From a virus, in the IMG/VR virus record IMGVR_UViG_3300010413_000147, positions 1-34,453 of that record: DNA of 34,453 nt; one strand, given 5' to 3'. The position numbers and the translations under genes were made by a program. Each line of letters opens with the position of its first letter. Position 1 is the stretch's first letter. The notes beneath the pieces are model-generated. The model did not search any database, was not told where the DNA came from, and saw nothing but the letters and a program-made list of their open reading frames with translations. Positions 1 to 34,453 of the stretch are shown here, in pieces.

Positions 1-53
1 TGGATCAGCTTGAGGCCATGGCTCAATGCCTGGGCCTCATGGCAGTAGGATAG
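1..53 (+). CDS. 3' end of an unknown gene (partial)
   Basis: Frame 3 is open from the window edge to a TAG at 51-53 and encodes only 16 residues (…LEAMAQCLGLMAVG). Its codons (GAT CAG CTT GAG GCC) are the ones favoured by every other gene here, which is the reason to believe it is the tail of a gene. The other two forward frames stop at 13 and 48. No function can be proposed. TAG is a minority stop in this genome. A GC-rich hairpin follows at 65-101. Confidence 0.5.
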   Translation, partial: DQLEAMAQCLGLMAVG

Positions 54-64
54 ACTATACCCCA

Positions 65-101
65 GGCCAGGCCCCTGGGCACTCTCACCCAGGGCCTGGC
101 C
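65..101 (+). terminator. GC-rich hairpin, possible terminator
   Basis: GGCCAGGCCCCTGGG (65-79) can pair with CCCAGGGCCTGGCC (88-101) with one bulged C and an 8-base loop. It lies between the partial upstream gene and promoter P1, where a transcript end would be expected. There is no T-run after the stem, so factor-independent termination is doubtful; it may instead be an RNA-processing or stability element. Confidence 0.45.
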
Positions 102-104
102 AGC

Positions 105-133
105 TTGCACTCTTTGGGGCTTTGTGGTACAAT
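105..133 (+). promoter_or_regulatory. sigma-70-type promoter P1
   Basis: TTGCAC (105-110), a 17-bp spacer and TACAAT (128-133) make a good -35/-10 pair. The sequence GTGGTACAAT around the -10 recurs exactly at promoter P4 (29920-29929), suggesting a shared regulator reading GGTAC. TTGT-GGT-ACAA (122-132) is a short inverted repeat over the -10. The expected transcript starts near 140, just ahead of the ribbon-helix-helix gene, which makes autoregulation plausible. Confidence 0.72.
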
Positions 134-168
134 GGCACACAATCAATCAAGTGAGAGGGGGTGGCAAG

Positions 169-405
169 ATGAGCAGTGTGAGAGTGAGTGTGAGGCTGCC
201 AGAGCATGTGGTGGCCTATCTTGACAGAGAGGCCCAGAGCAATGAGCTCACAAGATCAGCAGTGATCAAGAGAGTGCTGGGCCTATATGCCAGGGGGCAG
301 CATGCCCCTGAGCTCAGAGGGGGTGAGGATGAGTGGGGTGATCTATCCCACAGGCTGAGTGAGGCCAGGGCAAGGCTTGAGAGCAGAGAGGCACAGGTGG
401 GCTGA
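169..405 (+). CDS. ribbon-helix-helix DNA-binding protein
   Basis: A 78-residue protein. Residues 3-38 fit the ribbon-helix-helix (Arc/CopG-type) fold: an amphipathic strand VRVSVRLP, a helix running to REAQSNELT, and a second helix SAVIKRVLGLY. Such proteins bind operators as dimers through the strand. The rest (RGGEDEWGDLSHRLSEARARLE) is charged and probably helical. ATG169 is chosen because an upstream in-frame GTG (124) lies inside promoter P1; GAGAGGGGG precedes it. As first gene after P1 it is probably a repressor or transcription switch of this operon, perhaps autoregulated. Fold confidence is good; the target is inferred. Confidence 0.78.
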   Translation: MSSVRVSVRLPEHVVAYLDREAQSNELTRSAVIKRVLGLYARGQHAPELRGGEDEWGDLSHRLSEARARLESREAQVG

Positions 406-431
406 GAGCCCAGAAAGAGAGAGAGGATCAG

Positions 432-1874
432 ATGAGTGAGCAAGGCAATGGCAAGGCAGTGGGCAATGGGGCCCAGCAGAGTGAGGTGGTGATCTATGAT
501 GTGGATGGCACAGCCCTTGAGGCCTATGGGGATCTTGAGGCAGTGGGCCATCTAGTGGATAGGCTCATGATGCTGCATGGGGCTGCCTCAGAGGTGGGCA
601 GGGCTGGCATGAGGGCAGTGGCCAGCCTGGCCATCATGATTGGGGCCAATCCTCTGCCTGGGGCAGGTGAGATCCATGTATGGAAAAACAAGCAAGGGCA
701 GATCCAGGTGGATCTTGGGATCTTTTTCTATCGTCGCAGGGCTGATGAGCTTGGGGGCATCTTTTGGCAAGAGAGGCCCAGGCCTATGACTGAGGATGAG
801 AGAGAGCTTTTCAGGATCCCAGATGACTATCTGGCAGCAATCTGCTCAGCAGTGAGAAAGCCTGAGCTTGATGAGTATCTGGGCAAGGGCTTTGATCTGA
901 GGCAGATCTTTGAGGGCCTGGCCAAGCAGGGCATTGGCACTGTGCATCAATCTGCCAGGGCCAAAGAGGGCAGGCCTCTCTTGTGGACAGCACTCAAGAA
1001 TTGTGAGAAAGATCTGCTGAGGCAGCTATACAGCAATTGGCAGAGGATCCCTGTGGGTGGGCATGTGCCTCTCATCTTGCAGCCAGGGGCCACAATTGAT
1101 CAGGATTGGGCTGAGATCCCAGAGGCTGTGAGGGATGAGGGGGCTGAGGCCTGTGAGGCCTATGCCAAGCTCTCAGCCAGCACAAGGGCAGCCCTTGATC
1201 ATGGGCCATTGAGCCCAGCAGAGGCACTGGCCAGGCTTGAGGCCAATGCCAGGCTGATGGGGCAGCCAGATCCCAGCTTTGAGGGCTTTGGGGATGAGCC
1301 AGAGCCCAAGCCCAAGAAAGAGCCCAGGATAGTTGAGGGCTCTGCCAGGATCCAGATGCCCAAGCCAGGGGCTGTGGCCAAAGTGGCAGATCCTGAGCTT
1401 GAGGATGAGCTTGAGCAGGCACTGCATGTGATCAGCCAGATGCAAGAGTGGCAGGTGGCTGTGGTGGCCACTCAGCAGATCAGAGAGGCCTCTGGCCTCT
1501 GGCAGGATGGCAAGAGGGATGAGGGCAAGGCCCAGCCCCCAGAGCACTCAGAGGCTGAGAGGCTGGGGGATGTGATCAGAGAGGCTCTTTTGCAAGCTGG
1601 GCACACAGCCCCTCAGATTGCCAGTATGCTGGGCCCCCAGGTGGTCAAAGTGCTCTTTGGGCATGGCTTGGGGGCTCTGGCAGCCCAAGAGATCCAAGCC
1701 TGCTTGGAAAGGTGGCAAGTGCATGCCACAAGCCATCAGCCCAATGCCCTGGGCCTCAGAGAGATCCCCAGCCTGCTGGCTGAGCCTCAATGGGAAAAGC
1801 CAGGCCCTGAGATCCTCATTGATGAGGCTGATGGGCCCATGCCACAGGCCCCAGCCACACTGCCAGGATTTTAG
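432..1874 (+). CDS. putative single-strand annealing (RecT-like) protein
   Basis: A 480-residue protein started at ATG432 behind AGAGAGAGGATC. The N-terminal half (about 35-200) resembles RecT/Bet-type phage annealing proteins: a helix RAVASLAIMIGANPLPG followed by EIHVWKNKQGQIQVDLG, matching the RecT pattern of a helix, a conserved N-P, then two strands (compare 'GLDPFxxqIyaik…v.vsidG'). The C-terminal half is acidic with long helical stretches and a charged linker (about 285-305). Annealing proteins bind ssDNA and promote recombination or replication-coupled repair. I see no adjacent exonuclease. Assignment rests on pattern memory only, so the name is tentative. A rare CGT-CGC arginine pair at 730-735 is one of the few CpG spots in this region. 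It ends in TAG. Confidence 0.45.
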   Translation: MSEQGNGKAVGNGAQQSEVVIYDVDGTALEAYGDLEAVGHLVDRLMMLHGAASEVGRAGMRAVASLAIMIGANPLPGAGEIHVWKNKQGQIQVDLGIFFYRRRADELGGIFWQERPRPMTEDERELFRIPDDYLAAICSAVRKPELDEYLGKGFDLRQIFEGLAKQGIGTVHQSARAKEGRPLLWTALKNCEKDLLRQLYSNWQRIPVGGHVPLILQPGATIDQDWAEIPEAVRDEGAEACEAYAKLSASTRAALDHGPLSPAEALARLEANARLMGQPDPSFEGFGDEPEPKPKKEPRIVEGSARIQMPKPGAVAKVADPELEDELEQALHVISQMQEWQVAVVATQQIREASGLWQDGKRDEGKAQPPEHSEAERLGDVIREALLQAGHTAPQIASMLGPQVVKVLFGHGLGALAAQEIQACLERWQVHATSHQPNALGLREIPSLLAEPQWEKPGPEILIDEADGPMPQAPATLPGF

Positions 1875-1898
1875 TGATGGGCTCAAGATGGGACACTG

Positions 1899-1926
1899 CC
1901 AGGCTCAGCCACAAGGCTGGGCCTGG
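1899..1926 (+). other. RNA hairpin ahead of a ribosome-binding site
   Basis: CCAGGCTCAGCC (1899-1910) pairs with GGCTGGGCCTGG (1915-1926) over an ACAA loop, with one wobble pair. It sits in the 80-base gap after the annealing-protein gene and is followed by the purine-rich Shine-Dalgarno AGAGAGGATC of the next gene. No T-run follows. A processing or stability hairpin is more likely than a terminator because the downstream gene has no promoter of its own. Confidence 0.5.
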
Positions 1927-1954
1927 CCCAGATCAGAGAGAAAGAGAGGATCAG

Positions 1955-2338
1955 ATGAGCAGCAAGAGAGAGAGGGCTGGGGCTCAGACAGTGCATCAAG
2001 CTGAGTTTCTCACAGAGATCCCCAGGATTGTGAGAGAGAGGCCTGGCAGGATGGGGCAGAGCAAGTATCAAGATCTATACAATCAGATGAGGCACTTGGC
2101 TCAGGGCAATGCAGTGGCCCTCAAGGTGCTCTTTGAGAGCCCCACAGTGGCCCACAGGGCCAGATCTGCTGTGGCCAGATATGACAAGTGGGCAGAGTAT
2201 CACAGCCATCCTCTGTGCCCAGGGGGCAGAAAGTGGATCACAGCCATTGAGCCCCTGGCCAGCAATCAGCCCCAGGGGGCCTCTTGGCTTTATGTGTGGC
2301 TTGAGAAAGATGGGGGCAGTGATGGCCAATCTGCTTGA
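1955..2338 (+). CDS. hypothetical protein, 127 aa
   Basis: Not recognised. The start ATG1955 is chosen because AAAGAGAGGATCAG, the same initiation cassette used at 432, lies directly upstream; an in-frame ATG at 1874 would place the gene start before the hairpin. The protein is basic in its first 50 residues (SKRERAGAQ…RIVRERPGRMGQ). It ends with a more globular stretch containing H-S-H-P-L-C and W-L-Y-V-W-L-E-K. The mix of aromatic and basic residues would allow nucleic-acid binding, but no family can be named. It overlaps the next gene by a few codons, so the two are probably translationally coupled. Confidence 0.65.
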   Translation: MSSKRERAGAQTVHQAEFLTEIPRIVRERPGRMGQSKYQDLYNQMRHLAQGNAVALKVLFESPTVAHRARSAVARYDKWAEYHSHPLCPGGRKWITAIEPLASNQPQGASWLYVWLEKDGGSDGQSA

Positions 2339-2654
2339 GGGGCTGGATACTGAGGGCCTGAGCTATGCACAGAGCCAGTGCCTCATTGAGATCCTCACAG
2401 ATCTGCAAGTGGCCATTGAGCTTGAGCAGATGAGCCTTGATGAGCTCAAGCCAGTGGCTGAGAGGCTGCTGAGCACAGTGCTCAAGCATGCTGGGCCCAG
2501 CAAGGCCCAGCCCAAGTGGGGCCTCATTGAGTGTGAGGGGGGCTGTGGCCAGCAGGTGCAAGTGAGGCCTGGCACAGTGGGGCCAGTGTGGTGCTTGGCT
2601 TGCTATAATGCCCAGCTTGGGGGCACTGAGGCTGAGGATCCTGTGAGGTATTGA
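2322..2654 (+). CDS. small protein with C-terminal zinc-ribbon-like motif
   Basis: A 110-residue protein. The first 70 residues are acidic and helical (DLQVAIELEQMSLDELKPVAERLLSTV given in part). The C-terminal third carries C-x3-C (CEGGC) and C-x2-C (CLAC) separated by about 18 residues, the spacing of a zinc ribbon or knuckle. ATG2322 follows a G-run at a usable distance; ATG2310 is an alternative. The gene overlaps the end of its predecessor and ends at TGATG, sharing bases with the next start. No specific family is recognised; small zinc-ribbon proteins of this type are common in phage early operons. Confidence 0.62.
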   Translation: MANLLEGLDTEGLSYAQSQCLIEILTDLQVAIELEQMSLDELKPVAERLLSTVLKHAGPSKAQPKWGLIECEGGCGQQVQVRPGTVGPVWCLACYNAQLGGTEAEDPVRY

Positions 2655-2899
2655 TGAGAGTGAGCAAGGCCCTGAGCAAAAGGCTGATGGATCTGGCCTT
2701 TGAGCTCAGGGCCTCTGGCAATGAGCTTGATGGGCAGGTGGCAGCATGGATCCTGGCCCATGAGAAAGCTGACAGAAAAGAGGCAGGCAAGAGGCCCCCA
2801 AAAGCCACAAAGGTGAGGCTCAAGCAAGGTGGTGAGGCCTGGCTGCCTCTTTCCATGGTGAGAAAGGCAGAGAGAGAGGCTGAGGATGAGCAAGAGTGA
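2654..2899 (+). CDS. small charged hypothetical protein, 81 aa
   Basis: Starts at the ATG of a TGATG junction with the preceding gene. It is a basic, mostly helical protein with a central KADRKEAGKRPPKATKVRL segment and an acidic end (EREAEDEQE). The pattern 'RLMDLAFELRASGNELDG…AAWILAHE' suggests two short helices. It has no catalytic motif and no cysteines. It overlaps the following gene by 14 bases. Function unknown; the basic middle could contact nucleic acid. Confidence 0.6.
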   Translation: MRVSKALSKRLMDLAFELRASGNELDGQVAAWILAHEKADRKEAGKRPPKATKVRLKQGGEAWLPLSMVRKAEREAEDEQE

Positions 2900-3269
2900 T
2901 GGCAAGGTGGTGATTGGGGGTGATGACTTGAGCCAGGGCCTGGCTGCCAGCAGGCAGGCAGAGAGAGAGGCCATTGAGAGGCTGGGGGCCAAGATCCAGC
3001 ACTTTGATGGGGTGTGCCCTTTTCTCACATGCCTCTTGGCCAATCCCCATGATCATGGGATCTGCCCAGATTGTGGGGCTGTGAGGTTTGGCAATATATC
3101 ATGTGCCACTTGCAGATCTGTGCATGAGAGAGCCATGCAGATCAGCAAGAGGGGGATGAGAGAGGTGGCCAAGAGAGTGAGTGAGGCAGAGCAGAGAGTG
3201 GCAGAGTTTAGAGAGAGGATGAGTGAGAGCAATGAGGCAGAAAGAAAAGCTGATCAGGATAGCAATTGA
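2886..3269 (+). CDS. zinc-motif protein with C-terminal coiled coil
   Basis: A 127-residue protein. The centre (about 44-77) has three cysteine pairs or near-pairs: C-P-F-L-T-C, C-P-D-C-G and C-A-T-C, with nearby histidines (NPHDHG). This is a zinc-ribbon arrangement of the kind seen in small phage transcription or DNA-binding proteins. From residue 85 on the sequence is a charged helix (MREVAKRVSEAEQRVAEF) likely to form a coiled coil. ATG2886 lies inside the end of the preceding gene, and the gene itself overlaps the next. No named family is recognised. Confidence 0.62.
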   Translation: MSKSDGKVVIGGDDLSQGLAASRQAEREAIERLGAKIQHFDGVCPFLTCLLANPHDHGICPDCGAVRFGNISCATCRSVHERAMQISKRGMREVAKRVSEAEQRVAEFRERMSESNEAERKADQDSN

Positions 3270-3765
3270 GGATCTACTGAGCTTGATGGGCCCCATTGGG
3301 CCCCAAGAGCTCAGTGATGCCTTTGAGGCCCTGGCTGATGTGAGGCAAGTGGCTGATGAGATTGCCCAGGGCCTGGGATGGCAGGGCAAGCCTGCTGAGC
3401 CCAGGGGGCCCAGGGCCTGGGGTGTGCTTGATGAGGCAGCCTATATCAGGCTTGCTGCCTGGCAGGTGGCAGCCCTCATGGGATCCCAGATGCACAATCT
3501 CACAGCCCACTTGAGTGCTATTGAGGATCCTGATCTGAGCCTGGCCCAGACAATTGCCAGGGGCCTTGATAGCATTGCAGAGAGGCAAAAGGCCAATGCT
3601 GCCAGGATTGTGGAAAGCAGCCCCAAAGAGCTTGATGAGGTGATGGGGCTCTTGAGGGCTTTGCACAAGGCATATCATGAGAGCAAGGGCAGCTTGAGGG
3701 GCTATGATGTGATCCCACAGGTGAGAGCTCTGCTGGCCTATTATGAGGGGCTCATTGAGGCCTGA
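3232..3765 (+). CDS. hypothetical alpha-helical protein, ~177 aa
   Basis: An all-helical, soluble protein with no cysteine and no obvious catalytic motif. It begins with KEKLIRIAIEDLLSLMG, has a central segment (ALADVRQVADEIAQGLGW) and ends with KAYHESKGSLRG and ALLAYYEGLIEA. Start choice is uncertain: ATG3232 or the in-frame GTG3223, both behind GAGAGGATGAG. It overlaps the zinc-motif gene and is the last gene before promoter P2, so it closes the first operon. Function unknown. Confidence 0.6.
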   Translation: MRQKEKLIRIAIEDLLSLMGPIGPQELSDAFEALADVRQVADEIAQGLGWQGKPAEPRGPRAWGVLDEAAYIRLAAWQVAALMGSQMHNLTAHLSAIEDPDLSLAQTIARGLDSIAERQKANAARIVESSPKELDEVMGLLRALHKAYHESKGSLRGYDVIPQVRALLAYYEGLIEA

Positions 3766-3774
3766 GCCTTTGGC

Positions 3775-3803
3775 TTGCAGTGGCACACAGGCTGTGCTAT
3801 ACT
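3775..3803 (+). promoter_or_regulatory. sigma-70-type promoter P2
   Basis: TTGCAG (3775-3780), a 17-bp spacer and TATACT (3798-3803) form a strong -35/-10 pair placed 26 bases before the initiator start at 3829. The element falls in the 63-base gap after the preceding stop and directs transcription into the replication/modification gene group. The spacer word TGGCACACA resembles the sequence just after the P1 -10 (TGGCACACA at 133-141). Confidence 0.75.
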
Positions 3804-3828
3804 GAGGCCAGAGAGAGGGGGCCCACAG

Positions 3829-4602
3829 ATGAGCTTTCCATGGTTCAGATTTTACAGTGAGACAGTGCATGATAGAAAGCTGGCAAAGGTGGCCAGCATG
3901 GCAGGCCTCAGCAAGTGTGAGGCAATAGGGGCTTGGGCCATCCTCTTGGCCCTGGCCAATGAGAGCCCAGGTGAGCTCAGGGGCTGGCTCTTTGTGGCCC
4001 CTGGCCATCCTTTGGCCATGAGTGATCTGGCTGATGCCTGGGATGTGGATGAGGCCAGGGCCAATGAGATCCTGGGGGCCTTTGAGGCCATGGGCCTGAT
4101 TGGCCAGGATCAGGATCCTGATGGGGCCCTGGCCTGGGTGATCTGTGCCTGGGATGGCAGGCAATTCTCATCAGACAGCAGCACAAAGAGGACAAGAGCA
4201 TATAGAGAGAGAAAGAGAAAGGCTGAGGCCAAAGAGAGGGCCAGGCAGCAGGCTGAGGCCTATGCCAGGCTTGAGGCAGAGGCTGTGGCCACAGGTGAAA
4301 CGTCACAGAAACGTCACGGTGACTCGCCAGATCCAGATACAGATACAGAGCCAGAGGCAGAGTATAATGATCTTGATCAAGCCTGGGAAAAGCTCAGCCA
4401 GGGCCTCTCTTGCATGATGAGCCAGGGGGGCTGGGGGGCCTTTCAGCAGCAAGCCAAGCCTGAGAGCCTCACAGATGGCCATCTTGTGGTATCTGTGCCC
4501 TATGAGGTGAGCCCCAGGCTGGCCAAGATCATTGAGAGGGCTGTGCCCATTGCTGGGGATCTTGTGAGCTCTGCCTCTCTCACCCAGAGAAAGGGGGCAT
4601 GA
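3829..4602 (+). CDS. phage replication initiator
   Basis: A 257-residue two-domain protein. Residues 1-115 look like the winged-helix N-domain of phage replisome organisers (opening FPWFRFYSETVHDRKLAKVA, with L-x-D-L-A-D-A-W-D-V and an alternating charged helix). Residues 118-155 form a basic, highly charged linker. Residues 181-240 resemble DnaA domain I, which contacts helicase: AWEKLSQGLSCMMSQGGW, then a strand pair around DGHLVVSVPYEVSPRL. It probably melts the phage origin and recruits host helicase. ATG3829 is chosen because promoter P2 ends at 3803. CpG-containing iterons lie inside the linker-coding region (4297-4323), as origins lie inside lambda gene O. Identification is by architecture, not by a search. 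Confidence 0.65.
   Translation: MSFPWFRFYSETVHDRKLAKVASMAGLSKCEAIGAWAILLALANESPGELRGWLFVAPGHPLAMSDLADAWDVDEARANEILGAFEAMGLIGQDQDPDGALAWVICAWDGRQFSSDSSTKRTRAYRERKRKAEAKERARQQAEAYARLEAEAVATGETSQKRHGDSPDPDTDTEPEAEYNDLDQAWEKLSQGLSCMMSQGGWGAFQQQAKPESLTDGHLVVSVPYEVSPRLAKIIERAVPIAGDLVSSASLTQRKGA
4297..4323 (+). repeat. iterons inside the initiator gene, candidate replication origin
   Basis: GAAACGTCAC occurs twice in direct repeat (4297-4306 and 4308-4317, period 11). The second copy continues into an inverted GTGAC, giving GTCAC-G-GTGAC (4313-4323). A short tandem of AGATCC/AGATAC units (4329-4346) follows. Five CpGs fall within 27 bases here, in a genome where CpG is almost absent, so the bases appear held by function rather than by coding. 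Position in the linker of the initiator is typical of lambdoid-type origins. Confidence 0.6.
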
Positions 4603-4889
4603 TGAAAAGAGAGCCTGTGAGGATTGGGCTGAGCAATAGCAAGCTGGGGCCTCAAGAGGCCCTTTGGCTCAAGGGGGCCATGATATGCACTGGCTGCCAG
4701 TATCATGGGGCTGATCTTGAGGGCAAGCACTCATGTGGCTGGCCAGGATACAAGAGGCCCAGGGGCATGGGCAAGAGTGTGGCTGTGCCAGATTGGTGCA
4801 TGGTGCTCAAGCTCAGGGGCCAGGGTGAGGATCCTGAGCAGGTGGCCTGGGCCCTTGAGCAAAGTGGCCTTGAGGATCTTGAGCCATGA
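4599..4889 (+). CDS. cysteine-motif protein, 96 aa
   Basis: Starts in the ATGA overlap with the initiator gene (ATG4599, with a second ATG directly after). Cysteines lie in C-T-G-C-Q-Y-H, then H-S-C about ten residues later and D-W-C about 20 residues after that: four cysteines and two histidines, enough for one zinc or Fe-S site. The rest is short and basic in the middle (GYKRPRGMGK) and acidic at the end. It is coupled on both sides, between the initiator and the DNA methyltransferase, so a role in replication or DNA handling is possible but not shown. Confidence 0.62.
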   Translation: MMKREPVRIGLSNSKLGPQEALWLKGAMICTGCQYHGADLEGKHSCGWPGYKRPRGMGKSVAVPDWCMVLKLRGQGEDPEQVAWALEQSGLEDLEP

Positions 4890-5608
4890 TGCTGGGCCCC
4901 TATGAGACAGGCCCCAATGGGGCCAATCATGGCATCTTTGAGGGCCAGGCCCAGGATCTGGCCAGAGAGATCCCTGATGAGAGTGTGAGCCTCATCCTCT
5001 GTGATCCAGTATATGATGATCTGGCCTTTTATGAGTTTGTGGCCAGAGAGGGGGCCAGGATCTTGAGGCCTGGGGGCAATTGTGTGGTGCAAGTGGCCCA
5101 CTTTTGGCTTGAGGGGGTGATGAGGCACATGAGCAGGCACTTGCAGTATCTGTGGATCTGCTCTGAGCAATACAGCTTTGGCATGCCCAGGATGTGGGGC
5201 CCCAGGATCTTTGTGGGCCACAAGCCCTGGCTGTGGTATTGGAAAGCTGGCCCAGGGCAGCCCATCAGTGAGAGGCTGGGTGGCTGGGCCAGGGATAGTG
5301 TCAAGGGCAGCAAGGGCAAAGAGTATCATGAGTGGGGTGATGGGGTGGTGGTGGCCTCAGCCTTTCTGCCTCTCTCTTGGCCAGAGGATCCAGTGGTGGA
5401 TCTTTGCACAGGGGGTGGCACAGTGCCAGCAGCATGCAAGATGGCAGGCAGGCCCTGGCTGGCCTTTGAGAGGGATCCAAAGGCTGTGGCTGTGGCCAGA
5501 GAGAGGCTGGCTGGCACAGCCTGGCCACTCATCCCTCTGAGCCTTGATGAGGCCCAGCCCAAGCTCTTTGAGATTGAGGGGGTGAGTGATGATCCAGCAG
5601 AGGCTTGA
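4886..5608 (+). CDS. DNA methyltransferase (N4-cytosine/N6-adenine type)
   Basis: A 240-residue amino-methyltransferase that transfers a methyl group from S-adenosylmethionine to a base. The motif order is permuted (beta class): catalytic motif IV is L-C-D-P-V-Y-D (38-44), and the SAM-binding motif I is V-V-D-L-C-T-G-G-G-T (180-189), followed by the acidic ERDP (about 205-208). RPGG (61-64) and GHKPWLWYWK fit the phage members of this family. Odd point: motif IV reads DPVY where DPPY is usual, so the conserved second proline is missing. There is no room for a large target-recognition domain, suggesting a short target. No restriction partner is near. It has no PCQ motif, so it is not a cytosine-C5 enzyme. 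It overlaps genes on both sides. Confidence 0.82.
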   Translation: MMLGPYETGPNGANHGIFEGQAQDLAREIPDESVSLILCDPVYDDLAFYEFVAREGARILRPGGNCVVQVAHFWLEGVMRHMSRHLQYLWICSEQYSFGMPRMWGPRIFVGHKPWLWYWKAGPGQPISERLGGWARDSVKGSKGKEYHEWGDGVVVASAFLPLSWPEDPVVDLCTGGGTVPAACKMAGRPWLAFERDPKAVAVARERLAGTAWPLIPLSLDEAQPKLFEIEGVSDDPAEA

Positions 5609-5792
5609 GTGGCTGCTTGAGGATCTGGCCACAATGGTGGTGAGAGTGCATGATTGGCTTTGCTATGGGCTGGGCAGGGATCTGCTTGCTGGCTGTGGGG
5701 CCTTTCTGCTGATCCTGCTGGCCATGGCCCTGATCTTTCTGTGCTATTGGGTGATCTGGCTGCTGGATACTGGCCAGATCTTGAGGTGGTGA
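5589..5792 (+). CDS. small single-span membrane protein
   Basis: A 67-residue protein. An amphipathic N-terminus (IQQRLEWLLEDLATMVVRV) is followed by a long hydrophobic segment (LLAGCGAFLLILLAMALIF, continuing LCYWVIWLL), then a short DTGQILRW tail. It should insert in the inner membrane. ATG5589 overlaps the methyltransferase end by 20 bases; a GTG at 5586 is an alternative. It could be an accessory lysis protein or an exclusion protein. Nothing in the sequence separates these, and the holin-like gene lies elsewhere (8502). Confidence 0.6.
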   Translation: MIQQRLEWLLEDLATMVVRVHDWLCYGLGRDLLAGCGAFLLILLAMALIFLCYWVIWLLDTGQILRW

Positions 5793-5795
5793 GCT

Positions 5796-6056
5796 ATGGG
5801 TGAGAGAAAGATACTGATTGAGATCAAGGGCATTGATGGGGCCAGTGAGGCCATTGAGAGCCTCACTGAGTGGATCAGGCTGAGAGACAGGCTGAGGCAA
5901 GTGATTGCCACAGCCTTTGGAGTGCCAGAGAGTGTGCTGAGAGGGCAGCACAGCCTTGATGAGAGGCCCTGTGTGGGGCTGATTGGCAGTGAGGATGAGC
6001 AGGATGAGCATGAGCCCCTCTGGGGCAGAAAGGATGAGCAGGATGGCAAAGAGTGA
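5796..6056 (+). CDS. hypothetical protein, 86 aa
   Basis: Not recognised. GAGGTGG lies six bases before ATG5796. The first 50 residues could form a small mixed fold (KILIEIKGIDGASEAIESL, then a basic helix EWIRLRDRLRQVIATAFGV). The last third is very acidic (GSEDEQDEHEPLWGRKDEQDGKE) and probably disordered. An acidic tail of this kind in a short phage early protein may mimic DNA or mediate protein binding, but that is speculation. Confidence 0.6.
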   Translation: MGERKILIEIKGIDGASEAIESLTEWIRLRDRLRQVIATAFGVPESVLRGQHSLDERPCVGLIGSEDEQDEHEPLWGRKDEQDGKE

Positions 6057-6702
6057 GATTGAGCTTGAGAGGCTGGGCCTGGCCATGAGCAGGCCCCTGG
6101 GCATTATAAGGCTTGAGGATGTGATAGCAGAGCCTGAGAGGCCCAGGATCTTTGATACCACAGGGGCCGAGAGAGATTGGGCATGGGCTGAGCAGTGGTG
6201 GCCAGCAGATCTGATCCTTGAGAGGGCCCAGCCTGCTGAAAATGTGCCCTATCTGGCCAAGATCATTGAGCTCAGGGCTCTTGATGGGCCCAGCACTCAG
6301 CTTGTGACTGTGAGGGGCCTTTATGGGGCCCCTGAGCCTGGGGTGGCAGTTTGCAGATGGTGGGCAGGGGCCCCACTTGGGCGAGCTTTCCCAGATGATT
6401 GCCATGCCACAAGGTGGCAGGATCAGTTTGTGTGGGGCATGAGCAAAGAGGATGGCACAATTGGCTTTGGGATGGGCACAGGTGACAAGCCCAATAGCAG
6501 TGGGGTGTGGGTGGCCCACTGTGATGCCCCTGGGGATTGGTTTGGCTCTGGGGGGTGGTTTGGCCTCACAGCCCATGCCACATGGCATGTGGTCTATCAG
6601 ATCACTGAGGTGGGTGAGGATCCTGAGCCCAAGCCTGAGCCAGAGGGATTGGTGAGAGTGGCCAATATCTGGCTTGAGCTTGAGAGCCCAGAGGCTGAGT
6701 GA
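6043..6702 (+). CDS. Ig-like-domain protein, putative surface/carbohydrate-contacting
   Basis: A 219-residue protein from ATG6043, chosen for AGAAAGG nine bases upstream. Residues from about 55 to 185 look like a beta-sandwich. A strand pattern around VRGLYGAPEPGVAVCRWWAG is followed by EDGTIGFGMGTGD and GVWVAHCDAPGDWF. This resembles bacterial Ig-like 'carboxypeptidase-regulatory' domains in which 'dG.vgFgmG.G' links two strands. The HATWHVVYQI strand and the acidic PEPKPEPEG linker follow. Such domains occur in secreted and phage-surface proteins. No signal peptide is seen. The family link is from memory and only moderate. A GC-rich hairpin follows the stop. Confidence 0.45.
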   Translation: MAKSEIELERLGLAMSRPLGIIRLEDVIAEPERPRIFDTTGAERDWAWAEQWWPADLILERAQPAENVPYLAKIIELRALDGPSTQLVTVRGLYGAPEPGVAVCRWWAGAPLGRAFPDDCHATRWQDQFVWGMSKEDGTIGFGMGTGDKPNSSGVWVAHCDAPGDWFGSGGWFGLTAHATWHVVYQITEVGEDPEPKPEPEGLVRVANIWLELESPEAE

Positions 6703-6735
6703 GCCCTGGCTTTGTGCTATGGGCTTTGTATCTGG

Positions 6736-6763
6736 GGCCCTGGCTGCCCTCTCAGCCAGGGCC
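6736..6763 (+). other. perfect 10-bp RNA hairpin before a ribosome-binding site
   Basis: GGCCCTGGCT (6736-6745) is perfectly complementary to AGCCAGGGCC (6754-6763), with an 8-base loop. The Shine-Dalgarno of the next gene (AGAGAGG, 6764-6770) begins immediately after the stem. No T-run follows. It may set translation level, stabilise a processed 5' end or weakly terminate the upstream transcript. Confidence 0.6.
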
Positions 6764-6777
6764 AGAGAGGTGAGGGC

Positions 6778-7233
6778 ATGGGGATGAGAGATCTGATTGA
6801 TGGGGCCTTTGAGAAAGGCACAATTGTGGTGCTTGATATAGACACTGGCCAAGAGCTTGCAAGATGGCCAGCAGATGGGGGTGAGGGCATGGATGAGAAA
6901 GAGATCACTGAGTGGCCACAGATGCCCACAGGGCAGGCCTTGAGTGATGAGGTGGTGAGGGCTGGCCAAGAGGCCAGAGAGGCACTGAGGCAGGCCCTTG
7001 AGGGCCATGGCAGCAGGGATGTGCTGATCAGCATTGCTGGCCAGGCTGGGGGCCCCTATCCCATCATGATGCTGAGATCCATGCTCATTGAGGCTCTCAA
7101 GGATCTTGATGGGCTTGATGTGGGGGCTGATGAGCTTGAGGGGGCCTTGCCCTGGGGCAAGCAATACAGTGCTGGGGATGGCAGCAGGCTCAATGTGGTG
7201 GTGCTTGAGAGAAAGGGTGGTGATCATGAGTGA
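6778..7233 (+). CDS. hypothetical protein, 151 aa
   Basis: Not recognised. ATG6778 is preferred to 6784 for spacing from AGAGAGG. The N-terminal part has a beta-rich stretch (KGTIVVLDIDTGQELARW). The middle is acidic and helical (SDEVVRAGQEAREALRQAL), and the C-terminal half reads as an alternating fold (DVLISIAGQAGG…IEALKDLDGLDVGADEL…RLNVVVLER). The ending strand suggests a compact alpha/beta domain. There is no metal or nucleotide motif. It is coupled to the next gene by an 8-base overlap. Confidence 0.6.
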   Translation: MGMRDLIDGAFEKGTIVVLDIDTGQELARWPADGGEGMDEKEITEWPQMPTGQALSDEVVRAGQEAREALRQALEGHGSRDVLISIAGQAGGPYPIMMLRSMLIEALKDLDGLDVGADELEGALPWGKQYSAGDGSRLNVVVLERKGGDHE

Positions 7234-7630
7234 GCAGGTGAGGAAAGCAGCAGCCCTGGCCATCCTCAAAGAGTGGCTGATGGGCCAGGATCCCAGGATC
7301 ATTGATGTGCTGGCCCAGCCCAAGATCCCCAGCCATTGGGCAGCAGCAAAAGTGTGCTGGGATGAGGATGGGCTATACATCACAGCCATCCTCAAAGATG
7401 AGAGGCTGCCTGGGCACACAGGGCAAGTGAGCCTCTGCCTCTCAAAAGAGCTCTGGCCTGATGTGGCTGGGGCTGGCCATCCTGGCAAGGGGATCAGAGA
7501 TTATGCTCTCAGGGTGATCCAGCAGGGGGCTGAGTGGGCCCTTGAGGCCCTGATTGAGAGGCAGAGCAAGAGCCTCACTGGCCCAGGATATGCAGCCAGG
7601 TGGCAGCCCAATGGCAAGCAGCATGCTTGA
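7226..7630 (+). CDS. hypothetical protein, 134 aa
   Basis: Not recognised. Starts at ATG7226 behind AAAGGGTGG, inside the end of the preceding gene. It opens with the MSEQ that many genes here share. An N-terminal helix (VRKAAALAILKEWLM) leads into strands (AKVCWDEDGLYITAIL and GQVSLCLSKELW), a helix (RDYALRVIQQGAEWALEALI) and a basic tail. This could be a small alpha-beta-alpha domain. It is coupled to the next gene by an ATG/TGA overlap. Confidence 0.58.
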   Translation: MSEQVRKAAALAILKEWLMGQDPRIIDVLAQPKIPSHWAAAKVCWDEDGLYITAILKDERLPGHTGQVSLCLSKELWPDVAGAGHPGKGIRDYALRVIQQGAEWALEALIERQSKSLTGPGYAARWQPNGKQHA

Positions 7631-8027
7631 TCAGATCCTGATCCTGCTGGCCTCACTCATCATGAGGGGGGGGCTTACGTTCTATTATGGGCCCACTTTT
7701 GAGGGGCAGCCCCTATACTGTGGGGGCAAGTATGCTGAGGATACTGGCCCATGGGTGGCTCTGCCCGTTGAGTGGTATCAAGAGGGCAGAGCTCAATGTG
7801 GTGATGTGATCCTGCTGATGGGGGATGGGTGGGCTGAGCCCATGGTGGCCAGGGCCCTTGATGCTGGGCTCTTGAGCCACTATGAGATCTTTGACAGTGG
7901 GCTGCCTTTTGTGGCTGATCTGCCCAGGTATTGGAGAGCTCAAAGTGATGGCTCTCTGAGGCCCACTTGCACTGGCTGGCTCATCAATCTCTCAGCAATC
8001 GAGAGGATGAGAGGGGGTGAGAGGTGA
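7623..8027 (+). CDS. putative secreted barrel (RlpA/3D-like) protein
   Basis: A 134-residue protein from ATG7623. The first 16 residues are hydrophobic (LDQILILLASLIM), like a signal or anchor. The body (FYYGPTFEGQPLYCGGKY … ARALDAGLLSHYEIFDSG … PFVADLPRYW) vaguely follows double-psi beta-barrel proteins such as RlpA or 3D-domain proteins: Y-Y-G near the start, two cysteines (LYC, AQC) and a late D-x-G / P-F-V pattern. If correct it would act on or bind peptidoglycan and might belong to lysis. The match is weak, and the catalytic acids of lytic RlpA cannot be placed with certainty. The gene sits just upstream of the lysis promoter. Confidence 0.35.
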   Translation: MLDQILILLASLIMRGGLTFYYGPTFEGQPLYCGGKYAEDTGPWVALPVEWYQEGRAQCGDVILLMGDGWAEPMVARALDAGLLSHYEIFDSGLPFVADLPRYWRAQSDGSLRPTCTGWLINLSAIERMRGGER

Positions 8028-8287
8028 GAGACAAGAGATTGATCAGGGCCATGGCTGCTGATGTGCTTGATCTGGCCCTTGAGCATGCTGCCACTTGGCA
8101 TGGCCAGCCAGATGAGTGGTGGGCTGGCCAGCTTGCAGAGGAATTGGCAGAGCTCTGCCTGAGCCTGGGTGGCTTGCATGGGCACAGCCCTGAGCTTGAG
8201 CTCAGGGAGATTGCAGCCATTGCCATCAATTGGCAGGCAGAGAGGGCCCAGAGGCTGGGTGAGGCCATCAATCAGCCAGGCCCCTGA
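8024..8287 (+). CDS. MazG-like nucleotide pyrophosphohydrolase
   Basis: An 87-residue helical protein started at GTG8024 in a GTGA overlap. Its core fits the all-alpha NTP pyrophosphohydrolase (MazG-like) pattern. Helix 2 contains E-E-L-A-E (39-43), the E-E-x-x-E magnesium motif, and helix 3 has E-L-R-E-I-A-A-I-A-I-N-W (59-70), close to the usual E-x-x-D-V-A-x-V-A-x-N-W, with Glu in place of Asp. Such enzymes remove (d)NTPs, and phage copies may prune the nucleotide pool or ppGpp. It is the final gene before promoter P3. The Glu substitution leaves some doubt about activity. Confidence 0.5.
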   Translation: MRDKRLIRAMAADVLDLALEHAATWHGQPDEWWAGQLAEELAELCLSLGGLHGHSPELELREIAAIAINWQAERAQRLGEAINQPGP

Positions 8288-8316
8288 TTGACAGTGAGAG
8301 GCAGTGATGATATAAT
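8288..8316 (+). promoter_or_regulatory. perfect-consensus sigma-70 promoter P3
   Basis: TTGACA (8288-8293), exactly 17 bases, then TATAAT (8311-8316): both hexamers match the sigma-70 consensus fully. The -35 overlaps the last codon of the MazG-like gene. Transcription would start near 8323 and give a leader of about 90 bases before the lysis genes. It is the only promoter I see before the terminator at 29824, so it may drive all late genes. A promoter this strong normally needs a repressor; no obvious operator overlaps it. Confidence 0.85.
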
Positions 8317-8390
8317 GTGAGCCAGTGGATCCCTGTGAAAGTGGCCCCCAGCCTCAAGGCACTTGATGCCCCTGGCTGGGGGCTGCTTGC

Positions 8391-8408
8391 AAAAGAAAGG
8401 ATGAGGTG
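8391..8408 (+). promoter_or_regulatory. 18-base ribosome-binding cassette, copy 1
   Basis: AAAAGAAAGGATGAGGTG occurs exactly three times (also 20500-20517 and 22210-22227). In every copy an ATG begins 22 bases after the first A. This fixes ATG8413 as the likely start of the short peptide gene and argues against a GTG start at 8406 that would fall inside the cassette. The purine-rich core AAGGA/GAGGTG would pair with the 16S rRNA 3' end. Confidence 0.65.
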
Positions 8409-8412
8409 CATG

Positions 8413-8505
8413 ATGAGGATCAAGGTGGCTTTGGTGGTGGTGGCTTTCTTTCTGATGAGCCTGCTGAGGCCTCTCTGCCCTATTCTTTGCCCTCTGTGGG
8501 TGTGA
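8413..8505 (+). CDS. 30-residue hydrophobic peptide (lysis region)
   Basis: A short reading frame starts at the ATG fixed by the 18-base cassette. It encodes a basic start (MRIK), a hydrophobic stretch (VALVVVAFFLMSLL) and a proline/cysteine-rich tail (RPLCPILCPLWV). It looks like a single membrane span or a leader. Its codons are all ones preferred in this genome. It ends at a GTGA junction with the holin-like gene (GTG8502), so translation of the peptide would couple to it. The alternative is that the downstream frame begins at GTG8406 and this peptide is not made; the cassette position favours the peptide. Confidence 0.45.
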   Translation: MRIKVALVVVAFFLMSLLRPLCPILCPLWV

Positions 8506-8750
8506 GCACTGGCCTGGGCATCTTTGCCCTCTTTCTCACCCAGGCCCTCAAGCAGGCCCTTGATGAGAAAGCCCACAGGTGGATCCCATTGGGGCTCATC
8601 CTGCTGCTGCCAGCAGTGGGCCTGGGCCTGGCTGCTGCCAGTGGCAATCTTGATGGCACAGGCCTTGTGCAAGGGGCCATTGAGGGGGTGGTGGCTGCCT
8701 GGGTGGCAGTGTACGGATATCAATTGCAGAAAGGCATCAGGGGGGCTTGA
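8502..8750 (+). CDS. holin-like membrane protein
   Basis: An 82-residue protein started at GTG8502 (GTGA overlap with the peptide gene). It has two or three hydrophobic segments: GLGIFALFLTQALKQAL, a strongly hydrophobic WIPLGLILLLPAVGLGLAAA after a charged turn (DEKAHR), and GVVAAWVAVYGYQL. It ends in basic KGIRGA. This matches small phage holins, which open the inner membrane to time lysis. Position directly after the strong promoter and before the packaging genes supports a lysis role. The frame remains open upstream to GTG8406 (adding 32 acidic/glycine-rich residues), so the start is uncertain. No clear endolysin is adjacent. Confidence 0.6.
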   Translation: MSTGLGIFALFLTQALKQALDEKAHRWIPLGLILLLPAVGLGLAAASGNLDGTGLVQGAIEGVVAAWVAVYGYQLQKGIRGA

Positions 8751-8753
8751 TCC

Positions 8754-9191
8754 TTGCAGATTGATTGGCTGCAATTGCTGATCCAGCTTGGGGCCCTGGG
8801 GATCCTGCTCTTTCTGCTTGAGAGATTGGGCAGGGCTGGCCAGCAGGCCCTTGAGCTCTTTGCCACTCAATTGACAAGCTGGCAGCAGGCCATGATTGAC
8901 ACTGCCACAGTGCTTGAGACACAGGCCCAATTGATGGGCAGGCTCTGTGAGGGGCAAAAGGGCAGCAAAGAGGCCATTGATGCCCAGGTGGCTTGCATTG
9001 AGAGCTTGGCCAAGCAGGTGGCTGGCACTCAGAGCAGGATTGCCAGGGCTGAGATCAAGATGAGAGAGGCCAGTGCCACTCATGAGGAAAATGCCCAAGA
9101 GAGGCACTTGCAGATCATGGCCATGCTGGCCAATTGCCCCAGGTGTGGGGCCCAGATTGGGGGCTCAGAGATCAATGGTGATGAGCCTTGA
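8754..9191 (+). CDS. membrane-anchored coiled-coil protein
   Basis: A 145-residue protein from TTG8754 with AGGGGGG at a usable distance. The N-terminus holds one membrane span (QLGALGILLFLLERLG). A long charged helix follows (residues 30-125) with heptad-like alanine, leucine and glutamine, then a short C-P-R-C-G zinc-like pair and an acidic end. A membrane anchor with a long helix right after a holin resembles an i-spanin or a holin partner, but this protein has no lipobox companion gene, so the label remains descriptive. It lies two bases after the holin stop. Confidence 0.55.
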   Translation: MQIDWLQLLIQLGALGILLFLLERLGRAGQQALELFATQLTSWQQAMIDTATVLETQAQLMGRLCEGQKGSKEAIDAQVACIESLAKQVAGTQSRIARAEIKMREASATHEENAQERHLQIMAMLANCPRCGAQIGGSEINGDEP

Positions 9192-9201
9192 TCCTCTCTC
9201 T

Positions 9202-9237
9202 GCTGGCTGGCTGGGCTGCAAGGCCTGGCCAGCCAGC
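9202..9237 (+). terminator. inverted repeat between lysis and packaging genes
   Basis: GCTGGCTGG (9202-9210) pairs with CCAGCCAGC (9229-9237) around an 18-base loop that can fold further. It lies between the coiled-coil gene and the terminase small-subunit gene. No T-run follows, so it could attenuate transcription or mark a processing site. The lack of a promoter for the terminase genes means read-through must occur. Confidence 0.4.
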
Positions 9238-9255
9238 CTCTGATTGGGGGGCTTG

Positions 9256-9885
9256 ATGCCCAGACGCACAAGAATTGAGAGAGAGAGGGATCTGAGGGAT
9301 GTGGCTCAGTGGTATTGTGAGGGCCTCACCCAGAGTGAGATTGCCCAGGCCCTGGGCCTCACCCAGCAGCAGATCAGCTATGATATCAAAGCCCTGATTG
9401 CCAGATGGCAGGCCTCTGCCAAAGCCCTCATTGATGAGCTCAAGGCCCAGGAATTGCTCAGGATCAATCATCTTGAGAGAGTGGCCTGGCAATGCTTTGA
9501 GGCCAGCAAGGGGCCTCTTGAGATCAGGATTGAGAGAGTGCAAAGTGCTGCAAGATTGGCCAGCAGGGGCAAGAGAGGTGGCAGGGGCTCAGAGAGCCCA
9601 GCCAAGCTCATCCCCACTTTTCTTGAGACACGGACAGAGCCAGGGGGCCCAGGTGATATGCAATGGCTCAGGCTTGTGCAATGGTGCATATCAGAGAGGT
9701 GCAAGATCCTGGGCCTATATGCCCCAGCAAAAGTGGCCCCTGTGATGCCTGATGGTGATGAGCCCTATGAGCCACTCAGTGAGGCCTCAAGGCAAGCAGC
9801 CCTCATGGCAGCACTTGGGCAGATATCAGCAGATCTTGCTCACAGCCCTGAGCAAGGGGGGGATCAATCCCAGGCAGAGATATAG
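9256..9885 (+). CDS. terS: terminase small subunit
   Basis: A 209-residue protein next to the large terminase. Residues 10-50 contain a helix-turn-helix: EGLTQSEIAQALGLTQQQIS is typical of terminase small subunits that bind the packaging site. A long helix with K-A-L-I-D-E-L-K-A-Q-E-L-L-R and R-I-E-R-V-Q-S-A-A-R-L would form the oligomerisation core, and the C-terminus is variable. The complex selects phage DNA and feeds it to the ATPase. ATG9256 is preferred to TTG9244 for its closeness to GGGGGG. It ends in TAG. Its end overlaps the large-subunit frame by up to 134 bases. Confidence 0.75.
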   Translation: MPRRTRIERERDLRDVAQWYCEGLTQSEIAQALGLTQQQISYDIKALIARWQASAKALIDELKAQELLRINHLERVAWQCFEASKGPLEIRIERVQSAARLASRGKRGGRGSESPAKLIPTFLETRTEPGGPGDMQWLRLVQWCISERCKILGLYAPAKVAPVMPDGDEPYEPLSEASRQAALMAALGQISADLAHSPEQGGDQSQAEI

Positions 9886-11161
9886 TGCAAGAGGGGGATG
9901 TGCCAGGGCCCTGGCTGCCACAGGCCCTGAGATCCTAGTTTCTGGCCCAGCAGGCACAGGCAAGAGCAGGGCATGCTTGGAAAAGATGCACTTTGTGTGC
10001 AAGCACTATCCTGGCAGCAGGTGCTTGATTGTGAGAAAGACAAGGGAGAGCCTCACAGAGAGTGCCTTGCTCACTTTTGAGCAGTGGGTGCTTGGGGTGG
10101 GCCATCCTCTGGCCAGTGGGGCCCAGAGGGCCAGCAGAAAGGCCTATCAATACCCCAATGGCTCTGAGATTGTGGTGGGTGGCCTCAAGGCCTATGGCAA
10201 GGATCAGACAGCAAAGATCATGAGCACAGAATATGATCTGATCTACGTGCAAGAGGCCATTGAGCTCAGCCTTGATGAGTGGGAAAGCCTCACCACAAGG
10301 CTCAGAAATGGCAAGGTGGATTTTCAGCAGATCCTTGCTGATACTAATCCAGCCCAGCCCCAGCACTGGCTCAAGCAGAGGTGTGATCTGGGTGAGTGCT
10401 TGCTCATTGAGAGCAGGCATCAAGACAATCCCAAGCTGTGGGATCTTGAGGCTGGCCAGTGGACAGAGCAAGGGGCTGAGTATATTGGCAGGCTTGACAA
10501 GCTCACAGGGCCCAGAAAGCTGAGGCTGAGGCATGGCAGGTGGGTGCAAGCAGAGGGGGTGGTCTATCCTGAGTGGGATCCTGATGTGCATCTTGTGGAT
10601 TGGTTTGCCATCCCAGAGGATTGGCCCAGGCTCAGATCTATTGACTTTGGATATACTCACCCATTTTGCTGCCTCTGGGGGGCTCTTGATGGGGATGGCA
10701 GGCTTTTCATCTATGCTCAGATCTATTATACTGAGAGGACAGTGGCCAGGCATAGCACTGATATCAAGGCCCACAGCAAAGGTGAGAGATACAGAGCCAC
10801 AGTGGCTGATCATGATGCTGAGGACAGGGCCACACTGAGAGAGCATGGCATCAGCACAAGGCCAGCCAGGAAAGCAGTATCTGTGGGCCTTGAGAAGGTG
10901 AGAGAGAGGCTTGTGGTGGCTGGGGATGGCAAGCCCAGGCTCTTTGTGCTGAGGGATTGCCTCATTGAGAAAGATCACAAGCTGGCTGAGGCTGGCCAGC
11001 CCTGGGCCCTTGATCAAGAGTTTGATGCCTATCTGTGGGCTGAGGGCCTGGGCAAGAAAGATCAGCCTGTGAAAGAGTTTGATCATGGGCAAGATGCCCT
11101 CAGATATATGGTGATGCAGATTGATGGTGGGCCCTCTGGGCCTGTGGCTTATGAGGTGTGA
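9752..11161 (+). CDS. terL: terminase large subunit
   Basis: A complete packaging motor: ATPase and nuclease on one chain. Walker A is G-P-A-G-T-G-K-S (65-72), with the lead-in EILVS; Walker B is Y-D-L-I-Y-V-Q-E-A (161-169), with the catalytic glutamate in Q-E. Motif III, A-D-T-N-P, is at 196-200. The RNase-H-like nuclease has acidic residues in S-I-D-F-G-Y (D298), V-A-D-H-D (D353 region) and F-D-H-G-Q-D-A (D444/D448). At 469 residues the length suits the family. The N-terminal 40 residues overlap the small subunit and look non-native, so translation may really begin later (for example a TTG at 9833). The residue numbers above assume the 9752 start. Confidence 0.92.
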   Translation: MVMSPMSHSVRPQGKQPSWQHLGRYQQILLTALSKGGINPRQRYSARGGCARALAATGPEILVSGPAGTGKSRACLEKMHFVCKHYPGSRCLIVRKTRESLTESALLTFEQWVLGVGHPLASGAQRASRKAYQYPNGSEIVVGGLKAYGKDQTAKIMSTEYDLIYVQEAIELSLDEWESLTTRLRNGKVDFQQILADTNPAQPQHWLKQRCDLGECLLIESRHQDNPKLWDLEAGQWTEQGAEYIGRLDKLTGPRKLRLRHGRWVQAEGVVYPEWDPDVHLVDWFAIPEDWPRLRSIDFGYTHPFCCLWGALDGDGRLFIYAQIYYTERTVARHSTDIKAHSKGERYRATVADHDAEDRATLREHGISTRPARKAVSVGLEKVRERLVVAGDGKPRLFVLRDCLIEKDHKLAEAGQPWALDQEFDAYLWAEGLGKKDQPVKEFDHGQDALRYMVMQIDGGPSGPVAYEV

Positions 11162-11173
11162 GAGGGGGATGGC

Positions 11174-11425
11174 ATGAGCAAGAGAAAGAGCAAGGCAGTG
11201 GATGAGAGCTCTGTGGGCTTTGGCACTTTGGCTGAGGGGGCCCACTTTCGCTGGGCCCATCACCCAGATATCTTTTGCAAGAGGGCCCCTGGGGCCCTTG
11301 AGGGATCCCACAATGCTGAGGTGGTGGCTGGGCCCAGGAAAGGGCAGGCTTTCCACTTTGCTGATTGGGAAAGGTGCAAGCCCTGTGAGGCCCCTGATGA
11401 GGCTGCTGGCCTGAGAGGGGGATGA
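11174..11425 (+). CDS. small hypothetical protein, 83 aa
   Basis: Lies between terminase and portal, with GAGGGGGATGGC ahead of ATG11174. It is basic at the start (SKRKSKAVDE), with histidines in the middle (HFRWAHHPDIFC) and C-x-x-C near the end (WERCKPCEAP). Three cysteines and several histidines could bind zinc. Small genes at this position often encode packaging or head accessory proteins; here no family can be named. It is coupled to the portal by an ATGA overlap. Confidence 0.6.
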   Translation: MSKRKSKAVDESSVGFGTLAEGAHFRWAHHPDIFCKRAPGALEGSHNAEVVAGPRKGQAFHFADWERCKPCEAPDEAAGLRGG

Positions 11426-13494
11426 GCATGAGCACAAAGATCATGGGGGCCCAGATCATGGCCCCTGGCCTGGCAGGCAAGGCCCTCACTGTGGATCAAT
11501 TCTTTGACAAGCTGGCAGAGAGGCAGAGGGGCAAGCTCTCTGCCCCTGGGGCCTATGCAAAGCTGGCTTGGACATATCGAGCCACTAATCTGAGGGCTGA
11601 TGCCCTCAGTGCCATTGAGTATGAGATCACTGACAGCAGGGATCAGCCTTTCCCATGGCCCATTGATCTGACAGAGATCCTGTGGCTGTGTGAGGCCAGC
11701 AATGTGACTTGTGGCAGGTGGTATCTTGAGCCCATCATGGCCAATGGGGTGGCCCTCACTGAGCTCAAGTGGCTCAATCCTCTCACCATTGAGCCCATTG
11801 AGGATGAGGCAGAGGGCATCACTGGCTTTGTGCAAAACAGGGGCCAAAAGAGTGAGAGGCAGTGGGCAGCAGATGAGCTGATCTGGTATCACAAGTGGGG
11901 GCTGAGCTCAGATACTCAGGCTGGGCCCTGTGAGCTTGATGTGGCCCTTGAGGCCACTGGCCTGGGCATCAATGCCAATGCCTGGGCCTCTGCTTTCTTT
12001 CTCAATTCTGCCATCCCTGCTGTGCTGCTCACCACTGAGGATGAGCTTGATGATCAAGAGCTCAGCAGGATCAAGAGGGCTTGGAAAAGGCTGACAGAGG
12101 GGGTGAGAAAGGCCTGGGGCACAGTGATCCTCAGACGTGGTATCAAGGCTGAGGTGATTGGCCAGCCCCCAAAAGATCTGGCCATGGGGGATCTATACTC
12201 AGCAGCCAGATCACAGATTGCTGTGAGCTTTGGAGTGCCCCAGACGATGCTCACAGATGCTGCCAATTATGCCACAGCCAAAGAGCACAGGCTGGGCTAT
12301 TATCATGATACTGTTTTCCCATCAGCCAAGAAACTGATGGCAGCCCTCAATGGGCAGCTTTTCTCAAAGTATAGGCTCAAGCTCAGCTTTCTCTTTGGCA
12401 GAGTTGAGGTGGTGGCCCAGGCAGAGGCAGAAAAGGCCCAATCTTACAGCAGCCTGCTCACCACTCTGCTGGCCTATGAGCAGGCCCAGGTGATCAGCAC
12501 TGAGAGCCTTGTGGGCCTCACCAATCATCTACTTGAGGCCATGGATCTGCCCAGCCTCTCAGTGGCAGCCTCTCAGCTTGAGCCTGGGGATATGGCTGAT
12601 GAGCCTGGCCCAGAGGCAGAGCCTGAGCCCCCAGGCCTCACAGATGAGGCTTGGGCTGATCTGAGAAAGTGGAAAGCCAAAGCCAGCAGAGGTGGGGCTG
12701 ATGTGGCCTTTTATTCTGCCCACATCCCTCAAGGCATCAGGACACTGATTGACAGAGCCTTGCCCATGGTGGGCCTCAAGGCTTTCTCTTTTCTCAAGCA
12801 AGTGAGCATGAGTGAGCACAGTGAGATTGTGCAAGCCACAATAGAGAGGATCCTGAGCAAGTATGAGGCTGCCTTTGCTGATGCCATTGAGGCTGGGGAT
12901 CCCATGGATTATGCCAGCCTCACCACAGATCTGAGAGCAGCCATTGAGCCCAGGCTCATTGAGATTGCCACAGAGGCTGGGCTGAGGGCTGCTGCTGGCA
13001 CTGGCATTGAGTATGATGTGGCTGCCATCAATACTGAGGCCCTTGATTGGGCAAGGGCATACACTTGGGATCTTGTCACAAAGCTGACAGATACCACAAG
13101 GGATGTGGTGCAAGGGGCCATTGAGGCCTATATCACCCAGCCCAAGATGACAAAAGGTGAGCTCAAGAAAAGGCTGGCCCCAGCCTTTGGCCCTGTGAGG
13201 GCTGAGCTCATTGCTGTGACAGAGGTCACAAGGGCCTATTCTCAAGCACAGGTGATCTATCAGGCCATGCTTGAGAGGCAGGCAGGCATCAAGATGGCCA
13301 GGGTGTGGGGATATACATGGAGTGGGATTGATACATCAGGTGAGTGCCCAATCTGCTTGCCATTGCATGGAGTGCAAGAGGATGAGAGGGGGCTTTTCGT
13401 ACATCCTGAGAGTGGGGCTGAGTATGAGGGGCCCCCAGCCCACATCAAGTGCAATTGCAGCACATCCCTGAGCTATGTGGGCAGAGGGGCATGA
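11422..13494 (+). CDS. portal protein fused to a MuF-like head domain
   Basis: A 690-residue fusion. The first ~400 residues match HK97/SPP1-type portals. They include a clip/stem/wing pattern, E-L-K-W-L-N-P-L-T-I, a W-Y-H-K-W-G-L-S strand and G-V-P-Q-T-M-L-T-D near 270-280. The last ~130 residues match Mu gpF-like head proteins: a basic-helical stretch ending E-V-T-R-A-Y-S-Q-A, then C-P-I-C-L-P-L-H-G and H-I-K-C-N-C, forming a zinc-binding site. The dodecameric portal forms the DNA gate. MuF domains sit in the capsid and are sometimes injected. A fused form is known but less common than separate genes. No break or frameshift is seen. It overlaps neighbours by four bases on each side. Confidence 0.88.
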   Translation: MSMSTKIMGAQIMAPGLAGKALTVDQFFDKLAERQRGKLSAPGAYAKLAWTYRATNLRADALSAIEYEITDSRDQPFPWPIDLTEILWLCEASNVTCGRWYLEPIMANGVALTELKWLNPLTIEPIEDEAEGITGFVQNRGQKSERQWAADELIWYHKWGLSSDTQAGPCELDVALEATGLGINANAWASAFFLNSAIPAVLLTTEDELDDQELSRIKRAWKRLTEGVRKAWGTVILRRGIKAEVIGQPPKDLAMGDLYSAARSQIAVSFGVPQTMLTDAANYATAKEHRLGYYHDTVFPSAKKLMAALNGQLFSKYRLKLSFLFGRVEVVAQAEAEKAQSYSSLLTTLLAYEQAQVISTESLVGLTNHLLEAMDLPSLSVAASQLEPGDMADEPGPEAEPEPPGLTDEAWADLRKWKAKASRGGADVAFYSAHIPQGIRTLIDRALPMVGLKAFSFLKQVSMSEHSEIVQATIERILSKYEAAFADAIEAGDPMDYASLTTDLRAAIEPRLIEIATEAGLRAAAGTGIEYDVAAINTEALDWARAYTWDLVTKLTDTTRDVVQGAIEAYITQPKMTKGELKKRLAPAFGPVRAELIAVTEVTRAYSQAQVIYQAMLERQAGIKMARVWGYTWSGIDTSGECPICLPLHGVQEDERGLFVHPESGAEYEGPPAHIKCNCSTSLSYVGRGA

Positions 13495-13841
13495 TGGGGG
13501 CTGATCAGGCCTGGCCCAGCACAGGCACACTCAGGCAGCACAAGAGGCTCATCAGCATCTTGGCTGAGGCAGCCACTTGCTGGCAGCCCAATCCTCTGCT
13601 TGAGAGGTGCTGCCAGCTTGAGAGGATGAGAGAGATCCTGGCCCTGGCCCAGCCCACTGAGCTTGCCATGCTGAGCTTGATCCTGTGGGATGAGCTCAGC
13701 ATCAAAGATGCCTCATGCCTCTTGGGGATCCATGAGAGCACTGGCAGCCATAGGCTCAGGCAATTCAGAAAGAGAGTGCTGGCCCAATTGCCTGAGATTG
13801 AGCCCATGGCCAGGGGCAGGAATATCAGGATCAGATCATGA
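13491..13841 (+). CDS. sigma-region-4-like helix-turn-helix protein, paralogue 1
   Basis: A 116-residue protein overlapping the portal stop (ATG13491 or ATG13494). The C-terminal half resembles sigma-70 region 4: R-E-I-L-A-L-A-Q-P-T-E-L-A-M-L-S-L, then a turn L-S-I-K-D-A-S-C-L-L-G-I-H-E-S-T and a recognition helix with H-R-L-R-Q-F-R-K-R-V. The usual 'L-P-x-R-E/x' lead is A-Q-P-T-E-L. It has no region 2, so it is not a sigma factor. It shares order and motifs with the next gene, so the two are diverged tandem copies. Being inside the morphogenesis operon, it may regulate late transcription or assist packaging. Confidence 0.6.
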   Translation: MMGADQAWPSTGTLRQHKRLISILAEAATCWQPNPLLERCCQLERMREILALAQPTELAMLSLILWDELSIKDASCLLGIHESTGSHRLRQFRKRVLAQLPEIEPMARGRNIRIRS

Positions 13842-14116
13842 GGGCCAATCCCCAGCTTGAGTGGTGCTGCCATCAAGAGACAGTGAGAGAGATCCTGCTC
13901 TGCCTCACACCCAGGCAGTTTGAGGTGGTGGCCCTCACTTATGAGGGATATACCCCAGCCCAGGCAGCAGAGGCCCTGGGGCTCTCTGATAGACGTGTGG
14001 CCCATCAGAGGCTCAAGCTGGCAGCCAAGAAAGTGCTGGCACAGTTTCCAGAGCTTGAGCCAAAGGCTGAGGGCAGAAAGAGGCCCTTGAGCAGGCAAGG
14101 TGGCCAAGATGGCTGA
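13838..14116 (+). CDS. sigma-region-4-like helix-turn-helix protein, paralogue 2
   Basis: A 92-residue protein with a clear helix-turn-helix: L-T-P-R-Q-F-E-V-V-A-L-T-Y-E-G, then Y-T-P-A-Q-A-A-E-A-L-G-L and a recognition helix D-R-R-V-A-H-Q-R-L-K-L-A-A-K-K-V. The 'LTPRQ-E-V-L…G' lead-in is characteristic of sigma-70 region 4/LuxR-type folds. Compared with the preceding gene it has the same N-P-x-L-E-x-C-C start, R-E-I-L core and A-Q-x-P-E-x-E-P end. This supports duplication. It starts in an ATGA overlap. One of its rare CGT codons (13994) encodes an arginine in the recognition helix. Confidence 0.65.
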   Translation: MRANPQLEWCCHQETVREILLCLTPRQFEVVALTYEGYTPAQAAEALGLSDRRVAHQRLKLAAKKVLAQFPELEPKAEGRKRPLSRQGGQDG

Positions 14117-14582
14117 TGTGGTGATTGTGGGCCTGGCTGATCTTGAGAGGATCCTGGGCAGATCCCTCAAGCCTTTCTTGCAGAAAGGGGCCCAGGCCAT
14201 TGCCAAAGAGATTGAGGGGGTGGTGGGCAAGTATCCTGCTGCTGGCCCATGGAATTTGCCCCAGGGCCCAGGATCCTCATGGTACAAGAGAGGATATGGG
14301 GGCAGATATATGACTGTGGCAGGTGATGTGCATGACTATGGCACATCAGAGGATCTGGGCAAAAGCTGGGTGGTGAGCAAGGTGGGATCCACAGGGGCCA
14401 AGCTCACCAATTCTGCCAGCTATGCTGAGCACATCCACAAGCAGGGTGAGCAGGTGGGCTGGGCCCCAGCCCATGGGTGGATTGCTGATCAAGATGCCAT
14501 TGAGCAGGTGATTGACAGTGGGGCAATCCCTGATATAATGATGGATGTGATCCAGCATGGCATTGGCTGGGCCAGGGGGTGA
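14109..14582 (+). CDS. HK97 gp10-like neck/tail-joining protein
   Basis: A 157-residue protein beginning at ATG14109 behind AAGGTGG. After a helical N-terminus (LADLERILGRSLKPFLQKGA) it has the proline-rich Y-P-A-A-G-P-W-N-L-P-Q-G-P-G. It continues through L-G-K-S-W-V-V, a strand, then N-S-A-S-Y-A-E-H-I-H-K-Q-G, and ends with A-H-G-W-I near the C-terminus. This is the signature of HK97 gp10-type proteins, which fix the head-tail joint (the 'Y-A-x-x-V-H-x-G' motif). In such phages the gene is normally near the connectors; here it is between the HTH pair and the capsid genes. Confidence 0.65.
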   Translation: MADVVIVGLADLERILGRSLKPFLQKGAQAIAKEIEGVVGKYPAAGPWNLPQGPGSSWYKRGYGGRYMTVAGDVHDYGTSEDLGKSWVVSKVGSTGAKLTNSASYAEHIHKQGEQVGWAPAHGWIADQDAIEQVIDSGAIPDIMMDVIQHGIGWARG

Positions 14583-14588
14583 GATTGC

Positions 14589-15029
14589 ATGAGTGAGCAA
14601 GAGAGATATGTGGGGCTGCCCATCAGCCTGCTTGATGGCCAGCTTGAGATTGTGCCTGAGATTGAGGTGGTGAGTGAGCCCAGGCCAGTGGGGCCAGATA
14701 TCACTCTCACCATTGAGGCCCATGGCAGAGAGCTCAGCTTTGATGTGGCCCCAGGCATTGAGCCTGGCCAGATGGCTGCCATCAATGAGACAATGAGCAA
14801 GGCTGCTCTGGCCATGAGCTATGTGCCCAGCAGCCAAGAGGCCCATGATTGGCTGATGTATGATCAGGCCATCACTGAGATTGCAGCCATGTGGGGCCTG
14901 GCCAGGGATGTGGCCAGAGAGGCCTTTGAGGCCTGGGTGAGAGGCACAATATACTCATGGCCCCAGGCCTATTGGCTGATCAAGGCTGGCAATAGAGAGG
15001 CCCTTGAGGCCCTTGACAGAAAGGATTGA
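14589..15029 (+). CDS. hypothetical protein in the head-gene cluster, 146 aa
   Basis: Not recognised. It starts at ATG14589 with the MSEQ opening common in this genome. It appears to have a beta-rich N-terminal half (EIVPEIEVV, DITLTIEAHGRELSFDVAPG) and a helical C-terminal half (INETMSKAALAMSYV, EIAAMWGLARDVAREAFEAW). The strands with repeated E/V alternation could be a small structural domain. Position directly upstream of protease-capsid makes a head or scaffold accessory role plausible. It is coupled to the next gene across TTGA at 15026-15029. Confidence 0.58.
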   Translation: MSEQERYVGLPISLLDGQLEIVPEIEVVSEPRPVGPDITLTIEAHGRELSFDVAPGIEPGQMAAINETMSKAALAMSYVPSSQEAHDWLMYDQAITEIAAMWGLARDVAREAFEAWVRGTIYSWPQAYWLIKAGNREALEALDRKD

Positions 15030-15034
15030 GAGCC

Positions 15035-17122
15035 ATGCCATGGAGTATGGAAAAGCCCCCAAGCCCTCCAGTGGGGGATGATTGGCAAAAGGATGAGATT
15101 GAGGCCTGTGTGGCTGCTGCCAATGCTGTGCTTGAGGATGGGGGCAGTGATGGTGAGGCAATCCAAGCCTGCATTGCTGCTGCTGGCAGATCAGCAAAGG
15201 CAGCCCCTGAGCAGGGTGGCCAGGTGGCCACTGAGAGCCTTGTGGCCTGGGGCCCTGAGCCCATCAAGGCCCTGGGTGATGGCAGGGTGGGGGCCTATGG
15301 GCTGAGGTGGGGCTCAGAGGCTGAGAGGGATCTGCATGGGCAATGGTTCACACCCAAGACAGATCTGGGCCCCCATGGTGGTGATGGCATGGCAGCCACT
15401 GTGCATCACAGGATCCCTGTGGGCAAGGCAAAGGATGGGCCAGAGGCAGAGAGCCTGAGAGATCTGGCCAAGAGGATCCTGGCCAATCCTGTGAAAGCCA
15501 CAAGAGACAAGGTGGGGATCTTCGTTGAGCATGTGTGCAATATGGCTGATGAGTATGAGGCAGCCATCTATAATCTGGCCAAAGCAGGCAAGCTGAGGTG
15601 GTCTAGTGGCACAGCCAGCCACATGGCTGATGTGGCTGAGAGTGGTGAGATCAAGCTGTGGCATGTGCTTGAGTGGGCATATACCCCACAGGCAGCAGAG
15701 CCAAGATTGCCACAGATCATGCCACTGAGGGCCCTGATGGATCTTGACTATCCAGCAGAGCCCATGCCTGAGAGCCCAGGGGCAAGCCTGGGGGGCATGG
15801 GGCTGGGTGATGGGGCCCAGGGGCATGAGCATGAGCACAAGAGCAAGATCAAGACCAAAAGAAAGGTGGGAAAGATGAGCAAGAAAGATGAGGCTGGCCA
15901 GGGCACTGAGTTTGATGAGCTCAGCCCTGAGCAGATTGATGCAATAGTGGCCAAGCTGGCCCCACAGCTTGGGGCAGTGATCAGCCCTCAGATTGCTGAG
16001 CAGATCCTGGCCAAGATGGCCAAAGGTGAGGCTGGCAATGGGGATCAGGGCCAGGGCAAGGGCCTGAGAAAGCTGAGGGATGTGCAAGGCACTGAGAGCT
16101 TTGGTGATTTTCTCATCAGTGTGATTGATGGGGATCATGAGAGGCTCAAGAGTGTCTATCTTTCAGAGCAGGTGGATGTGGGCCCCAGAAAGGCCAGGAA
16201 AGATCTGAGTGGATCCAGTGGTGGGGCTGGGGGCTATGTGATCCCGCCACAGTTTGTGCCTGATCTGCTCACTGTGGATCCTCTGGGCACTGTGGTGAGG
16301 CCCAGGGCCCACATCCAGCCCATGAGTGGGGATAGTGTCAAGATCCCTGCTCTGGCTGTGACAGCACAGCCCTCAAGTGGCAGCACTTATCACTTTGGGG
16401 GTGTGATGGCCTACTGGACAGAGGCAGGCCAGGATACCACTGAGACAGAGCCAAAGTTTGAGCAGATTGAGCTCAGGCCCCACAAGCTGGGTGGGCACAC
16501 CCAGATCCAAGAGGAATTGTGGGACGATGAGGGCATTGGGCTGGCTGCTCTGCTCAATAGGCTCTTTGGCATGGCAATTTTGTGGGTTGAGGATTGGTCA
16601 TTCTTGAGGGGCACTGGCACTGGCCAGCCCCTGGGGATCTTGCCCTCTGATGCCAAGCTCACCCAGGCCAGGGCCACTGCAAGTGAGTTTGCCCTGGCTG
16701 ATGCTGCCAATATGCTGGGCAAGTTTATGCCTGGCAGCTTTGGCAGGGGGGTGTGGGTGATGAATATCACAGTGCTGCCCCAGCTTGTGCAGCTTGATGA
16801 CGCTGGCAGCAATGTGGTGTGGATCCCCAATGCAAGGGATCCTCTGCCCATCAGCCTCTTTGGCATGCCTTGCATCTTCACGGACAAGACCCCAGCCCTA
16901 GGCACTGAGGGTGATGTGATGCTGCTTGATCTGCAATATTATGTTATTGGAGACAGGCAGCAAACTGCCATTGCAGCCTCTGAGCACTATGAGTTTCTCA
17001 AGGGCCTGATCACTATCCGTTTCACCCACAGAGTGGATGGCCAGCCCTGGCTCAAGGGGCCCATCTATATTGATGATACCAATCAGATCAGCCCCTTTGT
17101 GGTGCTGACTGATGCAAGCTGA
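15035..17122 (+). CDS. prohead protease-major capsid fusion polyprotein
   Basis: A 695-residue fusion. Residues 15-55 form the short helical lead seen in many siphophage proteases (C-V-A-A-A-N-A-V-L and A-I-Q-A-C-I-A-A-A-G). Residues 80-240 are a serine protease of the prohead type, with catalytic candidates H124/H125 (T-V-H-H-R-I-P) and S190/S191 (W-S-S-G-T-A-S-H). From 281 on is an HK97-fold capsid protein with a helical delta-like domain (about 290-345), then G-Y-V-I-P-P-Q-F, strands and loops ending P-F-V-V-L-T. The linker (264-280) is histidine- and lysine-rich. ATG15035 is chosen for AAAGGA; TTG15026 is an alternative. A strong internal start (15875) lets free capsid protein be made in excess. 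Confidence 0.85.
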   Translation: MPWSMEKPPSPPVGDDWQKDEIEACVAAANAVLEDGGSDGEAIQACIAAAGRSAKAAPEQGGQVATESLVAWGPEPIKALGDGRVGAYGLRWGSEAERDLHGQWFTPKTDLGPHGGDGMAATVHHRIPVGKAKDGPEAESLRDLAKRILANPVKATRDKVGIFVEHVCNMADEYEAAIYNLAKAGKLRWSSGTASHMADVAESGEIKLWHVLEWAYTPQAAEPRLPQIMPLRALMDLDYPAEPMPESPGASLGGMGLGDGAQGHEHEHKSKIKTKRKVGKMSKKDEAGQGTEFDELSPEQIDAIVAKLAPQLGAVISPQIAEQILAKMAKGEAGNGDQGQGKGLRKLRDVQGTESFGDFLISVIDGDHERLKSVYLSEQVDVGPRKARKDLSGSSGGAGGYVIPPQFVPDLLTVDPLGTVVRPRAHIQPMSGDSVKIPALAVTAQPSSGSTYHFGGVMAYWTEAGQDTTETEPKFEQIELRPHKLGGHTQIQEELWDDEGIGLAALLNRLFGMAILWVEDWSFLRGTGTGQPLGILPSDAKLTQARATASEFALADAANMLGKFMPGSFGRGVWVMNITVLPQLVQLDDAGSNVVWIPNARDPLPISLFGMPCIFTDKTPALGTEGDVMLLDLQYYVIGDRQQTAIAASEHYEFLKGLITIRFTHRVDGQPWLKGPIYIDDTNQISPFVVLTDAS
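15861..15870 (+). promoter_or_regulatory. internal ribosome-binding site for the capsid protein
   Basis: GAAAGGTGGG lies four bases before ATG15875, inside the protease-capsid gene and in frame. It is as strong as any start-proximal site in this genome. It falls exactly in the basic linker between the two domains, where coding constraint would be low, so the bases are probably kept for initiation. Confidence 0.6.
15875..17122 (+). CDS. major capsid protein, internal-start product
   Basis: The in-frame ATG at codon 281 gives a 415-residue protein (MSKKDEAGQ…), a normal size for an HK97-type major capsid protein including its delta domain. Hundreds of copies are needed per head, against perhaps dozens of protease, and a nested start supplies that ratio from one gene. 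The full-length form would then bring the protease into the prohead through the capsid part. Residues after the delta domain (G-G-Y-V-I-P-P-Q-F) probably begin the mature chain. The start MSKK-D-E matches the MSE/MSK style used by other genes here. Experimentally unproven. Confidence 0.7.
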   Translation: MSKKDEAGQGTEFDELSPEQIDAIVAKLAPQLGAVISPQIAEQILAKMAKGEAGNGDQGQGKGLRKLRDVQGTESFGDFLISVIDGDHERLKSVYLSEQVDVGPRKARKDLSGSSGGAGGYVIPPQFVPDLLTVDPLGTVVRPRAHIQPMSGDSVKIPALAVTAQPSSGSTYHFGGVMAYWTEAGQDTTETEPKFEQIELRPHKLGGHTQIQEELWDDEGIGLAALLNRLFGMAILWVEDWSFLRGTGTGQPLGILPSDAKLTQARATASEFALADAANMLGKFMPGSFGRGVWVMNITVLPQLVQLDDAGSNVVWIPNARDPLPISLFGMPCIFTDKTPALGTEGDVMLLDLQYYVIGDRQQTAIAASEHYEFLKGLITIRFTHRVDGQPWLKGPIYIDDTNQISPFVVLTDAS

Positions 17123-17126
17123 TCTT

Positions 17127-17152
17127 GAGCCAGCCCTTTGAGGGCTGGGCTC
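17127..17152 (+). other. hairpin after the capsid gene
   Basis: GAGCCAGCCC (17127-17136) pairs with GGGCTGGGCTC (17142-17152) around a TTTGA loop, with one bulged G. Further C/G-rich complementary words follow up to about 17215. It lies in a 116-base gap between capsid and decoration-like genes. No T-run. Probably an RNA stability or attenuation element that keeps capsid message high. Confidence 0.5.
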
Positions 17153-17238
17153 TCACCCAGCCTGGGCCCTGGCCCAGCACTGGCCTCTCATCAAGCATGG
17201 GGCCAGGCCCAGGCCTATGAGAAAGGAAAAGACAAGCA

Positions 17239-17679
17239 ATGAGTGAAAAGCTGAGTGAGATGCTGGCTGTGGTAGGCACTGTGGATCCTGCTGTGAGATC
17301 AGCCACTGGCACTGTGGCCACTGATGCCATTGATATGAGCAAGGTGCATCAGGTGGCCTTTGTGGTGCTTGTGGGGGCCATGGGGGCCACTGATGAAATT
17401 GACTTCAAAGTGCAAGAGTGTGCCACAAGTGGTGGCTCTTACACTGATATCAGTGGCAAGGCCATCACCACTCTTGATGGCACTGATGACAACAAGCAAG
17501 CTGTGGTCAATGTCCGTGGTGATGAGCTCACTCCTGGCAATCGGTACATCAAGGGCCTTGTGACCCATGGGGGCACTGCTGGCACTGCTGGGATCACTGT
17601 GGTGGCCCTGGCAGATACTGCCCGTTTCAAACCTGCAAGTGATGGGGATCTGGCCTCTGTGGCTGAGATTGTAGGCTGA
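17239..17679 (+). CDS. head decoration-like protein
   Basis: A 146-residue beta-rich protein directly after the capsid gene, with AGAAAGGAAAAG ahead of ATG17239. The pattern L-A-V-V-G-T-V-D-P…V-x-T-D-A-I-D-M-S-K-V-H, then A-F-V-V-L-V-G-A-M-G-A-T-D-E-I-D-F-K-V-Q-E-C, is what I recall for small head proteins found beside HK97-type capsids. They bind the capsid lattice or plug the surface. The serine/glycine/threonine loops (A-T-S-G-G-S-Y-T-D-I-S-G-K) support a surface-exposed sandwich. It carries three CpGs within ~110 bases (17515-17623), more than its neighbours. Role inferred from position and fold impression. Confidence 0.55.
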   Translation: MSEKLSEMLAVVGTVDPAVRSATGTVATDAIDMSKVHQVAFVVLVGAMGATDEIDFKVQECATSGGSYTDISGKAITTLDGTDDNKQAVVNVRGDELTPGNRYIKGLVTHGGTAGTAGITVVALADTARFKPASDGDLASVAEIVG

Positions 17680-17685
17680 GCCTGC

Positions 17686-17753
17686 TGCCTGGGGGCCTTG
17701 TGGCCCAGCCTCTTGGCTGGGGGCTTGCATGGGGGGCCAGGGGCCCCCAGGCA
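17686..17753 (+). other. long fold-back RNA structure before the sulfotransferase
   Basis: TGCCTGGGGGCC (17686-17697) is perfectly complementary to GGCCCCCAGGCA (17742-17753). The enclosed 44 bases contain a second hairpin CCCAGCC-TCTT-GGCTGGG (17704-17721) followed by GGCTTGCAT, similar to the terminator at 29824. The structure lies wholly in the gap between the head protein and the sulfotransferase. It may limit read-through, making expression of the sulfotransferase different from the virion genes, or it may mark the insertion edge of an added gene. Confidence 0.6.
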
Positions 17754-17773
17754 CTGTGAGGGGGTGAGAGCTC

Positions 17774-18616
17774 ATGGTGCAAGCTCAGCAGATCAATGTA
17801 TTGCCCAAAGTGTATATCAGTGCCTTGCCCAAGAGTGGCTTGCATGCCCTCTGGCTGGCCATCTTGCCCACAGTGAGAGGCACACCACATGGGGGCCCCT
17901 GGGGTGGCACTTTTGGTGGCAATGGGTGGCTGCTTGATTGGCTGCCAAAGGCCAAGATCCTCAAAGGCCTTGATGGCCTGATCCCTGGGCTTTATCTCAA
18001 AGCCCATGCTGGCTGGGCCCCATGGCTGGCAGAGGCCATGCAAGAGAGGGGGATCTGCCACATCTTTCTTTATCGAGATCTGAGGGATGTGGCAATCAGC
18101 CAGGCCCATCATTGCCTGAGCCCTGATGATCCAGAGAGTGATAAAAGGCTGTGGCATGAGGGCAAGGCAGAGTATAAGGCCCTCAATGAGGCTGAGGGCT
18201 TTGGGGCTGTGCTCAGGGCTGTGCTTGAGGGCTTGGGCAAGTGGCCTGGCCTCTTTGACAGGTGGGCCCAATATGCCCCATGGCTTGATGAGGATTGGGT
18301 GCTTGCCATCAAGTATGAGGATCTGGTGGGCCAGCCCATTGAGACACTGAGCCTGATCCTCAGATATCTCTTTGGCAGGGCTGCCCATCTTGAGGGCCAC
18401 ACTCTGATCATTGATGAGCAGGATCTGAGAAAGGCTGCCCACCATTGCCTCAGAGTGATGCAATCCACAGATATGAGCCCCAGCTTTAGGGTGGGGGGCT
18501 CTGGCCATTGGCAAGAGCACTTTGATGCTGAGCTTGTGGATCTTTTCAATGGCCTGGGTGGTGGCCAGTGGCTCATTGATCTGGGATATGAGCAGGATCT
18601 TGATTGGGGGATGTGA
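17774..18616 (+). CDS. PAPS-dependent sulfotransferase
   Basis: A 280-residue enzyme of the cytosolic sulfotransferase fold, usual length for the family. The 5'-phosphosulfate loop is L-P-K-S-G-L (18-23). The catalytic histidine is in L-K-A-H-A-G-W (H78), matching the K-T-H motif. The 3'-phosphate motif is Y-R-D-L-R-D-V-A-I-S (100-109). K-Y-E-D-L-V (180-185) and R-V-G-G-S-G-H-W (239-246, canonical RKGxxGDW) complete the PAPS site. It should move sulfate from PAPS to a hydroxyl or amine acceptor; the target is unknown. ATG17774 follows GAGGGGGTGAGAG. It sits in the head-tail operon and shares the CpG-poor composition, so it is long resident. Substrates could be virion repeats, host surface sugar or a small molecule. 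Confidence 0.85.
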   Translation: MVQAQQINVLPKVYISALPKSGLHALWLAILPTVRGTPHGGPWGGTFGGNGWLLDWLPKAKILKGLDGLIPGLYLKAHAGWAPWLAEAMQERGICHIFLYRDLRDVAISQAHHCLSPDDPESDKRLWHEGKAEYKALNEAEGFGAVLRAVLEGLGKWPGLFDRWAQYAPWLDEDWVLAIKYEDLVGQPIETLSLILRYLFGRAAHLEGHTLIIDEQDLRKAAHHCLRVMQSTDMSPSFRVGGSGHWQEHFDAELVDLFNGLGGGQWLIDLGYEQDLDWGM

Positions 18617-19032
18617 TGCCAGAGGCCTGGGGCCCTGAGCAGGTGAGGATCTACTATCCAGAGGGGGTGATCTGGGACAGTGCCAAAGCCTGGCCCTCAG
18701 AGAGCCCTTGCCCTCTTTGTGGCCAGCCTGCTGAGAGGGCCCAGCCCCCAGAGGCCAGAGGTGTGCAAGTGATCCTCATGGGCAATCAGAGCTTGGGCTG
18801 GGTGATGGCCACTGGCTCTGACTATTATGTGAGGCAGCCTGATGGCACATGGCATGGGGTGGATATCTTTGGCCTCTTTGATTGGCTGATTGAGAGCAGG
18901 CTTGTGCTCTTTGGTCGCACAATCACCAATGGTGAGTATCAAGCCATCTTTCAGCAGGCCAAAGCTGATAAGAGCTTGCCCATCAAGGGGGGCTTTCTGG
19001 CCCCCAGGCTTGAGAAAGTGCCAGGCACATGA
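18616..19032 (+). CDS. conserved phage hypothetical protein with CPLC motif
   Basis: A 138-residue protein whose ATG shares bases with the sulfotransferase stop (TGATG). It has a C-P-L-C-G pair near residue 32. The second half (Y-Y-V-R-Q-P-D-G-T-W-H-G-V-D-I-F-G-L-F-D-W-L, then L-V-L-F-G-R-T-I-T-N-G-E-Y-Q-A-I-F-Q-Q-A) resembles an uncharacterised family I recall from other siphophage structural regions. Translational coupling to the sulfotransferase means the two are made together. Only one cysteine pair is present, so a zinc site would need a partner. No function is assigned. Confidence 0.55.
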   Translation: MPEAWGPEQVRIYYPEGVIWDSAKAWPSESPCPLCGQPAERAQPPEARGVQVILMGNQSLGWVMATGSDYYVRQPDGTWHGVDIFGLFDWLIESRLVLFGRTITNGEYQAIFQQAKADKSLPIKGGFLAPRLEKVPGT

Positions 19033-20498
19033 CTGTCAAGGCCATTGATCAAGATACTTTTCAATTTTATGAGGATGATGGGGGTGAGGGGGCTGCCACT
19101 GCCCTGGCCTCTGTGGGCAGCAATGCCACTCAGGATCTTGATACTCATTTTAGGCTGAGAGTGCTGCTGCAAGAGTACAACAACAAGCCAGCAGCCAATC
19201 AGCAATTTTCTCTCTGGTATAGTGTCAATGGGGGCACTTATGCTCAGGCCACTACTGCCACAGCAGATCTGAGGATCCTGGGATCTTACAATACCACTTG
19301 GACACTCACAGATGAGGATGCCACCACCCAGCAGATTGGCTCTGGCACTTTTCGCACAGGGGCCTTTTCTGATGACAATGTGGCGGGTGAAAATGATCAG
19401 ATTGATCTTTCTGGCAATGATGAGACAGAAATTGAGTTCTGTCTTGAGGCCTCAAGCACTTGGCTCTCTGCCTCTGATTATATTGACTTTGAGGTGAGAT
19501 ACTCTGGGGGCTCTCAGCTTGAGAGCTATACACTGAGGCCCAGGATCACTCTCACAGGTGTGGCAATCGTGCAAGGCTCTGCCACCATTGGTGGGGCTGG
19601 GGCCATGAGTGGCACTGGCCTCTTGAGAGTGCTGGGGGCTGCCAGCATTGGGGGCTCAGGGGCCCTCTCTGCCACTGCCCTCTTGCAGATCCTGGCTGCT
19701 GCCTCAATGGGTGGCAGTGGGGGCCTCACAGCCACTGGCCAGATCCTGGCCAATATCATTGAGGGCTCTGCCAGCATTGGTGGGGCAGGTGGCTTGAGTG
19801 CCACTGCCATCTTGCAGATCCTGGCCCAGGCCAGCATTGGGGGCAGTGGGGATCTGAGTGCCCAGGCCCTCAAGGTGATCATGGGGCAGGCCTCTGTGGG
19901 GGCCTCTGGGGGCCTCTCTGCTGAGGGATTGCTGCTCATCCCTGGCCAGGCCACTCTTTCTGGCACAGGGGGCCTCTCAGGGGCTGCTTTTCTGCTCATC
20001 CCTGCTGGGGCCACAATCGGTGGCACAGGGGGCCTCACAGCCACTGGTGAGATTGTGGTGGCTGGGGTGGTCACAGGCTCTGCCACAATCGGTGGCACAG
20101 GGGGCCTGAGTGCCACTGGCCTCAAGCTGATCATGGCCACTGGCACAATTGGTGGGGTGGGGGATCTGAGTGCCCAGGCCCTCAAGCTCATCCCTGGCCA
20201 GGCCTCAATTGGGGGCTCAGGGGCCCTCAGTGCCCAGGCCTTGCTCATCATTGTGGCAGCAGCCTCAATGGGTGGCCTGGGTGGGCTCTCTGCCACTGGC
20301 CAGATTGTGGGGATCAATATCATTGAGGGCTCTGCCACAATTGGTGGGGCAGGTGGCCTCAGTGTCAAGGGCCATGTGCTATGGGCCAGCCCCTCTGGCA
20401 GGGTGGTGGTGGTGGGGGCCAGGCTGGGCCAAGTGCTGGCAGGTGATGATAGGGTGATTGATGTGGGGGCCTCTCAGAGGCATGGTGGGGGCCAATAG
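19029..20498 (+). CDS. virion protein with 13 tandem beta-type repeats
   Basis: A 489-residue protein. Residues 1-180 form a beta-rich virion module (F-Q-F-Y-E-D-D-G, then R-L-R-V-L-L-Q-E-Y, ending L-R-P-R-I-T-L-T-G), a type I recall from phage tail and neck proteins. Residues 183-453 are 13 copies of a 20-residue unit with core A-S-I-G-G-x-G-G-L-S-A-T-G/A and a following hydrophobic stretch such as L-Q-I-L or L-L-I-P. Some units carry three or four extra residues. Each unit likely adds two strands to a solenoid or fibre. The rest (G-H-V-L-W-A-S-P-S-G-R onward) is a short basic C-terminus. It ends in TAG. It follows the sulfotransferase pair; serine and threonine in the repeats could be modified, but that is speculation. 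Confidence 0.6.
   Translation: MTVKAIDQDTFQFYEDDGGEGAATALASVGSNATQDLDTHFRLRVLLQEYNNKPAANQQFSLWYSVNGGTYAQATTATADLRILGSYNTTWTLTDEDATTQQIGSGTFRTGAFSDDNVAGENDQIDLSGNDETEIEFCLEASSTWLSASDYIDFEVRYSGGSQLESYTLRPRITLTGVAIVQGSATIGGAGAMSGTGLLRVLGAASIGGSGALSATALLQILAAASMGGSGGLTATGQILANIIEGSASIGGAGGLSATAILQILAQASIGGSGDLSAQALKVIMGQASVGASGGLSAEGLLLIPGQATLSGTGGLSGAAFLLIPAGATIGGTGGLTATGEIVVAGVVTGSATIGGTGGLSATGLKLIMATGTIGGVGDLSAQALKLIPGQASIGGSGALSAQALLIIVAAASMGGLGGLSATGQIVGINIIEGSATIGGAGGLSVKGHVLWASPSGRVVVVGARLGQVLAGDDRVIDVGASQRHGGGQ
19575..20385 (+). repeat. 13 coding repeats of about 60 bp
   Basis: The repeat units of the fibre-like protein are visible in DNA: words such as GGCTCTGCCA, CAGCATTGG and GGGGGCCTCTCTGCCACTGGCC variants recur at about 60-bp steps, with 9-12 bp insertions in three units. 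Divergence between units is well above a fresh tandem expansion, but two neighbouring stretches (19583-19770 and 20170-20360) are close enough for recombination to change copy number. Confidence 0.65.
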
Positions 20499-20499
20499 C

Positions 20500-20517
20500 A
20501 AAAGAAAGGATGAGGTG
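20500..20517 (+). promoter_or_regulatory. 18-base ribosome-binding cassette, copy 2
   Basis: An exact second copy of AAAAGAAAGGATGAGGTG; ATG20522 starts 22 bases after the first A. It fixes the start of the following gene at 20522 rather than at the GTG at 20519. Confidence 0.65.
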
Positions 20518-20521
20518 AGTG

Positions 20522-20896
20522 ATGAGCTTTTCCAATTATCTTGAGGATGAGATCCTTGATGCTGTGTGCAATAATGGCAGCTTTGCAGTGGCTCAGCCAT
20601 GGGTGAGCTTGCATGATGGGGATCCAGGTGAGACAGGGGCCAATGAGATCACTGGTGGATCCTATGGCAGGCAGAGTGCCAGCTTTGCTGCTGCCTCTGG
20701 GGGATCCTGTGCATCAGATGCCACTCTTGACTTTACCACAATGCCCTCAGTGCCCAGCCTCACTCATGTGGGCATGTGGGATGCCAGCACTGCTGGCAAT
20801 TTTCTGGTGGGTGGCTCTCTCACTGCTGCCAAAACCGTCAATGCTGGGGATACTTTCAGGCTGGCCAGTGGCAATCTTGTGATCACTTGTGATTGA
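20522..20896 (+). CDS. virion structural protein (phage 'MxFSNYLE' family)
   Basis: A 124-residue beta-rich protein opening S-F-S-N-Y-L-E-D-E-I-L-D-A-V, then W-V-S-L-H-D-G-D-P-G-E-T-G-A-N-E-I and G-G-S-Y-G-R-Q-S-A-S-F, ending D-T-F-R-L-A-S-G-N-L. I recall this pattern from a common small protein in siphophage tail or neck regions, likely a fibre, decoration or adaptor element. The alternating small residues and the 'DPGETGANE' loop are its signature. The 18-base cassette fixes its start. The exact position in the particle is unknown. Confidence 0.55.
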   Translation: MSFSNYLEDEILDAVCNNGSFAVAQPWVSLHDGDPGETGANEITGGSYGRQSASFAAASGGSCASDATLDFTTMPSVPSLTHVGMWDASTAGNFLVGGSLTAAKTVNAGDTFRLASGNLVITCD

Positions 20897-20931
20897 GGGC
20901 CCCTGGGCCTTGCAATCAGTGAGGGGGCAGC

Positions 20932-21777
20932 ATGGCTGATCTTTTCATCAAGCTGGCTGGGGCTGAGCTTGATTATACTCTCAATTGGGCTGCCTGGCTT
21001 GATGCCAAGACAATTGCCCAGAGCTCATGGCAGATCCTTGATGCTGGGATCACCAAAGAGAGTGATGCTTTCACAGATACCACATCCACAATCATTGTGA
21101 GTGGTGGCACAGGTGGCAGCACTTATGCTGGGCTCAATACGATTGTGGACAGTGGGGGCTATACTGAGCAGAGGCTTGTGGGCTGGCTTGTGCCCACAGA
21201 GGCCAATCTCAAGCTCTTGGCCTTGCTCAGGAATTATCAGGGCATTGAGAGAGACAGCAGCAATGCTCTGCTGAGCAGGGCAATCAGTGTGGCCATCAAG
21301 TGGATTGAGGGCAAGATCCACAGGCAGCTTGAGGCCCAGACAGAGAGCAGATACTTTGAGCAAGAGGCCACTGTGCCTGGGGATCCTCTCACTCTTGAGC
21401 TTGACAGGGATCTGCTCTCAATCACCACTCTCACTGATGCTGCTGGCACAGTGATCCCAGCCTCAGAATATTGGCTGCTGCCCAGGGGGGCTGATCACTT
21501 TGACAGGATCAGGCTCAAGGCTGGCTCAGCCTACTCTTGGCAGTGGCCACTTGATGGCTGGGCTGAGGTGGCAGGCTCTTGGGGCTATTGCAGCACAATC
21601 CCTGGGGATCTTGAGCAAGCCATCTTGAGGCTGGCTGCCTTTCTTTTCAGGCAGAAAGATGCCCAGATCTTTGATGTGGTGGCTGAGCCCTCTGTGGGCA
21701 CAATCACTGTGCCCCAGGGCTTTGAGAGATCTGTGGCTGATATCCTGAGAGCCCACAAGAGAGGTGGCCTGGCATGA
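20932..21777 (+). CDS. neck fusion: fibre-adaptor-like domain plus head-tail connector
   Basis: A 281-residue protein in two parts. Residues 10-85 are a strand-rich domain (D-Y-T-L-N-W-A-A-W-L-D, then T-T-S-T-I-I-V-S-G-G-T-G-G and Y-T-E-Q-R-L-V) seen in phage fibre or tail adaptors. Residues 90-275 match head-tail connector proteins of the HK97 gp6 type: helices around A-L-L-S-R-A-I-S-V-A-I-K-W-I-E-G, strands near L-E-L-D-R-D-L-L-S-I-T-T-L, and the helix L-E-Q-A-I-L-R-L-A-A-F-L-F-R-Q-K-D. The connector binds the portal and closes the head. The joining of the two is unusual because they are usually separate genes. It is coupled to the next gene by an ATGA overlap. Confidence 0.65.
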   Translation: MADLFIKLAGAELDYTLNWAAWLDAKTIAQSSWQILDAGITKESDAFTDTTSTIIVSGGTGGSTYAGLNTIVDSGGYTEQRLVGWLVPTEANLKLLALLRNYQGIERDSSNALLSRAISVAIKWIEGKIHRQLEAQTESRYFEQEATVPGDPLTLELDRDLLSITTLTDAAGTVIPASEYWLLPRGADHFDRIRLKAGSAYSWQWPLDGWAEVAGSWGYCSTIPGDLEQAILRLAAFLFRQKDAQIFDVVAEPSVGTITVPQGFERSVADILRAHKRGGLA

Positions 21778-22202
21778 GTGTGAGCACAGTGGTGGCAGCC
21801 TTTCAGGATCTGCATGCCACAATCAGTGGGGTGGCCACTGCCCCTGATGAATTGCCAGGCAGTATCACAGAGGAAAAGTGCCCTTTGGCTTTCACTTTTG
21901 TGGGTGGGGCTGAGTGGCAGAGCAGGGCTGTGGGGCTGCCAGCCCAGGATAGAGAGTTTATCATCAGGTGCTTTGTGGCCCCTGTGCTTGAGGGGGCTGG
22001 GCTTGATGAGAGCTATGCAAAGGCCTTGCCCCTCATTGAGGCCTTTGGCCTGGCCTATCTTGCTGATAAGACACTCTCAGGGGCTTGTGAGCAGATGAGG
22101 GCCATCAATGATGAGGGGGTGGGGATCCTCTTTTATGGGGGCCATGCCTATCATGGCTTTGTGTACCGTGTGACTGTGAGAGAAAAGCCAGCAGGGGCCT
22201 GA
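21774..22202 (+). CDS. tail terminator / tail completion protein
   Basis: A 142-residue protein overlapping the connector by four bases. The pattern V-V-A-A-F-Q-D-L-H-A-T-I-S-G-V-A-T-A-P-D, then C-P-L-A-F-T-F-V-G-G-A-E-W-Q-S, R-E-F-I-I-R-C-F-V-A-P-V and H-G-F-V-Y-R-V-T-V fits tail-terminator proteins that cap the tail tube and join it to the neck. It is placed just before the tail tube gene, the standard order. Fold recognition is from pattern only. An 18-base ribosome-binding cassette for the tube gene follows. Confidence 0.6.
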   Translation: MSVSTVVAAFQDLHATISGVATAPDELPGSITEEKCPLAFTFVGGAEWQSRAVGLPAQDREFIIRCFVAPVLEGAGLDESYAKALPLIEAFGLAYLADKTLSGACEQMRAINDEGVGILFYGGHAYHGFVYRVTVREKPAGA

Positions 22203-22209
22203 GAGCCCC

Positions 22210-22227
22210 AAAAGAAAGGATGAGGTG
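22210..22227 (+). promoter_or_regulatory. 18-base ribosome-binding cassette, copy 3
   Basis: A third exact AAAAGAAAGGATGAGGTG; the tube gene begins at ATG22232, again 22 bases from its first A. Strong initiation suits the tube protein, which is needed in hundreds of copies. Confidence 0.7.
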
Positions 22228-22231
22228 AGCA

Positions 22232-23206
22232 ATGGGTGCATCAGATTTTCTGAGAGTGCAATTGGGGCAAGAGAGTGCCTGGGGCACTGCTGTGGCAGCC
22301 ACAGCCTGGCTCATGGGTGTGACTGATAGATCCTTTGAGGTGGCTGATGAGAACTATCAGAGTGAGGAAAGTGGCCACTTGGCCCCCAGCAGCCTTGTGG
22401 CCCAGGTGAGGCAGAGTGTGGCAGGCTCTGTGAGCTTTGATGCCACTTATGAGGATCTGCTCTATCTGCTTGAGGGGGCCTTTGGCAATGTGAGCCCCTC
22501 TGGGGCTGATCCCTATACTTGGGCCTATTCTGCCCCATACGGCACAGCCCCCAGCCCCCAGCCTTTTACTTTTGAGTATGGGGATCCTGTGAGTGGGGAT
22601 GAGTACAAGGTGAGTGGTGGCATCTTTGATCACTTTGCCCTCTCTGGGGATGTGGATGGTGATGGGGTGTGGCAGGCCCAGGCTGATATCTTGGGCAAGG
22701 CCAAGAGCACTGTGAGCATGGCTGCCCTTTCAGCCAGGGCAGTGGAATTGATCAGGATGGCAGATACTGCCCTCTATATGGATGCATGGAGTGGCACAAT
22801 TGGCAGCACTCAGGTGAGCCAGAGCCTCAAGAGTTTCAATCTTGATGTGAGCCCCAATTATCATCTGAAATGGTTTGATGGGGATGTGAGCCCTGGCAAT
22901 TATGGGCACAGAAAGTGGGGGGGCACTCTCACTGTGGTGGCTGAGTTCACAGCCAGTGTCAAGGCCATCATTGATGCCCTCTTGAGCTCTGGGGGCCCCC
23001 AGCAGAGGCTCATCAGGCTCAAGGCCACAAGCAGCAGCCACAGTGCTCAGATTGACTTTTATGGATCCCTGCTCAATGGCTTCACACTCTTTGAGGATCT
23101 TGATGGCAATCTGGGGGCCTCTTTGGAGTGGACAGGCACATATCATCTGACAGATGGGGCCTGGCTGGGCATCACCATGATCAATGGTGTGGCCTCATTG
23201 GTGTGA
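22232..23206 (+). CDS. major tail tube protein
   Basis: A 324-residue beta-rich protein placed just before the tail chaperone and tape measure, the invariant position of the tube gene. It begins A-S-D-F-L-R-V-Q-L-G-Q-E-S-A-W-G-T-A, an N-terminus found in many tube proteins. The pattern T-D-R-S-F-E-V-A-D-E-N-Y, S-G-G-I-F-D-H-F-A-L-S-G-D-V-D-G-D-G-V-W-Q-A, and the final D-L-D-G-N-L-G-A-S-L-E-W-T-G supports an immunoglobulin-like or tube barrel. The size is on the large side, so an extra surface domain may be present. Its product stacks in hexamers round the tape measure. Confidence 0.7.
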   Translation: MGASDFLRVQLGQESAWGTAVAATAWLMGVTDRSFEVADENYQSEESGHLAPSSLVAQVRQSVAGSVSFDATYEDLLYLLEGAFGNVSPSGADPYTWAYSAPYGTAPSPQPFTFEYGDPVSGDEYKVSGGIFDHFALSGDVDGDGVWQAQADILGKAKSTVSMAALSARAVELIRMADTALYMDAWSGTIGSTQVSQSLKSFNLDVSPNYHLKWFDGDVSPGNYGHRKWGGTLTVVAEFTASVKAIIDALLSSGGPQQRLIRLKATSSSHSAQIDFYGSLLNGFTLFEDLDGNLGASLEWTGTYHLTDGAWLGITMINGVASLV

Positions 23207-23227
23207 TGAGAGAGGATGGGTGAGAGG

Positions 23228-23536
23228 ATGAGTGAGAGTGAGGGGGCTCAGCTTGAGCTCAGAGTGAGGCCTCTTGATACTGCCCAGCCTGGCAGCTATC
23301 AAAAGAGAAAGCAGATCCTGGCCATGCTCAAGGTGATGGCCAGAGGTGAGGATGCAAAGAGCTCAGCAGAGGCAGTGGCTGCCCTTGAGGCCTTTGAGCA
23401 GGCAGAGGGCATCTTGATTGAGTATCTTGTGCTGCCAGAGGGCATGGTGCTTGATGAGGTGCTGGCTCTGCTCTCTGCTGATCAGTTTGATGAGCTCTTG
23501 GGGGCAATCTTGGGGGGGGCCAGAGCCCCACAATAG
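23228..23536 (+). CDS. tail assembly chaperone, short form (G-like)
   Basis: A 102-residue helical protein. ATG23228 (MSESEG) is preferred to ATG23216 because the first overlaps its own purine tract and MSE is the common start in this genome. It has acidic helices (SSAEAVAALEAFEQAEGILIE) and ends I-L-G-G-A-R-A-P-Q at TAG (23534-23536). In siphophages this protein and its frameshifted long form load the tape measure. It lies between tube and tape measure, the expected place. The slippery G-run is in its last codons. Confidence 0.7.
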   Translation: MSESEGAQLELRVRPLDTAQPGSYQKRKQILAMLKVMARGEDAKSSAEAVAALEAFEQAEGILIEYLVLPEGMVLDEVLALLSADQFDELLGAILGGARAPQ

Positions 23537-23757
23537 ATGAGCAAAAGCTGATCTTGAGGTGGGGCAATTGGAAAGCAGGCAAGGGGGTGAGGCTGCCTGA
23601 GTGGGCCCTCATCCTGGCTGCTGCTGAGGCCTGGGCTCTGCCCCCATGGGTGATTGAGCAAGAGGCCCCAGCCATGTGGCTGGATAGGCTTGAGCTCTTG
23701 CTGGCAGCCAGAGAAAGCAGAGAGCTCACAAGAGCAGCAGCCCTGTGGGGCAAGTGA
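23228..23757 (+). CDS. tail assembly chaperone, -1 frameshift product (GT-like)
   Basis: Slipping back one base at the G-run (23512-23518) bypasses the TAG at 23534. Reading then continues in the -1 frame to TGA at 23755-23757. The first 97 residues are those of the short form; 79 follow (G-Q-S-P-T-I-D-E-Q, then R-W-G-N-W-K-A-G-K-G-V, P-E-W-A-L-I-L-A-A-A-E-A-W-A-L-P-P-W). The second part is tryptophan- and helix-rich, like phage T-domains. The downstream frame has no good start of its own (only TTG23554), which supports the frameshift. Spacing and codons agree. Confidence 0.75.
23512..23565 (+). promoter_or_regulatory. programmed -1 frameshift signal
   Basis: The heptamer G-GGG-GGG (23512-23518) is in the frame of the short chaperone, inside a run of eight G. 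Six bases on, GCCCCAC (23525-23531) pairs with GTGGGGC (23559-23565). The loop holds a second stem, GATGAGC (23536-23542) with GCTGATC (23547-23553), around AAAA with one mismatch. Slippery site, spacer and structure together match the known signals in lambda-like G-T genes. Confidence 0.8.
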
Positions 23758-23763
23758 GGTGGG

Positions 23764-25701
23764 ATGGCTGAGGCAAAGCTCACCATAATTGTGGACGCAA
23801 AAGATCAGGCCACTCAAAAGCTGGGTGGCATCAAGGGGGCACTCTCTGGCCTGGGTGGCATGGCCAAGAGTGCCCTGAGTGTGGGCATGGGCATGGGGCT
23901 GGCTGCCATCCCTGGCCTGGCCATTGGTGCTGCCAGGGCTGTGGGTGATTTTGTGCAAGAGGCTGCTGACGTTGAGGCTGTGAGCAATACTTTTGGCAAG
24001 CTGGCTGAGAGCATTGGCACTACATCAGATGAGCTCTTGGGTGGGCTCAGGCAGGCCACAAGGGGCATGGTGGCAGATGCTGATCTGATGCAAGCAAGCA
24101 ATAAGTTTGTGGCCATGGGCATTGCTGAGACAGCAGATGAGGCCTCACAGATGGCAGAGGTGGCCACTCAATTGGGCATGGCCATGGGTGAAGATGCTAC
24201 TGCCAGCATGGAAAATTTTGCCCTCATGATGGCCAATCAATCAATCCCCAGGCTTGACAGCTTTGGGATCAGCAGTGGCAAGGTGAGGGCCAGGATTGAT
24301 GAGCTCATGGCCAGCACTGAGGGCATGACAAGAGAGCAGGCTTTCAATATCGCAGTGATGGAACAAGCAGAGGTGGCCATGGCCAAAGTGGGTGAGCAGG
24401 GTGAGGGCACTGCTGCCAAGATGGCCATGGCCAAAGCTGGCTTCGAAAATGCCAAGCTGGCCATTGGCCAGGCCTTTTTGCCCATCCTGGCCAAAGCCAC
24501 TGAGGCCATCAGTGAGCTTGTGCAAAAGTATGGGCCCATGCTGGCTGAGGGGGCTGCCAAAGTGGGTGAGTGGATTGGGCAAGCAATTGAGTATATCCAG
24601 CCTTTCATTGAGGGCCTTGTGGCAGAGTGGGGCCCCAAGATCCAGACGTTCTTTGAGGGGGTGGGCCAGATCATTGAGCAGGTGTGGGCTTTCATCAGCC
24701 CCATCTTTGATGCCCTCTTTGGGGCTTTCTCATCCAGAGGCCCAGAGGCAATGGGCATTTTCAATGGCATTATACAGCAGGTGGCTGGCTTTCTGCAAGG
24801 GCTGCTTGCTGATGCCCTGGCCTTTGTGCAAGCCAAGTTTGCCTTTGTGGTGGATTGGGTGCAAGCCAATTGGCCCCTCATCCAGGCCACAATACAGACA
24901 GTGATCACCACAATCCAGGCAATCATCACCACAGTGCTCTCAGCAATCCAGCAATTCTGGGATCAGTGGGGCAGCACAATCTTGCAATATGTGACCAATA
25001 TCTGGGAAATGATCAAGACAGTGATTGACACTGTGATCCAGGCTGTGCTTGGAATTATCAAGGCAGTGATGCTGGCCATCCAGGGGGATTGGCAAGGGGC
25101 CTGGGATACAATCAAGGCCACTGCTGAGCTCATCTGGGCCAATATCAAGAGGATCATTGGGGTGGCCATGGAAAATGTCAAGATTGTGATTGACATTGCC
25201 CTTTCTTTCATCAAAAGCCTGTGGTCAAAGGCCTGGGGCTGGCTCTCAGAAAAGCTGGGGCCTTTCATTGAGCCCATAGTGGCCAAAGTGAGTGAGTGGG
25301 CTGGCAAGATCAAGGGATTCTTTGAGGATATCAGCAATGCTGTGAGTGGGGTGATTGGGTGGATCAGTGATCTGCTGGGCAAGATTGCTGAGCTTGCCAG
25401 CAAGGCAATCCCCAAGTGGCTGCAAGGCAAGAGCCCACCACCAATGGCCACTTGGCTCAATCAGATTGCTGAGGCAGCCCAGGCAGCAGGTGAGGGCCTC
25501 ACCCAGCAGGGCAATGCAGTGGCCAGGCTGAGGGGCATGCCATCAAGTGCAATGCCCAGCAATGGGGGCCAGCCTGCTGGGCAAAGTGGGCAGGCAGGCC
25601 AGGCCAGGGGCCCCATGTTTGGCACTGTCAACATCTATACCACAGGCCTGGCCCCAGCAGTGATCAATGATCTGGCCATGATCAGAGCAAGGGGGGGCTG
25701 A
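23764..25701 (+). CDS. tape measure protein
   Basis: A 645-residue protein following the chaperones. After a basic N-terminus with hydrophobic glycine-rich turns (SALSVGMGMGLAAIPGLAIG) it is mostly helical. A tape-measure core spans about 70-230 (LRQATRGMVADADLM, TREQAFNIAVMEQAEVAM). Tryptophan- and isoleucine-rich helices follow (PLIQATIQTVITTIQAIIT, IIGVAMENVKIVIDIALSF), repeating about every 22-35 residues, then a glycine/glutamine-rich tail. Tape measures set tail length, at about 0.15 nm per residue, so this one suggests a tail of roughly 100 nm (inference). It may contain membrane-active helices that act in DNA entry. No lytic domain is visible. Confidence 0.85.
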   Translation: MAEAKLTIIVDAKDQATQKLGGIKGALSGLGGMAKSALSVGMGMGLAAIPGLAIGAARAVGDFVQEAADVEAVSNTFGKLAESIGTTSDELLGGLRQATRGMVADADLMQASNKFVAMGIAETADEASQMAEVATQLGMAMGEDATASMENFALMMANQSIPRLDSFGISSGKVRARIDELMASTEGMTREQAFNIAVMEQAEVAMAKVGEQGEGTAAKMAMAKAGFENAKLAIGQAFLPILAKATEAISELVQKYGPMLAEGAAKVGEWIGQAIEYIQPFIEGLVAEWGPKIQTFFEGVGQIIEQVWAFISPIFDALFGAFSSRGPEAMGIFNGIIQQVAGFLQGLLADALAFVQAKFAFVVDWVQANWPLIQATIQTVITTIQAIITTVLSAIQQFWDQWGSTILQYVTNIWEMIKTVIDTVIQAVLGIIKAVMLAIQGDWQGAWDTIKATAELIWANIKRIIGVAMENVKIVIDIALSFIKSLWSKAWGWLSEKLGPFIEPIVAKVSEWAGKIKGFFEDISNAVSGVIGWISDLLGKIAELASKAIPKWLQGKSPPPMATWLNQIAEAAQAAGEGLTQQGNAVARLRGMPSSAMPSNGGQPAGQSGQAGQARGPMFGTVNIYTTGLAPAVINDLAMIRARGG

Positions 25702-25704
25702 GCA

Positions 25705-28161
25705 ATGGGATATTGGCAGATTGTGATCCCAGAGGCCTCAATCAATGAGTTTGCAGATCCTCACTTTATGCTTTCTGTGCCTGGGGATCCACTGAGCCCC
25801 TGGGATTTTACGGGTGATGGATCAGCCCCAGCAGCAGAGATGGTGGTGGGCGTATCATGGAAAGGCCCCAGATCTGTGAGGGGCAATTTTGGCTCAGGGG
25901 GCTCTTACACTCAGATCACTCAGGATGTGGTTCTTGGGGGCACAAGTAATTATACTCTATCATGTGCTCTCAGACGGTTTGGATCTGGCACTCTCACCCA
26001 AAGCCATTTTCAGATCCTCAGAGGGGGCAGTGAGTATGATGCTACGAGTATCACTGCTTTGCAAGATGGGTGGTATCGAGTGATCTATACTTGGGTTCAG
26101 GCATCAGGGGCCACAGTGGCCCTGGGGATCAAGGCCTATGAGGATCTGATGAGATATGATGCCATGCAGTGTGAGGCTCTTGATCACAGATCCACTTTCA
26201 TTGCTGGGGATCAGCCTGGCTGCCAGTGGCTGGGCAGGGCCTATCACAGCAGATCCCAGAGGCTGGCCAATGTGAGAGAGGGTGGGAAGGTGATTGATCT
26301 GGCTGATGACTATGGCTTGCCAATCGAGCTCAGCCAGGGGGCTGGCATGCCCAGTATAGTGGTGCAATCCCAGCCCATCATTGGCCAGGCAGGCTCTCTC
26401 TTTCTTGGCAGTGAGCCACAAGAGAGAGAGATACTTTTGCAAGTGTGGGCTGAGGGGGATGATCTGCCTGGGCTGCATGCCTTGAGGCAGGATCTGATCA
26501 GCCTTGTGAGGCCTGATAGCACAAGCCCTCAAAAGCCTTTTATGCTCAGATACTCTGGGGGTGGGGATCTGAGGCAGATTGGGGCCCATTATGTGGCAGG
26601 CCTTGAGGGCTTTCAGCATGATGGCTTTCTTGAGAGCATTGCCATGAGGCTCAGGGCCCTTGATCCCATGTGGGTGAGTGTGAAAGATTTTAGTGCTGAG
26701 CTCAGCCTCTTTGAGGCTGAAAGTGGCAATAGGCTGGCCAGAAGAAAGGTGGGATCCACTTGGGATGATATGGGGGTGAGTGCTGCCTCTGCTGTGCAAG
26801 CCCTGGCTGTGTGCATTGATGGCAGGATTGTGGTGGGTGGTGTATTCACTACAATTGATGGGGTGAGCTATACAAACAGAATTGCCCTTTTCAATCCCAT
26901 CACTGAGATCTTTGAGCCCCTGGGCAGAGGTGTGAATAATAGTGTGCTGTGTGCCTGGGTGGATCCTCTGGGTGATATCTGGGTGGGTGGCACTTTTACC
27001 ACAGCCTATGATGACACAGGGGCCACAGTGGCCAATACTGCGTATATTGCAAAGTGGGATTGGAGTGCTTGGGCCTGGGTGAGCATTGGGGGCACAGGGG
27101 CTGATGCCATGATCAATTGCATCAAGGGCAGCCCTTTTGATGGATCAGTGTACGTGGTGGGGGATTATACCACAATTGGGGGCACATCAGCCACAAGGCT
27201 GGCTGTGTATGATTGGAGTGCTTGGGCAGCCATTGGCACTGGCCTCAATGATGTGGGCAGGGCACTGGCCTGGGGCCTCAATGGGGATCTTTTCATCGGT
27301 GGTGAGTTCACTACTGCCAATGGTGTGACTGTGGATGGCCTTGCCAGGCTCTCAGGATCCACTTTTACAGCTTGTGGGGGTGGGCTCAATGGCACAGGGG
27401 CCACTTGCCATTGCCTGCTCACTCTCAAAGATGGCAATCTGATGGTGGGTGGCAGGTTTGATGATGCTGGGGGGGTGAGCACTACTGAGAATATTGCCAT
27501 CTATGATCCAGATGGTGATTTTTTCCAGCCAGTGGGGCCCAATGATCTGCCTGGCTCATCAAGCTATGTTTATGTGCTTGAGTATGGGCCCCTGGGCTTT
27601 GTGTGGGTGGGTGGTGAGTTTGACTATGTGGGTGACAATTGGGCCAATGAGGCTCTTGTGAGATATGACGGCTATGATTTTCTCAGGCCAGATATCATGC
27701 TGGATTATGTCTCAGGATATGCCATCTTGAGGGGCATTTTGGTGCTGCCTGATGCGGTGTATATTGGGGGCACATTCTATGAGACTGGATCCTTTGGGTG
27801 GGCAGGCCACAGCACAATCACCAATGGGGGATCTGCCCAGGCAAGCCCCATATTCTTTCTCAAGAGGGATGGGGGCACAAGCCCAATCAATCTTTGCTCA
27901 ATCCGCAATGACACTGCTGGGCAAGAATTGCTATTCAATTGCCCCATCTTGCCCAATGAGCTCATCATGATTGATCTGAGGCCCTCAAGCCTCTCTTTTC
28001 ACAGTGATATCAGGGGCAATCTGTGGCCTTTTTTTGGGCTGGGCAGCAATCTGGCTGGCATGGCTTTGCTGCCAGGGCCCAATGATCTGATATGCTTTGT
28101 GGATAGCATCAGTGTGAGTGGCCAGGTGATGTGGAAAGAGAGGTATTGGTCTTTTGATTGA
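25705..28161 (+). CDS. distal tail protein (Dit) with CBM-like domain and seven-bladed beta-propeller
   Basis: An 818-residue evolved Dit. Residues 25-180 look like a carbohydrate-binding jelly roll, ending in T-F-I-A-G-D-Q-P-G-C-Q-W-L-G. Residues 195-325 match the Dit ring domain (L-P-I-E-L-S … E-I-L-L-Q-V-W-A-E-G-D-D … F-M-L-R-Y-S). Residues 360-720 hold seven blades, marked by V-G-G-x-F-T-T-type motifs at 377, 427, 485, 531, 581, 635 and 687. Residues 725-818 are the C-terminal Dit sandwich (L-I-M-I-D-L-R … W-K-E-R-Y-W-S). A propeller placed between the two Dit parts is not usual; it would project from the tail tip to bind a host ligand. With 12 CpGs it is richer than most genes here. Confidence 0.72.
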   Translation: MGYWQIVIPEASINEFADPHFMLSVPGDPLSPWDFTGDGSAPAAEMVVGVSWKGPRSVRGNFGSGGSYTQITQDVVLGGTSNYTLSCALRRFGSGTLTQSHFQILRGGSEYDATSITALQDGWYRVIYTWVQASGATVALGIKAYEDLMRYDAMQCEALDHRSTFIAGDQPGCQWLGRAYHSRSQRLANVREGGKVIDLADDYGLPIELSQGAGMPSIVVQSQPIIGQAGSLFLGSEPQEREILLQVWAEGDDLPGLHALRQDLISLVRPDSTSPQKPFMLRYSGGGDLRQIGAHYVAGLEGFQHDGFLESIAMRLRALDPMWVSVKDFSAELSLFEAESGNRLARRKVGSTWDDMGVSAASAVQALAVCIDGRIVVGGVFTTIDGVSYTNRIALFNPITEIFEPLGRGVNNSVLCAWVDPLGDIWVGGTFTTAYDDTGATVANTAYIAKWDWSAWAWVSIGGTGADAMINCIKGSPFDGSVYVVGDYTTIGGTSATRLAVYDWSAWAAIGTGLNDVGRALAWGLNGDLFIGGEFTTANGVTVDGLARLSGSTFTACGGGLNGTGATCHCLLTLKDGNLMVGGRFDDAGGVSTTENIAIYDPDGDFFQPVGPNDLPGSSSYVYVLEYGPLGFVWVGGEFDYVGDNWANEALVRYDGYDFLRPDIMLDYVSGYAILRGILVLPDAVYIGGTFYETGSFGWAGHSTITNGGSAQASPIFFLKRDGGTSPINLCSIRNDTAGQELLFNCPILPNELIMIDLRPSSLSFHSDIRGNLWPFFGLGSNLAGMALLPGPNDLICFVDSISVSGQVMWKERYWSFD

Positions 28162-29257
28162 TCAGTGGCAGGCCTGGCTTTGCACAAAAGATGGCACAAT
28201 CATCAGGCCCATGGCAGGCTTGAGCTCAATTGATATCAGCTTGAGCTTGGGCAGCATTGGCCACTTTGCCCTTGAGTGGCCCTTTGGCCAGGCTGCTGGG
28301 GATCTGGCCAGCTTGCTCAAGAGAGATAGAAAGGTGCTGATCTTTCGTGTGGTTGAGGGCCACTGGCCCCTCTTGATCTGTGCTGGCTGGCTGAGAAAGT
28401 GGGCAGTGGGCAGCACAGTGGCCACTCTCTCAGGGCCTGATCTGAATGGGCTGGCAGCAAAGAGAGTGGTGGCCTATGAGGCAGGCAGCAGCCAGGCTGA
28501 GCAGGTGGGTGCTGCTGATGATATACTCAAGCAGATTGCCAGAGAGAATCTGGGGGCCAGTGCCACTGATGCTGACAGGGATCTGAGTGCCTTTGGCTTT
28601 TTGGTGGCTGCTGATGCCTCTGGCTGTGTGAGCCAGAGCAGGGGCTTTGCATGGAGAGAAGTGGCCAGGGTGTGGGGGGATCTGGTACAAGCCAGCATTG
28701 AGGATGGTGCAGAGCTCTTGTGGGCCATTGAGCCCATTGGGGCCAGTGCCATGATGCTCAAAACGTGGGCTGGCCAGAGGGCTGATAGGAGTTTCCCACA
28801 TGGTGGGCCAGCCCTAGAATTTTCTGAGGCCAGGGGCAATCTCAGTGGGGCCCAATATATTGAGGATTGGCTTGATGAGCATAATGTGATCTATGTGGGG
28901 GGATCTGGCCAAGAGGATCAGCGCACATGGCTTGAGCTTGAGGGATCCATGGCCACTGATGCCATGGCCAGATCAGAGGCTTTTCACAATGCCTCAAGTT
29001 TGGGCACTGACAGCACAGCCCTCACAGATGCTGGCAATAGCAAGCTGAGCAAGCTGGGCCCCATCAAGAGGCTTGAGGGCACACTCACAGAGAGCCCAGG
29101 CCAGATTTTTGGGATCCATTGGAGAATAGGAGATCTTGTCACAGCCAGCCATCTTGGCAAGGCCCACAAGGTGATTATCAGACAGGTGAGCTTGAGCAAG
29201 AGGGGGCACAGTGCCACATCTGTGCTCTCAAAATTCAGTGTGAGGGCCTCAGCATGA
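28154..29257 (+). CDS. baseplate hub protein (ReqiPepy6 Gp37-like)
   Basis: A 367-residue protein after Dit, the usual place of the tail hub or Tal-type protein. It opens W-Q-A-W-L-C-T-K-D-G-T-I-I with a following I-S-L-S-L-G-S-I-G-H-F-A-L-E-W-P strand set. In the middle are a helix D-D-I-L-K-Q-I-A-R-E-N-L-G-A and S-R-G-F-A-W-R-E-V-A-R-V-W. It ends in beta-strands with G-D-L-V-T-A-S and V-I-I-R-Q-V-S-L-S-K. I recall this arrangement from the ReqiPepy6 Gp37-like hub family. TTG28154, behind AAAGAGAGG, overlaps the Dit stop by eight bases. No enzymatic domain is seen, so puncture or receptor contact is more likely than hydrolysis. Confidence 0.62.
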   Translation: MIDQWQAWLCTKDGTIIRPMAGLSSIDISLSLGSIGHFALEWPFGQAAGDLASLLKRDRKVLIFRVVEGHWPLLICAGWLRKWAVGSTVATLSGPDLNGLAAKRVVAYEAGSSQAEQVGAADDILKQIARENLGASATDADRDLSAFGFLVAADASGCVSQSRGFAWREVARVWGDLVQASIEDGAELLWAIEPIGASAMMLKTWAGQRADRSFPHGGPALEFSEARGNLSGAQYIEDWLDEHNVIYVGGSGQEDQRTWLELEGSMATDAMARSEAFHNASSLGTDSTALTDAGNSKLSKLGPIKRLEGTLTESPGQIFGIHWRIGDLVTASHLGKAHKVIIRQVSLSKRGHSATSVLSKFSVRASA

Positions 29258-29793
29258 GTGAGCAGGATCTGGCATTGGTGAGGATGGCCAGGCAGGTGGA
29301 AAGCCTCACAGCAGAGCTCTGGCATGAGATTGAGAGGATCAAGGATGAGCTTGATGAGCTCAAGGCCATTGAGCAGGGGGCCAGCCTGTATGCTCAAGGG
29401 GCTGAGAGCTTGGGCAGTAATGTGGATCTTACAGATAATAATGAGCAGGATGTGATCACTTTCTCTGATATAGATGTACCCAGGGGGGGGATCCTTGAGC
29501 TCTTTGGGCTCTGTGATTGCACTGCCCTCACATGGAGTGCCACAACAAGTGTATCACTGAGGCTCAAGGCCAGCACAAGCCCAAGCAGTGGGGTGGGCAA
29601 TAGAACAATTTATCCCAATTATAAGACAGATCTGGGCAGACGTGGATGGGCCATTGGTGGCTTTCTTGGGCAATATGCCTCTGGGGCCTCTGGGCTCAGC
29701 CTCACTTTGAGTGGCCAGCTTTGGGACTACACAAAGATGACAATGAGATTTTACGGCACTTGGACAGTGCTGGGATATAAGATCTGGCTCTGA
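29254..29793 (+). CDS. small tail fibre protein
   Basis: A 179-residue protein whose ATG overlaps the hub stop (ATGA). The first 45 residues form an acidic coiled coil (VESLTAELWHEIERIKDELD), suggesting a trimer. The rest is beta-rich with D-I-D-V-P-R-G-G-I-L-E-L-F, an aromatic surface patch, and a final L-G-Y-K-I-W-L. Coiled coil followed by a small beta head is a common design for short fibres at the tail tip. It is the last gene before the strong terminator. A receptor-binding role is likely but not proven. Confidence 0.55.
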   Translation: MSEQDLALVRMARQVESLTAELWHEIERIKDELDELKAIEQGASLYAQGAESLGSNVDLTDNNEQDVITFSDIDVPRGGILELFGLCDCTALTWSATTSVSLRLKASTSPSSGVGNRTIYPNYKTDLGRRGWAIGGFLGQYASGASGLSLTLSGQLWDYTKMTMRFYGTWTVLGYKIWL

Positions 29794-29823
29794 TCCCAGA
29801 GCTTTCTCTTTCTCTCTGTGGTG

Positions 29824-29851
29824 AGCCCCCAGCCTCTGGCTGGGGGCTTTT
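29824..29851 (+). terminator. strong intrinsic terminator after the structural operon
   Basis: AGCCCCCAGCC (29824-29834) pairs perfectly with GGCTGGGGGCT (29838-29848) around TCT, and the run of T at 29848-29851 completes an intrinsic terminator, the last stem T being shared. It is placed 30 bases after the fibre stop, with no other gene between. It is the best terminator in the window and separates late genes from the P4 operon. Confidence 0.85.
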
Positions 29852-29855
29852 GCAT

Positions 29856-29912
29856 GGGCCTAGTACCCCATCAGCCCTGGGGCCTAGTACCATGGTACTA
29901 TTGTGCCACAAT
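29856..29912. promoter_or_regulatory. GTAC-palindrome operator cluster
   Basis: GGGCCTAGTACC occurs twice (29856-29867, 29880-29891; 24 bp apart). The second copy runs into a perfect 16-bp palindrome TAGTACCATGGTACTA (29885-29900). A second palindrome, ATTGTG-C-CACAAT (29900-29912), overlaps the P4 -35. GTAC and CTAG words are rare elsewhere in the window, so these look selected. A dimeric repressor or activator is implied; the ribbon-helix-helix protein encoded at 169-405 is one candidate because P1 also carries GGTAC. Confidence 0.7.
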
Positions 29913-29929
29913 GGCAGACGTGGTACAAT
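29901..29929 (+). promoter_or_regulatory. sigma-70-type promoter P4
   Basis: TTGTGC (29901-29906), a 17-bp spacer and TACAAT (29924-29929). The -10 and its flank GTGGTACAAT are identical to those of P1. The -35 is weak and lies inside an inverted repeat, so transcription is probably regulated. The leader (about 29936-30000) contains GTGGGGC (29936-29942) paired with GCCCCAC (29949-29955). Confidence 0.65.
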
Positions 29930-30000
29930 ACGGGTGTGGGGCAGAGGGGCCCCACAAGCCAGAGAGAGTGGCCAAGAGGCCAGAAAGGTGAGAGAGGATC

Positions 30001-32295
30001 ATGAGTGAGAGCAAGAGCAAGGCCAATACAATTGAGAGCCAGGCAGTGAGTGGCAAGGCAGCCAGTGTGCTGCCTCTTTTGGGTGAGAGGGATGTGATTG
30101 GGCTGAGCAGGCTGGGCCCAGAGGATCAGATCCCCAGCTTTTATGTGGACAAGCTGAGGGCTCTGGGTGTGAGCATGGCTGATGAGGATTGGGATGAGCT
30201 CTGTGCTGAGTGCCTGGCTGCTGTGAGGGCTGAGGCCATTGCTGAGCACAGGCAGGCAATGAGAGAGACAGGGCAGCAGGCCAGGGCTCTGCTTGAGTGG
30301 GATCACCCAGAGGCTGGGCAGGTGATCAGCCCTCTGATCAATTGGATGGGTGGCAATCCTGTGGTGGTCTATAATGGGCAGGCCTGGGTGATCCCAGCCT
30401 CTGAGGTGGTGGTGGTGGATGAGGGGGGCTTGCTCAAGGCCAGGCTGCTGGCCAAGCTCAGTGCCCAGCCTGTGGATCCCTGTGATGCTTGCAGCAAGCC
30501 TGAGTGTGATGGGTGTGAGCCTGAGCTTGGGCTTGATGGCTTTGATGAGCAGGCTGCTGCTGAGGCAGAGGCTGAGAGCAGGCTTGAGAGGCACAGAGAG
30601 CTCAGGGCCCAGGATGAGGCTGCTGAGGCAGAGGCCCAGGTGGCCAGGGTGGTGGCTGGGGCCAGCATCATGCCCAGCAGGCCTGTGGGGATTGAGGATC
30701 TTGAGGCCAAAGAGGCTGCTGCCCTCAAGGCAGTGGGTGAGGCTCTTGAGAGCAAGCAGCACTGTGATGGGTGTGAGGCAGCATCTTGCACAGGCTGTGT
30801 GGTGAGTGAGGCTGAGAAAAGGCTGGCAAGGATCCAGTGCCAGCTTGAGGCTGAGATTGAGGGCAGTATTGAGGCCCAGAGATTGAGGGATGAGAGGCTT
30901 GAGAGGCTGGCTTATGAGGTGAGTGATTATGAGTGCCCTGATTGTGGCAAAGTGCTCAGTGAGCTTGAGTGCCAGATGCACTCTGAGCACTGCCCTGGGC
31001 CTGAGCAGGATGAGCCAGATGTGGCCCACAGCCTCAAGGCCTCTGGCTTTGATGAGTTTGTGGATGGGCTTGAGGCCCAGGTGGCTGATGGCAAGTGGGC
31101 AATCAGAGAGGCCCTGATGCAAGCTGGGGGCTGGGGCTGGGGTGTGGGTGTGAGGGCTGAGAAAGCCAGGGCAGAGAGAGAGGGCTGTGAGGCCTTTGTG
31201 GCCCAGGCCAGGCTTGAGCTTGATGAGCAGCAGGTGGCTGAGATTGGGCCCAGGGGCATGCAAGCCCTCAAGAGGCTGATGCCAGCCCTGGCCCAGGATG
31301 AGCCTGGCAGCATTGAGGGCTGGGCAGGTGGTGAGGCAGAGGCAGTGGATCAGGCTCTGGGCTGGCTTGAGCAGGCATGGGCTGGGGCTGTGCCCATGGG
31401 CAAGGCCATCAGCAAGGCCATCACTTGGATCACCACTGCTCAAAAGGCTGCCCCTGAGCCCAAAGAGCCCAGCCCCTGGGATGGCAAAGATCATGATGAG
31501 ATTGCTGAGGCTGCCTGTGAGGCCCTTGATTGGCTTGAGTTTCTGGCAGCACTTGAGGGCCCCAGGTTTGGGGCTGGGGGCCACAAAGCCATCAAGAGGC
31601 TGAGGCTGGCCCTGGGCTTTCTGCTGCCAGAGAGCATTGATGAGCAGATCAAGGCTGCCCCCATCAATCAGCCAGAGAGTGTGGATCCCATCTTGATGGC
31701 CAATGCTCTCACTGATGTGAGAGTGGGCCTGGGTGATGCCTCTCTGCCCCCAATGGAGAGAGAGAGGATTGCAGTGGCCAGGCTGGGTGAGCTTGAGAAA
31801 ATGTTGGGCAAGTGGGGTGGCAATGCTGGCCCCAAGCCCCTCTTGGATCACTATGGGGCCATTGAGCTTGCAGCCTATACTCTGGCCCCCAGCAATCCTG
31901 TGCCTGATTATGAGGCCAGGGTGAGGGCCTTTGATGTGATGGCTGGCCAGCTTGGCTGGGCCAATTGGGATGAGGCAAGCAGCATGGGTGATCCTGATGC
32001 TGCCAAGGGCTCTGATGTAGTGGCCAGCTTGCCCATAGCCCTGGCCCAAGAGCTCAAGTGCTTGGATCTGAGCATGCAAGAGCTCAGGCACATCTTTCTC
32101 ATCAAGGCTGAGCAGCCTGAGCTTTTCTGCCAGAGAGAGGCTATGGGGGTGGGGCACATTGTGAGAGAGGCCAGGAATGAGGCCAGGCACATGCTCACAG
32201 AGTATGGGTGGCAGCTTTTGGCCCAGAGGATCCAGATTGGTGATGATCTGCCTGAGAGCTATGAGGCAGACACAGAGCAGGCCCTGGCCTTTTGA
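30001..32295 (+). CDS. large cysteine-cluster protein, 764 aa, unknown
   Basis: First gene of the P4 operon; ATG30001 follows AGAGAGGATC. It has three small zinc sites. Two are knuckles of related pattern: C-D-A-C-x4-C-D-x-C (Cys 161, 164, 169, 172) and C-D-G-C-x4-C-T-G-C (255, 258, 263, 266). The third is a C2HC finger, C-P-D-C-G-x10-H-x3-C (312, 315, 327, 331). Between them run acidic coiled-coil helices (185-300). The C-terminal 400 residues are helical with W-rich patches, no Walker motif and no nuclease motif. I find no CpG in its 2.3 kb. It may be a DNA- or RNA-binding regulator, or an early host-takeover protein. No family is recognised. Confidence 0.7.
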   Translation: MSESKSKANTIESQAVSGKAASVLPLLGERDVIGLSRLGPEDQIPSFYVDKLRALGVSMADEDWDELCAECLAAVRAEAIAEHRQAMRETGQQARALLEWDHPEAGQVISPLINWMGGNPVVVYNGQAWVIPASEVVVVDEGGLLKARLLAKLSAQPVDPCDACSKPECDGCEPELGLDGFDEQAAAEAEAESRLERHRELRAQDEAAEAEAQVARVVAGASIMPSRPVGIEDLEAKEAAALKAVGEALESKQHCDGCEAASCTGCVVSEAEKRLARIQCQLEAEIEGSIEAQRLRDERLERLAYEVSDYECPDCGKVLSELECQMHSEHCPGPEQDEPDVAHSLKASGFDEFVDGLEAQVADGKWAIREALMQAGGWGWGVGVRAEKARAEREGCEAFVAQARLELDEQQVAEIGPRGMQALKRLMPALAQDEPGSIEGWAGGEAEAVDQALGWLEQAWAGAVPMGKAISKAITWITTAQKAAPEPKEPSPWDGKDHDEIAEAACEALDWLEFLAALEGPRFGAGGHKAIKRLRLALGFLLPESIDEQIKAAPINQPESVDPILMANALTDVRVGLGDASLPPMERERIAVARLGELEKMLGKWGGNAGPKPLLDHYGAIELAAYTLAPSNPVPDYEARVRAFDVMAGQLGWANWDEASSMGDPDAAKGSDVVASLPIALAQELKCLDLSMQELRHIFLIKAEQPELFCQREAMGVGHIVREARNEARHMLTEYGWQLLAQRIQIGDDLPESYEADTEQALAF

Positions 32296-32309
32296 GAGCC
32301 AGGCACATG

Positions 32310-32336
32310 GGGGCCAGGGCCCAGAGCCCTGGCCCC
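32310..32336 (+). other. perfect 11-bp RNA hairpin between genes
   Basis: GGGGCCAGGGC (32310-32320) pairs with GCCCTGGCCCC (32326-32336) over a CCAGA loop. The AGAAAGGTGAGAGGTGAGGG ribosome-binding tract of the next gene follows directly. There is no T-run, so it is unlikely to end transcription. Confidence 0.6.
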
Positions 32337-32356
32337 AGAAAGGTGAGAGGTGAGGG

Positions 32357-32602
32357 ATGGCACACAGGGTGGTGAGGCATGGTGAGGCAGAGATCAAGGT
32401 GAGGCTGAGCCCTGGCTTTGCCCTGGCTGATCAATATGAGCTCAGGGCTGGGCTTTTCTTTCTGCTTGGGCTTGTGCCTCACAGCATGACAGGGGCTGAG
32501 ATTGATGAGGCCTGGCAGCAGGCCAAGAGAAAGGCAGGGCTGGGGGCCTATCCCAGCCATCAGAGTGGGGCAGAGCCCCAGAAAGGTGAGAGAGGATCAT
32601 GA
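32357..32602 (+). CDS. hypothetical protein, 81 aa
   Basis: Not recognised. It starts with a basic strand-like A-H-R-V-V-R-H-G-E-A-E-I-K-V-R-L and a central hydrophobic helix (L-R-A-G-L-F-F-L-L-G-L-V-P). It ends in a helical, basic tail (D-E-A-W-Q-Q-A-K-R-K-A-G-L-G-A-Y). The hydrophobic helix is short for a membrane span. It is coupled by an ATGA overlap to the next gene. Confidence 0.58.
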   Translation: MAHRVVRHGEAEIKVRLSPGFALADQYELRAGLFFLLGLVPHSMTGAEIDEAWQQAKRKAGLGAYPSHQSGAEPQKGERGS

Positions 32603-33324
32603 GTGAGCAGAGCTTTGAGGTGGTGACTTTGAGAGAGAAAGCCAGGGGGTGTGGCTTTCGCAGGGCAGGCCCCAGAGGTGTGGGGATCTACATGATGGGC
32701 CCAGGGGGCACAAGTGCTTGTGAGAGGCTGCCCATGCCTCTCACAGTGTGCCCATGCTGTGGGCAGGGCATCAAGTTTGCCAGGGCTTTCACTTGGATTG
32801 AGCCAGGCAAGCTCTTTGCCCCTCACATTGAGCCAGTGTGCATCAAGCTGGGGCCCAGGGATGAGGCTGCTGATCAGGCCCTCTGGGGCAAGTATGCTGA
32901 TCACAATCACAATCTGTGCCCCATGTGCAATGCTGAGCAGATTGCTGGGGATAGGGCTGGCCTCTTGTGGATTGGGGGCAAGAATTATACCCCAGAGGCT
33001 TTCAAAAGAGAGGCAGCAATGATGGGCATCAGTAGACGATTGCCCAACATCCCCAGGGGCTTTGAGGTGGGCAAGCATATCATATACTTGGCCCACAAGC
33101 AGGCTTGCTGGCCAGAGGGCTGGCCTCACTGTGCCCCTGATGCCAAGAGCAGGCCTGGCATCTTTTATGCTTTCAGGCCCAGCCATGTGGATCTTGTGAT
33201 TGATGATCCTGATGAGATCCCAGAGACAGCACTCAGGCTCAAAGAGAGGCTTGGGGATGTGGCCAGGCTTGTGAAAGTGATCCCAGATCAAGAGCAGCAG
33301 GCTGAGCTCTTTGGGGCTGGGTGA
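32599..33324 (+). CDS. conserved phage zinc-motif protein, 241 aa
   Basis: A protein I recall as widespread but uncharacterised in phages. The signature begins R-G-V-G-I-Y-M-M-G-P-G-G. It continues with C-P-C-C-G-Q-G-I-K-F-A-R-A-F-T-W-I, then N-L-C-P-M-C-N, L-L-W-I-G-G-K-N-Y-T and M-G-I-S-R-R-L-P. The end has R-P-G-I-F-Y-A-F-R-P. Two C-x2-C pairs about 55 residues apart probably bind zinc. It is soluble, with no nuclease motif. The rest has D-D-P-D-E-I-P and an acidic end. It is coupled on its 5' side and followed by a hairpin. A role in early regulation or host takeover is possible; no activity is known to me. Confidence 0.6.
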   Translation: MSEQSFEVVTLREKARGCGFRRAGPRGVGIYMMGPGGTSACERLPMPLTVCPCCGQGIKFARAFTWIEPGKLFAPHIEPVCIKLGPRDEAADQALWGKYADHNHNLCPMCNAEQIAGDRAGLLWIGGKNYTPEAFKREAAMMGISRRLPNIPRGFEVGKHIIYLAHKQACWPEGWPHCAPDAKSRPGIFYAFRPSHVDLVIDDPDEIPETALRLKERLGDVARLVKVIPDQEQQAELFGAG

Positions 33325-33332
33325 GCAATCGG

Positions 33333-33360
33333 TGGGGGCAGGGCTCAGGCTCTGCCCCCA
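33333..33360 (+). other. 12-bp RNA hairpin before a ribosome-binding site
   Basis: TGGGGGCAGGGC (33333-33344) pairs with GCTCTGCCCCCA (33349-33360), one G-T wobble, over a TCAG loop. The AGAGAGG of the next gene starts at the last base of the stem. No T-run follows. It matches the placement of the hairpins at 6736 and 32310. Confidence 0.6.
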
Positions 33361-33375
33361 GAGAGGATGGGTGTG

Positions 33376-33654
33376 ATGAGCAAGGTGGTGGGCTTTGTGC
33401 TCAGGGATCCTTTGGGCAGGCAGCCAGAGCAGCCAGTGCCAGAGAGCCTGAGCTTGAGGGCCAGGCTGGCTGATGGCACAATCATAGATATGGGCATGGT
33501 GAGGGATGGCACAGCCATTGAGGTGAGGCTGCTGCCTGGCAGTGGCCAGTATATTGGCTTTGTGGATCTGGCCATCTTTCCACAGGTGAGCAATGTGGTG
33601 CTGATCAAGGCTGTGCCCACAGAGCTTGAGAAAGGTGCAAAGGTGAGGCAATGA
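33376..33654 (+). CDS. hypothetical protein, 92 aa
   Basis: ATG33376 (MSKVV) is preferred to ATG33367 because AGAGAGG (33360-33366) is then nine bases away. It is beta-rich and small: K-V-V-G-F-V-L-R-D-P, L-S-L-R-A-R-L-A-D-G-T-I-I-D-M-G, G-T-A-I-E-V-R-L-L-P, Y-I-G-F-V-D-L-A-I-F-P. This may be a six-stranded barrel or OB-like fold. No catalytic residues or cysteines. It is coupled to the next gene through an ATGA overlap. Confidence 0.58.
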   Translation: MSKVVGFVLRDPLGRQPEQPVPESLSLRARLADGTIIDMGMVRDGTAIEVRLLPGSGQYIGFVDLAIFPQVSNVVLIKAVPTELEKGAKVRQ

Positions 33655-34289
33655 GTGAGAAAAGCATGGTGATGGGGGATCCTGGCACAGCCCAGCCCAT
33701 TGGGCTGGGGGTGGTGGCCCAGAGGCCCAATTTTGTGGATGGGGATGAGCAAGGCTGGGATGGGCTCAGAGAGGCATTGGCTGGGCTCAAAGAGAGCATT
33801 GAGCTCAGGCCAGTGCCCATGGCCCCAGCAAAGAGATCAAGGGGCTGGGCTGGGTGGCAAAGTGGCGACAGCAGCATGATCCTGCTTGAGAGGATCTTTG
33901 GGGGCTGGCTGATCCTCTTGTGGAAAGGCCACAGCACATGGATCACAGGCCTCACCAATGATGAGCTTGAGAGGCTCATCACTGAGGGCCCAGATCCTGA
34001 GCTCATGGCCTCTGTGGCCACAGAGGATGAGGCCAGGGCCAAGCAGGGCTTTGAGTTTGGGCCTTGCCCATTTTGCAGACGTAACACAGCCAGGGGCAAG
34101 AGCAGGATGATCAAGGGCACTCTCTGCCATTGGGTTGAGTGTGAGCACTGTGGGGCCATTGGGCCAGCCAGCAGGGATGAGAGAGCAGCCCTTGAGCAGT
34201 GGAATTGTGCATATAGGCCAAAGCTCTCAATGCTCAATCTGATGGCCTCTGTGGCTGTGAAAGGTGAGGGGGATGGCCAAGATCACTGA
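33651..34289 (+). CDS. Lar-like restriction alleviation protein
   Basis: A 212-residue protein. Its C-terminal part (136-186) has the Lar-type zinc ribbon: G-P-C-P-F-C (139/142), then V-E-C-E-H-C-G-A-I-G-P (164/167) and E-Q-W-N-C-A (W184, N185). Lar-family proteins modulate host type I restriction and protect incoming DNA. The N-terminal 130 residues are extra: an acidic region, a strand set (W-L-I-L-L-W-K-G-H-S-T-W) and an acidic helix. Standard Lar proteins are about 60-100 residues, so this is an extended version. It is coupled to the preceding gene and overlaps the next by 17 bases. Assignment to the fold is good; the activity is inferred. Confidence 0.65.
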   Translation: MSEKSMVMGDPGTAQPIGLGVVAQRPNFVDGDEQGWDGLREALAGLKESIELRPVPMAPAKRSRGWAGWQSGDSSMILLERIFGGWLILLWKGHSTWITGLTNDELERLITEGPDPELMASVATEDEARAKQGFEFGPCPFCRRNTARGKSRMIKGTLCHWVECEHCGAIGPASRDERAALEQWNCAYRPKLSMLNLMASVAVKGEGDGQDH

Positions 34290-34453
34290 GTATCTGAGAG
34301 AGAGAGTGCTTGAGAGCCTGAGAGAGCAGGTGGCTGAGGGATGGCAGCCCCTTGAGGGGGCCCCCAATCCCATGCCAGAGCCTTGCCCTTTCTGCCAGAG
34401 GCCTGATGTGATAGTGGTGGCCAGGCCTCTCAATTATGATGAGCATGCCACTG
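34273..34453 (+). CDS. second CPFC zinc-motif protein (Lar-like), 3'-truncated by the window
   Basis: ATG34273 with AAGGTGAGGGGG in front; open through the window end, so only 60 residues are seen. A helical start (KITEYLRERVLESLREQVAEGW) is followed by P-E-P-C-P-F-C-Q-R-P-D-V-I-V-V-A-R, the first half of a Lar-like ribbon (the second C-x2-C would lie beyond the window). It overlaps the preceding Lar-like gene by 17 bases. Two such proteins in tandem suggest more than one restriction target. Completion needs the next bases. Confidence 0.6.
   Translation, partial: MAKITEYLRERVLESLREQVAEGWQPLEGAPNPMPEPCPFCQRPDVIVVARPLNYDEHAT

Follow-up and report, generated by a model that had tools for sequence, protein, structure and literature searches.

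The window, the whole stretch of 34,453 nts (34.4 kb) that was analysed, is a phage genome with a GC content of 57%. At 3829–4602 on its plus strand is a gene with an ATG start (a longer frame opens with TTG at 3775), and its 257 aa product is a winged-helix phage replication initiator. Among PHROGs it matches phrog_3926, a replication initiation protein (E=1.6e-5), and the DnaD-like phrog_186 (E=6.9e-5); no match to Pfam was found at E<=0.01. The protein is laid out as an N-terminal winged-helix domain, a charged linker, a low-confidence stretch and a small C-terminal part. AlphaFold2 predicts the N-terminal winged helix with confidence (pLDDT is mostly ~90 or higher for residues 11–110) and then a long helix. 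The low-confidence stretch is where the repeats and tract described below are translated and, to judge from the model, it is probably disordered. Scores in structure searches were modest, with MarR-like winged helices found in PDB (general winged-helix matches, none at E<0.001) and phage replication proteins found in BFVD. A single-protein scan of IMG/VR and tblastn in INPHARED yielded no relatives of the initiator, and terminase-related phages gave marginal initiator matches only, without in-gene repeat architecture.

About 470 bp into this coding region, away from any promoter position, lies the element considered here, at 4297–4346. Its order from 4297 is GAAACGTCAC-A-GAAACGTCAC-G-GTGAC-TCGCC-AGATCC-AGATAC-AGATAC. 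The two copies of GAAACGTCAC, at 4297–4306 and 4308–4317 on the plus strand, are direct repeats (iterons) with the core AACGTYAC at 4299 and 4310, giving a spacing of 11 bp. An inverted arm, GTGAC, at 4319–4323 completes a terminal dyad, GTCAC-G-GTGAC, at 4313–4323. After it, also on the plus strand, comes a tract at 4329–4346 that encodes DPDTDT and consists of AGATCC (4329–4334) and two units of AGATAC (4335–4340 and 4341–4346). With two exact units the tract is short, and its AT content is not especially high. The direct repeats, the inverted arm and the AGATAC units had all been pointed out, as lying inside the initiator gene, in an initial annotation of the sequence, and all are present. 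The same annotation counted five CpGs in 27 bases. There is indeed a CpG cluster, at 4301–4326, but it comprises four CpGs in 26 bp, at 4301, 4312, 4317 and 4325.

The genome around this cluster is nearly devoid of CpG. Only 70 are seen where base composition predicts 2670 (o/e 0.026), a genome-wide density of 0.002 per bp, and the nearest CpGs outside the cluster are at 735 and 6168. Avoidance of short words goes beyond CpG in this 57% GC genome; it affects both strands and every codon frame, and includes AAC/GTT, GAC/GTC, GGAG/CTCC, GAAG/CTTC, TTAA and others. AAC/GTT is present 81 times, GAC/GTC 165 times and TTAA not at all, while GGAG/CTCC occurs 21 times (293 expected from trinucleotides) and GAAG/CTTC 10 times (127). 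GCTCC/GGAGC and GGACC/GGTCC are both absent (96, from base composition, and 90 expected respectively). In the terminase relatives, which are of <=60% identity (IMG/VR, a Chloroflexota MAG and Singulisphaera), CpG is normal. Siblings with an equal loss of CpG, sought via the major head protein or the 32599 gene, were not found, nor were close DNA relatives of the genome in INPHARED. At 33651–34289 is encoded a protein matching Lar-like restriction alleviation (phrog_599, E=8.8e-8). Its presence is consistent with, though no proof of, strong restriction pressure on the genome, and the protein may be connected with the way in which restriction words are avoided. This genome-wide loss of short words is a stranger feature than the in-gene element itself.

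If 70 CpGs were uniformly scattered, four would fall within 26 bp with P = 0.0012, and nowhere else in the genome do 27 bp contain as many as four CpGs. Markov models trained on the window itself place the stretch starting at 4296–4299 as its top outlier at orders 2, 3 and 4 with both 30- and 50-bp windows (z 5.9–8.7). [A second small CpG pair, TATCGTCGCAGG at 709–745, is also among the atypical stretches, with z ~4 at Markov order 2.] The sequence AACGTNAC occurs in the genome at 4299 and 4310 only, where 0.01 occurrences are expected from shuffles. In synonymous codon choice, of 9087 windows of 12 codons, the one from 4294 is the most extreme (z 7.7), and the codons of the cluster include the sole TCG among 588 serines and the sole CAC|G among 59 CAY|G contexts. 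Each CpG of the cluster has a CpG-free synonymous alternative, and since all could be removed without change to the protein, it is the DNA, not the peptide, that is being kept. The flanks of the same gene, on either side of the element, fully obey the genome's word bias. That the CpGs are protected by function, as was initially proposed, is upheld at the DNA level by the element being the top outlier both of the Markov models and in synonymous codon choice.

The repeats are conserved in relatives; a lack of such conservation was among the grounds that the initial annotation had named for abandoning its proposal. A pattern specified purely as DNA, in which two copies of AACGTNAC within 14 bp had to be followed within 30 bp by CAGATACAGA, matched 48 other viral contigs, compared with 2 for a control in which the core was scrambled to AACTGNAC. 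All 48 matches are within an ORF (165–408 aa), mostly behind a charged linker. The core AACGTYAC is common to the 43 distinct ORFs, and most of these match the window initiator in phmmer. The best of them (L135) does so with E=5e-29 and 34% identity over residues 3–167, and BLAST alignments of the pattern ORFs cover the N-terminal domain of the window initiator. PF09681 (Phage_rep_org_N) is matched at E<=0.01 by 6 of 22 aligned relatives, and is not matched by the window protein. A second search, with the tract only, again led mostly to initiator genes, and these have repeats directly upstream of it (AACGTTAC, GTAACGC, CGAACGCA, AACGTTGA and others). Diverse initiator families (L091–L138 and other loci) carry in-gene iterons at 11-bp spacing, an AGATAC (Asp-Thr) tract and, often, the dyad. 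No phage paper containing the iteron or tract strings turned up in the open literature searched.

The way in which the parts of the element are conserved differs. In relatives the iteron core is in reading frame 0, 1 or 2 in 38, 37 and 34 cases respectively, and being spread over all three frames it is not kept as peptide. The distance between AACG cores, in both search sets, is 11 bp in 139 pairs with the next commonest, 10 bp, in 32. The frame of successive cores rotates because 11 bp, one helical turn, is not a multiple of three. The terminal dyad, GTYAC-N-GTRAC, is often present and its arms co-vary (T..A 29, C..G 13, all others 13). The AGATAC tract is kept in position after the iterons, but it is nearly always in one frame (AGATACAGA in 149 of 153), and so may be conserved partly as protein. 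When the window is aligned with ten relatives (L136, L096 and L104 among them) the spacing, dyad and tract are the same.

The reading of 4297–4346 that is favoured on these sequence comparisons, with a probability of about 0.88, is that it is a replication origin inside the phage's own initiator gene. The N-terminal winged helix of the initiator would bind the two GAAACGTCAC iterons, which at 11-bp spacing would be on one face of the helix, together with the dyad GTCAC-G-GTGAC. The resulting nucleoprotein complex would open or expose the neighbouring AGATAC tract (4329–4346), the putative unwinding or loading region, with unwinding at the tract or near it. The C-terminal part of the initiator, either directly or via a loader, would then bring the host replicative helicase to the tract. 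The peptide encoded by the element would be a flexible linker tolerating any frame, which would allow the DNA to be both binding site and coding. A switch in GC skew had been put forward as a check on the origin. There is none at 4.3 kb, skew being positive throughout; however, the main genes are all on one strand and skew follows it, so that skew is uninformative about an origin and decides nothing here.

The sites could instead be operators for autoregulation by the initiator, or by another phage regulator, with replication starting elsewhere. Initiator iterons are sometimes autoregulatory, and the MarR-like winged-helix fold of the N-domain is often seen in repressors. Against this, the site is well inside the coding region and not at a promoter, in relatives it goes together with the AGATAC tract and with families of replication initiators, and the precedents from lambda and SPP1 are origins. 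Operator function with replication starting elsewhere is accordingly deemed unlikely.

A separate issue is why the CpGs remain. The initial annotation had the initiator reading CpG-containing sites, possibly in a methylation-sensitive way, and for such a special mechanism support was not forthcoming. CpG-containing cores are ordinary in the iteron class, including in phages of ordinary CpG content, and on this basis a CpG-specific mechanism was rejected. The conserved core covers two of the four window CpGs (4301 and 4312), whereas that at 4317 is at the permissive centre of the dyad and that at 4325 is off consensus. A consensus CpG directly after the dyad is absent in the window. On the best reading, CpG is part of the site that the initiator recognises, and the protein has no special liking for it: the CpGs would stay because the protein reads the core AACGTYAC, in a genome otherwise purged of them. 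Among 101 initiators that match a profile of the N-domain (some of them gathered by means of the CpG-containing pattern), the 66-bp region preceding the tract has 0.090 CpG per bp compared with 0.071 for the rest of the ORF (P=4e-7). The tract-only set, whose pattern lacks CpG, has the same excess (0.086 versus 0.068, P=3e-6). Correlation of CpG density with the contig background is 0.54 (rho) upstream of the tract and 0.94 elsewhere in the ORF. The ten CpG-poorest contigs of the 101-initiator set still hold 3–6 CpGs upstream of the tract; the window has four in 66 bp, in a genome far poorer in CpG than those contigs, the comparison being with phages of normal and moderately low CpG only.

Downstream of the initiator gene, at 4886–5608, is a gene for a CcrM-like methyltransferase (6pbd CcrMI, E=2e-5) with a beta-class layout, and GANTC is found just three times genome-wide, at 25316, at 28546 and at 4321–4325, where it overlaps the dyad. 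These two features lend something to the idea of a methylation-gated origin, in which CpG methylation, or methylation of GANTC by the phage's own enzyme, switches initiator binding. However, GANTC is outside the consensus of the iteron class and is not conserved in relatives, and as the element holds many rare words, one more is weak evidence. The enzyme, moreover, is only a candidate for GANTC methylation and has DPVY in place of DPPY in motif IV, and CpG cores are unexceptional in phages with ordinary CpG. Gating of this type is very unlikely. Scarcely to be expected, too, is that the origin is an island exempt from a pressure that strips dozens of short words from the genome, its state being read through methylation, and that its lone GANTC or the CpGs are modified by the CcrM-like enzyme, thereby timing initiation.

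There would be no need for the CpGs to have a function if the stretch had been acquired recently, from a phage of normal CpG content, and the purge had yet to reach it. The normal CpG of the terminase relatives, and the location of two of the four CpGs outside conserved positions, are in keeping with this. But the word bias is obeyed by the flanks of the same gene on either side, a recombination tract of ~30 bp that matched the iterons exactly is implausible, and the motif is conserved in diverse initiators; recent acquisition is highly improbable. Chance, in the form of a run of amino acids whose codons contain CpG by coincidence (all four CpGs are in coding sequence), is refuted by the Markov outlier, the conservation in relatives, the expectation for AACGTNAC, and a codon choice that is the genome's most extreme where a CpG-free synonym was available for every CpG.

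With an origin in the initiator gene as the preferred reading, sequence alone has sufficed to point out where replication of an uncultured phage probably starts. A testable consensus for in-gene origins across many phages also emerges: iterons with the core AACGTYAC at 11 bp, a closing dyad and an AGATAC tract. A word-purged genome can be viewed as a natural footprint, with the words that survive in it marking sites that a protein must read. The loss of words genome-wide is possibly worth more than the origin finding, and what removes them is the question that it raises.

As in lambda O, an N-terminal domain, in the window initiator a putative DNA-binding one, is followed by a linker that is encoded by the repeats. 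The lambda O-like layout that was initially proposed is in evidence, with iterons midway along the initiator gene and then a putative unwinding tract; lambda ori is mid-gene in O, with four iterons and an AT-rich tract (PMC7466680). The iterons themselves are of other sequence and length. In place of lambda's arrangement the window has two 10-bp iterons, a dyad and the AGATAC tract, and no O/P pair was recognised in it. Two full iterons is fewer than lambda's four, but for lambda two suffice in vitro (PMC7466680). Phage SPP1 has its oriL inside gene 38, and the replisome organizer gp38 binds direct repeats in its own gene beside a DNA unwinding element (PMC6316719). The likeness to it, origin repeats within the initiator's own gene, is one of layout and not of compared repeat sequences, and SPP1 differs in having a second origin, oriR. 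The window shares with these systems direct repeats in the initiator coding sequence, which in its own case are kept as DNA and not as peptide.

The replisome organizer and DnaD-like initiators with AACGTYAC iterons (PF09681, phrog_10469, phrog_3926, phrog_186 and phrog_678) have a homologous N-terminal winged-helix domain with a W[DN]xRQFxSDSS block, and their iterons, dyad and tract are arranged as in the window. The window has their core spacing of ~11 bp and the terminal dyad, but differs from them in that its protein lacks a Pfam match and its genome is nearly CpG-free outside the element. Most likely, going by these sequence features, the element is a new instance of an in-gene phage origin with the known layout of lambda O and SPP1 gene 38. 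What is rare about it is its setting in a word-purged genome.
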